From Luteibacter sp. Sphag1AF (GTDB lineage Bacteria > Pseudomonadota > Gammaproteobacteria > Xanthomonadales > Rhodanobacteraceae): DNA of 64,000 nt. Positions 1-64,000 of the stretch are shown piece by piece (position 1 is the stretch's first letter; every line of letters begins with the position of its first letter). A program made the position numbers and the translations under genes. The stretch lies in the NCBI RefSeq assembly GCF_014192715.1, contig NZ_JACHYH010000002.1:1-64000 (forward strand), written 5' to 3'. Under the pieces are notes generated by a model. The model had not been told where the DNA came from. It searched no databases and was given only the letters and a program-made list of their open reading frames with translations.

Positions 1-3
1 CCA

Positions 4-258
4 GTCGACAAACCCCGCCCGAACGTCCGGGTCGCGTAGCGACCGCGCGACGTGCTCATGGGGAGGGCGGCGGGGGCTTTCCCTCGACACGCCACGCTGT
101 GCCGGCCTCGCGAGAAGCTAAAGGACGCTAGCCGAACCGCCTGGAACCCGTCGACAAACCCGCCCGAACGTCCGGGTCGCGCAGCGACCGCGCGACGTGC
201 TCATGGGGAAGACGGCGGGGGCTTTCCCGCGACACGCCCCGCTGTGCCGCGCTTGCGA
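4..258. repeat. Pair of ~110-bp imperfect direct repeats in a gene-free edge
   Basis: Two copies (about 4-114 and 150-258) share nearly the same sequence, with roughly ten differences and one single-base indel counted by eye. Both begin with GTCGACAAAC and end near GCTGTGCCG. Each copy contains a self-complementary stretch (GGTCGC..GCGACC nested in GTCGCG..CGCGAC) that could fold into a hairpin. The 35 bp between them are not repeated. The first copy begins at the window edge, so the array may extend further left. The short open frames here look like chance frames of GC-rich DNA, so I call no gene between 1 and 308. Confidence 0.8.
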
Positions 259-308
259 AACACACCCACAGCTCGCTCACACAGCATCCATAAGGTTTGC
301 AGGCAGGT

Positions 309-1250
309 TTATTCGACCTCGTCGGACCCCTCATTGACCCCTTCAAAGAGGAACGTCGACAGATAACGCTCGCCGGTATCCGGAAGCATCGCCAGAATCA
401 CCGCACCCTCTTGCGCCGTCTTCGCCACCTCCAGCGCAGCCGCCAGCGTCGCGCCAGCCGAAATGCCCACAAAGATGCCTTCCTTCTGCGCGAGCGCACG
501 CGACGTATCGCGGGCAAGCACATCGTCCACGGGCACGATCCTGTCCGCCACGGAACGGTTGAGCACCGCGGGCACGAAGTCCGGCGTCCAGCCCTGAATC
601 TTGTGCGGCTGCCACTCGGCGCCCGACAACAGCGCCGCGCCCGCAGGCTCGGTCGCAATGATCTTCACCTCCGGCCGCGCCACCTTCAGCACCTCGCCCA
701 CGCCAGTCAGCGTGCCGCCCGTACCCCAGCCCGTCACGAAGTAATCCAGCCGGCGTCCGGCGAAATCGCGCAGGATTTCCGGGGCAGTGGTGTTGCGGTG
801 ATAAGCCGGATTGGCCGGATTCTCGAACTGGCGCGCAAGAAACCAGCCGTGCTTCTCCGCAAGCTCCTTCGCCTTTGCGACCATGCCGCTGCCACGTGCC
901 GCTGCCGGCGTGAGGACCACCCGGCCGCCATAGGCGCGGATGAGCTTGCGGCGCTCGATCGAGAAGGTTTCGCTCATGACGGCCACAAACGGATAGCCGC
1001 GCGCGGCACACACGGCCGCCAGCGCCACTCCCGTATTGCCCGAAGTGGCCTCCACCACCGTCTGCCCCGGCTTCAGCGCACCCGTGCGCTCCGCATCCAG
1101 AATGATGGCCAGCGCCAGGCGATCCTTCACCGAGCCGGCCGGATTGAAGGCTTCCACCTTGACGAAAATCTGGCAGTTGGCGGGCGCCAGACGGTGCAGG
1201 CGGACAACCGGCGTGTTGCCGATGGTGTCGAGAATGCTGTCGTAGATCAT
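309..1250 (-). CDS. cysK: Cysteine synthase A (O-acetylserine sulfhydrylase)
   Basis: Pyridoxal-phosphate enzyme that makes L-cysteine from O-acetyl-L-serine and sulfide in the cytoplasm, the last step of sulfate assimilation. At 313 aa it has the usual family length. Visible landmarks are the PLP-binding lysine in GSVKDR (K42), the substrate loop TSGNTG (69-74), the phosphate-binding glycine loop GTGGTLTG (176-183) and GISAGA (263-268). HKIQGW near residue 217 resembles CysK rather than CysM, though the two are hard to separate by eye. It is transcribed divergently from roxA across an 85-bp gap. No CysE or sulfur gene adjoins it. Confidence 0.9.
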   Translation of the reverse strand: MIYDSILDTIGNTPVVRLHRLAPANCQIFVKVEAFNPAGSVKDRLALAIILDAERTGALKPGQTVVEATSGNTGVALAAVCAARGYPFVAVMSETFSIERRKLIRAYGGRVVLTPAAARGSGMVAKAKELAEKHGWFLARQFENPANPAYHRNTTAPEILRDFAGRRLDYFVTGWGTGGTLTGVGEVLKVARPEVKIIATEPAGAALLSGAEWQPHKIQGWTPDFVPAVLNRSVADRIVPVDDVLARDTSRALAQKEGIFVGISAGATLAAALEVAKTAQEGAVILAMLPDTGERYLSTFLFEGVNEGSDEVE

Positions 1251-1335
1251 GGGTTAGCTCCGGACGGCCGTATGGACGGCTCATGATGCACCCCCGCGAG
1301 GCCGATGACGACCGCTTCCGTGGCTACAATAGGGA

Positions 1336-2529
1336 ATGGCCATCTCCCAACCCTCCCGCAAGCCCCTCCCCATCGAAGTGCGCGGCAGCGCGAAGCAACC
1401 GCTCGGCATGAGCCCGGCGCAGTTTCTCCGCGACTACTGGCAAAAACGCCCGTTGCTGATCCGCAACGCGTTTCCCGACTTCGAGCCGCCCATTCAGCCC
1501 AACGACCTCGCCGGCCTGGCCTGTGAAGAGTCGGCGCTCGCACGCCTTATCTTTCACGATGAAAAGCGTGACCGCTGGACCGTGAAAACCGGCCCGTTTG
1601 CAGAGGAAGAGTTCGGCAAGACCCCGAAAAGCCACTGGACCCTGCTGGTTCAGGACGTGGACAAATGGGACGTCGACGTGGCGGCCCTGCTGGAATCGTT
1701 TGATTTCCTGCCCACCTGGCGCATGGACGACATCATGGTGTCGTACGCCGAAAACGGTGGCGGCGTCGGTGCGCACGTTGACCAGTACGACGTATTCCTT
1801 ATTCAGGGCATTGGCGAGCGCCACTGGGCGATCAGCGATGATCCGGAAGCCCCGCTGGAATTTCGCAACGATGTGGAACTGAAGCAGCTCAAAGTCTTCG
1901 AGCCCACACACGAGTGGGTGCTTGAACCGGGCGACATGCTGTATCTGCCACCGGGCGTCCCTCACGACGGCGTGGCACTGGGCGACTGCATGACCCTCTC
2001 GGTCGGCATGCGCGCCCCCTCGCAGGCAGAGCTGACCGGCGATCTGGCCGACTTTCTCGCCGAGCGCATGCCCGAAGAGCTGCGCTATGCCGATCCGGAC
2101 CTGACCCCGGCCAAACATGCGGGCGAGATCGACCTCTCCGCCATCAACCGCCTGCGCCAGGCCCTGCCCTTTGCCGTCGCACTGGATCGCGAGCTGCTGG
2201 CCGACTGGTTCGGCCGCTTCATCACCCGCTACCGCAATGCGCAGATGGCCGCCGCCCCGGCGAAGGCCACCACCCGCGCCGCCCTGGACAAGGCACTGGA
2301 CGGCGGCGCGCGCATCCTGCGTCATCCGTACGCGCGTCTGGCCTGGGTGCGCCAGCGCAAGGGCGCCACACTCTATGTCAGCGGGCACGGCTATGCCTGC
2401 CCGGCCGACCTGGCGGAGCGTCTGTGCCAGCGCCGCATCCTGGACGAGGTGCCGGTCGCCGACCGCGAACTCGTGCTCACCCTCATCAATGACGGCCACC
2501 TGGCCGTTCAGAAGGGTCGCCGCCGTTGA
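1336..2529 (+). CDS. roxA: Ribosomal protein L16 arginine hydroxylase (cupin, YcfD/RoxA type)
   Basis: Fe(II)/2-oxoglutarate-dependent oxygenase that hydroxylates a conserved arginine of ribosomal protein L16. The 397-aa protein shows the family start region (YWQKRPLLIRNAF, 35-47), the JmjC-like cupin core with iron ligands H147 and D149 (GGGVGAHVDQYDVF) and H210 (PPGVPHDG), and a C-terminal winged-helix-like half. The ATG is preceded immediately by AGGGA with no room for a normal Shine-Dalgarno spacing, and TACAAT lies only 5 bp upstream, so a leaderless message is possible. A later ATG (residue 25) would drop about 24 residues but keep the core. The stop overlaps the next start. Confidence 0.88.
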   Translation: MAISQPSRKPLPIEVRGSAKQPLGMSPAQFLRDYWQKRPLLIRNAFPDFEPPIQPNDLAGLACEESALARLIFHDEKRDRWTVKTGPFAEEEFGKTPKSHWTLLVQDVDKWDVDVAALLESFDFLPTWRMDDIMVSYAENGGGVGAHVDQYDVFLIQGIGERHWAISDDPEAPLEFRNDVELKQLKVFEPTHEWVLEPGDMLYLPPGVPHDGVALGDCMTLSVGMRAPSQAELTGDLADFLAERMPEELRYADPDLTPAKHAGEIDLSAINRLRQALPFAVALDRELLADWFGRFITRYRNAQMAAAPAKATTRAALDKALDGGARILRHPYARLAWVRQRKGATLYVSGHGYACPADLAERLCQRRILDEVPVADRELVLTLINDGHLAVQKGRRR

Positions 2530-3020
2530 GTGCCCCGGACGATGCCGCCCTGATCGCGCAGGATCGGGCCAGCCTCGCGCTGGCTTACCAGCGCGTGCTC
2601 GATCAGGCCCGGCATCGTCTGTGCATGTATCTGCCAATATTCGAGGCGGGGCTGCTGGATTCGGAAGATGCCCTCGCCGCGCTGCGTCGCATCGCCACCA
2701 GCGGGCGGCGCGCATCCATCCGCATCCTGACCCACGATGCGGCCCGCGCACTGCGCGAAACCCATCGCCTCATTCCATTGGCCCAGCGGCTGCCGTCGGT
2801 CATTCAAATACGCATGCCCACCGATGAAGACGACCTGCGGTACACAGGATCGTTTGTCACCGACCACGCCAGTGGCTTTCTGTTCAGGCCACAGGCCTCC
2901 CGCTTCGAGGCTCGCGGACACCTCGACGCTGCGGGCGAAGCCTCGCATTTACAGTCATATTTCGACGAAGTGTGGGATCGCTCGGAAGCCGCGTGGGAAA
3001 TAAGACCACTTGGCATCTGA
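2526..3020 (+). CDS. Conserved hypothetical protein (DUF7931-like), coupled to roxA
   Basis: A 164-aa soluble protein with a TTG start that overlaps the roxA stop (TTGA), so translation is probably coupled. It has no signal peptide or membrane segment. The sequence (RASIRILTHDAARALRETH, then PLAQRLPSVIQIRMP and a late GSFVTDHASGFLFRP) resembles the small phospholipase-D-like/DUF7931 proteins I associate with xanthomonads, but I see no complete HKD motif. No function can be given. The TTG is chosen because no better start lies nearby and the overlap is typical; the reading frame itself is convincing, being fully open and conserved in style with its neighbours. Confidence 0.7.
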   Translation: MSAPDDAALIAQDRASLALAYQRVLDQARHRLCMYLPIFEAGLLDSEDALAALRRIATSGRRASIRILTHDAARALRETHRLIPLAQRLPSVIQIRMPTDEDDLRYTGSFVTDHASGFLFRPQASRFEARGHLDAAGEASHLQSYFDEVWDRSEAAWEIRPLGI

Positions 3021-3033
3021 ATGTGAATAGAAG

Positions 3034-3064
3034 TTGGCGCGACGCAGCACCGGGGGGCTATAAT
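3034..3064 (+). promoter_or_regulatory. Putative sigma-70 promoter of sucAB-lpdA
   Basis: TATAAT at 3059-3064 is a perfect -10 box; TTGGCG at 3034-3039 is a fair -35 box with a longish 19-bp spacer. Transcription would start near 3071, giving a leader of about 70 nt before the GTG start of sucA. Confidence 0.6.
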
Positions 3065-3138
3065 TAACGAATTCTTTGCCACCATCCATCCTCTTTCGAT
3101 GGTCGGCAAGCCATTTCCCCGTGTGTGCCGGTGGTGAC

Positions 3139-5985
3139 GTGAGCGCAAACCTGATCCGCGAGTTTTCTGAATCCTCCCAGCTCGCCGGCGGCAACGCCGA
3201 CTACGTCGAGCAGATTTACGAGTCCTGGCTGGCTGACGCCGCCTCGGTCCCCACCGAATGGGACGCGTATTTCAAATCGTTCAAGGGCCGCGAGGCCGGC
3301 GACGTTCCCCACTCGGACGCCATCGCCCGCATCGAAGCCGCACAGCGCCAGCGCCGTACGGCAACCGTAGCCACCGCTCCCGGCGATGATGTCTACGCAC
3401 AGAAACAGGCCGGCGTTCTCCGCCTGCTTACCGCTTATCGTTCGCGCGGCCATCTTGCCGCCGACCTCGATCCGCTCGGCCTCACCGTTCCTTCGGTGGA
3501 TGCCCCGGATCTCGGCCTGGCTTTCCATGGCCTCAGCGAAGCCGATTTCGATACCGAATTTGACGCAGGCACCTTTGCCGGCGGCGGCCAGCGCCTGAAG
3601 CTGCGCGAGCTGCTGACTCGCCTGAAGAAGATCTACACCGGCACCGTCGGTGCCGAGTTCATGTACATCAGCGACCACGACCAGCGCCGCTGGATCTACT
3701 CGCGCCTGGAGAAGGCCGGTGGCAACCCGGGCCTGGATACGAAAGAAAAGGTCCGCGTCCTCGAAGCCCTGACGGCAGCCGAAGGCCTTGAGCGATACCT
3801 GCACACCAAGTACGTCGGCCAGAAGCGTTTCTCGCTGGAAGGCGGCGACAGCCTCATCCCGATGGTGGATGACGTGGTGCGCGCCGGTGGCGACAACGGC
3901 GTGAAGGAACTGGTCATCGGCATGGCCCACCGCGGCCGCCTGAACGTGCTGGTCAACATCCTTGGCAAGCCGCCCGGCCAGCTCTTCAATGAGTTTGAAG
4001 GCAAGTTCGAGCACGTGGACGACGCCATCCACTCCGGCGACGTGAAGTACCACATGGGCTTCTCGGCCGACGTCAAGACGCCCAAGGGTGGCGTGCACGT
4101 CGCGCTGGCGTTCAACCCGTCGCATCTGGAAATCGTCAATCCGGTGGTCGCAGGCTCCGTGCATGCGCGCCAGTGCCGCCGCGGCGACACCACCCACGAC
4201 AAGTCCATCGCCATCCTGATCCACGGCGACGCCGCCTTCGCCGGTCAGGGCGTCGGCATGGAACTGATGCAGATGTCGCAGGCCCGTGGCTTTGCCATCG
4301 GTGGCACGCTGCATCTGGTGGTCAACAACCAGGTGGGCTTCACCACGTCCAAGCGCGATGACGCGCGTTCCACGCTGTACTGCACCGACCTGGCCAAGAT
4401 GGTCAACGCCCCGGTCTTCCACGTGAATGGCGATGACCCGGAAGCCGTCATCCAGGTCACCCGCCTCGCCTATGAGTTCCGCAAGGAGTTCAAGAAGGAC
4501 GTCGTGGTCGACCTGGTCTGCTACCGCCGCCACGGCCACAACGAGGCTGACGAACCGTCGGCCACGCAGCCGCTGATGTACCAGGTGATCCGCAAGCGTC
4601 CGACCACCCGTGATCTGTACGCGCAGCGCCTGGTCAAGGAATCGGCCATCGGTGCGGACGACGGCCAGAAGATGCTCGACGCTTATCGCGCACGCCTCGA
4701 AAAGGGCGAGCCGCTGATCGCGATCGACCCGAATCCGACCCGCGACATCCCCGTCGACTGGACGCGCTTCCAGAAGAACAAGCTGTCGATGGTGGTCAAC
4801 ACGGGCGTGCCGCGCACCGAGCTGGCGAAGATGCTCGACGTGCTGCTGGACATCCCGGCCGACGTCACACTGCACCCGCGTGTTGCGAAGATCTACGAAG
4901 ACCGTCGCAAGATGGCTGCCGGCGAACTCCCGGGTGACTGGGGCTTCGCGGAAAACCTCGCCTACGCCACGCTGATCAACGAAGGCAACGACCTTCGCCT
5001 GGTGGGTCAGGATTCCGGCCGCGGCACGTTCTTCCATCGCCACGCCGTGCTGCACGACCAGAGCACCGACAACACGTTCATGCCGCTGTCGAACGTGCGC
5101 AAGGACGCCCGCGTCGAAATCGTCGACTCGCTGCTCAGCGAAGAAGCGGTCATGGCATTCGAGTACGGCGAATCCACCACCTCGCCCGACCAGCTCACCA
5201 TCTGGGAAGGCCAGTTCGGTGACTTCGCCAACGGCGCCCAGGTCGTGATCGACCAGTTCATCAGCTCCGGCGAAGCGAAGTGGGACCGCCTGTGCGGCCT
5301 CACCCTCTTCCTGCCGCACGGCTACGAGGGCCAGGGTCCGGAGCATTCGTCCGCACGCCTTGAGCGCTTCCTCCAGCTGTGCGCGGTCGACAACATGCAG
5401 GTCTGCGTGCCGACCACCCCGGCGCAGGCGTTCCACATGATCCGTCGCCAGCAGGTGCGCCCGGTGCGCAAGCCGCTGATCGTGATGACGCCCAAGTCGC
5501 TGCTGCGCCACAAGCTGGCGGTGTCCTCGCTGGACGATCTGGCCAACGGCAGCTTCCAGCTGGTGATCCCGGAGCATCGCGACCTGGCCGCCAAGAAGGT
5601 CAAGCGCGTGGTGTTCTGCTCGGGCAAGGTCTATTACGACCTGCTGGAAGAAGCGACCAAGAGCGACATCAACGATGTGGCCATTGTCCGCGTCGAACAG
5701 CTCTATCCCTTCCCGCGCGCTGAAGTATCGGCCGAACTGGACAAGTACACCTCCGCGAAGGAAGTGATCTGGTGCCAGGAAGAGCCGATGAACCAGGGCG
5801 CATGGTTCCAGATTCGCCACCACCTCCAGGCCTGCATCAGCGCCAAGCACAGCCTCTCGTACGCGGGACGCGCCCGCTCGGCCGCACCGGCCGCAGGTCA
5901 TCTCAATTCTCATGTCGCCGAACAGGCGGCGCTCGTCGAGCAAGCGCTCACGGCGCCCGTCGGCACCGATCACGCAGCGGAGTAA
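3139..5985 (+). CDS. sucA: 2-oxoglutarate dehydrogenase E1 component
   Basis: Thiamine-diphosphate enzyme that decarboxylates 2-oxoglutarate and passes the succinyl group to the SucB lipoyl arm; it is the entry subunit of the TCA-cycle complex. Starting at the GTG the protein is 948 aa, the family length, and begins [21 protein letters not shown], like xanthomonad SucA. The ThDP/Mg motif runs from G363 (GDAAFAGQG) to N396-N397 (NNQVGF). An upstream TTG at 3076 would add 21 residues unlike the family and lies right after the predicted transcription start, so I prefer 3139. sucB follows after 7 bp. Confidence 0.95.
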
Positions 5986-5992
5986 GACAAGC

Positions 5993-7204
5993 ATGTCCAT
6001 CGAAGTCAAAGTCCCGGTCCTGCCCGAGTCCGTCTCCGACGCTCTTATCGCCACGTGGCACAAGAAAGCCGGTGAAGCGGTCAAGCGCGACGAAAACCTT
6101 CTCGATCTTGAGACCGACAAAGTCGTGCTCGAAGTGCCGTCGCCGGTCGACGGTGTGCTGAAAGAAATCAAGTTCGCTGAAGGCTCCACGGTCGTCAGCT
6201 CGCAGGTCATCGCCGTGATCGAGGAAGGCGCCGCTGCTGCCGCCCCGGCCGCTGACGCGAAGACCGCCGAGGCTGCTGCGCCGGCCGCCGCGAAAACCGA
6301 AACCAAGTCGGCTCCGGCTGGCGTCGAAGACCTCTCCCCGGCTGGCCGTCGCGTGGCCACGGAAGAGAACATCGACCCATCGAAGGTCGCCGGCACCGGC
6401 CGCGATGGCCGCGTGACCAAGGAAGACCTGGTCAACTACGGCAAGGGTGGCGCCGCTGCTCCCGCCGCTTCGTCCGCGCCGGCTGCCAAGCCGACGCCGG
6501 GTTCGCGCCCGGAAGAGCGCGTGCCGATGACGCGTATCCGTACGCGCATCGCCGAGCGCCTGATGCAGTCGAAGAACTCCATCGCCATGCTCACCTCGTT
6601 CAACGAAGTGAACCTTGCCGAAGTGGTGAAGCTGCGCAAGTCGCTGGGCGAGCAGTTCGAGAAGGCCAACGGTGTGAAGCTGGGCTTCATGAGCTTCTTC
6701 GTCAAGGCTGCTACCGAAGCGCTGAAGCGCTACCCGGTCATCAACGCCTCGGTGGATGGCAGCGACATCATCTATCACGGTTACCAGGACATCTCGATCG
6801 CCGTGTCGACCGAGAAGGGCCTCGTCACCCCTGTGCTGCGCGACGTGCAGGACATGAGCTTCGCCGATGTCGAGAAGGGCATCATCGGTTACGCCAAGAA
6901 GGCGCGTGACGGCAAGCTCGGCCTGGACGACCTCCAGGGCGGCACGTTCACCATCACCAACGGCGGCACCTTCGGTTCGCTGCTGTCCACGCCCATCGTG
7001 AACCCGCCGCAGAGCGCGATCCTCGGCATGCACACGATCAAGGAGCGTCCGGTGGTCGAGAACGGCCAGATCGTTGCCGCGCCGATGATGTACATCGCAC
7101 TCAGCTACGATCACCGCATCATCGACGGCCGCGACGCCGTGCTGTTCCTGGTGGACATCAAGAACCAGCTGGAAAATCCGCAGCGGATGCTCCTCGGCCT
7201 GTAA
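5993..7204 (+). CDS. sucB: Dihydrolipoyllysine succinyltransferase (2-OGDH E2)
   Basis: Core subunit of the 2-oxoglutarate dehydrogenase complex; it transfers succinyl from E1 to CoA. The 403-aa protein has an N-terminal lipoyl domain with lipoylated lysine K43 ([10 protein letters not shown]), an Ala/Pro-rich hinge (81-110), a peripheral-subunit-binding domain (113-148, [12 protein letters not shown]), a second Ala/Pro linker and the catalytic domain ending with H374 and D378 in [12 protein letters not shown]. The ATG at 5993 gives the conserved start [15 protein letters not shown]. It sits 7 bp after sucA in the same operon. Confidence 0.95.
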
Positions 7205-8749
<1,545 letters not shown>

Positions 8750-8767
8750 TCGCCCTTGTGACACGAA

Positions 8768-8805
8768 AGCCCGTCCATGTTCTGCATGGGCGGGCTTCTT
8801 CTTTT
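8768..8805 (+). terminator. Rho-independent terminator after lpdA
   Basis: A 12-bp stem (AGCCCGTCCATG pairing with CATGGGCGGGCT, one G-T pair) with a 5-nt loop, followed by the T-rich tail TCTTCTTTT. Confidence 0.85.
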
Positions 8806-8824
8806 GAGGTATCACGGAGTATCC

Positions 8825-9421
8825 ATGCGCAACATCAAGTCCCTGTGCGTCTACTGCGGTTCCAACAGCGGCACGCACCCCGAATACGCCGAACAGGCTG
8901 CTGCCTTTGGCAAGCGCCTCGCCGATGAGGGCATCGCTCTGGTTTACGGCGGTGGCAAGGTGGGGTTGATGGGCGTCGTCGCCGATGCCGTGCTTGCGGC
9001 CGGTGGTCGTGTGATCGGCGTGATTCCGCGCCAGCTGGTGGAAAAGGAAGTGGCCCACCAGGGCCTGACCGAAATCCACGTGGTCGAGACCATGCATCAG
9101 CGCAAGACGCGCATGTATGAGCTGTCCGACGCATTTGTCGCCCTGCCCGGCGGCTTCGGCACGATGGACGAAATGTTTGAAATGCTGACGTGGGCCCAGC
9201 TCGGCCTGCACACCTTCCCCTGCGCGTTCCTCGACGTACGCGGCTTCTACACGCATGTGGCCGCTACCATGGACCACATGGTCGCCGAGGGTTTCGTGCG
9301 GGCAGAACAGCGTGAAGGCGTGTGGTTTGGCCCGTCCATTGATGCGCTGTTCGACTGGATGAAGTCCTATGAATCGACCTATGCGCCGAAGTGGATCACG
9401 TCAAACACGGTCGGGGCGTAA
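8825..9421 (+). CDS. LOG-family protein (nucleoside 5'-monophosphate phosphoribohydrolase type)
   Basis: A 198-aa Rossmann-fold protein of the 'lysine decarboxylase'/LOG family. Members that have been studied cleave cytokinin riboside monophosphates, or AMP-like nucleotides, to base and ribose 5-phosphate. The signature PGGFGTMDE (108-116) and the upstream YGGGKVGLMG (41-50) and MHQRKTRM (90-97) are all present, so it should be active. ATG 8825 has GGAG about 8 bp upstream. It follows the lpdA terminator directly and has no same-strand partner. Older annotations as lysine decarboxylase are wrong for this family. The physiological substrate here cannot be told. Confidence 0.85.
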   Translation: MRNIKSLCVYCGSNSGTHPEYAEQAAAFGKRLADEGIALVYGGGKVGLMGVVADAVLAAGGRVIGVIPRQLVEKEVAHQGLTEIHVVETMHQRKTRMYELSDAFVALPGGFGTMDEMFEMLTWAQLGLHTFPCAFLDVRGFYTHVAATMDHMVAEGFVRAEQREGVWFGPSIDALFDWMKSYESTYAPKWITSNTVGA

Positions 9422-9473
9422 GGCTCCTGACCCACGTAAATACCCGCCAGCGCACGGATTGAGCCATTAAGCA

Positions 9474-9501
9474 TTGATGTACGGGCGGGTCACAGTAGAA
9501 T
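9474..9501 (+). promoter_or_regulatory. Putative sigma-70 promoter for the response regulator
   Basis: TTGATG (9474-9479) and TAGAAT (9496-9501) are 16 bp apart. The start would fall near 9508, giving a leader of about 120 nt. The stretch between 9422 and 9629 holds no gene. Confidence 0.55.
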
Positions 9502-9629
9502 GGCCCCTCGCTACAGGGGTGTCGCCCGGGCGTTGGACCCAAGGTGTTCCGCGCGGCGACACGGCACACGAAGTCAGCCCACTGATGGGCGGCGAAGAAT
9601 AACTGACGGGCTCAGGCCCGGGGGAAAGT

Positions 9630-9995
9630 ATGGCGCGTATCCTGATCGTCGACGATTCGCCGTCGCAGTTGCTTGGCATCAAGCGAATTGTCGAGAAACT
9701 GGGACATGAGGCCGTCACGGCCGAAGACGGCGCCGCAGGTGTCGAAGCGGCGAAGCGCGAGCTTCCCGACCTCATTCTCATGGACGTGGTCATGCCGAAC
9801 CTCAACGGGTTTCAGGCAACGCGTACCATCAGCAAGGAAGCCACCACCGCGCACATCCCCATCGTCCTGGTCACCACCAAGGATCAGGACACCGACAAGG
9901 TGTGGGGCCTGCGTCAGGGCGCCAAGGCGTATGTGGTCAAGCCGATCAAGGAAGAAGAACTGATCCGCACCCTGAAGGAACTGCTGCCGGCCTGA
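9630..9995 (+). CDS. PilH/PilG-type single-domain response regulator
   Basis: A 121-aa stand-alone receiver domain. The acidic pocket D8-D9, the phospho-acceptor D52 (LILMDVVMP) and the K of VVKPI near the end are all present. It lacks an output domain, so it must act by protein contact. Sequence style (MARILIVDDSPSQL, TTKDQDTDKVWG) is that of twitching-motility regulators PilH/PilG that control type IV pilus motors in the Pil-Chp system. No pilus or chemotaxis gene adjoins it, so the PilH name is an inference. A strong GGGGGAA ribosome site precedes the ATG, and a promoter candidate lies about 130 bp upstream. Confidence 0.85.
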   Translation: MARILIVDDSPSQLLGIKRIVEKLGHEAVTAEDGAAGVEAAKRELPDLILMDVVMPNLNGFQATRTISKEATTAHIPIVLVTTKDQDTDKVWGLRQGAKAYVVKPIKEEELIRTLKELLPA

Positions 9996-10047
9996 TGGCC
10001 CGCAGCCAACGGGGCTCGCCGCAAGGGCCAGCCCCGTCCGCCTCGCA

Positions 10048-10962
10048 TCAGCGACGCGGGTCGAAATCCGGAAACGCGTCCTTCAGTTCTTCGAACGCCG
10101 CCTTTTCCTCGTGCGTGTCGGCGACCGGCACGCGGATTTCCAGCATCACGATCTGATCGCCCGGCTCCGAACCCGGCAATCCACGCCCCTTCAGACGCAG
10201 CTTGCGGCCCGACTGCGAGCCCGCCGGAATGCGCAGGTCAACGTGCCCACCCAGCGTCGGCACCGGCACCGTGGCACCCAGAGCAGCCTCCCAGGGGGAA
10301 ATGGGTAGCGTATGCAGCACCGTGCGGCCTTCCAGACGGAAGCGTGCGTCGTCGCGGATGCCCACTTCCAGCAACAGGTCACCCGACGGTCCACCCCCCG
10401 AGCCCTGATGTCCCTGCCCGCCCAAGCGGATGACCTGGCCGGACTGGATGCCTGCCGGGATCTTCACTTCCAGCACGCGCTCGCCACCGGCCGAATCGTT
10501 GAGCACCACCCGGGTCTTGCCGCCGTTGTAGGCCGTTTGCAGGTCGGTTTCGATACGGGCCTGAATGTCACGACCGCGACGCGGCTGGGCCTGCCCGCGC
10601 GCGCCCGCGCCGCGACCGCCGCCAAACAGGCTTTCAAAGAAGTCACTGAAGTCGCCGCCACCGCCGCCACCGCCGCCAAAATCGAAGCCCTGGCCCTGCT
10701 GCTGGCCCCAGCCCGGCGGCGGACGGAACTGCTCGCCGGAGCGATAGCCGCCAGCACGTACCTGATCGTACGCACGGCGCTTTTCGGGGTCCTTCAGGAC
10801 CTCGTTCGCTTCGTTGATGGTTTTGAATTTCTCTTCCGCCCCGGCTTCCTTGTTTTTGTCGGGGTGGTATTTGCGCGCAAGCTTGCGGTACGCCGACTTG
10901 ATCTCGGCATCCGTCGCTTCAGGCTTCACGCCCAGCGCATCGTAGTAATCCTTGAACTCCAC
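10048..10962 (-). CDS. cbpA: CbpA-type DnaJ co-chaperone
   Basis: A 304-aa J-domain protein that stimulates the DnaK ATPase. It has an N-terminal J domain with HPD at 33-35, a linker with glycine runs (about 90-115, [13 protein letters not shown], then Arg/Gly), and the two C-terminal substrate-binding beta domains. The CxxCxGxG zinc repeats of true DnaJ are absent, which places it with CbpA/DjlA-like class B co-chaperones. The start is GTG with GGGAGAG upstream. It lies downstream of hsp20 on the same strand but is separated from it by a terminator, so the two are probably separate stress genes. Confidence 0.88.
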
Positions 10963-10989
10963 AGGCTCTCCCGGGCTTGTGTCACACCA

Positions 10990-11032
10990 TCAGAAACAGA
11001 AACACCCGCGGCGAAACAGCTTCGCCGCGGGT
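10990..11032 (-). terminator. Terminator after hsp20
   Basis: A 12-bp perfect stem (ACCCGCGGCGAA/TTCGCCGCGGGT, 11004-11032) with a 5-nt loop. Read on the minus strand it is followed by GTTTCTGTTTCTG, a T-rich tail. Confidence 0.75.
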
Positions 11033-11054
11033 CAGGTCAACCAAGATAAGGCAT

Positions 11055-11507
11055 TCAGCCCGCGGCGTTAATCGAAATTCGACGCGGAGCGGGTTCCGCC
11101 TTCCTCGGAATGGCGATTTCGAGCACGCCGTGCTTGCCCGTGGCCGTGATGCCCTCGGCATCCACGCCCTCCGGCAGGGCAAAGCGGCGGTGGAATGTAC
11201 CGTATGAACGCTCGATGCGGCTCAATTTGCCGGATTCATCGGCTACCGCAGCAGGACGCTCACCCTTGATGGTGAGGACGTTCTTGTCCATCTGGATGTC
11301 GATGGTGGCCGGATCGACGCCCGGGATGTCGGCCAGGATCAGGAAACGACCGGCCTCTTCGCGAATGTCGACGCGGGGCGCCCACGACGGGTTGGCCTGC
11401 GCGGCGGGCGCTGCCTCTTCCTGGCTGAAGAAACGGTCGAACACCTGGCGGATATCGCCCGGAAGGACCTGCGCGTGGCGCCACGAAGCCTGACGAGAAT
11501 GACTCAT
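11055..11507 (-). CDS. Small heat-shock protein, Hsp20/alpha-crystallin family
   Basis: A 150-aa ATP-independent holdase that binds unfolding proteins during heat stress. The alpha-crystallin domain covers roughly residues 45-145 (APRVDIREEAGRFLILADIPG, then GVLEIAIPRK near the end) and the C-terminal I-x-I-type tail reads RRISINAAG. The ATG at 11507 is preceded by TTTTGGAGACAATGCG, a good ribosome site; a frame extension upstream adds 25 residues with no family likeness and is left out. A sigma-32-like promoter lies just upstream. Confidence 0.9.
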   Translation of the reverse strand: MSHSRQASWRHAQVLPGDIRQVFDRFFSQEEAAPAAQANPSWAPRVDIREEAGRFLILADIPGVDPATIDIQMDKNVLTIKGERPAAVADESGKLSRIERSYGTFHRRFALPEGVDAEGITATGKHGVLEIAIPRKAEPAPRRISINAAG

Positions 11508-11554
11508 CGCATTGTCTCCAAAAGATTTTCCGGTCCCACGACCGTCTGCAAAAC

Positions 11555-11583
11555 AAGATTGGTTCGCCGCGCCACGATTCAAG
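11555..11583 (-). promoter_or_regulatory. Possible heat-shock (sigma-32) promoter of hsp20
   Basis: On the minus strand CTTGAAT (11583-11577) matches the sigma-32 -35 consensus CTTGAAA in six of seven bases. After a 14-bp spacer CCAATCTT stands where CCCCATNT is expected. The predicted start is about 40 nt before the hsp20 ATG. Confidence 0.45.
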
Positions 11584-11677
11584 GGAGCGCCTTCGTGCGC
11601 ATGTGATTGGTTGCCTTTCCTTCAGCCACACGGGCGGCCTACACTCGACGCATTTCCACCCAACCGATGAGTACCCC

Positions 11678-12160
11678 ATGACGATCCAGACCGGCGACCG
11701 TATTCCGGACGCAGTACTGAACATCTTCGACGATGGCGTGAAGCAGGTTTCCAGCAGGGAGTTGTTCGACGGCCGCAAGGTGGTGCTGTTTGCGGTGCCG
11801 GGCGCGTTCACGCCCACCTGCTCCAACCGCCACCTGCCCGGCTTCGTTACCCATCGCGAAGACTTCCGTGAGCGCGGCATTGATGTGCTGTGCATGTCGG
11901 TCAACGATGCATTCGTGATGCATGCGTGGGGTGAGTCGCAGGGCGTGCCCGAGGACCTGGTGATGCTGGCCGATGGCAATGCCGAGTTCACCCGCGCACT
12001 TGGGCTGGAGCTTGATGGCAGCAAGCACGGCATGGGCGTGCGCGCGAAGCGCTTCGCACTTTATGCAGAAGACGGCGTGGTAAAGGTGCTGAACATCGAA
12101 GCGCCCGGTGAGTTCCGCATTTCCGATGCAGAGACGATGCTGGCCGCCGTAGCCGACTGA
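11678..12160 (+). CDS. Peroxiredoxin (Prx5-type)
   Basis: A 160-aa thiol peroxidase that reduces H2O2 and organic hydroperoxides. The peroxidatic cysteine C48 sits in the Prx5 signature PGAFTPTCSNRHLPGF. A second cysteine at C72 (DVLCMSVN) is at the position often seen in the family and may be the resolving residue. No glutaredoxin domain is fused, so glutathione or thioredoxin must come from elsewhere. ATG 11678 gives the usual N-terminus (TIQTGDRIPDA). It is divergent from hsp20 and convergent with gyrA. Confidence 0.88.
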   Translation: MTIQTGDRIPDAVLNIFDDGVKQVSSRELFDGRKVVLFAVPGAFTPTCSNRHLPGFVTHREDFRERGIDVLCMSVNDAFVMHAWGESQGVPEDLVMLADGNAEFTRALGLELDGSKHGMGVRAKRFALYAEDGVVKVLNIEAPGEFRISDAETMLAAVAD

Positions 12161-12178
12161 GCTGCGTGAGTGACATTG

Positions 12179-12210
12179 AAAAGGCCCGGCATTTGCATGC
12201 CGGGCCTTTT
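12179..12210. terminator. Bidirectional terminator between peroxiredoxin gene and gyrA
   Basis: A 14-bp perfect stem (AAAAGGCCCGGCAT/ATGCCGGGCCTTTT) with a TTGC loop. The A-run and T-run on both sides let it serve both converging genes. Confidence 0.88.
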
Positions 12211-12230
12211 GTTTTCATCTGCGAAGCCGC

Positions 12231-14876
12231 TTATTCCTGCGGCTCGCCGTCCGTCGATGTGTCCTCTGCCGCTGCGTCGAAGGTGCTGTCTTCGACAGCC
12301 TCTGACGGGTTTGCCACGACATCTGCACCCGCCTCGACATCCGCCTCCACTTCCTCGTCGGCATCCAGACGCACAACACTGACCAGCGTCTCGTCCTTCG
12401 GCAGGCGGATCAATGTGACGCCCTGGGTGTTGCGACCCAGCTGCGAGACTTCTGCAACGCGCGTGCGCACCAGCGTGCCCTGATCGGAGATCAGCATCAG
12501 CTCCTGCGAATCACCCACCTGGGTGGCCGCCACAAGGTTGCCGTTGCGCTCCGAGCACTGGATGGCGATGACGCCCTGCGTGCCACGCCCCTTCTTCGGG
12601 AATTCGCTCAGCACCGTGCGCTTGCCGTAGCCACGCGCCGTGGCCGTGAGAATGTCGCCCTCGGCGGCCACGATCAGCGAAACCACTTCCGCATCGTCAG
12701 CCAGACGCATGCCGCGCACACCCGTGGCCGTACGGCCCATGGAGCGAACGGTGTCTTCATCAAAGCGAACCGACTTGCCGTTGGAGGCAAACAGCAGCAC
12801 GTCGCTCTTGCCGTCAGTGAGCGCCACATTGACCAGCGCATCACCCTCATCGAGGTTGATGGCGATCTTGCCCTTCTGTAGCTGGAACGCGAACTCGGTA
12901 AGCGGCGTCTTCTTGACCGTACCGCGACGCGTGGCGAAGAACACGAAGCTGTCTTCGGTGTATTCACGCACCGGCAGCACGGCCTGGACCTTTTCACCCT
13001 CGCCCAGCGGCAACAGGTTGACGATGGGCTTGCCACGCGCGCCCGGGCCCGCTTCAGGCATCTGGTACACCTTCAGCCAGTACACGCGGCCCGTGCTGGT
13101 GAAGGTCAGCAGCGTGTCGTGCGTGTTGACCACCCACAGCTGCTCGACGACGTCTTCGTCTTTCAGTGCCGACGCCGAACGACCCTTGCCACCACGCTTC
13201 TGCGCGCGGTACAGGCTGGCCGCCTGACGCTTGACGTAGCCGGTGTGCGACAGCGTGACAACCACGTCTTCCGGAGCGATCAGGTCCAGCGCATGCAGAT
13301 CTTCCTGCGAATGCAGGATCTCGGTGCGACGCGCGTCGCCGTAATCGGTACGGATCTGTTCCAGCTCGCCGCGGATCACTTCAAGCAGACGCACGGGGTT
13401 CTCAAGGATTTCGATGAGGCCGCGGATCGTTTCGAGAATCTGGCGGTATTCGTCGGAAAGGCGATCCTGCTCCAGACCCGTGAGGCGATGCAGACGCATG
13501 GCCAGAATTTCGAGCGCCTGTGCTTCGGACAGCTGATAGCCATCCGCATGCAGACCGTCGCGCGGGTCCATTTCTTCCGGACGCGACGAGGCTGCGCCCG
13601 CGGCCGACAGCAACGCGCTGACCAGACCCGGATCCCAGCGACGCTGCGTGATGCGTTCACGTGCTTCTGCCGGCGAGGCCGAGGTCTTGATGAGCTCGAT
13701 CATCTCGTCGATGTTGGCCAGCGCAACGGTCAGGCCTTCGAGGATATGCGCGCGGGCACGTGCCTTGCGCAGCTCGAAGATGGTGCGGCGCGTGACCACT
13801 TCACGGCGGTGACGGATGAACGCCTCAAGGATGTCCTTGAGGTTGAGCAGACGCGGCTGGCCATCCAGCAGTGCCACCATGTTGATGCCGAACGTGACCT
13901 GCAGCTGGGTCTGCTGGAACAGGTTGTTCAGCACCACATCACCCATCGCATCGCGACGGATTTCGATGACGACGCGCATGCCGTCCTTGTCGGACTCATC
14001 GCGCAGGGCACTGATGCCTTCGAGTTTCTTTTCCTTCACCAGCTCGGCGATCTTCTCGATCAGGCGAGCCTTGTTCACCTGATAGGGAAGCTCGTGAACG
14101 ATGATGGTTTCGCGACCGTTGGCCTCGGTTTCGATCTCGGCGCGTGCGCGGACCAGAATGCGGCCGCGGCCCGTGCGATAGGCTTCGATGATGCCCGACG
14201 AACCATTGATGATGCCGCAGGTCGGGAAATCCGGACCCGGGATGAAGGTCATCAGGTCATCAATGCTGAGCGAGGGCTCATCAATGAGCGCAAGCGTCGC
14301 ATTGATGACTTCGGTCATGTTGTGCGGCGGAATGTTGGTGGCCATGCCCACCGCGATACCGGCCGAGCCATTGACCAGCAGGTTAGGCACGCGGGTGGGA
14401 AGCACCAGCGGCTCGTGCTCGCTTTCGTCGTAGTTGGGACCGAAGTCGACGGTTTCCTTGTCGATGTCGGCCAGCAGCTCGTGCGTGAGGCGCGCCATGC
14501 GCACCTCGGTATATCGCATGGCTGCGGCGCTGTCGCCATCGACGGAACCGAAGTTACCCTGGCCATCCACCAGCATGTAGCGCAGCGAGAACGGCTGGGC
14601 CATGCGGACGATGGTGTCGTAAACGGACGCGTCACCGTGCGGGTGATATTTACCGATGACGTCACCGACCACGCGGGCCGATTTCTTGTACGGCTTGTTC
14701 CAGACGTTGCCGAGCTCGTTCATCGCGAACAGGACGCGTCGGTGCACCGGCTTCAATCCGTCGCGCACATCGGGTAGTGCGCGTCCCACGATCACGCTCA
14801 TGGCGTAATCGAGGTAGCTCTGGCGCATCTCGTCTTCGATGTTGACGCGGATGATTTCTTTGGCGAGTTCTGCCAT
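12231..14876 (-). CDS. gyrA: DNA gyrase subunit A
   Basis: Type II topoisomerase breakage-reunion subunit that, with GyrB, introduces negative supercoils. The 881-aa protein keeps E. coli numbering at its N-terminus: catalytic Y122 (MRYTEVR) and the quinolone pocket [10 protein letters not shown] (78-87). At position 83 it has alanine where E. coli has serine; position 84 is serine and D87 is kept. The GyrA box QKRGGKG in the C-terminal pinwheel is present, so this is GyrA rather than ParC. The tail is very acidic. Start at 14876 gives [16 protein letters not shown]; an upstream extension of 14 residues is not conserved. TACTAT at 14961-14966 could be the -10 of its promoter. Confidence 0.96.
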
Positions 14877-15015
14877 CAATCGGCTTCCCTTAAGTCCATG
14901 AATGACCCCCCGGGCCACGCGGATCGCGTGATCTGGTCGGAGGGTCCACGCAAGCGATCAATAGTACCACAAAGCCGCCTTTTAAGACAGTCTTTTGTGC
15001 TTTATAAACAACAAC

Positions 15016-15426
15016 TTACGCGGGGGTTTTGGTGCCCCTGAAAAGCAGCGTGCGCGCGAGGCCATAATTGGCGATGGCACCGGCCAGCGAGCCTGCTGCC
15101 ACGGCGACCACGGGCCAGGGTTTCAACGACGGAATGCCCTGCAGCAGCGCCACGTAAACGCCATTGTTGAGCACGGCGCCCAGAGCCATCAGCCCCATCC
15201 AGCGCAGCCACTCAGCCTGCGCGCCCATGCCGCTGTCGCGCCCCTTGAACGTATGCCGGCTGTTCCACCACCACGTGGAGGTCGCGGCGGCCAGGAAGGA
15301 GACCGCACGCGCCGCGTAGACATTCCAGTGCGCCAGGCTGACCAGCGATTGCGCGATGCCGCCGTCCACGACGAAGCCGATGAGGCCACCCGCCGCGAAA
15401 AGGAGGATTTCGCGCCCGATCCGCAT
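15016..15426 (-). CDS. GtrA-family small membrane protein
   Basis: A 136-aa protein with four predicted transmembrane segments (about residues 8-25, 35-55, 72-93 and 99-118), the GtrA fold, known in families that help flip polyprenyl-phosphate-linked sugars for glycosylation of O-antigen or other envelope polymers. Its ATG overlaps the mtnA stop (TGATG), so translation is probably coupled to mtnA, although no link between the two functions is evident. No glycosyltransferase partner lies nearby. Confidence 0.78.
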   Translation of the reverse strand: MRIGREILLFAAGGLIGFVVDGGIAQSLVSLAHWNVYAARAVSFLAAATSTWWWNSRHTFKGRDSGMGAQAEWLRWMGLMALGAVLNNGVYVALLQGIPSLKPWPVVAVAAGSLAGAIANYGLARTLLFRGTKTPA

Positions 15427-16439
15427 CAGCCGAAGAGTGCGCGCATCTGGGTTTCGTCCGGTCGCAGGATCACGCCGCGCTCGGTGACAATGGCGTCGAT
15501 AAGCGCGGCCGGGGTGACATCGAACACAGGGTTCCACGCATCGGCACCTTCGATCACCGTGCGCGTGCCCGCCACGGACAGGAGCTCGGTCGCTTCGCGA
15601 AGTTCGATCTCGATGTCTTCACCGGTTTCGGTCGCCATGTCGACCGTGGTGGACGGAGCCACGACCATGAACTTCACGCCGTGATGGCGCGCCGCAATGG
15701 CCAGCTGATAGGTGCCGATCTTGTTGGCCGTGTCGCCATTGGCGGCAATGCGATCCGCACCCACGATCACCCACTTCACCTGACCATGCTTCATCAGGTG
15801 CGACGCGGCGGAGTCGGCGACGAGTTTCGCGGGAATGCCATCACGCACCAGCTCCCACATGGTGAGACGCGCGCCCTGCAACCAGGGGCGCGTTTCACCC
15901 GCATAGACCTGGCTGACGCGGCCCGCTTCCACGGCTGCGCGAATCACACCCAGCGCGGTGCCGTAGCCGGCCGTGGCCAGCGAACCGGTATTGCAATGAG
16001 TCAGCACGTGGGAGCCCGGCTCGATCAGCGCAGCGCCGAGTTCACCCATGCGACGATTGGCAGCCAGGTCTTCGTCCTGGATAGCCTGAGCTTCACGCTC
16101 CAGCGCAGCGGCGTCAGCCTCTTCGGCGATGCGCGCACGCATGCGATCCAGCGCCCACATCAGGTTGACCGCCGTGGGTCGTGCGGCGCGCAGCGTGACG
16201 AGCACAGGTTCCAGCGGAATACCGGCTTTTGCTGCGAGCACAACGCCCCAGGCCGCAGCGATGCCGATGGCCGGCGCGCCGCGAACAGCCAGCACGCGGA
16301 TGGCGTCAGTCACTTCGTCGGCGGTGGTGCAGTTGAACCAGCGCTCTTCAAAGGGAAGTAGCCGCTGATCCAGCAGCGCAAGGTGATCGCCATGCCATTG
16401 CACGGCGCGAATGGTGTCGTGAGAAGCGTGTTCGTTCAT
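15426..16439 (-). CDS. mtnA: S-methyl-5-thioribose-1-phosphate isomerase
   Basis: Converts 5-methylthioribose 1-phosphate to the ribulose form in the methionine salvage pathway. The 337-aa protein is of family length and carries [13 protein letters not shown] (53-65), the catalytic cysteine C149 in [10 protein letters not shown] and the catalytic aspartate D229 in [18 protein letters not shown]. The ATG at 16439 fits the family; the upstream open extension is not conserved. The mtnA-gyrA neighbourhood is, as I recall, usual in xanthomonads. No other salvage gene is in the window. Confidence 0.93.
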
Positions 16440-16588
16440 CCCCGCATTATCGCGCAAATCCCGGGATGGGTGCGGGATGTGACGGCAAGGGCCTTGCGAG
16501 TGCCTGAAACGAAGGGGCGCGGTCTGGAGCCGCTCTTTCCGGCAAAGTCTGGCGGTTAGCCTTGCAGCCGGGCAAGCCCGCGCCGGCG

Positions 16589-17656
16589 TTACCGCTCGGC
16601 CAGCCACTCATGAATGGCCGGAGGCACTTCACGCTGCGCGCGACCGGACACATAGATGCCGATGTGCCCGCCCTTGAAGGCAATGGCGGTGTAGTCGTCG
16701 CTGCCAATCAACTCACCCATCGGCCGCGACGCTGCCGGCGGAACCAGGTGGTCCTGTTCGGCAAAAATATTGAGCACTGGCTGATGAATGTCGCCCAGGT
16801 CGATGGTGCGCTGGCCAATCGTCGCGGTGCCTTTCATCAAACGGTTCTGCTGGAAGAAGTCCTTCGCAAACTGCCGGAACGCCTCGCCCGCCTGGTCGGG
16901 GGAATCGAAGATCCACTTCTCCATGCGCAGGAAGTTCTCGACCTCCTTCGGGTTATCCAGGATGTCGACAAGACCCACATATTTCTGCTGATTGAGGCGC
17001 ACAGGCTTCAGTGTGAGGTAGGCCCAGTTCATGATGTCGGCAGGCACATTGCCCACCGTGTCCACGAACAGGTCGATGTCCACGCCACGCGTCCAGTGCG
17101 AAAGCATATTGTCTGGCGTATGGAAGTCGACGGGCGTCACCATCGTGATGAGGTTGCGCACCTTGTGCCCGTGCAAAGCCGTGTAGCAAAGCGAGAACAC
17201 GCCACCCTGACAGATGCCCAGCAGGTTGATCGCCTCCAGATCATGGCGCGTGCGCACCACGTCCACGCAGCGATCCAGATAGCCGTCTATATAGTCTTCC
17301 AGCGTCAACCATCGATCTGCCCCATCGGGGTAACCCCAATCGATGAGATAAACATCCTCGCCCTGCTCCAACAGATTGCGCACCATGGAGCGATCCGCCT
17401 GAAGGTCGATCATCCAGGGCGTGTTGACCAGTGCGTAGCAGATCAGGATCGGCACTTTGGCAGTGGGCTTCTTCTCGCCAAGGAAGTGCCAGAGCGTGAG
17501 CTTGTCTTCGCGATACACCGCTTCGCGAGGCGTCACGCCCAACTCGATGGGGCCAACCTCGCGCAGCGTTTGCATGCCCGATTCGAGCTTGCGACGGAAG
17601 GTTTCGACTTCATCGCGCGCGCGCTGCGGGTCAATGTTGAAAGGATTGGGATTCAC
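16589..17656 (-). CDS. phaC: Class III poly(3-hydroxyalkanoate) synthase, catalytic subunit PhaC
   Basis: Polymerises 3-hydroxyacyl-CoA into polyhydroxyalkanoate granules together with PhaE. The 355-aa alpha/beta-hydrolase-fold protein has the nucleophile C149 in the lipase-like box GICQGG, D302 ([10 protein letters not shown]) and H331 ([10 protein letters not shown]), numbers that coincide with the Allochromatium class III enzyme as I recall it. The short length also indicates class III. It starts with GTG inside a GTGA overlap with the phaE stop, so the two subunits are translationally coupled. No phaA, phaB, phasin or depolymerase is visible nearby. Confidence 0.93.
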
Positions 17657-18534
17657 TTCCCGGCCTTTTTTGTTGCTGGCTTGCGCGGCGCCGACTTCTT
17701 CGCCGCAGGTGCGGCTGCTGCCGCACGCAAAGCGGCCACTTCGGCACGCAATTGCCGGACTTCCTCGGCGAGGCCACTCATGTGCCTGACTTCGCGACGC
17801 ATCGCCTGAAGGCGTTCACCCATGCTGTCCACTTCCTTGCGCGTGGGCATGCCCATCTGCTGGGCCAGCTTTTCTACCTGGCGCTGTTGCAGCACTTTCA
17901 GCCGCATCTGTGCATTGACCACAGCGGCATACACTTCACGGAATTCATCCGAGAGGGCGGCCTGAGCGTGAGCCTGCTCTGCCAGGTTGACCCAACGGTC
18001 GTAGAGGGCGCGCAATGTTTCCGGGTCCGAAGGAGTGCCCATCGGACCCTGCGCCTTGAGTGCTTCGACAGCGCGTTCATGCACGCGACCCAGCAGTGCC
18101 TGATAACGCGCGTAATGTTCCGCATAATCCAGCGCCGCACGCAGCAGAGCCTGCTGTTCCTCGTGCTGCTCACGCCCCACGCCGAGGCCGGGCATGCCCA
18201 GCGCATCGCGGGCGCTTTTCAGCCACTCTTCAAAGCGCTGGGTGATGACTTCGGGTGAGTCGCCCAGCGGGGGCGCGGCAAACGGGGGAAAACCACCCAT
18301 GCCCGCGGCCATACCGGGACCCGCGCCCTGCGGCATGCCGCTGAACGGGCCGCCGCCGGCCATGGAGCGCAGCCACTCGCCATAGCCGTCCAGACCGCCA
18401 AACAGACGCCCCATCGCCTCGCTGCCAGGCAGTTCGGCCCCGGGGCCTTTTTGCATCTGGCGTGACCAGGCATCCCAGCCCTCGCGAACGAAGTGCTGAT
18501 ACTGATCGACGAAATCGGGGCCCTTCTCCGACAT
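17653..18534 (-). CDS. phaE: Class III PHA synthase subunit PhaE
   Basis: Non-catalytic partner required for class III PHA synthase activity. The 293-aa protein starts SEKGPDFVDQYQHFVREGWDAW, has a Gly/Pro/Met-rich segment (about 70-100), long amphipathic helices and a coiled coil (about 215-265), and ends in an Ala/Lys-rich basic tail ([15 protein letters not shown]) that could touch granule or DNA. PhaE is poorly conserved; the identification rests on these features and on the overlap with phaC. ATG 18534 is chosen over an upstream extension with no likeness. Confidence 0.88.
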   Translation of the reverse strand: MSEKGPDFVDQYQHFVREGWDAWSRQMQKGPGAELPGSEAMGRLFGGLDGYGEWLRSMAGGGPFSGMPQGAGPGMAAGMGGFPPFAAPPLGDSPEVITQRFEEWLKSARDALGMPGLGVGREQHEEQQALLRAALDYAEHYARYQALLGRVHERAVEALKAQGPMGTPSDPETLRALYDRWVNLAEQAHAQAALSDEFREVYAAVVNAQMRLKVLQQRQVEKLAQQMGMPTRKEVDSMGERLQAMRREVRHMSGLAEEVRQLRAEVAALRAAAAAPAAKKSAPRKPATKKAGK

Positions 18535-18610
18535 GTGCTTACGATCCAAAGTGTGGGTTGCCTGGATGATCCTACATGGCCCCTGCCCTGCAATCACGCA
18601 AGGAGCCACA

Positions 18611-18645
18611 AAAACGCGAAGCCCGGCATCTCGCGATGCCGGGCT
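18611..18645 (-). terminator. Terminator of the rpsO-pnp unit
   Basis: An 11-bp perfect stem (AGCCCGGCATC/GATGCCGGGCT, 18620-18645) with a 4-nt loop. On the minus strand it is followed by TCGCGTTTTTGTGG. Confidence 0.8.
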
Positions 18646-18672
18646 CCGGAGCTACACAGTGGTCCTCAAGGA

Positions 18673-20778
18673 TCAGCTGGCGGCGTTTTCATCTTCGGTA
18701 ACAGCCTTCATCGACAGGCGGATGCGGCCCTGCTTGTCAACTTCCAGCACCTTCACCTTGACGATGTCGCCTTCCTTGAGCTTGTCCGAGACCTTCTCGA
18801 CACGCTCGCTGGAGATCTGCGACACGTGAACCAGACCGTCCTTGCCCGGCATGATCGTCACAAATGCACCGAAGTCCATCAGCTTGGCGACCTTGCCCTC
18901 GTAGATGCGACCCGGCTCGACGTCGGAGACGATCTGCTCGATGCGCTTACGGGCGGCTTCAGCGGCTTCACGGTTGACCGAGGCGATAACGACGTTGCCG
19001 TCGTCCGTGATGTCGATCGTGGTGCCGGTCTCTTCCGTGATGGAGCGGATGGTTGCGCCGCCCTTGCCGATCACTTCGCGGATCTTGTCCGGGTGGATCT
19101 TGATCGTGAGCAGGCGCGGTGCGAACTCGCTCATTTCCGAGCGGGCTTCAGTGATGCACTTGGCCATTTCGCCGAGGATGTGCAGGCGACCACGCTTGGC
19201 CTGGGCCAGCGCCGTGCGCATGATTTCTTCGGTGATGCCGTCGATCTTGATGTCCATCTGCAGCGCGGACACGCCATCAGCAGTACCGGCCACCTTGAAG
19301 TCCATGTCACCGAGGTGATCTTCGTCACCCAGGATGTCGGAGAGCACGACGAAGTCGTTGCCTTCCTTGACCAGACCCATGGCGATACCGGCAACCGGCG
19401 ACTTCAGCGGAACGCCCGCGTCCATCATGGCCAGCGAGGAACCGCAGACCGAGGCCATCGACGAGGAACCGTTCGACTCGGTGATTTCCGAGACGACGCG
19501 AACGACGTACGGGAACTCTTCGATCGTCGGCTTGACAGCCTGCACGCCGCGCTTGGCGAGACGGCCATGACCGATTTCGCGACGCTTCGGGCTACCAACG
19601 CGACCGGTTTCGCCCACCGAGAACGGGGGGAAGTTGTAGTGGAACAGGAACGTGTCCTTCCACTCGCCTTCCGGCGCGTCGATGATCTGCGAGTCACGGG
19701 TGGTGCCGAGCGTGGCAACGACCAGCGCCTGGGTTTCGCCGCGGGTGAACAGCGCCGAGCCGTGCGTGCGCGGCAGGACGCCGACGCGGACGGAGATCGG
19801 ACGCACGTCGTCCAGCTGACGGCCGTCGATGCGGATCTTGGTAGCCAGGACGCCGTCACGCAGCGTGCGGTACTCAACTTCAGCAAAGGCAGCGCCGATG
19901 TCGCCATCGGTCCAGCCATTGGCTTCGGACTGGGCAGCCAGCGCGGCCTTCACTTCGGTCTTCAGCGCACCGACGACGTCGCGACGGGCCAGCTTGTCGC
20001 GGATCTGGAAGGCTTCGACGAAGCGGTTGCCGACAGCCGCCTTGACGGCGTCGTACAGCGCGGTCTTGGCAGCCGGAGCTTCCCACTTGAAGGTCTTCTG
20101 ACCGGCTTCGGCGACGAAAGCATTGATCGTGTTGATCGCGGCCTGCATCTGCTCGTGGCCGAACACCACGGCGCCGAGCATCACCTCTTCGCTGAGCAGC
20201 TTGGCTTCGGACTCGACCATCAGCACCGCACCGGAGGTGCCGGCGACGACGAGGTCGAGGTCCGAGGTCTTCAGCTGGGTGGCCGTCGGGTTCAGGATGT
20301 ACTGACCCGCAGCGTAACCGACGCGGGCAGCGCCGATCGGACCCTTGAAGGGAACGCCAGCCAGGGCCATGGCGGCCGAGGCACCGAGGAGCGCCGGGAT
20401 GTCACCGTCGACTTCCGGGTTCAGCGACATGACGGTCGCAATCACCTGGATTTCGTTGCGGAATTCTTCCGGGAACAGCGGACGAAGCGGACGATCAATC
20501 AGACGCGAGGTAAGCGTCTCCTTCTCCGTCGGACGGCCTTCACGCTTGAAGAAGCCACCCGGGATGCGACCTGCGGAGTAGAACTTCTCCTGGTAGTCGA
20601 CCGTGAGCGGGAAGAAGTCCTGGCCTTCGCGCGCCTTGGGGGCTGCGACAACCGTGACCAGGACGACAGTGCCGCCCATGCTGACCATCACTGCGCCGGA
20701 CGCCTGGCGGGCAATTTCGCCCGTCTCCAGTGTGACTTCGTGACTACCGTACTGGAATGACTTGGTTACTTTCGCCAC
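18673..20778 (-). CDS. pnp: Polyribonucleotide nucleotidyltransferase (PNPase)
   Basis: Phosphorolytic 3'-5' exoribonuclease of the degradosome, also able to add tails. The 701-aa protein has two RNase PH domains, the second with the conserved [32 protein letters not shown] region in the first repeat and [19 protein letters not shown] in the second, then a KH domain ([12 protein letters not shown]) and a C-terminal S1 domain ([17 protein letters not shown]...GLVHVSQIS). It begins 23 bp after rpsO with a GAGGAGA ribosome site. That gap is too short for the long RNase III hairpin that autoregulates pnp in E. coli. Confidence 0.96.
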
Positions 20779-20801
20779 TTTGATCTCCTCGGTTCTGTTG
20801 C

Positions 20802-21071
20802 TTAGCGGCGCAGGCCGAGGCGTTCGATCAGGCTCTGATAACGACCCAGATCGTTTTTCTTCAGGTATGCGAGAAGGGACTTGCGCTTGTTGACCATTTC
20901 CAGCAGACCACGACGCGAGTGGTGATCCTGCTTGTGATCCTTGAAATGGTCCTGCAGACCCGTGATCTTGGCGGAAAGCAGAGCGACCTGGACTTCGGTC
21001 GAACCGGTGTCGTTGGGCTTGCGACCAAATTCTTCGACGATCTTGCTGGACTGTTCAGCGGTGAGCGACAT
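20802..21071 (-). CDS. rpsO: 30S ribosomal protein S15
   Basis: Primary 16S rRNA-binding protein of the small-subunit platform. At 89 aa it is the standard length, with [25 protein letters not shown] and the [18 protein letters not shown] region of the rRNA-binding helices. An AAGGA ribosome site stands ahead of the ATG. It has its own promoter candidate and a leader with a 16-bp hairpin, a likely place for feedback by S15. It is followed closely by pnp, the same arrangement as in E. coli. Confidence 0.96.
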
Positions 21072-21096
21072 GTGTATCGATTCCTTAAAAGCAGGT

Positions 21097-21145
21097 GCGA
21101 AGCTTGCGCAACCTCAGCACGGGGATGAAGTTGCGCAAGCTTCGC
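21097..21145 (-). promoter_or_regulatory. Long hairpin in the rpsO leader
   Basis: Two 16-bp arms, GCGAAGCTTGCGCAAC (21097-21112) and its exact complement (21130-21145), surround a 17-nt loop. On the minus strand it lies about 25 nt before the rpsO start, just before ACCTGCTTTTAAGGA, which contains the ribosome site. The tail has only four T, so a simple terminator is less likely than a control or processing element. The arms contain AAGCTT and TTGCGCAA, themselves palindromic. Confidence 0.7.
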
Positions 21146-21176
21146 TTTTGAGTGAAAAGCATGTAACGAGCAAACT

Positions 21177-21206
21177 ATTGTAACGGTGTGACCACCACCG
21201 CAACAA
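21177..21206 (-). promoter_or_regulatory. Putative promoter of rpsO-pnp
   Basis: On the minus strand TTGTTG (21206-21201) and TACAAT (21182-21177) are 18 bp apart. The start would be near 21170, making a leader of about 100 nt that contains the 16-bp hairpin. Confidence 0.6.
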
Positions 21207-21234
21207 GCCCGTCACGACAAGCGGTTAGGAGGTC

Positions 21235-22152
21235 TCAATCGGCGGGCAGGTTGAAGCCCCGGCTCACTTTGAGCAATCCCTCATCCGAAATGTCTGCCAA
21301 TGCCATGAGACGACCGTCCGAACCCCACGCCGCGCAGCGTCCGCGCACGTGGGTGGACGGAAGCGGCACCGGCTGGCCAAAGGCCAGAATGCGGGACTGC
21401 TCAGGGTCCAGGTCGATACGGGGGATGTGCTCAAGGCCAGCAGAAATGGGCAATATCGCGGCCTCCAGCGCATCGGGGCCGGTTTCGGCCACCCCTATCA
21501 GGTCATCCAGCGTGACCATCCGGGGCGTCATGAAGGGTTCGACCCACAGCCGGCGAAGGCCCGTCAGGTGAGCGCCGCATCCCAGGTGCTCACCCAGGTC
21601 CACGGCCAGACTGCGCACATACGTACCTGAACCGCATTCCACGAAAAGGCGCAGGGTGTCGCCGTCCCGGCTGATGACCTCCAGCCGGTAAACGTCCACC
21701 TCACGGGCAGGCACATCCACAACTTCGCCACGGCGAGCACGGACATACAGCGGCACGCCGTCCTGCTTGATGGCCGAATAGGCGGGCGGAATCTGCACGA
21801 TATGACCACGCAGCGGCGCCAGCGCGGCCTCAATGGCTGCATCGTCCAGCGCAGGCACGGGTCGGGTTTCGACCACATCGCCTTCCAGGTCCGCCGTGGT
21901 CGTGGTCACGCCCAGGCGCACCTGCGCCTCATAGGCCTTGCGCGAACCCAGCAGCCAGCCTGCAATTTTGGTCGCCTCGCCGAAGCACAGCGGCAGCAAG
22001 CCGGTCGCCAGGGGATCGAGACTGCCCGTGTGACCGCCCTTGGCGGCGCCCACAAGTCGCCGCGCCGTCTGCAATGCCTGGTTGGAACTCAGGCCAAGCG
22101 GCTTGTCGAGAAGAAGGATGCCGTGAATGTCACGAAAGGTTCGACGGGACAT
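21235..22152 (-). CDS. truB: tRNA pseudouridine-55 synthase
   Basis: Makes pseudouridine 55 in the T-loop of tRNAs. The 305-aa protein starts SRRTFRDIHGILLLDKPLG; the catalytic aspartate is D46 in HTGSLDPLATGLL. GSGTYVRSLAVDLGE (near residue 185-200) and a C-terminal PUA-like domain follow. ATG 22152 is taken because homology starts here; the open extension upstream runs through rbfA in another frame. It lies 61 bp after rbfA in the conserved rimP-pnp operon order. Confidence 0.94.
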   Translation of the reverse strand: MSRRTFRDIHGILLLDKPLGLSSNQALQTARRLVGAAKGGHTGSLDPLATGLLPLCFGEATKIAGWLLGSRKAYEAQVRLGVTTTTADLEGDVVETRPVPALDDAAIEAALAPLRGHIVQIPPAYSAIKQDGVPLYVRARRGEVVDVPAREVDVYRLEVISRDGDTLRLFVECGSGTYVRSLAVDLGEHLGCGAHLTGLRRLWVEPFMTPRMVTLDDLIGVAETGPDALEAAILPISAGLEHIPRIDLDPEQSRILAFGQPVPLPSTHVRGRCAAWGSDGRLMALADISDEGLLKVSRGFNLPAD

Positions 22153-22213
22153 GGGTACCTGAAAACAGGGCGGACCCGCCCTGCCGTAATGCTGAAGATG
22201 AGACGAAGAGCGC

Positions 22214-22588
22214 TTACTGCTCTTCGTCGTCCTGCTTGATGACCGGGCCACCATCGCGCAGAAGAAGCTCGATGCGCTCGCCCTTGTCGACCGAATCGTC
22301 GTACTTGAAGCGAAGCTCGGGCACACGACGCAGCCGCATGACCTTGGACAGGGCATGACGGAACTCCGGACCCAGAAGCTTCAGGCCCTTGACGGCCTCG
22401 GCGGAACGTTCCGGCTGCAATGCGGTGATCCACACGGTCGCCCAGTCCAGTTCACGGGTTACTTCAACGTCGGACACGCTGACCGACGGGAGGTGATGGT
22501 CGCGCACGGCGGCATGCACCAGAAGACCGATCTCGCGGCGAAGTTCGGCCGAAACGCGATCGGTACGCTTGAAATCACGGGATGGCAT
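22214..22588 (-). CDS. rbfA: Ribosome-binding factor A
   Basis: Cold-adaptation factor that binds the 30S subunit and helps mature the 5' end of 16S rRNA. The 124-aa protein has the single KH-like domain with SRDFKRTDRVSAELRREIG at the start and RLRRVPELRFKYDDSVDKGERIELLL near the end. A GAGG ribosome site lies upstream. It follows infB after a terminator-like hairpin. Confidence 0.93.
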   Translation of the reverse strand: MPSRDFKRTDRVSAELRREIGLLVHAAVRDHHLPSVSVSDVEVTRELDWATVWITALQPERSAEAVKGLKLLGPEFRHALSKVMRLRRVPELRFKYDDSVDKGERIELLLRDGGPVIKQDDEEQ

Positions 22589-22596
22589 AACGCCTC

Positions 22597-22631
22597 CTCA
22601 AAAAGTAACGCCGCCCCTGTCGGGGCGGCGT
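22597..22631 (-). terminator. Terminator-like hairpin between infB and rbfA
   Basis: A 10-bp perfect stem (ACGCCGCCCC/GGGGCGGCGT, 22608-22631) with a 4-nt loop. On the minus strand it is followed by TACTTTTTGAGG, a T5 tail. It stands between infB and rbfA of one operon, so it may be a partial terminator that makes infB levels exceed rbfA. Confidence 0.72.
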
Positions 22632-22640
22632 CTGTCGCTG

Positions 22641-25541
<2,901 letters not shown>

Positions 25542-25672
25542 CTATATTTCTCCGCCGTTCCCGCGCGTAACCTTACGTGCCGACGATGACCCGTACGGCT
25601 GCCTCCATCCATGGCGGGAAACCTGACGGCTTCCCTCGGGGCGTCCGTCCAGGACGCCGCCGCCTACCGCGG

Positions 25673-27232
25673 TTAGCCGCCCTTCTCCAGCCGGGCGATC
25701 ATCGGTGCGCGCGCTGCCATGATGATCTGCGCTGCGCGGTCTTCATCCATCCCCTCGATATCGATCATCTCGTCGACCGCGAGGTCGCCAAGATCATCCA
25801 GCGTGTCGATGCCGCGCTCCGCAAGAGCGTATGCGGTGGCCTCGTCCATGCCTTCGAGATTAAGGATCTCCTCGGACGGACGGTGATCTTCGATATCTTC
25901 TTCGACCGCAAGCGCCGCGGTAAGCAGAGCGTCACGGGCACGAGCGCGCAGTTCCTCGACGATGTCTTCGTCGAAGCCTTCCACCGCCAGCAGCTCCGCA
26001 CTGGGTACGTATGCAATTTCCTCGACGCTGGAGAAACCTTCCTGCACGAGGATGCTTGCGATTTCCTGATCGACTTCCAGGCGCTCCATGAACAGCTTGA
26101 GCGCAGCTTCCTGTTCGGCGGCACTCTTGGCGGCGACCTGATCCTGCGTCATCACGTTGAGCTGCCAGCCGGTGAGCTTGCTGGCAAGACGAACGTTCTG
26201 ACCGCCACGGCCGATGGCCTGGGAGAGCTTGTCTTCAGCAACCGCGATGTCCATCGAGTGCTTTTCTTCGTCCATGATGATGGACTGCACTTCGGCGGGC
26301 GCCATGGCGTTGATGACGTACTGGGCCTGGTTTTCGTGCCACAGGATGATGTCGACGCGCTCGCCATTGAGCTCGTTGGACACGGCCTGCACGCGCGAAC
26401 CACGCATGCCGATGCATGCGCCGATGGGATCGGTACGGCTGTCGTGTGCGACCACGGCGATCTTGGCGCGGTCACCCGGATCACGGGCGCAGCCCTTGAT
26501 CTCAACCAGACCCTGGCCAACTTCCGGCACTTCAAGCTTGAACAGTTCGATCATGAATTCCGGTGCGCTGCGCGAAACAAACAGCTGCGGACCACGGACT
26601 TCCGACTTCACTTCATAGAGGTAACCACGCACGCGGTCACCCACGCGGGCCGATTCGCGGGGAATCGTCTTGTCGCGCGGAATGAATGCCTCGGCGTTGC
26701 TGCCCAGGTCGAGGTAGACGTTGCCGCGCTCAACGCGCTTGACGATGCCCGTGACCAGTTCGCCGACGCGGCTCTCAAAAGCTTCGACCACCAGCGCGCG
26801 TTCCGCTTCGCGGATGCGCTGCACGATGACCTGCTTCGCAGCCTGCGCCGTGATGCGGCCGAAATCGGCGTTGGGAATCGAGCGTTCGATCGTGCCGCCG
26901 ACTTCAACCGGGCCGCTGACGAAGACCGAGCCGGCGGCTTCCGCTTCGGCTTTGGCCTCCGCAACTGCATCCAACGCGTCCATGAGACGGAGGTGGGTGT
27001 GCGGCTCCATATCGCGCTCGTCGTCAGCCACGATGTCCCAGGTACGGAATGTCTCGTAGTCGCCGCTCTTGCGGTCGATCTCGACGCGGACCTTCGGCTC
27101 TTCGCCCGGATAGTTCTTTTTGGCAGCCGAGGCCAGCGCAGCTTCCAGTGCTTCGAAAATGATTTCGCGCGGCACGCCCTTTTCATTGGCGACCGCATCG
27201 ACTACCTGCAACAGATCATGGGACTGGGACAT
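25673..27232 (-). CDS. nusA: Transcription termination/antitermination factor NusA
   Basis: RNA-polymerase-binding factor for pausing, Rho-independent termination and rRNA antitermination. The 519-aa protein shows the N-terminal polymerase-binding domain, an S1 domain (about 135-200), two KH domains (PIGACIGMRGSRVQAV near 250 and LSQAIGRGGQNVRLAS near 320) and two acidic helix-hairpin repeats at the C-terminus (LLAVEGFDEDIVEELR and EEILNLEGMDEATAYALAE), the gammaproteobacterial layout. The ATG at 27232 opens SQSHDLLQVVDAVANEKG. NusA often autoregulates this operon, which fits the terminator found in the leader ahead of rimP. Confidence 0.96.
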   Translation of the reverse strand: MSQSHDLLQVVDAVANEKGVPREIIFEALEAALASAAKKNYPGEEPKVRVEIDRKSGDYETFRTWDIVADDERDMEPHTHLRLMDALDAVAEAKAEAEAAGSVFVSGPVEVGGTIERSIPNADFGRITAQAAKQVIVQRIREAERALVVEAFESRVGELVTGIVKRVERGNVYLDLGSNAEAFIPRDKTIPRESARVGDRVRGYLYEVKSEVRGPQLFVSRSAPEFMIELFKLEVPEVGQGLVEIKGCARDPGDRAKIAVVAHDSRTDPIGACIGMRGSRVQAVSNELNGERVDIILWHENQAQYVINAMAPAEVQSIIMDEEKHSMDIAVAEDKLSQAIGRGGQNVRLASKLTGWQLNVMTQDQVAAKSAAEQEAALKLFMERLEVDQEIASILVQEGFSSVEEIAYVPSAELLAVEGFDEDIVEELRARARDALLTAALAVEEDIEDHRPSEEILNLEGMDEATAYALAERGIDTLDDLGDLAVDEMIDIEGMDEDRAAQIIMAARAPMIARLEKGG

Positions 27233-27270
27233 CGCCGCTACTCCGGGGGCGCTCACTGCGCCCCATCGTT

Positions 27271-27780
27271 TCATTGTTTTGGTTTTTTCTCGCCGCCTTT
27301 CTTGGGCTGCGGGGCATAGCCCAGCGCCACCCAATCAGGCACCACACGGGCGCTTTCCACGTCCGCATGATCGAATTCGAATCGACCCGCTTCACCTTCA
27401 AGGACGATTTTCTCGCCAGCGACCTCAATGACATTGCCCTTGAGACGGCGACGTCCTTCCATCGGTGCCTTCAGCAACACCTTGACCACCTGACCGGACA
27501 CGCGGGCGAACTGCTCCGCGGTGAACAGCGGACGATCAATACCGGGCGAAGATACTTCCAGTACATAGTTGCCAGGGATCGGATCTTCAACGTCAAGCAT
27601 GGCCGACAACTCGCGGCTGGCAGCCTCGCAGTCTTCCACGGTGACTTCCCGCCCCTCTGCATCCAAATACACGCGAAGCGTGTTCTGGCCATCAGACGGA
27701 CCATATTCCAGACCGAGTACTTCCACGCCGGTATCGACGAGAATCTCGGAAAAACGCTTTGCGAGTGCTTGGGTATCCAC
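27271..27780 (-). CDS. rimP: Ribosome maturation factor RimP
   Basis: Assists 30S subunit maturation. The 169-aa protein has the RimP N-terminal alpha/beta domain ([19 protein letters not shown], then [16 protein letters not shown]) and the C-terminal Sm-like beta domain, ending in a Lys-rich tail. A GTG start is chosen: it has AAAGG upstream, while the frame extension to 27834 adds unlike residues. It is the first gene of the rimP-nusA-infB operon, and its leader carries a premature terminator. Confidence 0.9.
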
Positions 27781-27933
27781 GGTGCCTTTACTTTTCCGGT
27801 CGCCAGAAACAAAAAATGGGCTCCAGCGGCCCATTCCCTTTCGTCGCCGATGTATCCCGACACTTTCCCGCCGTAGCCACTTCCATTCCTTGACGGAGAG
27901 GGAAGAAATACCACGCGACGCATCCTTGCGCCC

Positions 27934-27960
27934 AACAAAAAAGCCTCACGAGGAGGCTTT
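27934..27960 (-). terminator. Premature terminator (possible attenuator) in the rimP leader
   Basis: On the minus strand an 8-bp stem AAAGCCTC/GAGGCTTT with a 5-nt loop runs into a T6 stretch (TTTTTTG). It sits about 75-100 nt after the predicted start and about 155 nt before rimP, so it would stop transcripts unless bypassed. Confidence 0.75.
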
Positions 27961-28039
27961 CTTGCGAAAGAAAGATCTGGGCAACGGGCCTGCCCGATGG
28001 TGCCTGGGCGAGCGTGTTTCCGTTACAGAAGATGCGCTG

Positions 28040-28069
28040 ATTATAACGACCTCTGCGCGCCAGACGCAA
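28040..28069 (-). promoter_or_regulatory. Sigma-70 promoter of rimP-nusA-infB
   Basis: On the minus strand TTGCGT (28069-28064) and a perfect TATAAT (28045-28040) are 18 bp apart; start near 28033. Confidence 0.7.
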
Positions 28070-28218
28070 GGCACGGGTTGGCTAAACGACTGTTCACAAA
28101 GCCCGGCCACCCGGGATGGATTCATCGCCGAACGCGGCAGCGCAGCCAGCACAACGCCCTTGGCGGGCAAGGTTGCGCCCTCTACCATGGCCGGCCGCCT
28201 GCCCCACCGATCACTCTC

Positions 28219-28413
28219 ATGCGCTGCAAAGACTGCCAGTCGGGCTACCACGCCCCTTATGACCGCTTCGAGCGGCTGGGCCTGCGACCGGACGGACCTT
28301 CGTTTCTGATGAAGTGCCGTCAGTGCGGCGCCCTGTGGAGCGAAGCCCCGAAGGGTGCCACTCTCATCCATCGGGCGGACGCCCGGCTTCTGTATCCGGA
28401 CGCCCGCCTCTGA
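28219..28413 (+). CDS. Small zinc-ribbon protein
   Basis: A 64-aa protein with C3-x2-C6 and C33-x2-C36, a four-cysteine zinc ribbon with 26 residues between the pairs. I do not recognise the family. Sequence between the pairs (GYHAPYDRFERLGLRPDG) is polar. It has no membrane segment. The frame is read from an ATG at 28219; longer upstream frames have no likeness to it. It ends 7 bp from the convergent gene of another zinc-ribbon protein. Confidence 0.65.
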   Translation: MRCKDCQSGYHAPYDRFERLGLRPDGPSFLMKCRQCGALWSEAPKGATLIHRADARLLYPDARL

Positions 28414-28420
28414 GCCTGTC

Positions 28421-28930
28421 TCAGCGCTGCTCAGCAGACGCCTGCTCCTGCTGTATCTGAGCCTCGGCAAGCTGTCGGCGAACCACTGCCTCGAATGCCA
28501 GCGTCGGCCGCATGGGCTCGCCACGAAGCGCTCCGAACAGATTGCGGGTCACCTGAATGGGCGTGACGATGAGCCCCCAAGGCACACCCCACCAGCCCAG
28601 AAGGCCCGAATAGGCCAGACCAGCCAGCTGCGACTTGCGCCCGCAACTGCGGCAGCTTACTGCGCGCCGGCTGCTCCACTGGGTCATCAACAAAAACGAG
28701 TGGACGCGGTGCTGCGAGTAGACATCCACGCTCCCGGTGACCCGCTTGCAGCGGGGGCACGGGCCATTGCGCCACTTTTCCACGTACTGCTGCAGGACGT
28801 GGACAGGAATGCGATCGGCCACAACCAGAATGGGATGGGCCTGCGCGCAGTCACCGCTGCAATAGCGACGACCTTCAATCGTGTGCCGCGCGAAAAGCAT
28901 GGTCTTTCCGCAATTACTGCATTCGCTCAT
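28421..28930 (-). CDS. Membrane-associated multi-zinc-ribbon protein
   Basis: A 169-aa protein with three cysteine groups: C4/C7 with C24/C28, then C58/C61 with C93/C96, suggesting two zinc-binding units. After them a hydrophobic stretch GLLGWWGVPWGLIVTP (109-124) and a charged, Gln-rich tail (RRQLAEAQIQQEQASAEQR). The tryptophan-rich 'WWGxPWG' hairpin occurs, as I recall, in otherwise uncharacterised bacterial zinc-ribbon proteins. The function is unknown. The start at 28930 puts CxxC near the N-terminus as in that group; an in-frame upstream start would add 11 residues. Confidence 0.7.
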   Translation of the reverse strand: MSECSNCGKTMLFARHTIEGRRYCSGDCAQAHPILVVADRIPVHVLQQYVEKWRNGPCPRCKRVTGSVDVYSQHRVHSFLLMTQWSSRRAVSCRSCGRKSQLAGLAYSGLLGWWGVPWGLIVTPIQVTRNLFGALRGEPMRPTLAFEAVVRRQLAEAQIQQEQASAEQR

Positions 28931-28991
28931 GTTTCTTCCTTGTGTCCCCCCGGGGAGTCGCAAGGTAGCTGATACAGCTCAAATGTCCAGA

Positions 28992-30902
28992 TCAGTAGTT
29001 GAGTCGCCACGCCAGCAGATGCCAGCCCACCGCGAAACACGACGCCGCCACGCAAGCCAGCAACAGCAGCACGCTCCCCACCTTCCCCGTGAACTGGCCC
29101 GGCATCCGCCAGGCCTGCCAGGCATGCAATGCGGCGGCCAGGGAACCGATCACTGCCAGAAGCGTCAACACCTGTACCGCTCGAATCCATCCGTCAGCGT
29201 GACCGGTGGGCTGCCACATCAGCAACGCCCAACCCGCCGCAGCCAGCAGGAACAGCAGCGCCACCACGCGCGTGGCCGTATACCAGCGCGACGCTACCGT
29301 AACGCCGCCATCAGCCTGTCGGCGGCGGCGCGCGGCCGTGATCGGCCAGAAAACCAGCGCCACCAGGAAGCTGGCCATGATGGCCCCCAGCGCGATCAGC
29401 ATCGCGACGGATTTCGCACCAGACGTGGCGGGCAGAAACACCTCACCGGGCGCCAGTTCGTCAATCGACAGCCAGCGCACCTTGCCGTCAACCACCGAGG
29501 CGGCCAGGTGCGAACCGGTCGCGTCGTCAAGCCACACGAAGGGCCGCACTTCGCGCCAATGGCGCGGCTTGCCTGCGGCGTCGGGGAACATCGGGGTAAT
29601 CAGCGTGCCATCGGCCGCCAGGTCGATGCGGTTCGCCGGGTATTGGGAGCGCGCGGCCAGCCAGCTGGCGCGAGGCTGTCGGCTGGACACCCAGAACCCT
29701 TCGAGAAGACGGCCATGCGGCACAGCCGTGCCCAGCGTCGGTGCCTTCTGTTGAGGCAGCGGGGGGAAGTACCGGTCGGCAAATCCGTCCAGCAGACGCT
29801 GGCGAAGACAGCAACTCGCGCGCCCGCTCACGGCAATGAAGAGGCCGGTATCTTCGGCCGGAAACCATGCCAGCTCGCTTTGCGCGCCAGCCATGTCGCT
29901 GCGCTGCCCCACGATCACCTGGCCGTTGCGATCCATGCGCTGAAGACCGAGCGCCATGGGCGACAGGCCGGGCACCGACACTGAGGCGAACTCGCGCATG
30001 GCCTGCGCGGTGCCGGGGCGAAGAAGGCCCTGGCTGCCGTCCATATGGGCAAGCACGAAACGCCCCATGTCCTCACCGCTGATCGACAGACCGCTGGCGG
30101 GCACGGCCGAGCGCACTTCAAACGAGGTGCCTGCCACGTGGGGCGCAAGCGCGGGCGGCAGGGGTTGCAGGAACGAAGCGTGCTGCATGCCCAGCGGACG
30201 GAAGATGTGTGTGTCCATGTACGCAGCGAAGGCCTGGCCGGAAACGCGCTCCACGATGTAGCCCGCCAACGCCACGCCATAGTCCGATTGCGCCGCGACC
30301 TCTCCCGGCGGATACACCCGCTCGGGCAGCGATGCCTTCACCCACTGCCCGAGCCACGCGGGGTCATTGGTGGATGCATCGGCGGCCGTGCGCACCACGT
30401 CCTTGCTGACGGCATCGAAGCCGGAGGTCTGCGTCAGCAACTGGCGCAGCGTGACCGGCTTGCCGTCGAACGCCGGGATGGAAAAATCCAGATACCCGTT
30501 GATGTCGGCATCCAGATCCAGCCGCCCATCACTCACCAGTTGCATCACGGCGGTGGCAGTGAATGCGGTAGACGTTGTGCCAGCACGAAACATCGTGATG
30601 GCCGGGTCCACAGGCGTCTTGCGTGATGGATCGGCCAGTCCGAAGCCGCGCGCCGAGATCACCTCGCCGTGTCGCACCACCACGATCACCCCGCCATCGG
30701 TGTGGGCGCGGCCGGGATCGCTCGCGATCAGCTCGTCCAGCCATGTGTCCAGATCGGCCTTTGCAAGCACATGCCCGCCCAGTGGCACGGCGACGGCCGC
30801 CTTCTGCTCCGGCAGCGGTCGTATCTGGATCTGCGCCAGCACGGGAACAGCAACACATGCGGCCACACCAGCCAACACTACGCTTAACGCCTGCTTGAGC
30901 AC
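28992..30902 (-). CDS. Serine-hydrolase (beta-lactamase class C-like) homologue with degraded active site and membrane tail
   Basis: A 636-aa exported protein: signal peptide (1-23, ending VPVLA), a class C beta-lactamase/PBP-like domain (about 45-380), a linker beta region and about four transmembrane helices (near 498-520, 545-562, 575-595, 608-628). The fold is clear from TAVMQLVSDGRLDLDADINGYL and LRQLLTQTSGF. All three catalytic motifs are changed: the SxxK site reads T109-T-S-T112, the YxN site reads Q205-S-D207, and the H/K-x-G site reads Q333-R-S. It therefore should not acylate. A GTG start at 30902 has GGAGAG upstream. It could bind a peptidoglycan or lipid-linked ligand as a sensor or regulator; that is inference. 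Confidence 0.8.
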   Translation of the reverse strand: MLKQALSVVLAGVAACVAVPVLAQIQIRPLPEQKAAVAVPLGGHVLAKADLDTWLDELIASDPGRAHTDGGVIVVVRHGEVISARGFGLADPSRKTPVDPAITMFRAGTTSTAFTATAVMQLVSDGRLDLDADINGYLDFSIPAFDGKPVTLRQLLTQTSGFDAVSKDVVRTAADASTNDPAWLGQWVKASLPERVYPPGEVAAQSDYGVALAGYIVERVSGQAFAAYMDTHIFRPLGMQHASFLQPLPPALAPHVAGTSFEVRSAVPASGLSISGEDMGRFVLAHMDGSQGLLRPGTAQAMREFASVSVPGLSPMALGLQRMDRNGQVIVGQRSDMAGAQSELAWFPAEDTGLFIAVSGRASCCLRQRLLDGFADRYFPPLPQQKAPTLGTAVPHGRLLEGFWVSSRQPRASWLAARSQYPANRIDLAADGTLITPMFPDAAGKPRHWREVRPFVWLDDATGSHLAASVVDGKVRWLSIDELAPGEVFLPATSGAKSVAMLIALGAIMASFLVALVFWPITAARRRRQADGGVTVASRWYTATRVVALLFLLAAAGWALLMWQPTGHADGWIRAVQVLTLLAVIGSLAAALHAWQAWRMPGQFTGKVGSVLLLLACVAASCFAVGWHLLAWRLNY

Positions 30903-31077
30903 GGTCTCTCCTTTTCGCCGCAGCGGCGCGGAACGCATCGGGGTCGGAAAGAATGGTGCCATGCCCGTCGCCCTGAAAGGCGTGAAACAGATGAACGGGT
31001 GTGGACCGTGGCAAGGCCATCACATTCTCATCCGCTACCATGCGCGCCCACCACGCTCACTCAAAGGTTCCGCGCTC

Positions 31078-31950
31078 GTGCATCGTCTTGTTTTCCTGCT
31101 AGCCTCGCTGGCCTTTCTGGCCGGCTGCGAAGGTGGCAGCCAGAGTTGGTCCGTGGACAATCCAACTGGCGCGCCGCTGTCGCTGATGATCGACGACAAC
31201 GACATTGATGTACCGCCACGCGGACATGTGGAGGTGAGCCTGTCGCCCGGCGAACACACGATGAAGGGCGCGACGACAGGCGCGCTGACGTTTATTGTTT
31301 ATGTGCGTGGCAAGGGCGGCATCATCAATCCCACGCTTGGCGATTACGTCATTGCGCAGGAAGCGTACGTCACGGACGCCTCCAGGCTGAAAAACTTCGC
31401 ACAGCTCAAAGACCGCATCACGCTGGACGGCGTGCCGTTCGAGGGCGGATTCCGCCAGTCCAATGCGCTTTTCATCGACAAGGCCTGGACGTTCGGCATC
31501 GATGAAGATTTCCCCGATAGCGTCACCGGATACGACGCAGGCAACGGCGGCAACTTCTTCGTCAAAGTATTTCGCGCATCCGATTTCGTCGCGTACTACC
31601 AGATGCGCTACGACGCGCCAGACTATGTGACGACCCATCGCCCGGCCGTACCGGCACCCATCGAGAAACGCCATCCTGAGCCGCCGCCGGCCACCCTGCC
31701 CGTTATCGGTGCTGCCGCTTACGACGATCACACAGGCCCGTTGCGCGCCATCTACACGCAATACCTTCAGGCGTCGGAACCTGCGCAACAGAAGACGTTG
31801 CAGAAGGCCGCGTTCGACGCGCAGATGGCCTATATCCACCAGATCGCCACGGCAGGTTCGCAGGAAACCCGCGAGGTCAACGAACGGGCCAACGCGTTTA
31901 CCCAGGCGTTTGACAACGTGCTGGGCGCCTCTGCGCTCATCAAGCGCTGA
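31078..31950 (+). CDS. Putative lipoprotein of unknown function
   Basis: A 290-aa protein whose N-terminus HRLVFLLASLAFLAGC is a lipoprotein signal with lipobox LAGC (acyl cysteine C17). The mature part starts with a beta-rich domain (WSVDNPTGAPLSLMIDDNDI, then SLSPGEHTMKGATTGALTF), has a Pro-rich linker (about 190-212) and ends in helices. The N-terminal beta part resembles PEGA-like or carbohydrate-binding beta sandwiches only weakly. The start is a GTG placed so that the lipobox lies at residue 17; AAAGG is upstream. It is divergent from the serine-hydrolase homologue, whose partner it may be. Confidence 0.7.
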   Translation: MHRLVFLLASLAFLAGCEGGSQSWSVDNPTGAPLSLMIDDNDIDVPPRGHVEVSLSPGEHTMKGATTGALTFIVYVRGKGGIINPTLGDYVIAQEAYVTDASRLKNFAQLKDRITLDGVPFEGGFRQSNALFIDKAWTFGIDEDFPDSVTGYDAGNGGNFFVKVFRASDFVAYYQMRYDAPDYVTTHRPAVPAPIEKRHPEPPPATLPVIGAAAYDDHTGPLRAIYTQYLQASEPAQQKTLQKAAFDAQMAYIHQIATAGSQETREVNERANAFTQAFDNVLGASALIKR

Positions 31951-32055
31951 GCGACGCGAAATAAATTGCGTGTCGAAGGAAGGCTCTTGATACCTATTGC
32001 GGTGCGGCACGATGGAAGACGAATCGGCGGCACGCCCCAATGCGCCCATGATGCA

Positions 32056-32100
32056 ATGCAGCGAAAGCATCACTTACGGCCAGGCATGAGCAATATGCAT
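32056..32100 (+). promoter_or_regulatory. Pair of LysR-type boxes upstream of the porin gene
   Basis: ATGCAGCGAAAGCAT (32056-32070) is a perfect ATGC-N7-GCAT inverted repeat (T-N11-A type). ATGAGCAATATGCAT (32086-32100) matches it with one base changed. The starts are exactly 30 bp apart, so both lie on one DNA face. The same pair geometry occurs before galD. A further palindrome AAACCC-C-GGGTTT lies at 32106-32118. The stretch 31951-32200 has no gene. Confidence 0.65.
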
Positions 32101-32200
32101 AACTGAAACCCCGGGTTTTCCGTTGTTCCCATCGAGGGCCAACCGCAGCATCCGCTTCCATTGCGCCCATCCGGGGCGGTGTTTGTGGGGTTGCTGTCTG

Positions 32201-33538
32201 ATGATCGTTCGTCGCGTCGCTATGTGTTCGTTTGCGCTGGCCTCCAGCTCGTTTACCCCTGCGGTGCTGGCTCAGTCCACTGCCGACTCGGTTGCATCCA
32301 CCGGGTCCGCGAAAGGCCCCGTAGACAAGTTGCGTGACGAAGGCATCGCACTGCGCTTCGTGCTTTCCAATGACTATGCAGCAAGCGTGCGTGGCGGCGA
32401 ACGCTTGGGCGGAACGAACGGCGGCGGTGCCGTTGGCGGCGCCGATCTGGACATGCAAAAGCTGTTCGGCATCACCGGCGGCAAGATGCACATCACCTTT
32501 TCCCGTTATTACGGCCACAGCGTGGCCGCCGATGATGTGGGTGTGTTGCAGAAAATCCAGGGTTACTGGTACCCGAAGCGTCAGTGGGAACTGGCGCAAC
32601 TGAGCTGGGAACAGCAGTTCGCGCAAAGCCATCTGAACCTGCTGGTGGGACGCATCAACGCAACGTGGCAGTTCGCGCGCTCCACGTATGGCTGCCGCTT
32701 CGTTGCTGCACAGGACTGCCCCTTCCAGCTCACCAACACCACTGGCGGCTTCAGCGGCTTTCCCTATGTGAACTGGGGGGCCCGCCTGAAATACCAGCCT
32801 GACGCGCGCTACATTTCCATCGGTGCGTTTGAGGTCAACCCGGATCGGCGCAACAACAATGGCGTGAACTGGGGTCTGAACAACGCCACGGGCGTGATGA
32901 TTCCGGTGGAAGTCGGTTATGAAACGACATTCGCCTCCGATCCGTATCCGCGCCACCTGAAGATCGGCGGCTGGTACAACTCGGCCGCGTTCACCGATCC
33001 GCGCTTGAATACACGGGGACTTCCGCGCGCACTGGCGGGCGGTACGGCGCGTACGTATGCCGGCGGCCGTTACGGTTTGTATGTGCTGGGCGACAAGGTC
33101 ATCTACAAGCCAGATGCCAACAGCAACACACGCAACGTCGCGATCTTCGGCTCGGTGACCGGCCCGCTCGACAACGCGGAAACCTATTCGATGCAGGCCA
33201 CCGGTGGCGTGATCTGGAACGGCCCCATGGCCAGACGCCCGAATGATTCGCTGGGCTTCCAGGCAACGCTGTTCCGCTTCAGCAAGAAAGAAGTGGGCTA
33301 CGAGAACGACCTGATCGCGAAACAGGGATCAAGCGAGCGCTTCTCGCGCAACGAAACCATGCTGGAACTCAACTACAGCTACAAGCTGTTCCCGGTGGTG
33401 AGCATCGTTCCCAACGTGCAGTACATCATTCATCCGGACATCCTGGGCAACACCGCCGGCATGAACCGCGTACCAGCCAACGCGCTGGTCGTCGGCCTCC
33501 GTGCGATGCTGAACATGGGCGGCCCGGGCAGCCAGTGA
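32201..33538 (+). CDS. OprB-family outer-membrane porin
   Basis: A 445-aa beta-barrel protein. The signal peptide ends at A24 (PAVLA-QS). The sequence has alternating beta strands with aromatic girdles (YWYPKRQWELAQLSWEQQF, WGARLKYQPDARYISIGAFEVNPD, VEVGYETTF) and ends with a strand-like segment. It belongs to the carbohydrate-porin OprB group by pattern (GWYNSA, ARLNTRG), though family members also serve acids. Position before the LysR gene and catabolic operon, and the LysR-type boxes in front of it, suggest it admits the pathway substrate. Exact solute is unknown. Confidence 0.85.
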   Translation: MIVRRVAMCSFALASSSFTPAVLAQSTADSVASTGSAKGPVDKLRDEGIALRFVLSNDYAASVRGGERLGGTNGGGAVGGADLDMQKLFGITGGKMHITFSRYYGHSVAADDVGVLQKIQGYWYPKRQWELAQLSWEQQFAQSHLNLLVGRINATWQFARSTYGCRFVAAQDCPFQLTNTTGGFSGFPYVNWGARLKYQPDARYISIGAFEVNPDRRNNNGVNWGLNNATGVMIPVEVGYETTFASDPYPRHLKIGGWYNSAAFTDPRLNTRGLPRALAGGTARTYAGGRYGLYVLGDKVIYKPDANSNTRNVAIFGSVTGPLDNAETYSMQATGGVIWNGPMARRPNDSLGFQATLFRFSKKEVGYENDLIAKQGSSERFSRNETMLELNYSYKLFPVVSIVPNVQYIIHPDILGNTAGMNRVPANALVVGLRAMLNMGGPGSQ

Positions 33539-33573
33539 CATAATCGACTTTCCCATTCCAACGTGGCCTTCAC

Positions 33574-34500
33574 GTGGACCTGAAACACCTTCAGAGTTTC
33601 ATCCGCATTGTCGAATTCGGCAGCCTCACGCGTGCCGCCGCGACGCTGGATGTATCCCAGTCGCTGCTCAGCCGTCAGGTGCGCCAGCTGGAAATGGAAC
33701 TGGGCACGCATCTGCTGGAACGCAACGGACGCGGCGTCAGCGCCACCGAGGCGGGGCGTCAGCTGGTTGAACATGGCCGCGGCATCCTGCGTCAGGTGGA
33801 AGTGGCCCGGCTTCAGCTGGGCCAGGCACGTGGTGCGCAGGGCGGCAAACTGGCCATCGGGCTTCCGCCCAGCGTGGGTGCGTTGCTGACCGTTGATCTG
33901 GTGATGCGCTTTCGTGAGCGTTATCCGGCAGCGCAAATCAGTGTGGTGGAAGGACTGAGCGCCAGCCTGCTTGAATGGTTGCAACTGGGACGCCTGGACT
34001 GCGCGCTGCTGTACAACCCGCCCGTGAATACCAACATGCGCTATCGCCATGTGCACTCCGAGCCGCTGTATCTCATCGGCAGTCCGCGTTCCGGACGCGA
34101 TCTCCCCGACAGCGTGCCGCTGGCCACGCTGGGCGACTATCCCATCGTGATTCCGTCGCAACTGCATTCGGTGCGTCAACTGATCGAGGCAGACGCCGCG
34201 CGCTATGGCGTTTCCCTCGACATCACGCTGGAAATTGATTCGGTGCGTTCGCTGCTGGATCTGGTGGAACGTGGCGTGGGATACGGCGTGCTTTCGCGCA
34301 ACGCCGTGCTGGCCCGACGCGGTGCGCATGGGTTGCGTGCCGCACCCATCGTGAAGCCGAACATCGTCACGCGCCTGGTGGTTGCCACGCCCACGCAGCG
34401 CCCGGTCAGCACCATCACGGAAAGAACGCTCGAACTGGTGGACGAAGCCATCGCCCGCGGCATTCTGGACCCCACGTTCGGCGCCATACCTGACGCGTGA
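33574..34500 (+). CDS. LysR-family transcriptional regulator of the catabolic cassette
   Basis: A 308-aa regulator with N-terminal winged helix-turn-helix (residues 1-60, FGSLTRAAATLDVSQSLLSRQVRQLE) and an effector-binding periplasmic-protein-like domain. It starts with GTG 35 bp after the porin stop, so it may be cotranscribed, and it precedes the galD operon with 143 bp between. Two pairs of ATGC-N7-GCAT boxes, before the porin and before galD, are its natural targets. The likely effector is a pathway intermediate (PDC or oxalomesaconate). By position it resembles GalR of the Pseudomonas gallate operon, but the identity is inferred. Confidence 0.88.
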   Translation: MDLKHLQSFIRIVEFGSLTRAAATLDVSQSLLSRQVRQLEMELGTHLLERNGRGVSATEAGRQLVEHGRGILRQVEVARLQLGQARGAQGGKLAIGLPPSVGALLTVDLVMRFRERYPAAQISVVEGLSASLLEWLQLGRLDCALLYNPPVNTNMRYRHVHSEPLYLIGSPRSGRDLPDSVPLATLGDYPIVIPSQLHSVRQLIEADAARYGVSLDITLEIDSVRSLLDLVERGVGYGVLSRNAVLARRGAHGLRAAPIVKPNIVTRLVVATPTQRPVSTITERTLELVDEAIARGILDPTFGAIPDA

Positions 34501-34514
34501 GCGCCATTGTTGCG

Positions 34515-34559
34515 ATGCAGCATATGCATGTCTCGCACCACGTCATGCAGATTGCGCAT
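34515..34559 (+). promoter_or_regulatory. Pair of LysR-type boxes upstream of galD
   Basis: ATGCAGCATATGCAT (34515-34529) and ATGCAGATTGCGCAT (34545-34559) are both perfect ATGC-N7-GCAT inverted repeats, with a 30-bp pitch equal to that of the pair before the porin gene. The downstream box ends 84 bp before galD. Confidence 0.7.
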
Positions 34560-34643
34560 AGCAGATAGTTTGGCTATCGCGTTGTTCGACACGTACCGCC
34601 GGAACACCATCGACACGGTCACCCCTCCCCGGATCGTCGCGCG

Positions 34644-35732
34644 ATGGCTTATGAAATTCCCTGCTGGTACATGCGTGGTGGCACATCGAAAGGGCCGTTT
34701 TTTCTGGCCCGCGATCTGCCCTCCGACACGGCGCTTCGCGACGCGGTCATCCTGGCGGCCATGGGTTCACCCGACGCGCGGCAAATCGACGGCCTGGGTG
34801 GCGCGCACCCCCTGACCAGCAAAATCGGCATCCTGTCACTTCCCACAGACGGCGTTGCCGATCTGGATTTCCTGTTTGCACAGGTAGGCATCGCAGAAGG
34901 CACGGTCGATACCACACCCAATTGCGGCAACATGCTGGCCGCCGCGCTGCCTGCTGCACTGGAAGCCGGCCTGCTCCGCGGTGACGAAGGCACGACGACG
35001 CGCCGCGTGCGCACCCTCAATACGGGCGTCATCGCCGAAATCGCCGTTCTCACTCCCGGCGGCACGCCCACGTACGACGGTGTGGCCAATATCGACGGGG
35101 TACCGCATCCCGGGTCACCGATCTCGTGCGGGTTCCTGGATACCGCAGGTTCGCTGACCGGCAGCCTGCTGCCCACGGGCAACACACGCGATGTAATTGA
35201 TGGCGTGCCCGTCACGCTTATCGACAACGGCATGCCCGTGATGCTGATTGCAGCGGCCGACGTTGGCGTGACGGGGTACGAATCCCGCGAGGAACTGGAT
35301 GCCAATACGCCTCTGAAAGCCCGCATCGAATTACTGCGTCTTGCCGCCGGTCCATTGATGAATCTGGGCGATGTGTCGCGCAAGCCGGTACCGAAAGTAA
35401 CACTGGTCGCTGCGCCTCGTGCTGGCGGTGCACTTTGCACGCGCACCTTCATTCCTCACGACTGCCACGCCGCCATCGGCGTACTGGGAGCCGTCACCGT
35501 GGCCACGGCAGCCGTGATGAAAGGCTCCGTGGCGCACGACGTTGCGAAACTCGTCGATGACGTTGACCACGTCCGCACGCTGTCCATCGAACACCCCACG
35601 GGTGAGTTCAGCGTTGAGCTTGCGCTCGACGGCGACCGCGTCGTCCGTGCCGCTCTTTTGCGTACCGCTCGTCTTCTGATGCGCGGCGGCGTGCCTGTTT
35701 CCCCTTCCCTCTGGCGCGGCCCGCGCGCCTGA
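34644..35732 (+). CDS. galD: 4-oxalomesaconate tautomerase
   Basis: PrpF-family isomerase that converts the keto form of 4-oxalomesaconate to the enol form needed by the hydratase. The 362-aa protein starts EIPCWYMRGGTSKGPFF, close to the family motif MRGGTSKG, and has TTPNCGNMLAA (about 92-102) with the catalytic cysteine, plus the symmetric second half (SCGFLDTAG and CHAAIGVLGAV). Some PrpF relatives act on 2-methylaconitate; the neighbours galB, galC and ligI settle the assignment here. First gene of an operon galD-galB-galC-ligI-dctA. Its ribosome site is weak. Confidence 0.88.
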   Translation: MAYEIPCWYMRGGTSKGPFFLARDLPSDTALRDAVILAAMGSPDARQIDGLGGAHPLTSKIGILSLPTDGVADLDFLFAQVGIAEGTVDTTPNCGNMLAAALPAALEAGLLRGDEGTTTRRVRTLNTGVIAEIAVLTPGGTPTYDGVANIDGVPHPGSPISCGFLDTAGSLTGSLLPTGNTRDVIDGVPVTLIDNGMPVMLIAAADVGVTGYESREELDANTPLKARIELLRLAAGPLMNLGDVSRKPVPKVTLVAAPRAGGALCTRTFIPHDCHAAIGVLGAVTVATAAVMKGSVAHDVAKLVDDVDHVRTLSIEHPTGEFSVELALDGDRVVRAALLRTARLLMRGGVPVSPSLWRGPRA

Positions 35733-35757
35733 CGCCATCTCTTCAAGGAGTTAACCG

Positions 35758-36480
35758 ATGTCCGATCAAAAGACCGCGCTGGTCGTCAGCGCTCACTCCG
35801 CCGACTTTGTCTGGCGCGCTGGCGGAACCATTGCGCTGCATGCCGCCCAGGGATGGAAAGTCCATATCGTCTGCCTGTCGTTCGGCGAGCGCGGCGAGTC
35901 CGCCAAGCTGTGGCGCCAGCCCGGCATGACGCTGGAACGGGTGAAAACGGATCGCCGCCGCGAAGCCGAAGAAGCCGCCGCGATCCTTGGTGCGGAAGTG
36001 TCCTTCCTCGACATCGGCGACTACCCGATGCGGGCGGATCTGGACGTAGTATTCAGGCTGGCAGCGATCTACCGCGAACTTCGTCCGTCGTTCGTGCTCA
36101 GCCATTCACTGAAAGACCCGTACAACTTCGATCACCCGCTTGCCACACACGTGGCGCAGGAAGCGCGCGTGGTGGCGCAGGCACACGGCCACGAGCCGCA
36201 GCAGGCCGTGATCGGCGCACCGCCGGTGTTCCTGTTCGAGCCGCATCAGCCCGAGCAGTGCGAGTGGAAGCCCGAACTCTTCCTGGACATTTCGCCGGTA
36301 TGGGAGAAGAAACGCGCCGCCTTCGAAACGATGCGTGCGCAGGAACACCTGTGGGAGTACTACACCCGCGTCGGCCTCCAGCGCGGTGCGCAGGCCACGC
36401 GCAACTCCGACTTCAAGATCCAGTACGCCGAAGCATTTCAGCGCATCTTCCCCCACGTCACGCAGGACACACTGGCATGA
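35758..36480 (+). CDS. galB: 4-oxalmesaconate hydratase
   Basis: Zinc-dependent hydratase of the PIG-L/LmbE fold that adds water to enol-4-oxalomesaconate, giving 4-carboxy-4-hydroxy-2-oxoadipate. The 240-aa protein has the first metal motif as H13/D16 in VVSAHSADFVWRAGG, and the second around D120 and H126 (SLKDPYNFDHP). The rest (SFGERGESAKLW, FEPHQPEQCEWKP, EHLWEYYTRV) matches Pseudomonas GalB as I remember it. An AAGGAG ribosome site precedes the ATG. Its stop overlaps the galC start (ATGA). Confidence 0.92.
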   Translation: MSDQKTALVVSAHSADFVWRAGGTIALHAAQGWKVHIVCLSFGERGESAKLWRQPGMTLERVKTDRRREAEEAAAILGAEVSFLDIGDYPMRADLDVVFRLAAIYRELRPSFVLSHSLKDPYNFDHPLATHVAQEARVVAQAHGHEPQQAVIGAPPVFLFEPHQPEQCEWKPELFLDISPVWEKKRAAFETMRAQEHLWEYYTRVGLQRGAQATRNSDFKIQYAEAFQRIFPHVTQDTLA

Positions 36481-37178
36481 CCGGCATCGTTGTCCGTCAC
36501 CGTCCCGATGTGGCTGCCGGACAGGCCTCTGCCTTGTCCGCGCTGGGCGTCGCCACGGTACACGAAGCGCAGGGGCGCACCGGATTGCTGCATCCGCATA
36601 TCCGTCCGATCCAGCAGAACGTCGCGGTGGCGGGCGCTGCGGTGACGGTGCTGGCTCAGCCGGGCGACAACTGGATGCTGCATGTCGCGGTCGAGCAATG
36701 TCGTGAAGGCGACATCCTTGTGGTGGCCTGCACCACCGAAAACCTCGACGGCATGTTCGGCGACCTGCTGGCCACCTCGCTCATGGCCCGTGGTGTGCGC
36801 GGCCTGGTGATCGACGCCGGTGTACGCGACACGGCGGAACTGCGCCGCATGGGCTTCCCTGTCTGGTCGCGTGCCGTCAACGCACGCGGCACGGTCAAGG
36901 CCACGCTGGGCTCGGTCAATGTGCCCGTAGTGATCGCCGGCCAGGTGATTCGTCCGGGCGATGCCGTGGTCGCTGACGATGATGGTGTGGTGGTCGTTCC
37001 TCACGAAGACATCGACACCACCATCGACGCCGGCCAAAAGCGCGAAGCCAACGAGACGTCCAAACGCGAACGCCTCGCCGCAGGCGAACTGGGACTGGAC
37101 ATCTACGACATGCGCCCGAAGCTCGAAGCCATGGGCCTGCGCTACATCGACCACCTTTCCGAAGAGAAGAACTCATGA
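36477..37178 (+). CDS. galC: 4-carboxy-4-hydroxy-2-oxoadipate aldolase
   Basis: Class II aldolase of the RraA-like fold; it cleaves 4-carboxy-4-hydroxy-2-oxoadipate to pyruvate and oxaloacetate, the exit of the protocatechuate 4,5- and gallate pathways (LigK/GalC/ProA). The 233-aa protein has the metal and substrate motif GDLLATSLMARGVRGLVIDAG followed by R117-D118. Overlaps of 4 bp with galB before it and with ligI after it (both ATGA) show tight coupling. Products enter the TCA cycle directly. Confidence 0.92.
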   Translation: MTGIVVRHRPDVAAGQASALSALGVATVHEAQGRTGLLHPHIRPIQQNVAVAGAAVTVLAQPGDNWMLHVAVEQCREGDILVVACTTENLDGMFGDLLATSLMARGVRGLVIDAGVRDTAELRRMGFPVWSRAVNARGTVKATLGSVNVPVVIAGQVIRPGDAVVADDDGVVVVPHEDIDTTIDAGQKREANETSKRERLAAGELGLDIYDMRPKLEAMGLRYIDHLSEEKNS

Positions 37179-38044
37179 AGAGCTGCCTTCCTCCCGATCC
37201 GAATCCGACCGCTCCACTGACCGCGCTTCCGGCAAATTCGTGCGATGCCCATTGCCATGTATTTGGCCCCGCCAACGTCTTCCCGTACGCGGATGACCGC
37301 AGCTATACGCCTCCTGATGCGCCCCTGGAACACCTTGTGGCGCTGCACGACTTCCTCGGATTCGACCGTGGCGTGATCGTGCAGGCAAGCTGCCACGGCA
37401 CCGACAACACCGCCATGATGGATGCCATCGCGCGCGGCGCGGGTCGCTATCGCGGCGTGGCCATCGTGGACGATCACATCGACGAGCGGGGCCTGACCGC
37501 CCTGCACGACGGTGGTGTGCGTGGTGTGCGCTTCAACTTCGTCAAGCACCTCGGGGGCGCGCCGGACATGGCGGTGTTCTGGCGTGTACTGGAGCGCGTG
37601 AAAGCGATGGGCTGGCACGTGGTCCTGCATCTGGATGCCGGCGACATCGTGGAACTTCAGCAAGTTCTTTCGCGCATTGAAGTGCCGTTCGTGATTGACC
37701 ACATGGGCCGCGTGCTGGCCTCGCAAGGCGTTGAACAGGAACCGTTCCGCCTGCTCGTGGCCCTGATGCGGGATAATCCGCTCGCGTGGGTCAAGGTATG
37801 CGGCGCTGAACGCGTATCCGTCGGCAAGCGTCCTTTCGACGATGCCATTCCTTTTGCCTCCACGCTTATTGAAGCGGCACCCGACCGGGTGCTGTGGGGC
37901 ACGGACTTCCCCCACCCGAACATCTCCAAAGACATGCCCAACGACGGCGGCCTGGTCGATCTGATGTTCCGTTTCTGCCCCGACGAAGCCTTGCGCCAGC
38001 GCCTGCTCGTCGAGAATCCGGCACGTCTTTACGACTTCGCCTGA
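37175..38044 (+). CDS. ligI: 2-pyrone-4,6-dicarboxylate lactonase
   Basis: Amidohydrolase-superfamily enzyme that opens the lactone of 2-pyrone-4,6-dicarboxylate (PDC) to 4-oxalomesaconate. The 289-aa protein has H26 and H28 (DAHCHVFGP), the arginine segment GVRGVRFNFVKHLGG (near 110-124), VIDHMGR (about 172-178) and the catalytic-aspartate segment GTDFPHPN. These match LigI of Sphingobium; related TIM-barrel amidohydrolases of other substrates exist, but the operon supports PDC. It is coupled by an ATGA overlap to galC and followed 30 bp later by the transporter. Confidence 0.9.
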   Translation: MKSCLPPDPNPTAPLTALPANSCDAHCHVFGPANVFPYADDRSYTPPDAPLEHLVALHDFLGFDRGVIVQASCHGTDNTAMMDAIARGAGRYRGVAIVDDHIDERGLTALHDGGVRGVRFNFVKHLGGAPDMAVFWRVLERVKAMGWHVVLHLDAGDIVELQQVLSRIEVPFVIDHMGRVLASQGVEQEPFRLLVALMRDNPLAWVKVCGAERVSVGKRPFDDAIPFASTLIEAAPDRVLWGTDFPHPNISKDMPNDGGLVDLMFRFCPDEALRQRLLVENPARLYDFA

Positions 38045-38074
38045 TCGTTTCGCCTGACCCTGAAGAGAAAGCGC

Positions 38075-39376
38075 ATGTCCGATATCGCCACGCCGCAAGT
38101 CACCCCTCCCCCGGTAAAGCCGCGAAAGCCCCTGTACCGGCAGCTGTATATCCAGGTGCTTGTCGCGGTAGTGATCGGCGTGATACTCGGGTATCTGTCG
38201 CCGCATTACGCCGTGGCGATGAAACCGCTGGGCGATGCCTTCATCGCATTGATCAAGATGGTGATCGGCCCGATCATCTTCTGCACCGTGGTGACTGGCA
38301 TCGCCGGCATGCGTGACATGCGCAAGGTCGGGCGCGTGGGCGGCAAGGCGCTGATCTACTTCGAGGTCATCTCCTCGGTGGCCCTGCTGTTCGGACTGGT
38401 GGCAGGACACATCTTCCATCCGGGCAGCGGATTCAACGTGGACAAGACCACGCTCAACCCGGCCGATGTGGCATCCATTGCAGCTCAGGGGCACAACATC
38501 GAGTCGATCGGGTTTGTGCTTTCCATCATCCCCACTACCTTCGTCAATGCGTTTGCACGCGGCGATGTGTTGTCGATCCTGCTGATCTCCGTGCTGTTCG
38601 GCTGCGCGCTGGCATCGGTGGGTGAGCGCGGAAAGCCCGTGTTCGATGTGATCGAGGCCGGCGCACAGGTCTTCTTCAAGATCGTGCACTACATCACGGC
38701 CATCTCGTCCATCGGCGCGTTTGGCGCCATCGCATTCACCATCGGCAGCTATGGCGTGGTTGCCCTGTTGCCGCTGGTGAAGCTGATTTTCAGCTTCTAT
38801 ATGGTGTGCGTCATCTTCGTGCTGCTGATACTCGGGCTCGTGGCGCACCTCACGGGCTTCAGCATTCTTCGCTTCTGTTCGTACATCAAAGACGAGTTGC
38901 TGATCGTACTGGGCACGAGTTCCTCGGAGGTGGTGCTGGCTCCGCTCATGCGCAAACTGGAGGAGCTGGGTTGCCCGAAGTCCACCGTGGGCCTCGTGGT
39001 GCCGACCGGTTATTCATTCAACCTGGATGGCACCAACATCTACCTGACCATGGCCATTCTCTTCATCGCCCAGGCGCTCAACATTGACCTGACGCTGGAG
39101 CAGCAGATCACCGTGGCCATCGTGGGCATGCTCACGTCCAAAGGTGCCAGCGGCGTAGCGGGCGCGGCACTGGTGATGCTGGCCTCCACCCTCAGCGTGG
39201 TGCCGGTCGTGCCGGTGGCGGGCATGGTGCTCATCCTTGGCATTCACCGCTTCCTGGGAACCGGACTTGCCATGACCAACCTGGTCGGCAACGGCGTGGC
39301 CGCCATCGTGGTGTGCGCATGGGAGAAGGAACTGGACCGCGGCAAGCTGGCAAGCACGCTCGACGCCCGCACGTAA
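38075..39376 (+). CDS. DctA-like dicarboxylate:cation symporter with altered binding site
   Basis: A 433-aa inner-membrane protein of the DAACS family with about eight helices and two re-entrant loops: HP1 tip [16 protein letters not shown]7 [18 protein letters not shown]2 [12 protein letters not shown] and TM8 [20 protein letters not shown]. coli DctA has, as I recall, TSSSESALP at HP1 and D..R (LGIDRFMSEARALTN) in TM8. Here the TM8 aspartate is H391 and the substrate-binding arginine is L398, so the ligand is probably not a plain C4-dicarboxylate. Last gene of the galD operon; PDC is the most economical candidate. A terminator follows. Confidence 0.88.
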
Positions 39377-39401
39377 CGCCTTTACCCAGCGCGCCTGCCT
39401 T

Positions 39402-39434
39402 CGAAGCCCGCCCCGCGCGGGCTTCGTTTTGTTT
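39402..39434 (+). terminator. Terminator of the galD-dctA operon
   Basis: A 10-bp perfect stem CGAAGCCCGC/GCGGGCTTCG with a 5-nt loop followed by TTTTGTTT. Confidence 0.85.
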
Positions 39435-39447
39435 GGGCCGCTGTCCG

Positions 39448-39475
39448 GTACGTCGCGCGTACATGTCCGCGGACA
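39448..39475. promoter_or_regulatory. Two adjacent palindromes upstream of the tolC-like gene
   Basis: GTACG-TCGCG-CGTAC (39448-39462) is followed at once by the perfect 12-bp palindrome TGTCCGCGGACA (39464-39475). They lie about 160-185 bp before the gene and may be an operator for an unlinked TetR- or MarR-type repressor. No promoter can be seen with confidence. Confidence 0.35.
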
Positions 39476-39632
39476 CATCGCCGGTTCGCGCAGCCCTGTG
39501 TTTATGCGGCATGCAAGGCACACGAGGCTTGGCACATCCGTTGCAGAGATGAATTCGCAAAGCCCGGGGGACCGGAACGAATTCGCCTCATGCCCACCGC
39601 TCGCCTCCGCGTGCGGCAAAGGACGCTCAACG

Positions 39633-40985
39633 ATGCCACGCTTGACGCTGTTACCGCTCGCCGCTGCCTTGGGTCTGCTCTGCGCACCCGTCCACAGTGA
39701 AGACCTGCTCGACGCTTTTCGCCAGGCCGTGGCGAACGATCCCGTGCTTGCCACGGCACAGGCCACGCAGCGCGTCACGGCCGCCGGCGTTCCGATTGCG
39801 CGGTCGGCCCTGTTGCCGCAGGTGTCCGCCACCCTGGGCCTGACCCAGTACCACGGCGGCGACGGCTCGACCACGAGCACGGGCGGCACGGGAAACATCA
39901 TTGACACGGGTGCGGGTGGACACGTTCGCGAACGTGCGGCCGGTGTAAGCCTCCAGCAGCCGATCATCAATCTGCCCAACATTGCCAACTTGCGCGCGGC
40001 GCAGTCGGCTCGCGATTCGCAGGATGAGACCGAACGCGCGGCGCTCCAGGCGCTGTACGTGCGCGTGGCCACCGCGTACTTCAATGTGCTGATTGCCGAG
40101 GATGAACTGGACGTCGCCAAGTCTTATGAAGACGCCTATAAGCAGGAGTTCGATCAGTCTACCGAGCGCTTCGCCGATGGCCTCGCCGCCGCATCCGACG
40201 TGGCGCAGTCGCGTGCTTATTACCACTACATCAAATCGCAGCGCGTCAGTTCGGAAACCGCGCTCAAAGATGCTAACCGCGCGCTCCAGCAGATCACCGG
40301 GCAGACCACGCCGGTGCTCAAGAGGCTGAAAGAAGACATGCCGATGGAACTGCCCGTACCCAACGATGCGAAGGCATGGGTCGACGCGGCCATGCAAAGC
40401 AACCCGAACATCCTGGCCGCCAACCACACCGTAGACGCCGACGAGCACCGCGTGAACGCTGCTCGGGCCGGTCACGCGCCAACGCTGGGCCTTGGTGTGG
40501 GCTACAACAAGTACGGCAGTTGGTCCAACGTGCGTGCCGGCGCGGCAGGTTATGGCCCGGGCACTACATCCATCGGGCTGAATCTGACCATTCCCATTTT
40601 CAGCGGCGGCCTGACCCAGGCGCAGGTGCATCAGGCGATCGGTCAGCGCGACGCCGACGCAGGCCTGCTCGAAACACAACGGCGCCAGGCCGCACGCGAC
40701 GCGCTCAACTACTACAACCAGATTGTCGATGGTGTGGACCAGGTGGCGAGCGCCCGCGACGCCGTGGACGCCGCCGGCAAGGCACTGGAATCCATGCGCG
40801 CAGGTAACGACATCGGCACGCAGAGCCTGACCAACGTGGTCGTGGCCATTCAGCTGCTGGCGGAAGCGAAAAGCGAATACACCGTCGTCCGCCACAACTT
40901 CGTGCTCAATCACCTGCTGCTCAAGCAGGCTGCCGGCACTATCGAACTGAAAGATCTGGAGGACGTGAATCGACTGCTTCAGTAA
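39633..40985 (+). CDS. TolC-family outer-membrane efflux protein
   Basis: A 450-aa protein with signal peptide (1-22, LLCAPVHS), then two TolC/OEP repeats with long helices (ALQALYVRVATAYFNVLIAEDELDVA and ...QAARDALNYYNQIVDGVDQVASARDAVDAAG) and beta-barrel segments (LPQVSATLGLTQYHGG, GLGVGYNKYGSW, GLNLTIPIFSGGL). It is close to E. coli TolC in pattern and works as trimeric exit duct for RND, ABC or type I secretion systems. There is no membrane-fusion protein or pump next to it, so it must partner with distant systems. ATG 39633 is placed before the signal peptide. Confidence 0.88.
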   Translation: MPRLTLLPLAAALGLLCAPVHSEDLLDAFRQAVANDPVLATAQATQRVTAAGVPIARSALLPQVSATLGLTQYHGGDGSTTSTGGTGNIIDTGAGGHVRERAAGVSLQQPIINLPNIANLRAAQSARDSQDETERAALQALYVRVATAYFNVLIAEDELDVAKSYEDAYKQEFDQSTERFADGLAAASDVAQSRAYYHYIKSQRVSSETALKDANRALQQITGQTTPVLKRLKEDMPMELPVPNDAKAWVDAAMQSNPNILAANHTVDADEHRVNAARAGHAPTLGLGVGYNKYGSWSNVRAGAAGYGPGTTSIGLNLTIPIFSGGLTQAQVHQAIGQRDADAGLLETQRRQAARDALNYYNQIVDGVDQVASARDAVDAAGKALESMRAGNDIGTQSLTNVVVAIQLLAEAKSEYTVVRHNFVLNHLLLKQAAGTIELKDLEDVNRLLQ

Positions 40986-41030
40986 AGCGAACGCTGACAC
41001 GACGTGGCCCAATCAACCCCGATATTACGC

Positions 41031-41059
41031 TTGACGTAATACGTCAAACGAAATATTCT
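41031..41059 (+). promoter_or_regulatory. higBA promoter overlapped by a palindromic operator
   Basis: TTGACG (41031-41036) and TATTCT (41054-41059) are 17 bp apart. TTGACGTA-A-TACGTCAA (41031-41047) is a perfect inverted repeat covering the -35 box; ATTACG..CGTAAT (41024-41040) overlaps it. This is the expected place for HigA autorepression. Start near 41066. Confidence 0.75.
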
Positions 41060-41162
41060 CGCCAGCACCAACAGCCTACGCATTCTGTCGAGGCGCATCG
41101 CCTCGTCCCACACGTGCAGGCCCCGTCCAATGAAGCCTCATTCAGGAAGAACGGGGCATCAC

Positions 41163-41441
41163 ATGATCAGGAGCTTCAAGGGCAAGCGCGCAGCCGAGTT
41201 GTTTGCGGGGCGATGCCCCAAAGTCATGGAGTCCTGCCGCGGCACAGCCGAGCGCAAGCTCGCTTACCTGGATGCGGCAAGCACGCTGGAGGACCTGCGC
41301 GCCCCACCCGGCAACGCGCTGCATGCACTGACGCACGACCGGGCAGGACAACATAGCATCCGCATCAACGGACAATATCGGGTGTGCTTTCGCTGGGATC
41401 AGGGCGACGCCTTTGACGTCGAAATCGTCGACTATCACTAG
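41163..41441 (+). CDS. higB: HigB-family toxin (RelE superfamily mRNA interferase)
   Basis: A 92-aa basic protein with the HigB layout MIRSFKGKRAAELFAG, a middle ERKLAYLDAASTLEDLRAPPGNALHAL and the C-terminal SIRINGQYRVCFRWDQGDAFDVEIVDYH typical of 'plasmid maintenance killer' toxins that cleave mRNA on the ribosome. Conserved R (N-x-Q-Y-R) and terminal DYH are present, so it looks active. As in higBA loci the toxin comes first, followed by the antitoxin after 17 bp. An upstream ATG in frame would add 11 residues. Confidence 0.9.
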   Translation: MIRSFKGKRAAELFAGRCPKVMESCRGTAERKLAYLDAASTLEDLRAPPGNALHALTHDRAGQHSIRINGQYRVCFRWDQGDAFDVEIVDYH

Positions 41442-41458
41442 ACAAGGAATTTACCGTC

Positions 41459-41761
41459 ATGACCAAAAACACCATGCGCCCCGTGCATCCAGGCGAAGTG
41501 CTCCGGGAAGATTTTCTCCGCGCACTGGGCATCACCCCGAATGCACTTGCCCAGGCACTGCGTGTTCCCGCCACACGCGTGCACGAGATCGTGAAAGAGC
41601 GCCGTGCCATCACCGCCGATACGGCAGTGCGCCTGGCCCGCTATTTTTCCACCAGTGCAGAACTGTGGATGAGTCTGCAGACCACCTACGATCTGCGTCT
41701 GGCAGAAGAAAGTGTGGGCGCCAAAATTCTTCAGGAAGTGCAGCCGCTCAATCCCGCGTAA
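41459..41761 (+). CDS. higA: HigA-family antitoxin (XRE helix-turn-helix)
   Basis: A 100-aa DNA-binding antitoxin with RPVHPGEVLREDFLRALGITPNALAQALRV, the HTH of HigA/VapI-like proteins, and the ELWMSLQTTYDLRLAE tail that neutralises HigB. It should repress its own promoter at the TTGACGTAATACGTCAA palindrome. Its last 14 bp overlap the 3' end of the convergent hydrolase gene. Confidence 0.9.
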   Translation: MTKNTMRPVHPGEVLREDFLRALGITPNALAQALRVPATRVHEIVKERRAITADTAVRLARYFSTSAELWMSLQTTYDLRLAEESVGAKILQEVQPLNPA

Positions 41762-42497
41762 CCGGTTCCGGCGCGCACACCAGGGAGCCCAGAAAGGTCA
41801 GCACGTGCTCCGCAGCCGCAACAGCTGCCACCTGCAACAGGAAATGCGGTGCCGTCACGTCAATCACCTGCGTGTCGGGCTTTGCCCGCAACACGGTATC
41901 CATGGCCACGGCCGGCACCACAGCATCTTCGGTCGCGCGCATGTAAAGCACCGGCACCATGGTGGCCTGAAATTCACGGGTAACGTCCACCTTCCCCACT
42001 GCCAGCAAACGATGCCGGATAACGGCCGGTCGTACCGTCTTCATGGCCCTCTGAAACAGCGCACGGCCCGACGCGGTAGAAAAGCGGCCAAAGAACGGAC
42101 GTGAAGGCAACAACGGCAACGCCGGCGGCATCCACACGCGACGCACCACCCCAGCAAGGAACCCGAGCCGGGGACGCGGATTGCGCAGGAAGGTACAGCA
42201 CAGAATCACCCCTCGCAGTGAGCGCGGCCGTTCGCCTGCAAGCAGTATGGCCACCGGGCCGGAGAATGATTCGGCAAGCAACACGAAAGGGCGATCCAGT
42301 GGCAACAGCGGGCGAACCACATCGGCCAGCTCTGGATAGCCCAGCAGCCTGTCTGCGGGGTAGCTGACGACCGTGACGTTCGCCCTGCCCCCCAGTGCAT
42401 CAATAAAAGGCCCGAACAGCAGACCGGAGCCATCCATGCCGGGCAAAAGAATCACTTCAGGCAGATCGCCCGCCCCGTCCTGCGACAACCTATGCAC
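41748..42497 (-). CDS. Alpha/beta hydrolase
   Basis: A 249-aa soluble hydrolase with nucleophile S77 in LLAESFSGP (a variant of GxSxG), oxyanion region LLPGMDGSGLLF (17-28), an acid in RATEDAVVP and histidine in TAPHFLLQ. A Pro-rich cap lies at about 118-140 (RRVWMPPALPLLPSRPFFGRF). The substrate is unknown. It starts with GTG behind a perfect AAGGAG, and its end overlaps the higA end by 14 bp in convergent orientation, so antisense effects between the two transcripts are possible. Confidence 0.8.
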   Translation of the reverse strand: MHRLSQDGAGDLPEVILLPGMDGSGLLFGPFIDALGGRANVTVVSYPADRLLGYPELADVVRPLLPLDRPFVLLAESFSGPVAILLAGERPRSLRGVILCCTFLRNPRPRLGFLAGVVRRVWMPPALPLLPSRPFFGRFSTASGRALFQRAMKTVRPAVIRHRLLAVGKVDVTREFQATMVPVLYMRATEDAVVPAVAMDTVLRAKPDTQVIDVTAPHFLLQVAAVAAAEHVLTFLGSLVCAPEPVTRD

Positions 42498-42548
42498 CGC
42501 AAGCTCCTTCTCTTAGCATGGGTTCATTGTCACATTGAAGGCATCGCC

Positions 42549-42809
42549 ATGGTCTGGTCGATCTTTGCCCGCTTTCACGAAAGGGCCGACATGACGCCGC
42601 ACCTGCCCGTGACCACCGATTTTCCGCCAGGCGCTCAATTCATCATCAAGGAATTTGACGTACCGTTGGTTCACATTCCGGGCGAGGGCTACTTCAACTG
42701 GTTCGGGGGCAACCCACGAACATATGACCCAACCAACCTGAAGGTCGACAACCATTGGCCAGCCACATCCTTTGAAGAATGGGTCGCGTTGATTGCCGAT
42801 TCCATGTGA
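42549..42809 (+). CDS. Hypothetical protein, 86 aa
   Basis: A small acidic soluble protein with no motif I recognise (YFNWFGGNPRTYDPTNLKVDNHWPATSFEEWVALI). The ATG at 42549 has GAAGG at a proper distance; an upstream ATG (42492) would overlap the divergent hydrolase start and lacks a ribosome site. It ends 37 bp before the next gene and may be cotranscribed with it. Confidence 0.55.
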   Translation: MVWSIFARFHERADMTPHLPVTTDFPPGAQFIIKEFDVPLVHIPGEGYFNWFGGNPRTYDPTNLKVDNHWPATSFEEWVALIADSM

Positions 42810-42846
42810 GTTCGATGGTTAGCGAAACAGGTCTGGAGGCTTCACC

Positions 42847-44160
42847 ATGACATGGTCCCGCACATCGCTGGTTGCCGCCCTGGCAATCCTTGCCCTGCCC
42901 CACACGGGCATGGCCCAGGAGAAAGCGACGCTTTCTGCCTCGCAGTCCGACCCGCAACGCATGGGATGGATGCAGGGTTCGCCTCCGCCTGACGACAAGA
43001 TCATCCGATTCTCCGACCCGGACTATTTCAGCTTCCCGAAACTGCGCTGGACGGTATGCCATATCCGCCAACTCATGCCCACCATGGGGGTCAGCCGCGG
43101 TTCGGGCGCGCCCGTGATGCTGGAAAGCAGGAACGACCCGGCGATTGACGCGCTCACGTTCACACCGCTCGGCAACTCTGCAAAGATGACGTGGCACGAA
43201 TCGCTTTCTGCCAACTACACCGATGGCATCGTTGTGTTGCACAAGGGCAAGATCGTTTACGAACGCTATTCGGGCTGCCTCAATGACGAAGGGCAGCACA
43301 GTGCCATGTCGGTGACCAAGTCGGTCACCGGCCTGCTCGGCGAAATACTGGTGGCCGAAGGCAAGCTGGACGACACTGCGCGCGTCAAAAGCATTGTGCC
43401 GGAACTTGCCAACAGCGCATTCGGTGATGCCACCGTCCGTCAGGTGCTCGACATGACCACCGGCCTGAAATACAGCGAAGACTATGCTGACCCCGACGCC
43501 GATGTCTGGACGTATTCAGCGGCCGGCAACCCTCTTCCCAAGCCAGCCGATTACACCGGACCACGCACGTATTTCGACTATTTGAAGACGGTCACTAAAG
43601 AAGGCACGCATGGCGCCGCCTTCGGATACAAAACCATCAACAGCGATGCACTTGGCTGGATCATTGCGCGGGTGTCCGGAAAGTCGGTTGCGCAACTGCT
43701 GTCCGAACGCATCTGGAGCAAGATGGGTGCCGAACAGGACGCCTATTACACCGTCGACTCCATCGGCACGCCGTTCGCTGGCGGCGGTCTCAATGCCGGC
43801 CTTCGCGACATGGCACGCCTGGGCCAGCTGATGCTCGGTGGCGGCGTCATCCATGGCCAGCGCCTCTTTCCGCAAAGCGTCGTTGACGACATTCGCCGGG
43901 GTGGCGATAAGGCCGCATTCAAGAAAGCCGGCTATCAGCCCCTGCAAGGCTGGAGCTATCGTGACATGTGGTGGGTGACGCACAACCCGCATGGCGCCTT
44001 CATGGCGCGCGGCGTGTACGGCCAGGCCATCTACGTTGACCCCGCGGCCGATATGGTTATCGCCCGATTCTCATCCCATCCGATCGCCAGCAATTCGGCG
44101 AATGACCCGACCTCGTTGCCCGCATATGACGCCGTGGCAAACTATCTGATGACACGCTGA
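42847..44160 (+). CDS. Exported class C serine hydrolase (6-aminohexanoate-dimer hydrolase/beta-lactamase-like)
   Basis: A 437-aa protein with signal peptide (1-23, HTGMA) and a class C beta-lactamase fold. The catalytic S155-V-T-K158 (HSAMSVTKSVTG) and Y261 (YKTINSDALG) are intact, so unlike the other homologue in this window it should be active. The middle and C-terminal regions (LDMTTGLKYSEDY, RDMARLGQLML, ARGVYGQAIYVDP) resemble the NylB group of amide and ester hydrolases. A GGAGG precedes the ATG. Substrate unknown: esters, small amides or D-amino peptides are all possible. Confidence 0.85.
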   Translation: MTWSRTSLVAALAILALPHTGMAQEKATLSASQSDPQRMGWMQGSPPPDDKIIRFSDPDYFSFPKLRWTVCHIRQLMPTMGVSRGSGAPVMLESRNDPAIDALTFTPLGNSAKMTWHESLSANYTDGIVVLHKGKIVYERYSGCLNDEGQHSAMSVTKSVTGLLGEILVAEGKLDDTARVKSIVPELANSAFGDATVRQVLDMTTGLKYSEDYADPDADVWTYSAAGNPLPKPADYTGPRTYFDYLKTVTKEGTHGAAFGYKTINSDALGWIIARVSGKSVAQLLSERIWSKMGAEQDAYYTVDSIGTPFAGGGLNAGLRDMARLGQLMLGGGVIHGQRLFPQSVVDDIRRGGDKAAFKKAGYQPLQGWSYRDMWWVTHNPHGAFMARGVYGQAIYVDPAADMVIARFSSHPIASNSANDPTSLPAYDAVANYLMTR

Positions 44161-44202
44161 TGCGTGTATCGCGAACAAGCTCGCTCCACAAAAGGCGACT
44201 GC

Positions 44203-44445
44203 TCATTGGCGGGGAAACGCGCCCACCTTGATGCGGATATAGACGGCCATACCCAGGGGCACGTAGCTCCAGAAGAACACCGTCACCGGATACCCCGCAT
44301 ACGCGGTGGCCAAAACGGGCACCCATGGCATTACCAGTGCGAGCGGCCAGATCATTCCCAGATATCGGTTGAACGATACGAGCACAATCAACAGACCCAC
44401 GGCCGTCGTGGATGCGTTGTCGGTGATGATGGCGCCCCAGTCCAC
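44203..44445 (-). CDS. Small membrane protein, 80 aa
   Basis: Two hydrophobic helices (about 14-34 and 37-70, the latter possibly two) with a cytoplasmic basic tail VGAFPRQ. No family is recognised. It follows the lipoprotein gene on the same strand after 35 bp and may be cotranscribed. Confidence 0.5.
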   Translation of the reverse strand: MDWGAIITDNASTTAVGLLIVLVSFNRYLGMIWPLALVMPWVPVLATAYAGYPVTVFFWSYVPLGMAVYIRIKVGAFPRQ

Positions 44446-44480
44446 GACACGCTCCTTCTGATGCGATGCAGAACCGAAGT

Positions 44481-44876
44481 TTATTGCGCGACGCGCTCCA
44501 GCTTCCAGCCACCGTAACCCATGGACGCCACGCTTGCATGAAGGATGGGCTTTGAGGTGCTGGACACATCAATGGCCAGTTCGTTGTCTGGCACGAGGGC
44601 TTCGGGAACGCCATCGTCGGGACCAACGCCAATCGAATGCCGCCCTTCTTCGATATACATCGTCACCATCTGACCACCACCCACCGTAGCAACGAGCTTG
44701 CGGTCAACGTAGACGCCCAGCGGAAGCGAATCCACACCCACCCACGTGCCCCGTTCAACGGTCACCGGGTAACGCCCTGCTGCCGGCGAAAGCATTGCCT
44801 GATCCTTGATCGAAGGTCGAACCGGCGCACACGCTGTCACCAGCATGGCCACTACCACGATCCATTCCTTGCGCAT
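44481..44876 (-). CDS. Putative lipoprotein, 131 aa
   Basis: The N-terminus MRKEWIVVVAMLVTAC ends in a lipobox (VTAC, C16). The mature part is a beta-rich PEGA-like domain (GVDSLPLGVYVDRKLVATVGGGQMVTMYIEEGRHSIGV). Anchored to the envelope by lipid; the role is unknown. It forms a likely two-gene unit with the 80-aa membrane protein. Confidence 0.65.
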   Translation of the reverse strand: MRKEWIVVVAMLVTACAPVRPSIKDQAMLSPAAGRYPVTVERGTWVGVDSLPLGVYVDRKLVATVGGGQMVTMYIEEGRHSIGVGPDDGVPEALVPDNELAIDVSSTSKPILHASVASMGYGGWKLERVAQ

Positions 44877-45032
44877 GTCGCCCCCCGCTCAGTGATCCGC
44901 AGAGCCTATCTTATGGCGACAGGCGAACTTGTTCCACGAGCGCCTGCGCTGCGGCCGCAACGTGGAAAATGGCGAGTCGATCACAAGCGCGCTTGTTGGG
45001 ACGTTCGTGTGGACGAATATCGCGCGCAAAGA

Positions 45033-45063
45033 AAAAGGCGCGAACCGGTGGTTCGCGCCTTTT
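45033..45063. terminator. Bidirectional terminator after tRNA-fMet
   Basis: A 14-bp perfect stem AAAAGGCGCGAACC/GGTTCGCGCCTTTT with a 3-nt loop and A/T-runs at both ends, 8 bp past the tRNA. Confidence 0.85.
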
Positions 45064-45070
45064 AGAAAAC

Positions 45071-45147
45071 TGGTAGCGGGGGCAGGATTCGAACCTGCGA
45101 CCTTCGGGTTATGAGCCCGACGAGCTGCCAGACTGCTCCACCCCGCA
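45071..45147 (-). tRNA. Initiator tRNA-Met (fMet), anticodon CAT
   Basis: 77 nt including an encoded CCA. The cloverleaf is clear: D-arm GGAGCAGTCTGGCAGCTC, anticodon arm TCGGG-CTCATAA-CCCGA, T-arm with GGTTCGAATCC. The three consecutive G-C pairs in the anticodon stem and the unpaired first acceptor position mark it as initiator. The 1:72 position is T:T here, where E. coli has C:A. It has its own promoter and terminator and lies after the nuo operon. Confidence 0.97.
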
Positions 45148-45159
45148 TCAGATTCAGCA

Positions 45160-45188
45160 ATTATAGGTAGGTGGCTCGATTGTTGCAA
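45160..45188 (-). promoter_or_regulatory. Strong promoter of tRNA-fMet
   Basis: On the minus strand TTGCAA (45188-45183) and a perfect TATAAT (45165-45160) are 17 bp apart, start about 6 bp before the tRNA. Confidence 0.8.
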
Positions 45189-45250
45189 GCCATTTGTTGC
45201 GATTGCACGAAACTATTTTTGCGACGGTGTGGCGACGTTGCATCACGCAT

Positions 45251-45274
45251 AAAAAGAAGGCGCCTTTCGGCGCC
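45251..45274 (-). terminator. Terminator of the nuo operon
   Basis: GGCGCC-TTTC-GGCGCC stem-loop (45259-45274); on the minus strand it is followed by TTCTTTTTATG. It sits 11 bp after nuoN. Confidence 0.8.
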
Positions 45275-45285
45275 CTCCTCTCACT

Positions 45286-46749
45286 TTATACAAATGCTTT
45301 CTGACACCACGCGAACAGCGGACCCCAGGTAAAACCGAGGACCAGCAGCGCGAGTGCATTGAGCGAAAGCACCCAGCGAACCGACAAGTCAGACTGCGGA
45401 CGAACGTCCGTGCCTTCGGTCGGCTTGTCGAAGTACATGACCTTGACCACGCGCAGGTAGTAGTACAGACCGATGATCGCGGCAACCGCACCCACGATGG
45501 CGAGCCACAGCATGCCTGCGTTGATGGCCGACTCCAGCACCAGCAGCTTGCCGTAGAAGCCAAACAGCGGCGGCACGCCAGCCAGCGAGAACATCACCAG
45601 CAGCATCAGGAAGGCGAACCACGGCGAACGCTGGTTCAGGCCCTTCAGGTCGTCGATCTCTTCGCATTCAAAGCCGGCACGAGCCAGGGCGAGAATGATG
45701 CCGAAGGCTGCGGCGCTGGTGAGCGCGTAGCTGATCGCATAGAACATCGCTGCCGAATAACCTTCCGGCGTGGCGTTGACCAGGCCGATGAGCAGGTAAC
45801 CCATGTGCGAAATGGTGGAGTAAGCAAGCAGACGCTTGAGATTCGTCTGCACGATGGCCACGAGGTTACCGATGGCCAGCGAAAGCACCGCCAGCACGGC
45901 GATCATCAGCTGCCACTGGTGCACCAGCACTTCGCTGCCACCTGCCACGCCGACGCTGCCCATGCCGGTTGCCAGCAGGCGGTAGGCCATGGCGAATGCA
46001 GCGAGCTTCTGTGCCGAACCGATGAAGATCGTGACCGAGGTCGGGGCGCCCTGATAGACGTCCGGAATCCACATGTGGAACGGAGCCGCGCCCAGCTTGA
46101 AGCCGATGCCCACGATCATGAAGATCAGGCCGAAGGTCAGCAGCTGCGGCCATTCCGTGCTGCCAACGGCGGCATGGATGGTGGCCAGATCAAGGCTGTG
46201 CGTTGCGCCGTAAACCATCGACATGCCGTACAGCAGCGAACCGGAAGCCAGCGCGCCAAGCACGAAGTACTTGATGGCCGCTTCGGACGACAACGGGGAG
46301 TCACGATTCAGTGCCACCAGTGCATACGACGACAGCGTCAGCAGTTCCAGGCCCAGATACACGGTGACAAGGCTGCCAGCCGAAATCAGGAACAGGATGC
46401 CGACCGTCGCAAAGATGGTCAGCGTGTAGAACTCGCCGAACGGAATCGCACGGTCGCGCAGGTACGGACGGGCATAGACGAAGATCAGTGCCGTGACCAG
46501 AAGCGAGAAGACCTTCAGGATTTCGGCAACACCGTCGCGGATGAACATGCCACCAAAGGCGGTCACGCTCTGCGGCGGCTGGCCGTCGATCACCAGCCAG
46601 GCGGCGACCAGCAGGACAATGATGCCCAGCCAGTGGATAACGCCCTTCTGGGCAGGCTTGAGAAACGCGTCCAGTAGCAGCAGCACGCACGCTGCGACCA
46701 CGAGATAAATCTCGGGGAGCAGGATCAGGATGTCATTGACGTTGGGCAT
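45286..46749 (-). CDS. nuoN: NADH-quinone oxidoreductase subunit N
   Basis: Antiporter-like proton-pumping subunit of complex I. The 487-aa protein has about 14 transmembrane helices, the conserved glutamate/lysine set in TM5-TM8 (GLELLTLSSYALVAL, GIGFKLGAAPFHMWIPDVYQGAPT, LLAYSTISHMGYLLIG) typical of NuoL/M/N. Last gene of nuoA-N; a terminator follows and then tRNA-fMet. Confidence 0.95.
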   Translation of the reverse strand: MPNVNDILILLPEIYLVVAACVLLLLDAFLKPAQKGVIHWLGIIVLLVAAWLVIDGQPPQSVTAFGGMFIRDGVAEILKVFSLLVTALIFVYARPYLRDRAIPFGEFYTLTIFATVGILFLISAGSLVTVYLGLELLTLSSYALVALNRDSPLSSEAAIKYFVLGALASGSLLYGMSMVYGATHSLDLATIHAAVGSTEWPQLLTFGLIFMIVGIGFKLGAAPFHMWIPDVYQGAPTSVTIFIGSAQKLAAFAMAYRLLATGMGSVGVAGGSEVLVHQWQLMIAVLAVLSLAIGNLVAIVQTNLKRLLAYSTISHMGYLLIGLVNATPEGYSAAMFYAISYALTSAAAFGIILALARAGFECEEIDDLKGLNQRSPWFAFLMLLVMFSLAGVPPLFGFYGKLLVLESAINAGMLWLAIVGAVAAIIGLYYYLRVVKVMYFDKPTEGTDVRPQSDLSVRWVLSLNALALLVLGFTWGPLFAWCQKAFV

Positions 46750-46762
46750 GAATACTTCCTGC

Positions 46763-48271
46763 TCAGACTTTGGTCAGCGCCAGCTGCTCGACAATGCGAG
46801 CGACGGACGCGTCCATCAGGTGCACGAGGGGCTGCGGCCAGATACCGAACAGCAGGACGGCGGCGGCGAACGAGGACAGCACGAAGATCTCGCGACCGTT
46901 GATGTCCTTCATTTCCGCGACGTGCGGGTTGGTGATGTCGCCCCAGAGAACGCGCTTCACCATCCACAGCGTGTACGCCGCGCCAATGATCAGCGTGAAC
47001 GCTGCAAACAGTGCAATCCACGGGTTCGCGCTGAACGCGGCCAGGATGACCATGAACTCGCCGACGAAACCGCTGGTGCCCGGCAGGCCGCTGTTGGCCA
47101 TGGCGAACAGCACATAGAACAGGCCAAACCACGGCATCACGTTGATGACGCCGCCGTAGTCCTTGATCTGACGGGTGTGCAGGCGGTCATACAGCACGCC
47201 GATACAGGTAAACATCGCGCCGGAAATGAAGCCGTGCGAAATCATCTGCACCATGGCGCCCTGCATGCCGAGGCGCGCGGCCTCGGTGTTGCCGGTTTCG
47301 CGAACCAGCAGGAAGGCGATGAAGATACCCAGCGTCACGAAGCCCATGTGAGCGATGGACGAATAGGCCACCAGCTTCTTCATGTCGCCCTGCACCAGCG
47401 CAACGTAGCCGATGTAGACCACGGCCAGCAGGCTGAGCACGATGATGAGCCATGCATACGCTTCCGACGCATCCGGCACGATCGGCAGGCTGAAGCGCAG
47501 GAAGCCGTAGCCACCGATCTTCAGCATGATGGCGGCCAGCACGACCGAACCACCGGTGGGTGCTTCCACGTGGGCGTCCGGCAGCCAGGTGTGCACCGGC
47601 ACCATCGGCACCTTGACCGCGAAGGCGATCAGGAACGCGAAGAACAGCCAGCTCTGCTCGGTCATGCTGAGCTTCACCTGCGCCATGTCGGCCAGGGCAA
47701 AGCTGCCGCCGGTCTTGTGGTGCAGGTAGATGAGGCCAACCAGCATGAAGATGGAGCCGAAGAACGTGTAGATGAAGAACTTCAGCGTGGCGTATACGCG
47801 ACGCGGACCACCCCAGACACCGATGATGATGAACATCGGGATCAGCATGGCTTCGAAGAACACGTAGAACAGCAGCGCGTCGGTGGCGCAGAACACGCCG
47901 ATCATCAGGCCTTCGAGCACCAGCATGGCAGCCATGTACTGGTGGGTCTTGACCTGGATGACTTCCCAGGCGCCGACGATCACGAGGATCGTGACGAAGC
48001 TGGTCAGCACGATCAGCGCGACGGAAATACCGTCAACGGCGAGCGCGTAGTGGATGCCAAGCGACGGAATCCAGCTGACGTTTTCCGCCAGCTGCATGGT
48101 GCCGGTGGCGGCGTCGTACCCGGGCAGCAAGGCCAGGCTGGCGGCGAACGTGGCAACCGAGACCAGCAACGCGACCCAGCGCGCCGCGGACGGACGGTTG
48201 GAGCCACATAGCAGGACCGGCACGGCGCCGAGCACCGGGAGCCAGATCAGCAGGCTGAGCAAATGATTCAT
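46763..48271 (-). CDS. nuoM: NADH-quinone oxidoreductase subunit M
   Basis: Antiporter-like proton-pumping subunit. The 502-aa protein starts NHLLSLLIWLPVLGAVPVLL and has about 14 helices, with FEAMLIPMFIIIGVWGG, FAVKVPMVPVHTWLPDAHVEAPTGGSV and KKLVAYSSIAHMGFVTLG, the landmark glutamate and lysine helices. It lies 14 bp after nuoL and 13 bp before nuoN. Confidence 0.95.
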   Translation of the reverse strand: MNHLLSLLIWLPVLGAVPVLLCGSNRPSAARWVALLVSVATFAASLALLPGYDAATGTMQLAENVSWIPSLGIHYALAVDGISVALIVLTSFVTILVIVGAWEVIQVKTHQYMAAMLVLEGLMIGVFCATDALLFYVFFEAMLIPMFIIIGVWGGPRRVYATLKFFIYTFFGSIFMLVGLIYLHHKTGGSFALADMAQVKLSMTEQSWLFFAFLIAFAVKVPMVPVHTWLPDAHVEAPTGGSVVLAAIMLKIGGYGFLRFSLPIVPDASEAYAWLIIVLSLLAVVYIGYVALVQGDMKKLVAYSSIAHMGFVTLGIFIAFLLVRETGNTEAARLGMQGAMVQMISHGFISGAMFTCIGVLYDRLHTRQIKDYGGVINVMPWFGLFYVLFAMANSGLPGTSGFVGEFMVILAAFSANPWIALFAAFTLIIGAAYTLWMVKRVLWGDITNPHVAEMKDINGREIFVLSSFAAAVLLFGIWPQPLVHLMDASVARIVEQLALTKV

Positions 48272-48285
48272 AAAGCTCGTTTCCC

Positions 48286-50322
48286 TTATTGCCCGATCAG
48301 CCAGAACCCGCCGAGGAGCAGGATGAGACCGAGGATCATGGCGAACGCATAGTGGAAGAGGAATCCGGACTGCACCCGGCGGACACCGCCGGCGATGCGC
48401 TGCACCAGGTTTGCCGAACCATTGACGATGGCGCCGTCGATGATGGCGGCCTCGCCGACCTTCGACAGGCCCTTGCCCAGGGCAACACCGCCCCTGGCAA
48501 ATACCGCGAAGTAGAGTTCGTCGATCCAGTACTTGTGGTTCAGCAGTTCATAGATCGGCTTGAGGCCGTTCTTGATCTTGCCGGCCAACGCGACATTGAA
48601 CAGGTAGATATAGGTGGCGACGGCGAAGCCTGCAAAGGCCAGCCAGAACGGCCACGCGCTGAAGCCATGGATACCGGCCGCGAACGCGCTGTGGAATTCA
48701 TGACTGAGCTCGGCCAGCACATCGTTGGCCTCGTTCACATGGATCGCCTTCCCGAACCACTTGCCGTAAAGCATCGGGCCTGCGGTGAGGAAGCCGATGG
48801 CGATGGACGGAATGGCCAGCAGCAGCAGCGGCAGCGTCACAACCCACGGCGACTCGTGCGGTGCATGTTCCAGCACGCCAGGCGTGTGGTGACCGTGGTC
48901 ATCGTCATGGTGAGCGTCATGGCCGTGGCCATGCTTCTTGTGCTCGACCCTGAAGCGCTCCTTGCCGTGGAAGGTCATGTACAGCAGACGGAAGCTGTAC
49001 AGCGACGTGACGAACACGCCGGCCATCACGCAGAAGTAAGCGTAGCCATGACCCCAGCGATGCGACTCGCCCACGGCCTCGATGATGGCGTCCTTCGAGT
49101 AGAAGCCCGAGAAGAACGGCGTACCGGCCAGAGCCAGCGAACCGATCCACATAGTGATCCAGGTGATCGGCATGTACTTGCGCAGGCCACCCATGTAGCG
49201 CATGTCCTGCTCGTGGTGCATGCCGATGATGACCGAACCGGCGCACAGGAACAGCAGCGCCTTGAAGAACGCATGGGTCATCAGGTGGAACACGGCACCG
49301 CTGTAAGCAGACACACCGAGCGCTACGGTCATGTAGCCCAGCTGCGACAGCGTGGAGTACGCGATCACGCGCTTGATGTCGTTCTGCACGATACCGATCA
49401 GGCCGGTGAACAGTGCCGTGGTGGCACCGATGACCATGATGAAGCTCAGTGCCGTGTCGGTCAGCTCGAAGATGGGCGACATGCGCGCCACCATGAAGAT
49501 GCCGGCCGTGACCATGGTCGCGGCATGGATCAGCGCGGAGATGGGGGTCGGGCCTTCCATCGAGTCCGGCAGCCACACGTGCAGCGGAACCTGGGCGGAC
49601 TTGCCCATGGCGCCGATGAACAGCAGGATGCCGATGACGGTGGCAGCGTCCCACGCATGGTTCTGCGTGATCTGCAGCGTCTTGCCCACCAGGGTGGGAG
49701 CAGCGTCGAACGCGGTCTGGTAGTCCAGCGTGTTCAGGAAGAACAGGATGGCCGAGATGCCCAGCAGGAAGCCGAAGTCACCCACGCGGTTGACCAGGAA
49801 CGCCTTCATGTTGGCGAAGATCGCGGTCGGACGCTTGTACCAGAAGCCGATCAGCAGGTACGACACCAGGCCCACTGCTTCCCAGCCGAAGAACAGCTGC
49901 ATGAAGTTGTTGCTCATGACGAGCATCAACATCGAGAAGGTGAAGAGCGAGATGTAGCTGAAAAAGCGCTGGTAGCCCGGGTCGTCGCTCATGTAGCCAA
50001 TCGTGTACACGTGCACGAGCAGCGACACGAAAGTGACCACGACCATCATCATGGCAGTGAGGCGATCAACCATGAAGCCGACGCTGACGTGAAGCTTGCC
50101 GATTTCAAACCAGGTGTAGACATCCTGGTTGAAGTTTTCGGCGCCGCCCCAGACCAGCTGGTAAAGCACATACATCGACAGGCCACAGGCGATGCCCACA
50201 CCAAGAATGGTGACGGTGTGGGACCCTGCCCTGCCGATCACCCGGCCAAGGAGGCCGGCCAGCACGGCGCCGGCCAGCGGCGCGAGTGCAATGATCAGAA
50301 GGATCGAAAGCGAGAGACTCAT
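48286..50322 (-). CDS. nuoL: NADH-quinone oxidoreductase subunit L
   Basis: Distal antiporter-like proton-pumping subunit, with the long lateral helix HL at its C-terminus. The 678-aa protein has about 16 helices and the motifs GWEAVGLVSYLLIGFW, GKSAQVPLHVWLPDSMEGPTP and KRVIAYSTLSQLGYM. A histidine-rich loop at about residues 455-482 (HGHGHDAHHDDDHGHH) extends the loop after TM13; such His-rich loops occur in other proteobacterial NuoL proteins. It begins 4 bp after nuoK. Confidence 0.95.
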   Translation of the reverse strand: MSLSLSILLIIALAPLAGAVLAGLLGRVIGRAGSHTVTILGVGIACGLSMYVLYQLVWGGAENFNQDVYTWFEIGKLHVSVGFMVDRLTAMMMVVVTFVSLLVHVYTIGYMSDDPGYQRFFSYISLFTFSMLMLVMSNNFMQLFFGWEAVGLVSYLLIGFWYKRPTAIFANMKAFLVNRVGDFGFLLGISAILFFLNTLDYQTAFDAAPTLVGKTLQITQNHAWDAATVIGILLFIGAMGKSAQVPLHVWLPDSMEGPTPISALIHAATMVTAGIFMVARMSPIFELTDTALSFIMVIGATTALFTGLIGIVQNDIKRVIAYSTLSQLGYMTVALGVSAYSGAVFHLMTHAFFKALLFLCAGSVIIGMHHEQDMRYMGGLRKYMPITWITMWIGSLALAGTPFFSGFYSKDAIIEAVGESHRWGHGYAYFCVMAGVFVTSLYSFRLLYMTFHGKERFRVEHKKHGHGHDAHHDDDHGHHTPGVLEHAPHESPWVVTLPLLLLAIPSIAIGFLTAGPMLYGKWFGKAIHVNEANDVLAELSHEFHSAFAAGIHGFSAWPFWLAFAGFAVATYIYLFNVALAGKIKNGLKPIYELLNHKYWIDELYFAVFARGGVALGKGLSKVGEAAIIDGAIVNGSANLVQRIAGGVRRVQSGFLFHYAFAMILGLILLLGGFWLIGQ

Positions 50323-50326
50323 CGGT

Positions 50327-50632
50327 TCAACCCTTCATGCTGTCGATTTCGGCGACATTGATCGTGCTGCGATTACGGAACAGCAGGACCAGGATCGCCA
50401 GGCCGATGGCGGATTCCGCCGCAGCCACGGTGAGAATGAAGAACACGAACACCTGGCCGCCCACATCGCCGAAGAAGCGCGAGAAGGCAACGAAGTTCGT
50501 ATTCACCGCAAGGAGCATCAGCTCGATCGCCATGAGCAGCACGATCACGTTCTTGCGGTTGATGAAGATGCCGGCGACGGCAATGCAGAACAGAATGGCG
50601 CCGAGCACGATGTAGTGGGAAAGCGTAATCAC
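50327..50632 (-). CDS. nuoK: NADH-quinone oxidoreductase subunit K
   Basis: Three-helix membrane subunit of complex I that carries the proton-path glutamates: E37 in [18 protein letters not shown] and a second in [13 protein letters not shown]. 101 aa, standard length. It starts with GTG in a GTGA overlap with the nuoJ stop. Confidence 0.95.
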
Positions 50633-51282
50633 GGTGCGTTCTCCTGCGTCGGTTCGACGACCGGGGCCGGCAGCACGGAAGCGGGCTGCTCAACAGCCAT
50701 CTTCACGACACGGACGCGGTCGGTAGCCCGGACGGCAACCTGCTGCGATGCGGTCTGGTGACGGACACCTGCGCGCTGGCGCAGCGTCAGCGCCACGGCG
50801 GCGACGATACCCACGGTAAGAATGAGTGCGGCGATTTCAAACGGCAGCAGGAACTGCGTGTACAGCGCCTTGCCCAGCCAGGCCACATTGGATGCACCTG
50901 CGGGGTTGGCACCCAGCGTGTGGGCGTGCATCGCACGGACGCCGATCATGGCCAGCATTTCGACCAGCATGACCACCGCCACCACGACACCCACCGGCAG
51001 GTAACGGATGAAGCCCTCGCGGACGACCTCCTGCTTGATGTCGAGCATCATCACCACGAAGAGGAACAGCACCATGACCGCGCCGACGTAAACGACGACA
51101 AGGGCGATGGCAAGGAACTCCGCTTCAGCCAGCAGCCAGACGCAGGCCATGCTGAAGAAGGTCAGCACCAGCGACAGCACGGCGTGAACCGAATTGCGCA
51201 GGGTGATGACCATCAGGGCGCCAATCACGGCGACGCCACCGAAGAGGTAGAAACAGAGGAGTTGAAGCAGGTCGGTATTCAT
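50629..51282 (-). CDS. nuoJ: NADH-quinone oxidoreductase subunit J
   Basis: Five-helix membrane subunit with the pi-bulge TM3 segment ([22 protein letters not shown]). At 217 aa it has a longer C-terminal tail than E. coli ([18 protein letters not shown] and a Pro-rich end), as in xanthomonads. Overlaps nuoK by 4 bp. Confidence 0.93.
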
Positions 51283-51301
51283 CGGCTCTTATCCTCGGCG
51301 C

Positions 51302-51793
51302 TCAACGGTACGCCGCGTCTTGAGCGCGGGCAGCGGCGATGTCCTGCTCGAAACGGTCACCAATGGCCAGAAGCTGCGCCTTGGTGACGACGTTCTCGCC
51401 ACGCTGTTCGAAGTGGTACTCGTGCACGGCGGTTTCGACGATCGAATCCACCGGGCAGCTCTCTTCGCAGAAACCGCAGAAGATGCACTTGAACAGGTCG
51501 ATGTCGTAACGCGTGGTACGACGCTGGCCGTCCGACTCGCGCGGAGCGGAGTCGATGGTGATGGCCAGAGCCGGGCACACCGCTTCGCACAGCTTGCAGG
51601 CGATGCAGCGCTCTTCGCCATTGGCGTAGCGACGCAGCGCGTGCAGACCGCGGAAGCGGTTCGACTTCGGAATGTGCTCCATCGGATAGCGCACGGTGTA
51701 CTTCGGCTTGAACATGTAGCGCATGGTCAGACCCATGCCCTGGAACAGTTCAATGAGCAGAAGGCTCTTAAAGTAATGAGTTACGCGGGACAT
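51302..51793 (-). CDS. nuoI: NADH-quinone oxidoreductase subunit I
   Basis: Peripheral-arm ferredoxin-like subunit carrying clusters N6a and N6b. The 163-aa protein has two CxxCxxCxxxCP sets: [17 protein letters not shown] and [16 protein letters not shown]. The N-terminal amphipathic helices anchor it to the membrane domain. Lies 7 bp after nuoH. Confidence 0.96.
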
Positions 51794-51800
51794 GGCTTAA

Positions 51801-52829
51801 TCAGGCTCCCGTGCCGATGGTGACCCAGCCGAAATACTTCATGCAGCCGGCGACGAGGACCCAGACGATGGTGATGGGAATGAACACCTTCCAACCCAGA
51901 CGCATGATCTGGTCGTAGCGGTAGCGCGGGAAACTGGCGCGGAACCACAGGAAGAGGAAGGCAAAAAGGAAGGCCTTGATGAACAGCCAGTGGAAGCCAC
52001 CGTGACCCAAATAGGGCACCGATGCGGGGATCGGCGACAGCCAGCCCCCCAGGAACAGGATCGAAGCCAGGAAGCTGATCAGGATCATGTTCGCGTATTC
52101 GGCGAGGAAGAACAGCGCGAACGCCGAACCCGAATACTCCACGTGGAAGCCGGCGACGATTTCCGACTCACCTTCGGCCACGTCGAACGGGGCGCGATTG
52201 GTTTCGGCCACACCGGAGATGAAGTAGATGACGAACACCGGCAGCAGCGGGATGAAGAACCAGTCGAGGATGCCCTTCGAGCCGGCCTGCGCGTCCACGA
52301 TGGCCGTGAGGTTCAGGCTGCCCGTCAGCACCAGCACGCACACGATGGACATGCCCATTGCCAGTTCGTACGAGATCACCTGTGCCGTGGCACGCAGTGC
52401 ACCGAGCAGCGCGTAGCGCGAGTTCGATGCCCAGCCTGCCAGAAGGATGCCGTACACGCCCATCGAGGTCATCGCGAGCAGGTAGAGCACACCGGCGTTG
52501 ACGTCTGCCAGCACCACACCCGGGCTGAACGGAAGCACGGCCCAGGCAGCCAGCGCCGGCACCAGTGCCAGCATCGGTGCCAGGTAGTACAGGAACTTGT
52601 TCGCGTTGGTCGGAAGGACGACTTCCTTGATCAGCAGTTTGACGACGTCAGCAAAAGCCTGAAGCAGGCCGAGCGGGCCCACCTTGTTGGGCCCCATGCG
52701 CACGTGCATCCAGCCGAGGACCTTGCGCTCCCAGTACACGAACATCGCCACCGCAAGCACCAGCGGCAGAACGATGGCCAGGATGTAGACGACCGGGAGA
52801 AGTACGTGATCAATAAGTTGCGCGCCCAT
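51801..52829 (-). CDS. nuoH: NADH-quinone oxidoreductase subunit H
   Basis: Eight-helix membrane subunit that forms the quinone chamber with NuoB and NuoD. The 342-aa protein has [39 protein letters not shown] and [16 protein letters not shown], all conserved family motifs. Starts 3 bp after nuoG. Confidence 0.96.
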
Positions 52830-52832
52830 GGA

Positions 52833-55154
52833 TTACGCCTTGCTCACAGTGATGGCCGCGCCGTACGGGGGCAGCATGGCGGTTTCGATATGTGCGCTTT
52901 CCAGCCAGATCGCGCCAGCCGGAACGGCCTTGTCGATGACAACCGGCAGCACCACGTTTTCGGCGATGCGGGCCTGACCACCATCCACCAGACCCAGACG
53001 CTGCGCGTCGTCCGCATTCATGCGGGCGGCGGCGGCGCGGTTAAGCGGGTGGGAGTTCAGGGCGCCGGCACGACGAAGCACAGCGTCAGCACGGTAGATC
53101 GGAAGCGTGGCCAGACGCGAGAACGTGACGTCGGCGCTACTGCGCGATGCCAGTTCCTGACGAGCCTGCGAGGGACGCTCGGTAAGGCCTGCACGCAGAC
53201 CCGCCAGATCGTCGAACTCGAAGCCAGCCACGCCCAGCATGCCGCCCAGCGCGCGAAGCACGCGCCAGCCCGGACGTGCGTCGCCCGGGGCTTTCGCACC
53301 GGACTGCAGCGTCTGCACCGTGCCGTCGACGTTGACCAGGGTCGCGTCGATTTCCGGCGTGAGACCGATCGGCAGGATCACATCGGCCGAGTCCTTCAGT
53401 GCATCCGACGCGTAAGCGGCGAAAGCAACGACGGTCTGTGCCGAGTGCATGGCCTGCTGCGCAAGGGCGCCATCCGCGAAGTCATGCGGCGGCTCCACGT
53501 TGAACAACACATAGCCCTTGCGAGCCTGCACGAGCATGCCACGCGCATCCAGGCCGCCAGCCGTCGGCAGCACGCCCACCGAAGCCAGGCCCAGCGCGTT
53601 GGCGCCGACCGGAATTTCGTTGAACGCCGCGCCGCTGGCCGTGGCGATGAAGCGGGCGATGGCACGCAGCCAGGAGGCTTCCGGATGCGTGGCAGCGGCA
53701 TGGCCGAACAGCACCACACTGCCCTCACCGGACAGCGCCTTGAACGCAGCGCGGTGAGCGTCGGTGGTTTCCACACCGGCGAATGCCGAAGCCAGCGACT
53801 CGGGCACCGACGAACCGGCCTCCGAAGCAGCCTTGCCGAGCAGGGCCAGTTCGCGTACCAGGGCGTGCGGCGCCGCGACGGATTCACCCGCCAGCGGATA
53901 GTTGAAGTTGAAGTGGGCCGGGTTGACCGCGAAGACCTTCGCGCCCTTCTTCACGGCCTGACGCAGGCGGTGGTTGAGCAACGGCACTTCGTGGCGCAGA
54001 TCCGATCCGACGAGCAGCGCTGCGTTCACCTTGTCGATGGCGGCGACCGGCATCGCAAACGGACGCGCAAACGCGTTGTCGGCGAAGTCGAGCTGACGCA
54101 GGCGATGGTCAACGTGCGCGCTGCCAAGACCGCGGGCCAGGCGAACCAGCAGTTCACCTTCTTCGTTGGACGTGGCGCCGTTGACCAGGAAGCCGAGTTC
54201 CGAACCGGCAACGCTGCGCAGTGCTTCAGCGGCCACGCTCAGCGCATCTTCCCAGGTCGTTGCCGACCAGGTGCCGTTGCGCTTGACCATCGGCGACTTC
54301 ACGCGATCTGCCGAGTACAGGCCCTGATGGCTGTAGCGGTCACGGTCGGAGAGCCAGCATTCGTTGATGTTTTCGTTGTCGCGCGGCACCGCACGCAGCA
54401 CTTCGCCACGACGGGTGTGCATCCACAGGTTGGAGCCCAGCGCGTCGTGGTAGCCCACGCCCGGACGTGCAACGAGTTCCCAGGCGCGTGCCTGGAACTG
54501 GAACGGCTTGTTGGTCAGCGCGCCCACGGGGCAAACGTCGATGATGTTGCCCGACAGTTCGCTTTCGATGGTCTTGCCGATGTACGTGCCGATCTCAAGG
54601 TTTTCGCCGCGGCTCATGCCGCCCAGTTCGTACGTGCCGGCGATTTCGCTGGTGAAGCGGACGCAGCGCGTGCACTGGATGCAGCGGGTCATTTCCGTTG
54701 CGATCAGCGGCCCGAGGTTCTCGTCAGCCACCGAGCGCTTGCGCTCGTTGTAACGGGACACCGAACGGCCATAACCCAGCGACACGTCCTGCAACTCGCA
54801 CTCGCCGCCCTGATCGCAGATCGGGCAGTCCAGCGGATGGTTGATGAGCAGGAATTCCATGACGTTGCGCTGCGACTTCAGCGCCTTGTCACTCTTCGTG
54901 AACACCTTCATGCCCTCGCCTACCGGCGTGGCACATGCCGGGGCCGGCTTGGGCATCTTCTCGATTTCCACCAGGCACATGCGGCAATTGGCGGCAATCG
55001 GAAGCTTGCGGTGATAACAGAAACGCGGGATGGCGATACCGACCGCATCAGCGGCCTGGATGATCATCGACCCTTTGGCTACCTGCACCGGAACGCCATC
55101 GATCTCGATGTTGACCAGATCCGGCGCGGTGTTGGCTACGGGCTGCGCACTCAT
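52833..55154 (-). CDS. nuoG: NADH-quinone oxidoreductase subunit G
   Basis: Largest peripheral subunit, with clusters N1b, N4, N5 (and possibly N7). The 773-aa protein has the [2Fe-2S] set in an N-terminal ferredoxin domain ([15 protein letters not shown]), the HxxxCxxCxxxxxC cluster ([14 protein letters not shown]) and [10 protein letters not shown] with CPVGALT, then a molybdopterin-type fold without cofactor motifs. The ATG lies in an ATGA overlap with the nuoF stop; an upstream extension is not conserved. Confidence 0.95.
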
Positions 55155-56491
55155 GCAGCGACTCCACGGTTGGCTTCGGAGGGCGCGTCCACAATCGAGT
55201 GGCCGTGTTCGATGTAGTACTCGAACTCGCTCCAGAACTTGGCAAGCATGCCCTGCACCGGCCACGCGGCGGCTTCGCCGAACGCGCAGATGGTGTGGCC
55301 TTCGATCTGGCCGGCAATGGCTTTAAGACGGTGCAGGTCTTCCTGCGTGCCGCGGCCTTCCACGATGCCGGTAAGCACGCGGTACATCCAGCCGGTGCCT
55401 TCACGGCACGGGGTGCACTGACCGCAGGACTCAGCCTTGTAGAAGCGCGAAATGCGCTGGGTGGCGCGCACCATGCAGGTGGTGTCGTCCATCACGATCA
55501 CAGCGCCGGAACCCAGACCCGAACCCGCCTTCTGCAGCGAGTCGTAGTCCATGGTGCAGGCCATGATTTCGTCGGCCGTCAGCACTTTCATCGACGAACC
55601 GCCGGGGATGCACGCTTTCAGCTTGCGACCCGGACGCATGCCGCCGGCCATGGCCAGCAGGTCTGCGAACGGCGTGCCGAGGCGGATCTCGAAGTTGCCC
55701 GGCTTGGCGACGTGGCCAGACACCGAGAAGATCTTCGGGCCACCGTTGTTCGGCTTGCCCAGATTGAGGAACCAGTCGGCACCGTTGCGCAGGATGGCCG
55801 GCACCGAAGCATACGTTTCGGTGTTGTTGATGGTGGTGGGACGGCCATACAGACCGAAGCCTGCCGGGAACGGCGGCTTGAAGCGCGGCTGGCCCTTCTT
55901 GCCTTCCAGCGACTCCATCAGCGCGGTTTCTTCGCCGCAGATGTAAGCGCCTGCGCCCAGTGCACCGTAGATGTCCACGTCAATGTCGGTGCCGTCGATG
56001 CCCTTGCCCAGCAGACCGGCTTCGTAGGCTTCCTTGAGCGCTTCCTCGAAGTGCTCGAACGGCTCGTGGTGGAACTCACCGCGCAGGTAGTTGTAAGCGA
56101 CGGTCGAGCCGGTGCAATAGCACGCAATGGCCAGGCCTTCGATCACGGCGTGCGGGTTGAAGCGCAGGATGTCGCGGTCTTTGCACGTACCCGGCTCCGA
56201 TTCATCGGAGTTGCACAGGATGTACTTCTGACCCGGCGCCGTACGCGGCATGAAGGACCACTTCAGACCGGTGGGAAAGCCTGCGCCGCCGCGGCCGCGC
56301 AGCGAGCTTTTCTTGATTTCTTCGATCAGGGCAGCCGGGTCCGGCTTCTCGGCCAGAATCTTGCGCCACGCCTTGTAGCCATCCATTTTCAGGTAGCTGT
56401 CGAGCGCCCACGGCTTGTCGAAATGCAGGGTCGTATAAACGACCTGGTGGTCTTGCGGTGCGGGACCGACGGGTCCGGTTGTCGTTGCCAT
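55151..56491 (-). CDS. nuoF: NADH-quinone oxidoreductase subunit F
   Basis: NADH-oxidising flavoprotein with FMN and the [4Fe-4S] cluster N3. The 446-aa protein has the NADH/FMN glycine motif [30 protein letters not shown], and the cluster set [12 protein letters not shown] with a later cysteine in HTICAFGEA. It forms the NADH module with NuoE and NuoG. Confidence 0.96.
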
Positions 56492-56501
56492 TACCGTAAC
56501 C

Positions 56502-57029
56502 TCACTTCAGACCGTCAAGAATCTCATCGACCTTCTGGGTCGTGAGATGCTCGTGGTAATGACCGTTGACGACCATCATCGGCGCGCCGCAGCACGCCGC
56601 AAGGCACTCTTCTTCCTGCTTGAGGTAGATGCGGCCATCGGCGGTGCTTTCGCCCGACTTGATGCCGAGCTTGCCTTCGCAGTGACGCACCAGGCCTTCC
56701 GCACCGTTCAGCCAGCACGAGATGTTCGTGCAGATGGCCACGTTGTTGCGGCCAACCGGCTTCGTCTCGAACATCGAGTAGAAGCTGGCAACCTCATAGG
56801 CCCAGATGGTCGGCAGGTCGAGGTACTTCGCGACGGCGGCGATCAGCTCGTCGGTGAGGTAGCCGTTGTTCTGCTCCTGCGCGCCCATCAGCGACTGGAT
56901 CAGCGCCGAGCGCTTGCGATCCGGCGGGAACTTGGTCACCCAATGGTCGATGTGCTGACGGGTGTGATCGTTGAGCACGGCAAGAGGATCGACATCCTTG
57001 ACCTGCTCGAAATTTCCGGTGGCTTTCAT
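56502..57029 (-). CDS. nuoE: NADH-quinone oxidoreductase subunit E
   Basis: Thioredoxin-like [2Fe-2S] subunit (cluster N1a). The 175-aa protein has the four ligands C100, C105, C142 and C146 (AICTNISCW and CLAACCGAP). Lies 19 bp after nuoD and 10 bp before nuoF. Confidence 0.96.
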
Positions 57030-57048
57030 AGTCTTTTACTCCATCGCC

Positions 57049-58302
57049 TCAGCGATCGACTTCGCCGAAGACGAGGTCGTAGGTACCGATCATGGCGACC
57101 ACGTCGGCCAGCATGTGGCCCCTGACGACAGCGTCCATGGACGACAGATGCGCAAAACCCGGCGCGCGCAGATGCACGCGGAACGGCTTGTTGGCACCGT
57201 CGGAAACGAGATAGCAGCCGAATTCACCCTTGGGCGCTTCGACAGCCGAATAGATTTCGCCGGCCGGCACGCCATACCCTTCGGTGAAGAGTTTGAAGTG
57301 ATGGATCAGCGCTTCCATGTCGGTCTTCATTTCTTCGCGGCTGGGCGGCGCAACCTTGTAGTTCTGCACCATCACCGGGCCCGGGTTGGCCTTGAGCCAC
57401 GCCACGCACTGCTGAATGATGCGGTTGGACTGGCGCATTTCCTCGACGCGGACCAGATAGCGGTCGTAGCAGTCGCCATTCACGCCAAGCGGAATGTCGA
57501 AATCCATATCCGCATAGGCGGCATACGGCTGCTTCTTGCGCAGATCCCATTCGATGCCCGAACCACGCAGCATCGCACCGGTCATGCCCCATGCCTTCGC
57601 CTTCTCCGGCGAAATGACGCCGATGCCGACCGTACGCTGCTTCCAGATACGGTTGTTGGTGAGCAGGCTTTCGTATTCGTCGATGCGCTTCGGGAAGTCC
57701 GCCGTGAACTCGGTCAGGTAGTCGAGCATCGAGCCTTCGCGCCATGCGTTCAGGCGCTTCAGATCAGCGCCCTTGTGCCACGGCGACTCGCGGTACTTCG
57801 ACATCTGGTCCGGCAGATCGCGGTAGACGCCGCCCGGGCGGTAGTACGTGGCGTGCATGCGCGCGCCCGACACTGCCTCGTAGACGTCCATAAGCTCTTC
57901 GCGCTCGCGGAACGCGTAAAGCATCACGGCCATCGCGCCCAGATCGAGCGCATTGGAACCGACCCACATCAGGTGATTCAGGATGCGGGTGATTTCGTCG
58001 AACATCGTGCGGATGTACTGCGCACGAATGGGCGCCTCGATGCCCATGAGGCCTTCGATGGCGCGCACATAGGCGTGCTCGTTGCACATCATGGACACGT
58101 AATCCAGACGATCCATGTAGCCGATCGACTGGTTGAAGGGCTTGGACTCAGCCAGCTTCTCGGTGCCGCGATGCAGGAGGCCCACATGCGGATCGGCGCG
58201 AACCACGGTTTCGCCATCCATCTCCAGCACCAGGCGCAGCACGCCGTGGGCCGCGGGATGCTGCGGGCCGAAGTTCATCGTGTAATTGCGGATCTCTTGC
58301 AT
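57049..58302 (-). CDS. nuoD: NADH-quinone oxidoreductase subunit D
   Basis: 49-kDa-type subunit that forms the quinone-reduction site with NuoB. The 417-aa protein begins with [19 protein letters not shown] and has [12 protein letters not shown] and FGEVDR at the very end. NuoC and NuoD are separate genes here (3-bp gap), unlike the fused nuoCD of enterobacteria. Confidence 0.96.
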
Positions 58303-58305
58303 GGC

Positions 58306-59034
58306 TCAGTTCTCCCGCCAGCGATCGGCGGCTTCCGCCTTGGCCTGATCAAGATCGGCGTCGTTACGGATCGTGCGCGGGACAAGCACGCGCGGTTCGA
58401 TCGAAACCGGTTCGTAGACAACTCGCTTCTGCTCGGCGTCGTAGCGCACTTCGACGTTTCCGATAAGCGGAAAGTCCTTGCGGAACGGGTGGCCGACAAA
58501 ACCGTAGTCGGTAAGGATGCGGCGAAGATCGGGGTGACCTTCGAAGATGATGCCGAACAGATCGAACGCCTCGCGCTCGAACCAGTCGGCACCCGGCCAG
58601 ATCGCGGTCACGGACGGAACGACCGGGAACGCATCGTCGTCGCAGAACACGCGAAGGCGGATGCGCTGGTTGTTGTCCAGCGACAGCAGATGAATGACGG
58701 CAGCAAAGCGGCGCGGCTGCTCGACGTTGCGCGGACGCTCCGCCCATGTGAAGCGACCGACGGTCTGGCCTTCAACGCCACGGGAGAAGCTGTCGCCCTG
58801 TGCGGTGTCGGTGTCCCATTCGGTCTGGCCGTAGCTCAGATAGTCGATGCCGCACACGTCAATGAGGGTGCTGAAGCGGAAATCCGCTTCATCACGCAGT
58901 GCGGTAGCGACGGCGATCAGGTCAGCGGCGGCGAGTTCGGCAGTGACTTCGTTGCGGGCAACGGTCACGGCCAGCATGTCGCCGAAACGCGCGGCAAGCC
59001 GTTCGACCAGCGAGGTCTGTGGAATAGCGCTCAT
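58306..59034 (-). CDS. nuoC: NADH-quinone oxidoreductase subunit C
   Basis: 30-kDa-type peripheral subunit. The 242-aa protein has the family stretch WYEREAF-like ([23 protein letters not shown]) and [12 protein letters not shown]. Lies 9 bp after nuoB. Confidence 0.95.
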
Positions 59035-59043
59035 GACAGCCCT

Positions 59044-59598
59044 TTATCGCGCGATCGTGTGGGTGCGACGGATCTTTTTCTGCAACTGCAGAATGCCGTG
59101 GATCAGGGCTTCGGCCGTGGGCGGGCAGCCCGGCACGTAGATGTCCACAGGCACGATGCGGTCACAACCGCGAACCACGGAATAGGAATAGTGGTAGTAA
59201 CCGCCACCGTTGGCGCACGACCCCATGGAGATGACCCACTTCGGCTCGGGCATCTGGTCATAGACCTTGCGCAGCGCGGGAGCCATCTTGTTGACCAGGG
59301 TGCCGGCCACGATCATGACGTCGGACTGACGCGGGCTGGGACGGAAAATGACGCCGTAGCGGTCAAGATCCAGACGCGCAGCGCCCGCGTGCATCATTTC
59401 AACGGCACAGCAGGCCAGACCGAAGGTCATGGGCCACATGGAACCGGTACGCGCCCAGTTCATCAGCGCGTCGATGCTGGTGACGCCAAAACCGCGCTGG
59501 ACGACGGGGTGCTCACCGTTCGGACGAAGGATGTCGTCAACGAGATTGAGCGGCTCCGGGTTGTGCATCACCCGGTCGATGCTGGACATCACTCCCAT
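59044..59598 (-). CDS. nuoB: NADH-quinone oxidoreductase subunit B
   Basis: Carries cluster N2, the final electron donor to quinone. The 184-aa protein has the tandem cysteines in [11 protein letters not shown], plus MGSCANGGG and [11 protein letters not shown] for the remaining ligands. ATG 59598 ([10 protein letters not shown]) gives the family N-terminus and overlaps the nuoA end by 10 bp; a second ATG three codons on is less likely. Confidence 0.95.
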
Positions 59599-59945
59599 TC
59601 GAGCGCTCCCTTCTTCCACACGTAAGCAAAACCGACCACCAGCAGCGCCAGGAACAGCGCCATCTCAATCAGCGCAATCGCGCCGATCTTGTCGAAGACC
59701 ACGGCCCACGGAAACAGGAACGCGATTTCGAGGTCGAAAATAATGAAGAGGATCGCTATGAGGTAATAGCGCACGTCGAACTTCATGCGCGCGTCTTCAA
59801 ACGCCTCAAAGCCACACTCGTACGGCGAGAGCTTTTCAGCGTCGGGTCGGCGGGGACCGGCAAGCAAGCCGATCAGAAGCAGAACGATGCCCAGGCCGGC
59901 AGCAACGGCGATGAACAACAGGACGGGCCAGTATTGGGCAAGCAC
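59589..59945 (-). CDS. nuoA: NADH-quinone oxidoreductase subunit A
   Basis: Three-helix membrane subunit near the quinone chamber. The 118-aa protein has the [21 protein letters not shown] loop with the conserved cysteine, and [20 protein letters not shown]. It starts with GTG behind GGAGG and is the first gene of the operon. Confidence 0.95.
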
Positions 59946-60268
59946 GATTCAGCGTACCTCCGCGCCATGCGGCGCATCAGTGACCGTCGGCGGGGGACGA
60001 GCGGTCCGGCTAGGGGCGCTGGAGTCGTCCGATCGGATCGATCCAAAAAAGGAACGACCCAGTCACGCGCCCTAGGCACGCTGACGGCTCCAGATATCCA
60101 CAATCAAAGTTGGGAACCGATCTATTGTACCAGTCCGTGCAGGTATTCCGACAAGCCTTTAACGCGGAAAAAGCGCATCTTTTCTGCTGCAAATGCGTGA
60201 TTGGCCAAACGTAAATGCGTCTGGCTCGCAACTACTCCGTGTTACACCTGCGGATGTGACGGAAACGG
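59946..60268. other. 323-bp gene-free region: nuo promoter and leader
   Basis: Holds the nuo promoter candidate and its 170-nt leader. The leader has the palindromes GGATCGATCC and CCGATCGG close together. No tRNA or secG is found between nuoA and pilZ, although I recall a tRNA-Leu/secG pair there in xanthomonads. The octamer AAATGCGT occurs twice (near 60190 and 60211). Confidence 0.6.
60124..60154 (-). promoter_or_regulatory. Putative promoter of the nuo operon
   Basis: On the minus strand TTGTCG (60154-60149) and TACAAT (60129-60124) with a 19-bp spacer; start near 60117. Confidence 0.5.
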
Positions 60269-60628
60269 TTACATCGTCTGGGTCGGACGCTCGGAAGAAA
60301 GGGTGCCTGCAAGCAGGGCTTCGATGCGTGCGCGGGCCGCTTCGCCGTCGCCCGTTTCGTTGAACTGCACGCCAATTCCCGCAGTACGGTTGCCCTGAGC
60401 GCCAATCGGGGTGATCCAGACCACCTTGCCAGCCACGGAAAGTCGCTCGTTCTCGTCGATCAGGGTCACCAGCAGCACGACCTCATCGCCAAGGTTGTAA
60501 CGCTGCGCCGTGGGTGCGAACAGGCCGCCACCCTTCAGGAAGGGCATGTAGGCAATGTAGAGGGCGTTCACGTCCTTGATCTTCAGGGACAGAATGCCCT
60601 GACGAGGCGCGGCTACTGGATGAGTCAT
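60269..60628 (-). CDS. pilZ: PilZ-domain type IV pilus control protein
   Basis: A 119-aa protein of the founding PilZ type, needed for type IV pilus assembly. It starts with RQGILSLKIKDVNALYIAYMPFLKGGGLF and has VAGKVVWITPIGAQGNRTAGIGVQF and the end TQTM, very close to Xanthomonas PilZ as I recall it. The c-di-GMP motif RxxxR is not evident, in line with this class that binds PilB and FimX instead. It lies 91 bp after a PIG-L gene rather than directly behind holB. Confidence 0.9.
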   Translation of the reverse strand: MTHPVAAPRQGILSLKIKDVNALYIAYMPFLKGGGLFAPTAQRYNLGDEVVLLVTLIDENERLSVAGKVVWITPIGAQGNRTAGIGVQFNETGDGEAARARIEALLAGTLSSERPTQTM

Positions 60629-60719
60629 TCGAAAGGGTCCCCGGGGTCACAGCCATCGTAGCGACGGGGCAGGCCTGCCGACAAGCGCCGCGTATCCCCT
60701 GCGCCGCCAGCCGGCCAGA

Positions 60720-61646
60720 TCAGCCCTGCCCTTCGACCCAGCCAAAGTGGTCGAAGATCCAGGGCGAGGCGATGTCGGCGGTGAGCTTCACAAAAGAGGG
60801 CCCCGGGGCATCGCGCAACAGAAGCACCCAGTCCTCCCCTACCCGCTCCAGCGGTGCCTCGTGCCAGGCCATGTCGCGCACACCCAGATCGTCCGCAGCA
60901 ATGAGGCGCAGCCGCTTCTGCCACCACGCCGAAGGCCGCCAGGGCAGCACAAGCCGCCGGTTCGCCTTCTGCGCGACGAGGCTGGCGAACGCCTCCGGCC
61001 GCCCGGCCAGGGCCAGCATGCGCCGACGACTGAGGGTGACCTGGCTGACGTGGGCAAGCACAGCCTGACGCTTGGCCGACTGAAGCGCTGCGTCATGCGG
61101 CAGCACCAGGGTGACCGGATCGGGCGTCTTGCCATGCACGTGGAAGGTAAGCACGCGCGCAGCCATGCCCTTGCGCGCAAGCGCCAGGCGGGCGAGCACG
61201 TGACCGGCACTGTGATCGGGGTGGGTGTCTTTCAGGGACGGCAGCACGATGAGGTCCGGCCGGATCGACTCCAGCAACCGCCCGATGGCGTCTACCGATT
61301 TGCCGTGGCGCTGGCGCAGCTCGGTCGTCACGCCCATGTCGTGCCAGCCAAGGGCATGCAGGGAGTCTGCCGACAGGCCAAGGGTCGCGAGCGCGCCCTC
61401 CACCTCGGCGCGCCGCCGCACGCCCCAGCGTTTGCGCGCAGCGGCATCGATGACCAGGCGGCGCTCCATCCAGCGCTGCGGCCATGGGTTGTCGTCCCCA
61501 TCGGTGAGCAACAGCACGTCGACCCGACCGCCGGCCGCCAGTACACGCTGGATCAGCACACCAGCCGCCAACGACTCGTCGTCCGGATGAGGCGACACGA
61601 CCAGCAGACGGGTCGAGGCGTCCAGCATGAGATCGGGAGTTGGCAT
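60720..61646 (-). CDS. PIG-L/LmbE-family deacetylase
   Basis: A 308-aa zinc hydrolase of the family that removes acetyl groups from N-acetylglucosamine conjugates. Motif H-P-D-D in VSPHPDDESLAAG (about 18-30) and HPDHSAGH (about 140-147) supply the metal ligands and base. No signal peptide. The C-terminal third (about 200-308) is an extra part without family likeness I can name. Its ATG overlaps the holB stop (TGATG), so it is coupled to holB. The substrate is unknown. Confidence 0.82.
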   Translation of the reverse strand: MPTPDLMLDASTRLLVVSPHPDDESLAAGVLIQRVLAAGGRVDVLLLTDGDDNPWPQRWMERRLVIDAAARKRWGVRRRAEVEGALATLGLSADSLHALGWHDMGVTTELRQRHGKSVDAIGRLLESIRPDLIVLPSLKDTHPDHSAGHVLARLALARKGMAARVLTFHVHGKTPDPVTLVLPHDAALQSAKRQAVLAHVSQVTLSRRRMLALAGRPEAFASLVAQKANRRLVLPWRPSAWWQKRLRLIAADDLGVRDMAWHEAPLERVGEDWVLLLRDAPGPSFVKLTADIASPWIFDHFGWVEGQG

Positions 61647-62581
61647 CAATGCCAGGCCGCGAGCAATTCCAGCAGCACCAGATCCGCGCGAAGCGGGCCA
61701 CGCAATGACTCACGCGCCCGGTTGGCGAGGCCATACCAGTCATCCAGCGCTTCGTCACTGAGGGCGCTGTCGAGCGGCGGTTTGCGCCCTTCGGCCCGGG
61801 CACGCAGTTCGTCGGTGGCCGCCTGTGCCGCAAACCAGAGGTAGCGTGCCGGATCGGCACCTTGCCAGCGCCTGGCCATTTCGACCGCGTCACCACGGCC
61901 CGTCGCCAGGGCCTGAAGGTCACCGCGCACTTCAGAACGCTGCTTGAGGGCGCCATCGGCAGCCCAGGCCTGCGCCAGCCCTGGATTGCCCCCCGCCGCG
62001 AGCAACGCCGCCGACGGATCGCGCACGCCCTGCGCCGTGAGCCACGCCAGCGATTCTTCCGGCGAGGGAGCAACAAAGTCGATGCGCTGGCAACGACTGC
62101 GGATCGTGGCAGGAAGCCGCGACGGCGCATCCGCCACCAACACCAGCAGGGTGGCCGTGGAAGGCTCTTCCAGCGTTTTCAGCAACGCGTTGGCGGCCGC
62201 CGCATTCATGGCGTCTGCCGGGTCGATGGTAGCGACCTGCCAGCCACCGAACTGGCTGGACATGGCCAGCCGCTGCGACAGCTCGCGAATCTGATCGACC
62301 ACGATCTCGCTGCGCTGCACACCATCCTTGCGCAGGCCGAAGCTCAGGCGGACAAAGTCAGGATGCGTGCCTGCCACGAAGAAGTGGCAGCTGCGGCACT
62401 CCCCGCAGGGCATGCCGTCGTGCGGATTCTGGCAGAGCAGCCCCTGGACGAAGGCGGTCAGGAATTCGCGTTTGCCAAGCCCCGCAGGGCCGGCGAGCAA
62501 CAAGGCGTGCGGCAGTGCATCGCGCTGGCGGCGCGCCTGAAGGCGCTGCCAGGCTTCGTCGTGCCACGGTCGCAATGTCAC
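61646..62581 (-). CDS. holB: DNA polymerase III subunit delta'
   Basis: Clamp-loader subunit of the replicative polymerase. The 311-aa protein has the AAA+ fold with Walker A-like GPAGLGKREF, the zinc cysteines in CQNPHDGMPCGECRSC, and the SRC motif RSRCQRIDF. It overlaps tmk by 4 bp and is followed without a gap by the PIG-L gene. Confidence 0.93.
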   Translation of the reverse strand: MTLRPWHDEAWQRLQARRQRDALPHALLLAGPAGLGKREFLTAFVQGLLCQNPHDGMPCGECRSCHFFVAGTHPDFVRLSFGLRKDGVQRSEIVVDQIRELSQRLAMSSQFGGWQVATIDPADAMNAAAANALLKTLEEPSTATLLVLVADAPSRLPATIRSRCQRIDFVAPSPEESLAWLTAQGVRDPSAALLAAGGNPGLAQAWAADGALKQRSEVRGDLQALATGRGDAVEMARRWQGADPARYLWFAAQAATDELRARAEGRKPPLDSALSDEALDDWYGLANRARESLRGPLRADLVLLELLAAWH

Positions 62582-63237
62582 GGCGTTACCTCGTCAAAAA
62601 GTGGCGCCAGTGCCAGGGCTGCCTGCGAAAGCACGCCCAATGGCGTGTCGCTGGCGTCCAGCAGGCGGAAACGGGCGGGGTCGGCATGGGCGCGGGCGCG
62701 ATAGGTTTCGCGGATGCGTTCAAAGAAGGAGTCGCCTTCCACCTCGATGCGATCCGCCTCACCGCGACCCGCAGCACGCGCGCGGCCGTCACTGACGGGC
62801 AGATCAAGCAGCAGCGTGACATCGGGCACGACGCCCGCCACTGCCCACTGCTCAAGATCGGCAATGCGCTGCACAGGCTGTCCGCGACCACCACCCTGAT
62901 AGGCATAACTGGCATCAGTGAAGCGGTCGCAGAGCACCCAGTGGCCTGCGGCCAATGCCGGCTCGATGACCTCGCGAACCAGTTGCGCGCGCGACGCGAA
63001 CATCAGCAACAGCTCGGCTTCGGCAAACAGGTGAGTCTGCGCCGCATCCAGCACGATGGCGCGGATGGCTTCGCCGACGGGCGTGCCGCCCGGTTCGCGG
63101 GTCATGACCGGCTCTACACCGTGAGCGCGCAGGTGCTCGCGCAGCCCCGCCAGCAGCGTGCTTTTGCCCGCGCCCTCGCCGCCTTCCAGCGTGATGAGAC
63201 GACCGCGTGTGATGGATTTCGATGAATTCACTGGCAA
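62578..63237 (-). CDS. tmk: Thymidylate kinase
   Basis: Phosphorylates dTMP to dTDP. The 219-aa protein has the P-loop EGGEGAGKST, the DR-Y motif DRFTDASYAYQGGGR and a LID arginine region (DGRARAAGRG). The P-loop/LID arrangement is that of gram-negative enzymes. Overlaps the mltG end by 10 bp. Confidence 0.95.
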   Translation of the reverse strand: MPVNSSKSITRGRLITLEGGEGAGKSTLLAGLREHLRAHGVEPVMTREPGGTPVGEAIRAIVLDAAQTHLFAEAELLLMFASRAQLVREVIEPALAAGHWVLCDRFTDASYAYQGGGRGQPVQRIADLEQWAVAGVVPDVTLLLDLPVSDGRARAAGRGEADRIEVEGDSFFERIRETYRARAHADPARFRLLDASDTPLGVLSQAALALAPLFDEVTP

Positions 63238-64000
63238 CGCTTCAACTGGAAACAGGCGACGGCCTTATTGTGCTCGTCGAGAGTGGATGAGAACACATGA
63301 CTGCCGTCGCCTTTCGCGACGAAGTACAGCTCCGTGCCGTCAGCAGGATGCAACGCCGCCTCAATCGCCGCCTTGCCCGGCAAAGCGATGGGCGTGGGCG
63401 GCAGGCCCGCGCGGGTATAGGTGTTGTACGGCGTGTCGGTGGTCAGGTCGCGCTTGTGCACGTTGCCATCGTAGCTGGCGCCCAGTCCATAGATGACACT
63501 GGGATCGGTCTGCAACAGCATGTGCAGGCGCAGGCGCCGCACGAAGACGCCGGCGATGCGCGGGCGCTCGTCGGCCCGGCCGGTTTCCTTCTCCACGATG
63601 GACGCCAGAATCAGCGCCTCGTAGGAGCTGGCCAGGGGCAGGTCCTTGTCGCGCTTGTCCCACGCTGCATCCAGCGTTTTGGTCATGGCGACATACGCGC
63701 GCTTCATGATGGCCGATTCCGTATCGCCCTTCACATACGCATAGGTCTCAGGCAGGAAGCGCCCTTCGGGCATGTCACCTTCGGCACCCAAACGCTTCAT
63801 GATCGCCGCATCATCCAGGCCAGCCGTGTCGTGAGCAATGGTGTCGACCGAGGCAAGCGCACGACGCATGTCGGCAAATGTCCAGCCATCCACAATGGTG
63901 AGATTGCGCTGCATGACCTTGCCGCTGGCCATGTTGGCCAGCAGGTCGCGCGGCGTCATGCCCGGCACCAGGGCGAACTCGCCGGCATGCAGGCGCCCGG
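63228..64000 (-). CDS. mltG: Endolytic murein transglycosylase MltG, 3' part
   Basis: Cuts nascent peptidoglycan glycan strands at the inner membrane. Only the C-terminal ~257 codons are inside the window; the frame stays open to the right edge (AGEFALVPGMTPRDLL before the first internal ATG). The catalytic glutamate is in ASIVEKETG, and MLLQTDPSVIYGLG and NTYTRAGLPPTPIALPG are the family motifs. The mltG-tmk-holB order is standard in gammaproteobacteria. Confidence 0.9.
   Translation of the reverse strand, partial: GRLHAGEFALVPGMTPRDLLANMASGKVMQRNLTIVDGWTFADMRRALASVDTIAHDTAGLDDAAIMKRLGAEGDMPEGRFLPETYAYVKGDTESAIMKRAYVAMTKTLDAAWDKRDKDLPLASSYEALILASIVEKETGRADERPRIAGVFVRRLRLHMLLQTDPSVIYGLGASYDGNVHKRDLTTDTPYNTYTRAGLPPTPIALPGKAAIEAALHPADGTELYFVAKGDGSHVFSSTLDEHNKAVACFQLKRCQ

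Follow-up and report, generated by a model that had tools for sequence, protein, structure and literature searches.

Paired ATGC-N7-GCAT boxes suggest that a LysR-type regulator controls a porin unit and a putative 2-pyrone-4,6-dicarboxylate pathway in Luteibacter

In the 64,000-nucleotide stretch of Luteibacter DNA analysed here (the window), two pairs of ATGC-N7-GCAT boxes precede a porin–lysR unit and a galDBC–amidohydrolase–dctA unit; judging from sequence comparisons, the LysR-type regulator encoded in the former very probably controls these two units and little else. The explanation of the locus as a whole, in which this LysR acts on both box pairs, is activated by a pathway compound and governs the uptake and breakdown of 2-pyrone-4,6-dicarboxylate (PDC), has in our estimate a probability of about 0.75. 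Comparison of related genomes suggests that one regulator turns both units on, allowing life on a plant- and lignin-derived acid that the cell cannot make.

The box pairs and the elements downstream of them

All four boxes are read on the forward strand. The porin promoter carries box 1 at positions 32,056–32,070 (ATGCAGCGAAAGCAT) and box 2 at 32,086–32,100 (ATGAGCAATATGCAT, one mismatch to ATGC-N7-GCAT), and the galD promoter carries box 1 at 34,515–34,529 (ATGCAGCATATGCAT) and box 2 at 34,545–34,559 (ATGCAGATTGCGCAT). The sequence-only reading had described a shared pitch of 30 bp, start to start, a T-N11-A geometry in all four boxes, a perfect ATGC-N7-GCAT in three of them and a LysR gene (33,574–34,500) between the two pairs, all of which was confirmed when the sequence was re-read. 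The boxes have conserved surroundings: an invariant TGC lies one base 5' of porin box 1 (32,052–32,054) and upstream of galD box 1 (34,511–34,513), and a GCATANCWGA block is found at box 2 of both promoters (32,097–32,106 and 34,556–34,565).

Single ATGC-N7-GCAT boxes are common, but few are paired at 30-bp pitch. Perfect single boxes number 5 in the window for 2.5 expected (11 shuffles out of 100 give at least 5) and 85 in the 4.18-Mb genome, versus 30 for the reversed control. The window holds two pairs with at most one mismatch, versus none in 100 shuffles, and these two, at the porin and galD promoters, are the only such pairs in the whole genome, which settles in the regulon's favour the earlier question of whether equal pairs are frequent elsewhere. 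With up to three mismatches allowed, the window count is still two, a number reached by 16 of 100 shuffles and not significant by the window alone, and the genome yields four more pairs at two mismatches and 40 more at three (46 in total, versus 12 for the reversed control). Three of the four two-mismatch places, like both stray places found in the genus-wide search described below, fall inside open reading frames of 239–740 aa, a weak test given that the window pairs too fall in antisense or short frames (320, 102 and 139 aa).

Downstream of the boxes, TTGT[TA] occurs in the same register in all 28 promoters compared across the genus. On the forward strand of the window, we propose TTGTTC as candidate –35 element of the porin promoter (32,123–32,128) and of the galD promoter (34,582–34,587), with CAGCAT (32,146–32,151) and CACCAT (34,605–34,610), respectively, as weak candidate –10 elements. 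Sequence comparison also delineates a conserved block, ATCGCGTTGTTC, at 34,576–34,587 of the galD promoter, which is exact in 18 of the 28 promoters and within one mismatch in 23. A consensus scan for a sigma-70 promoter gave no good match, and a simple weight-matrix scan ranked TTGTTC, a 17-bp gap and a weak –10 best (mean 1.9 bits, versus 1.4 bits for the second choice). With this best shared candidate, the boxes would lie near –95 and –65. In the usual LysR layout, the recognition site (RBS) lies near –65 and the activation site (ABS) near –35, a placement that would here require a poor –10.

Conservation across Luteibacter and probable control by the LysR

Among 23 Luteibacter genomes sampled, the LysR is present in 14 and absent from 9. 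The box pair precedes both porin and galD in all 14 LysR-bearing genomes (the window and 13 others, hence 28 promoters), so that the expectation of conservation before orthologous clusters, set out in the sequence-only reading, holds: every promoter is within three mismatches of the pair and 21 are within one (0 mismatches in 11, 1 in 10, 2 in 2 and 3 in 5). The T and A of T-N11-A are invariant in 56 of 56 boxes, and the pitch, which was fixed in the search pattern, is 30 in 28 of 28 promoters. Pairs with at most one mismatch occur in every one of the 14 LysR-bearing genomes and in none of the 9 others; they amount to 23 places over the 23 genomes, 21 at porin or galD promoters and 2 elsewhere, versus 3 places for the reversed control. 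A composite motif, to which the 28 promoters have no mismatch by construction, returned 33 rows at up to three mismatches, namely these promoters, four of the same pairs on the other strand and one place elsewhere; the off-register control (the motif with one extra N) returned four places in the 23 genomes and none at the locus. Four further three-mismatch pairs, not counted as operators, were seen in the 13 fetched Luteibacter loci (L031:557, L034:11377, L039:15052 and L040:12333).

Because the pairs are conserved before both units and the close pairs co-occur with the LysR gene, control of both units by this LysR through the box pairs is very probable. That the boxes are instead operators of another regulator, for example of the BoxR/BzdR type, we regard as very unlikely: the BoxR motif ATGCACTATAGTGCAT, with 6 nt between its TGCA arms, has half-sites resembling those of the window boxes, and its multiple sites are often 3–5 helical turns apart (PMC6449761), but its arm spacing is off by one base (8 rather than 7 between ATGC and GCAT), and both the invariance of T-N11-A and the way the pair tracks the LysR gene speak against it. 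Alternatively, one promoter might have been copied from the other, the shared boxes then reflecting ancestry and not binding. Both promoters do have about 75 bp of conserved sequence in common, in the same register, but across the 28 promoters the box cores keep 1.79 bits per column while the inner spacers (0.74), the middle 15 bp (0.76) and the 30 bp upstream (0.57) have drifted, the 45 bp downstream standing at 1.03. Function and an old duplication do not exclude each other; a neutral duplication, however, fits this pattern of drift poorly, and we consider mere copying extremely improbable.

In the model of LysR control, one LysR dimer would bind each box and one tetramer each pair, before porin–lysR and before galD–galB–galC–ligI–dctA, and the regulator would activate both units on binding a compound of the pathway, in the first place PDC itself or the 4-oxalomesaconate formed from it. 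As far as the searched genomes indicate, the regulon would comprise just these two promoters. Since lysR closely follows the porin gene and lacks a separate box pair, it probably belongs to its own regulon, which would create a positive feedback.

Gene content and the predicted substrate

All genes of the cluster are on the forward strand. The first unit begins with an OprB-family porin gene (32,201–33,538; Pfam PF04966, 229 bits), for which we preferred the ATG start over the listed TTG at 32,123. The lysR gene starts 35 bp past the porin stop, and the two are probably co-transcribed; its 308-aa product has both domains of the LysR type, the N-terminal HTH (PF00126, 71.5 bits) and the C-terminal substrate-binding domain (PF03466, 123 bits). 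The second unit consists of (i) galD, for 4-oxalomesaconate tautomerase (34,644–35,732; NF033377, 482 bits for a cut-off of 440); (ii) a galB-type PIG-L protein gene (35,758–36,480), whose product is by homology a 4-oxalomesaconate hydratase (67 and 65% identity to annotated galB in records L121 and L122); (iii) galC/ligK, for 4-carboxy-4-hydroxy-2-oxoadipate aldolase (36,477–37,178; TIGR02798, 339 bits for a cut-off of 304.5); (iv) an amidohydrolase gene (37,175–38,044); and (v) a gene for a DctA-type dicarboxylate symporter (38,075–39,376; NF002461, 604 bits for a cut-off of 513). The amidohydrolase is by homology a predicted PDC hydrolase of the LigI type, matching PDB 4d8l (E 1.7e-72) over residues 9–286 of 289; its sole NCBIfam match, 4-sulfomuconolactone hydrolase, is below cut-off (280 of 500 bits). 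The 14 genomes with the LysR, and none of the other nine, have a LigI homologue, and a galB search of 369 genomes of the class at E 1e-60 gave a single match, in the genome under study.

This gene content fits the earlier proposal that one regulator commands both the entry route and the pathway. External PDC would cross the outer membrane through the OprB porin and the inner membrane through DctA; its ring would be opened by the LigI-type hydrolase, and GalD, GalB and GalC would convert the product to pyruvate and oxaloacetate.

PDC is our favoured candidate for the substrate, and the pathway probably serves growth on PDC and not on gallate. The same LysR regulon might instead support growth on gallate or protocatechuate by means of a dioxygenase outside the searched families, the LigI-type enzyme merely clearing PDC as a side product. 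In Pseudomonas, galDBC do make up the lower part of the gallate pathway, under a GalR that controls both galTAP, including the porin GalP, and galBCD (PMC12314914, PMC9942251), and PF02900 (LigB) has matches in all 23 genomes. However, the 9 genomes that lack the cluster have such matches too, and of the 28 hits the two that were scanned had 4,5-DOPA dioxygenase as their nearest family, at 154.6 and 175.8 bits and thus short of the 233-bit cut-off. Moreover, two domains were found in none of the 23 genomes: PF07746 of LigA/GalA-type dioxygenases, which marks a protocatechuate 4,5-cleavage or gallate cluster and whose model matched all four control records with an annotated LigA or gallate dioxygenase, and the intradiol domain PF00775, which matched in 4 of 14 control genomes. 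The search for ring-cleaving families covered PF07746, PF00775 and PF02900. Finally, the cluster itself encodes neither a dioxygenase nor an MFS aromatic-acid transporter. We therefore hold growth on gallate or protocatechuate to be unlikely.

The regulator of the Comamonas protocatechuate operon is named PmdR. For that operon, PDC is reported to be a stronger inducer than protocatechuate (PMC10510227, citing another paper); Comamonas secretes PDC (PMC10154247), and leaves of strawberry and its kin contain PDC at 1–1.7% of dry matter (PMC9415522). The likeliest reading of the locus, to which we give about even odds, is a self-contained PDC-scavenging catabolon, in which a PDC-sensing LysR and its own operator would induce a porin, a DctA-type PDC importer and a PDC-to-pyruvate pathway in a host devoid of the usual ring-cleavage enzymes, the PDC coming from plant tissue (Rosoideae leaves) or leaking from lignin degraders. 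We found no PDC transporter in the titles and abstracts of the open-access literature searched; the OprB porin and DctA are a named candidate route for its uptake. If this reading is true, such an importer and sensor would account for a niche open to bacteria that lack ring-cleavage enzymes and would be useful for biosensors, PDC being a sought-after polymer building block. With one regulator and two promoters, the regulon is small enough to be tested whole.

Relatives of the regulator and comparison with known systems

Outside the genus, LysR proteins encoded beside or close to genes for LigI-type or other amidohydrolases on Paraburkholderia, Acidovorax, Variovorax and Sodalis plasmids are 39–44% identical to the window LysR, and the amidohydrolases of L110, L114, L115 and L118 match the window LigI at 46–76%, L117 being outside this comparison. 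In Paraburkholderia, lysR is divergent from ligI–dctA–porin, and in Sodalis pckA–ligI–dctA–oprB lies near a 40% identical LysR. The four top-ranked plasmid records for DctA are those for LigI, all from Paraburkholderia. Unlike the window cluster, those of Acidovorax and P. caribensis MWAP64 carry ligAB. No ATGC-N7-GCAT pair with at most two mismatches lies near these relatives (nine plasmid loci), so the tie between operator and regulator is limited to one genus. Two Paraburkholderia records have a palindrome, ATGTGAATTTCACAT, in the interval that separates LysR from LigI; as a single site, it is no more than suggestive. Of the LysR proteins found outside the genus, the closest (46%) is from Pigmentiphaga (L071), at a locus without matches to the other cluster genes. 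Eighteen loci fetched by LysR similarity held one pair with two mismatches (L086) and one with three (L079). The former, in a Rhizobiales bacterium, lies in an A+T-rich stretch just 5' of a LysR gene matching the window LysR over 58 residues only; we set it aside as an operator outside the genus on account of this weak kinship, its composition and its being a single case.

The GalR of Pseudomonas putida KT2440 and Pseudomonas sp. NGC7 is a LysR-type activator encoded beside galBCD that governs two operons from two promoters, with 4-oxalomesaconate as reported effector (PMC9942251, PMC12314914) and a recognition site given as ATAAANAAANNGNAT. The window locus resembles this regulon in having a LysR-type regulator beside gal genes and a transport unit whose genes include one for an outer-membrane porin, but it has no counterparts of the gallate dioxygenase GalA and the MFS transporter GalT, and its porin is of the OprB family. 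We reject the identification of the window LysR as a GalR of the kind encoded with galBCD in Pseudomonas and enterobacteria: in an alignment and tree it forms a clade separate, at 100/100, from four LysR proteins that were named GalR-like because their genes adjoin galB, a set that leaves out the GalR of P. putida. These four are about 100 aa longer; two LysR proteins from beside galB are 19 and 21% identical to the window LysR, whose best local matches score 45–54 bits to the GalR-like rows versus 186–234 bits to seven other LysR rows. The plasmid-borne LysR proteins fall on the window LysR's side of this split, the only one that the tree supports (17 rows, 7 of 14 inner branches open, a long-branch warning for rows L120 and L124, and a Pigmentiphaga row extending a few codons past its stop).

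LigR of Sphingobium SYK-6 and Novosphingobium aromaticivorans, compared by its sites and not its protein, has a conserved site sequence, TT-N-GC-N6-TTAT, unlike the window boxes, and is flanked by genes that include the dioxygenase LigAB1 (PMC12710314). BenM and CatM of Acinetobacter baylyi are tetrameric LysR proteins that act on several T-N11-A dyads, ATAC-N7-GTAT, with the same 4-7-4 layout as in the window but ATAC/GTAT half-sites instead of ATGC/GCAT; there, occupation of Site 1 and Site 3 goes with repression and that of Site 1 and Site 2 with activation (PMC6628147). The kind of control proposed here is known, and this member of it is apparently undescribed.

Paired boxes and their conservation in Luteibacter

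The sequence-only reading placed two pairs of ATGC-N7-GCAT boxes, one before a porin gene (boxes at 32056 and 32086) and one before galD (34515 and 34545), with a LysR gene between them, and both pairs are indeed there: three of the four boxes are perfect and one has a single mismatch, all four have the T-N11-A geometry, and the pitch is 30 bp in both pairs. The genes concerned all run in one direction, on the + strand, and encode an OprB-family porin (32201–33538, by homology), the LysR regulator (33574–34500), the 4-oxalomesaconate tautomerase GalD (34644–35732), a PIG-L protein of the GalB type (35758–36480, by homology), the CHA aldolase GalC (36477–37178), an amidohydrolase (37175–38044) and a DctA-type symporter (38075–39376). 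The porin start in the ORF list, TTG 32123, lies within a conserved promoter element; a start at ATG 32201, with a signal-peptide-like stretch behind it, seems likelier. On the distant flanks of the cluster, ORFs at 28992–30962 (−) and 42847–44160 (+) resemble, by eye, beta-lactamase-fold serine hydrolases.

The LysR regulator was found in 14 of 23 Luteibacter genomes, i.e. its own and 13 others (83–88% identity); one of the nine genomes lacking it is just 80% complete. All 13 fetched loci keep the gene order porin-lysR-galD-galB-galC-amidohydrolase-dctA and, with the pitch fixed at 30 bp and up to three mismatches allowed, have a pair before both porin and galD, so that the orthologous clusters carry the pairs at both promoters. 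The resulting 28 promoters (14 genomes), aligned on the boxes without gaps, show no mismatch to the pair pattern in 11 cases, one in 10, two in 2 and three in 5. Invariant in all 28 are (i) at box 1, a TGC ending one base 5' of the box, the TGC of the left arm and the CA of the right arm; (ii) in box 2, the left-arm ATG and the right-arm GCATA, with a C and a G just after; (iii) the T and A of T-N11-A. On average the cores carry 1.79 bits of information, as against 0.74 for the seven-base spacers, 0.76 for the stretch between the boxes, 0.57 for the upstream flank and 1.03 for the downstream one. Several galD promoters have TTGC-N7-GCAA as box 1, so that WTGC-N7-KCAW (box 1) and ATGM-N7-GCAT (box 2) come closer to the consensus. 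Note that two of the 14 genomes carry a 0.7–0.9 kb insert between lysR and the galD pair (L030:7712–8585 and L034:8184–8913), which holds no convincing gene; the pair remains with galD there, and the gap from lysR to the pair is 14–54 bp in the other 12.

Specificity of the pair and promoter architecture

A single perfect box is unremarkable, with 85 occurrences in the 4.18-Mb genome. With at most one mismatch per pair, the two promoters are the only places both in the window (none in 100 shuffles) and in the whole genome. Looser searches of this genome gave four more pairs at two mismatches and 40 at three, compared with 12 in all for a reversed control; with three mismatches allowed, the pair count of the window alone is not significant. 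Across the 23 genomes, pairs with at most one mismatch number 23 (three for the reversed control), of which 21 lie at porin or galD promoters; equal pairs, a possible objection to the proposal, thus occur at only two other places in the genus. Such a pair is present at the locus in 14/14 LysR-bearing genomes and anywhere in 0/9 LysR-less ones. The pattern shifted one base out of register hits four places, all of them away from the locus. Searched at up to three mismatches, a composite motif made up of the invariant columns returned 33 rows: the 28 promoters, recovered by construction as the motif was built from them, four opposite-strand rereadings and one other place. This near-absence of pairs beyond the locus suggests that, as far as can be judged from sequence, the regulon comprises the porin and galD promoters, and a single LysR regulon over the porin and the galD operon is well supported by the comparison.

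Downstream of box 2, CATANCWGA is common to both promoters, followed in constant register by TTGT[TA] (28/28 each). The wider block, ATCGCGTTGTTC in the window galD promoter (34576–34587), is exact in 18/28 promoters and within one mismatch in 23/28; the copy in the window porin promoter (32120–32128), among the poorer matches, keeps CCGTTGTTC. This block may be a promoter element or a third regulator contact. A standard sigma-70 scan of the promoters gave no match, as expected of activator-dependent promoters. The best common candidate has a −35 element TTGTTC and, after a 17-bp gap, CACCAT/CAGCAT. With this assignment the boxes would fall near −95 and −65, and a weak −10 element at nATCGC would have to be accepted for the canonical LysR layout (−65/−35). 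Because the porin stop lies 35–147 bp from the lysR start (14/14 genomes) and a box with 7/8 matches occurs in the 160 bp 5' of lysR in only one of the 14, lysR is probably expressed from the porin promoter, and we infer that the regulator raises its own production.

Probable substrate

The amidohydrolase, found in the same 14 genomes as the regulator, aligns over residues 9–286 with the solved 2-pyrone-4,6-dicarboxylate (PDC) hydrolase LigI (E 1.7e-72). Intradiol dioxygenases could also produce PDC from gallate. Neither these nor a LigA domain was detected in any of the 23 Luteibacter genomes, the LigA model recognizing 4/4 records annotated as LigA or gallate dioxygenase. LigB-like proteins occur in all 23, including the cluster-less ones; six were read and two scanned, both of which were nearest to 4,5-DOPA dioxygenase and below the cut-off. 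The cell thus seems to have a way down from PDC and no usual way from the aromatic ring to it. The top four plasmid records for the window DctA are also the top four for its LigI, all Paraburkholderia with the two genes adjacent, although three are close kin by name, so that the independent cases number fewer than four. A natural supply of PDC exists: it is reported to account for 1–1.7% of strawberry leaf dry matter and to be a Rosoideae marker (PMC9415522), Comamonas is described as secreting it (PMC10154247), and PDC is said to induce the Comamonas protocatechuate operon more strongly than protocatechuate (PMC10510227, citing another paper). Taken with the LigI kinship, the missing LigA and intradiol enzymes and the DctA–LigI adjacency, these reports make PDC the likeliest substrate; the effector is most likely PDC or its product 4-oxalomesaconate.

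Kinship of the regulator and known systems

We rejected a GalR-type identity: four LysR proteins from Pseudomonas oryzihabitans, Klebsiella, Sodalis and Rhizobium, called GalR by their place beside galB, form a separate clade (100/100) and are ~100 residues longer, and the window LysR scores at best 45–54 bits to them versus 186–234 to seven other LysR proteins compared. Two GalR-type proteins encoded beside galBCD (L118:12951–14162, Sodalis praecaptivus plasmid pHS1; L121:4621–5859, a locus with annotated galB) show by eye apparent tandem LysR-type HTH stretches, the second ~100 residues in, which would explain a length of ~403–412 residues.

Five relatives of the window LysR (39–44% identity) lie near amidohydrolase genes. 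The Paraburkholderia largidicola gene is divergent from ligI-dctA-porin, a putative minimal PDC uptake-and-hydrolysis module, with a perfect palindrome, ATGTGAATTTCACAT, in between (L110:8868–9000). In P. caribensis MWAP64 and Acidovorax, lysR is transcribed away from operons that contain ligAB together with a LigI-type gene; in Variovorax it precedes two amidohydrolases, so called by annotation alone; in Sodalis it lies one gene beyond pckA-ligI-dctA-oprB, and a GalR-type gene precedes galBCD. In the Sodalis region (L118:5259–16882), pckA, a LigI-type hydrolase, DctA and an OprB porin are found together with galBCD and two LysR genes, apparently as a PDC cluster of its own in this enterobacterial relative; a search confined to plasmid pHS1 detected no LigA domain. 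Two exceptions, the Sphingobium gene table (L120) and the Pigmentiphaga locus (L071), list no amidohydrolase neighbour. In nine plasmid loci scanned at up to two mismatches, the ATGC-N7-GCAT pair was not found with the closer relatives outside Luteibacter. A Rhizobiales bacterium has a two-mismatch pair at 30-bp pitch directly 5' of a LysR gene (L086:9944–9988) whose kinship to the window LysR is weak (58 residues).

Compared with the ATGC-N7-GCAT of the window, the half-sites of BenM are given as ATAC-N7-GTAT (PMC6628147), GalR of Pseudomonas is reported to use ATAAANAAANNGNAT (PMC12314914), and the BoxR-type sites described (PMC6449761) are similar, with arms one base further apart. The proposed regulatory mechanism belongs to a familiar kind, near BenM, LigR and GalR, and has a half-site of its own. 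Its most notable aspect is the setting, a two-promoter regulon over an apparent PDC-scavenging pathway without ring cleavage.
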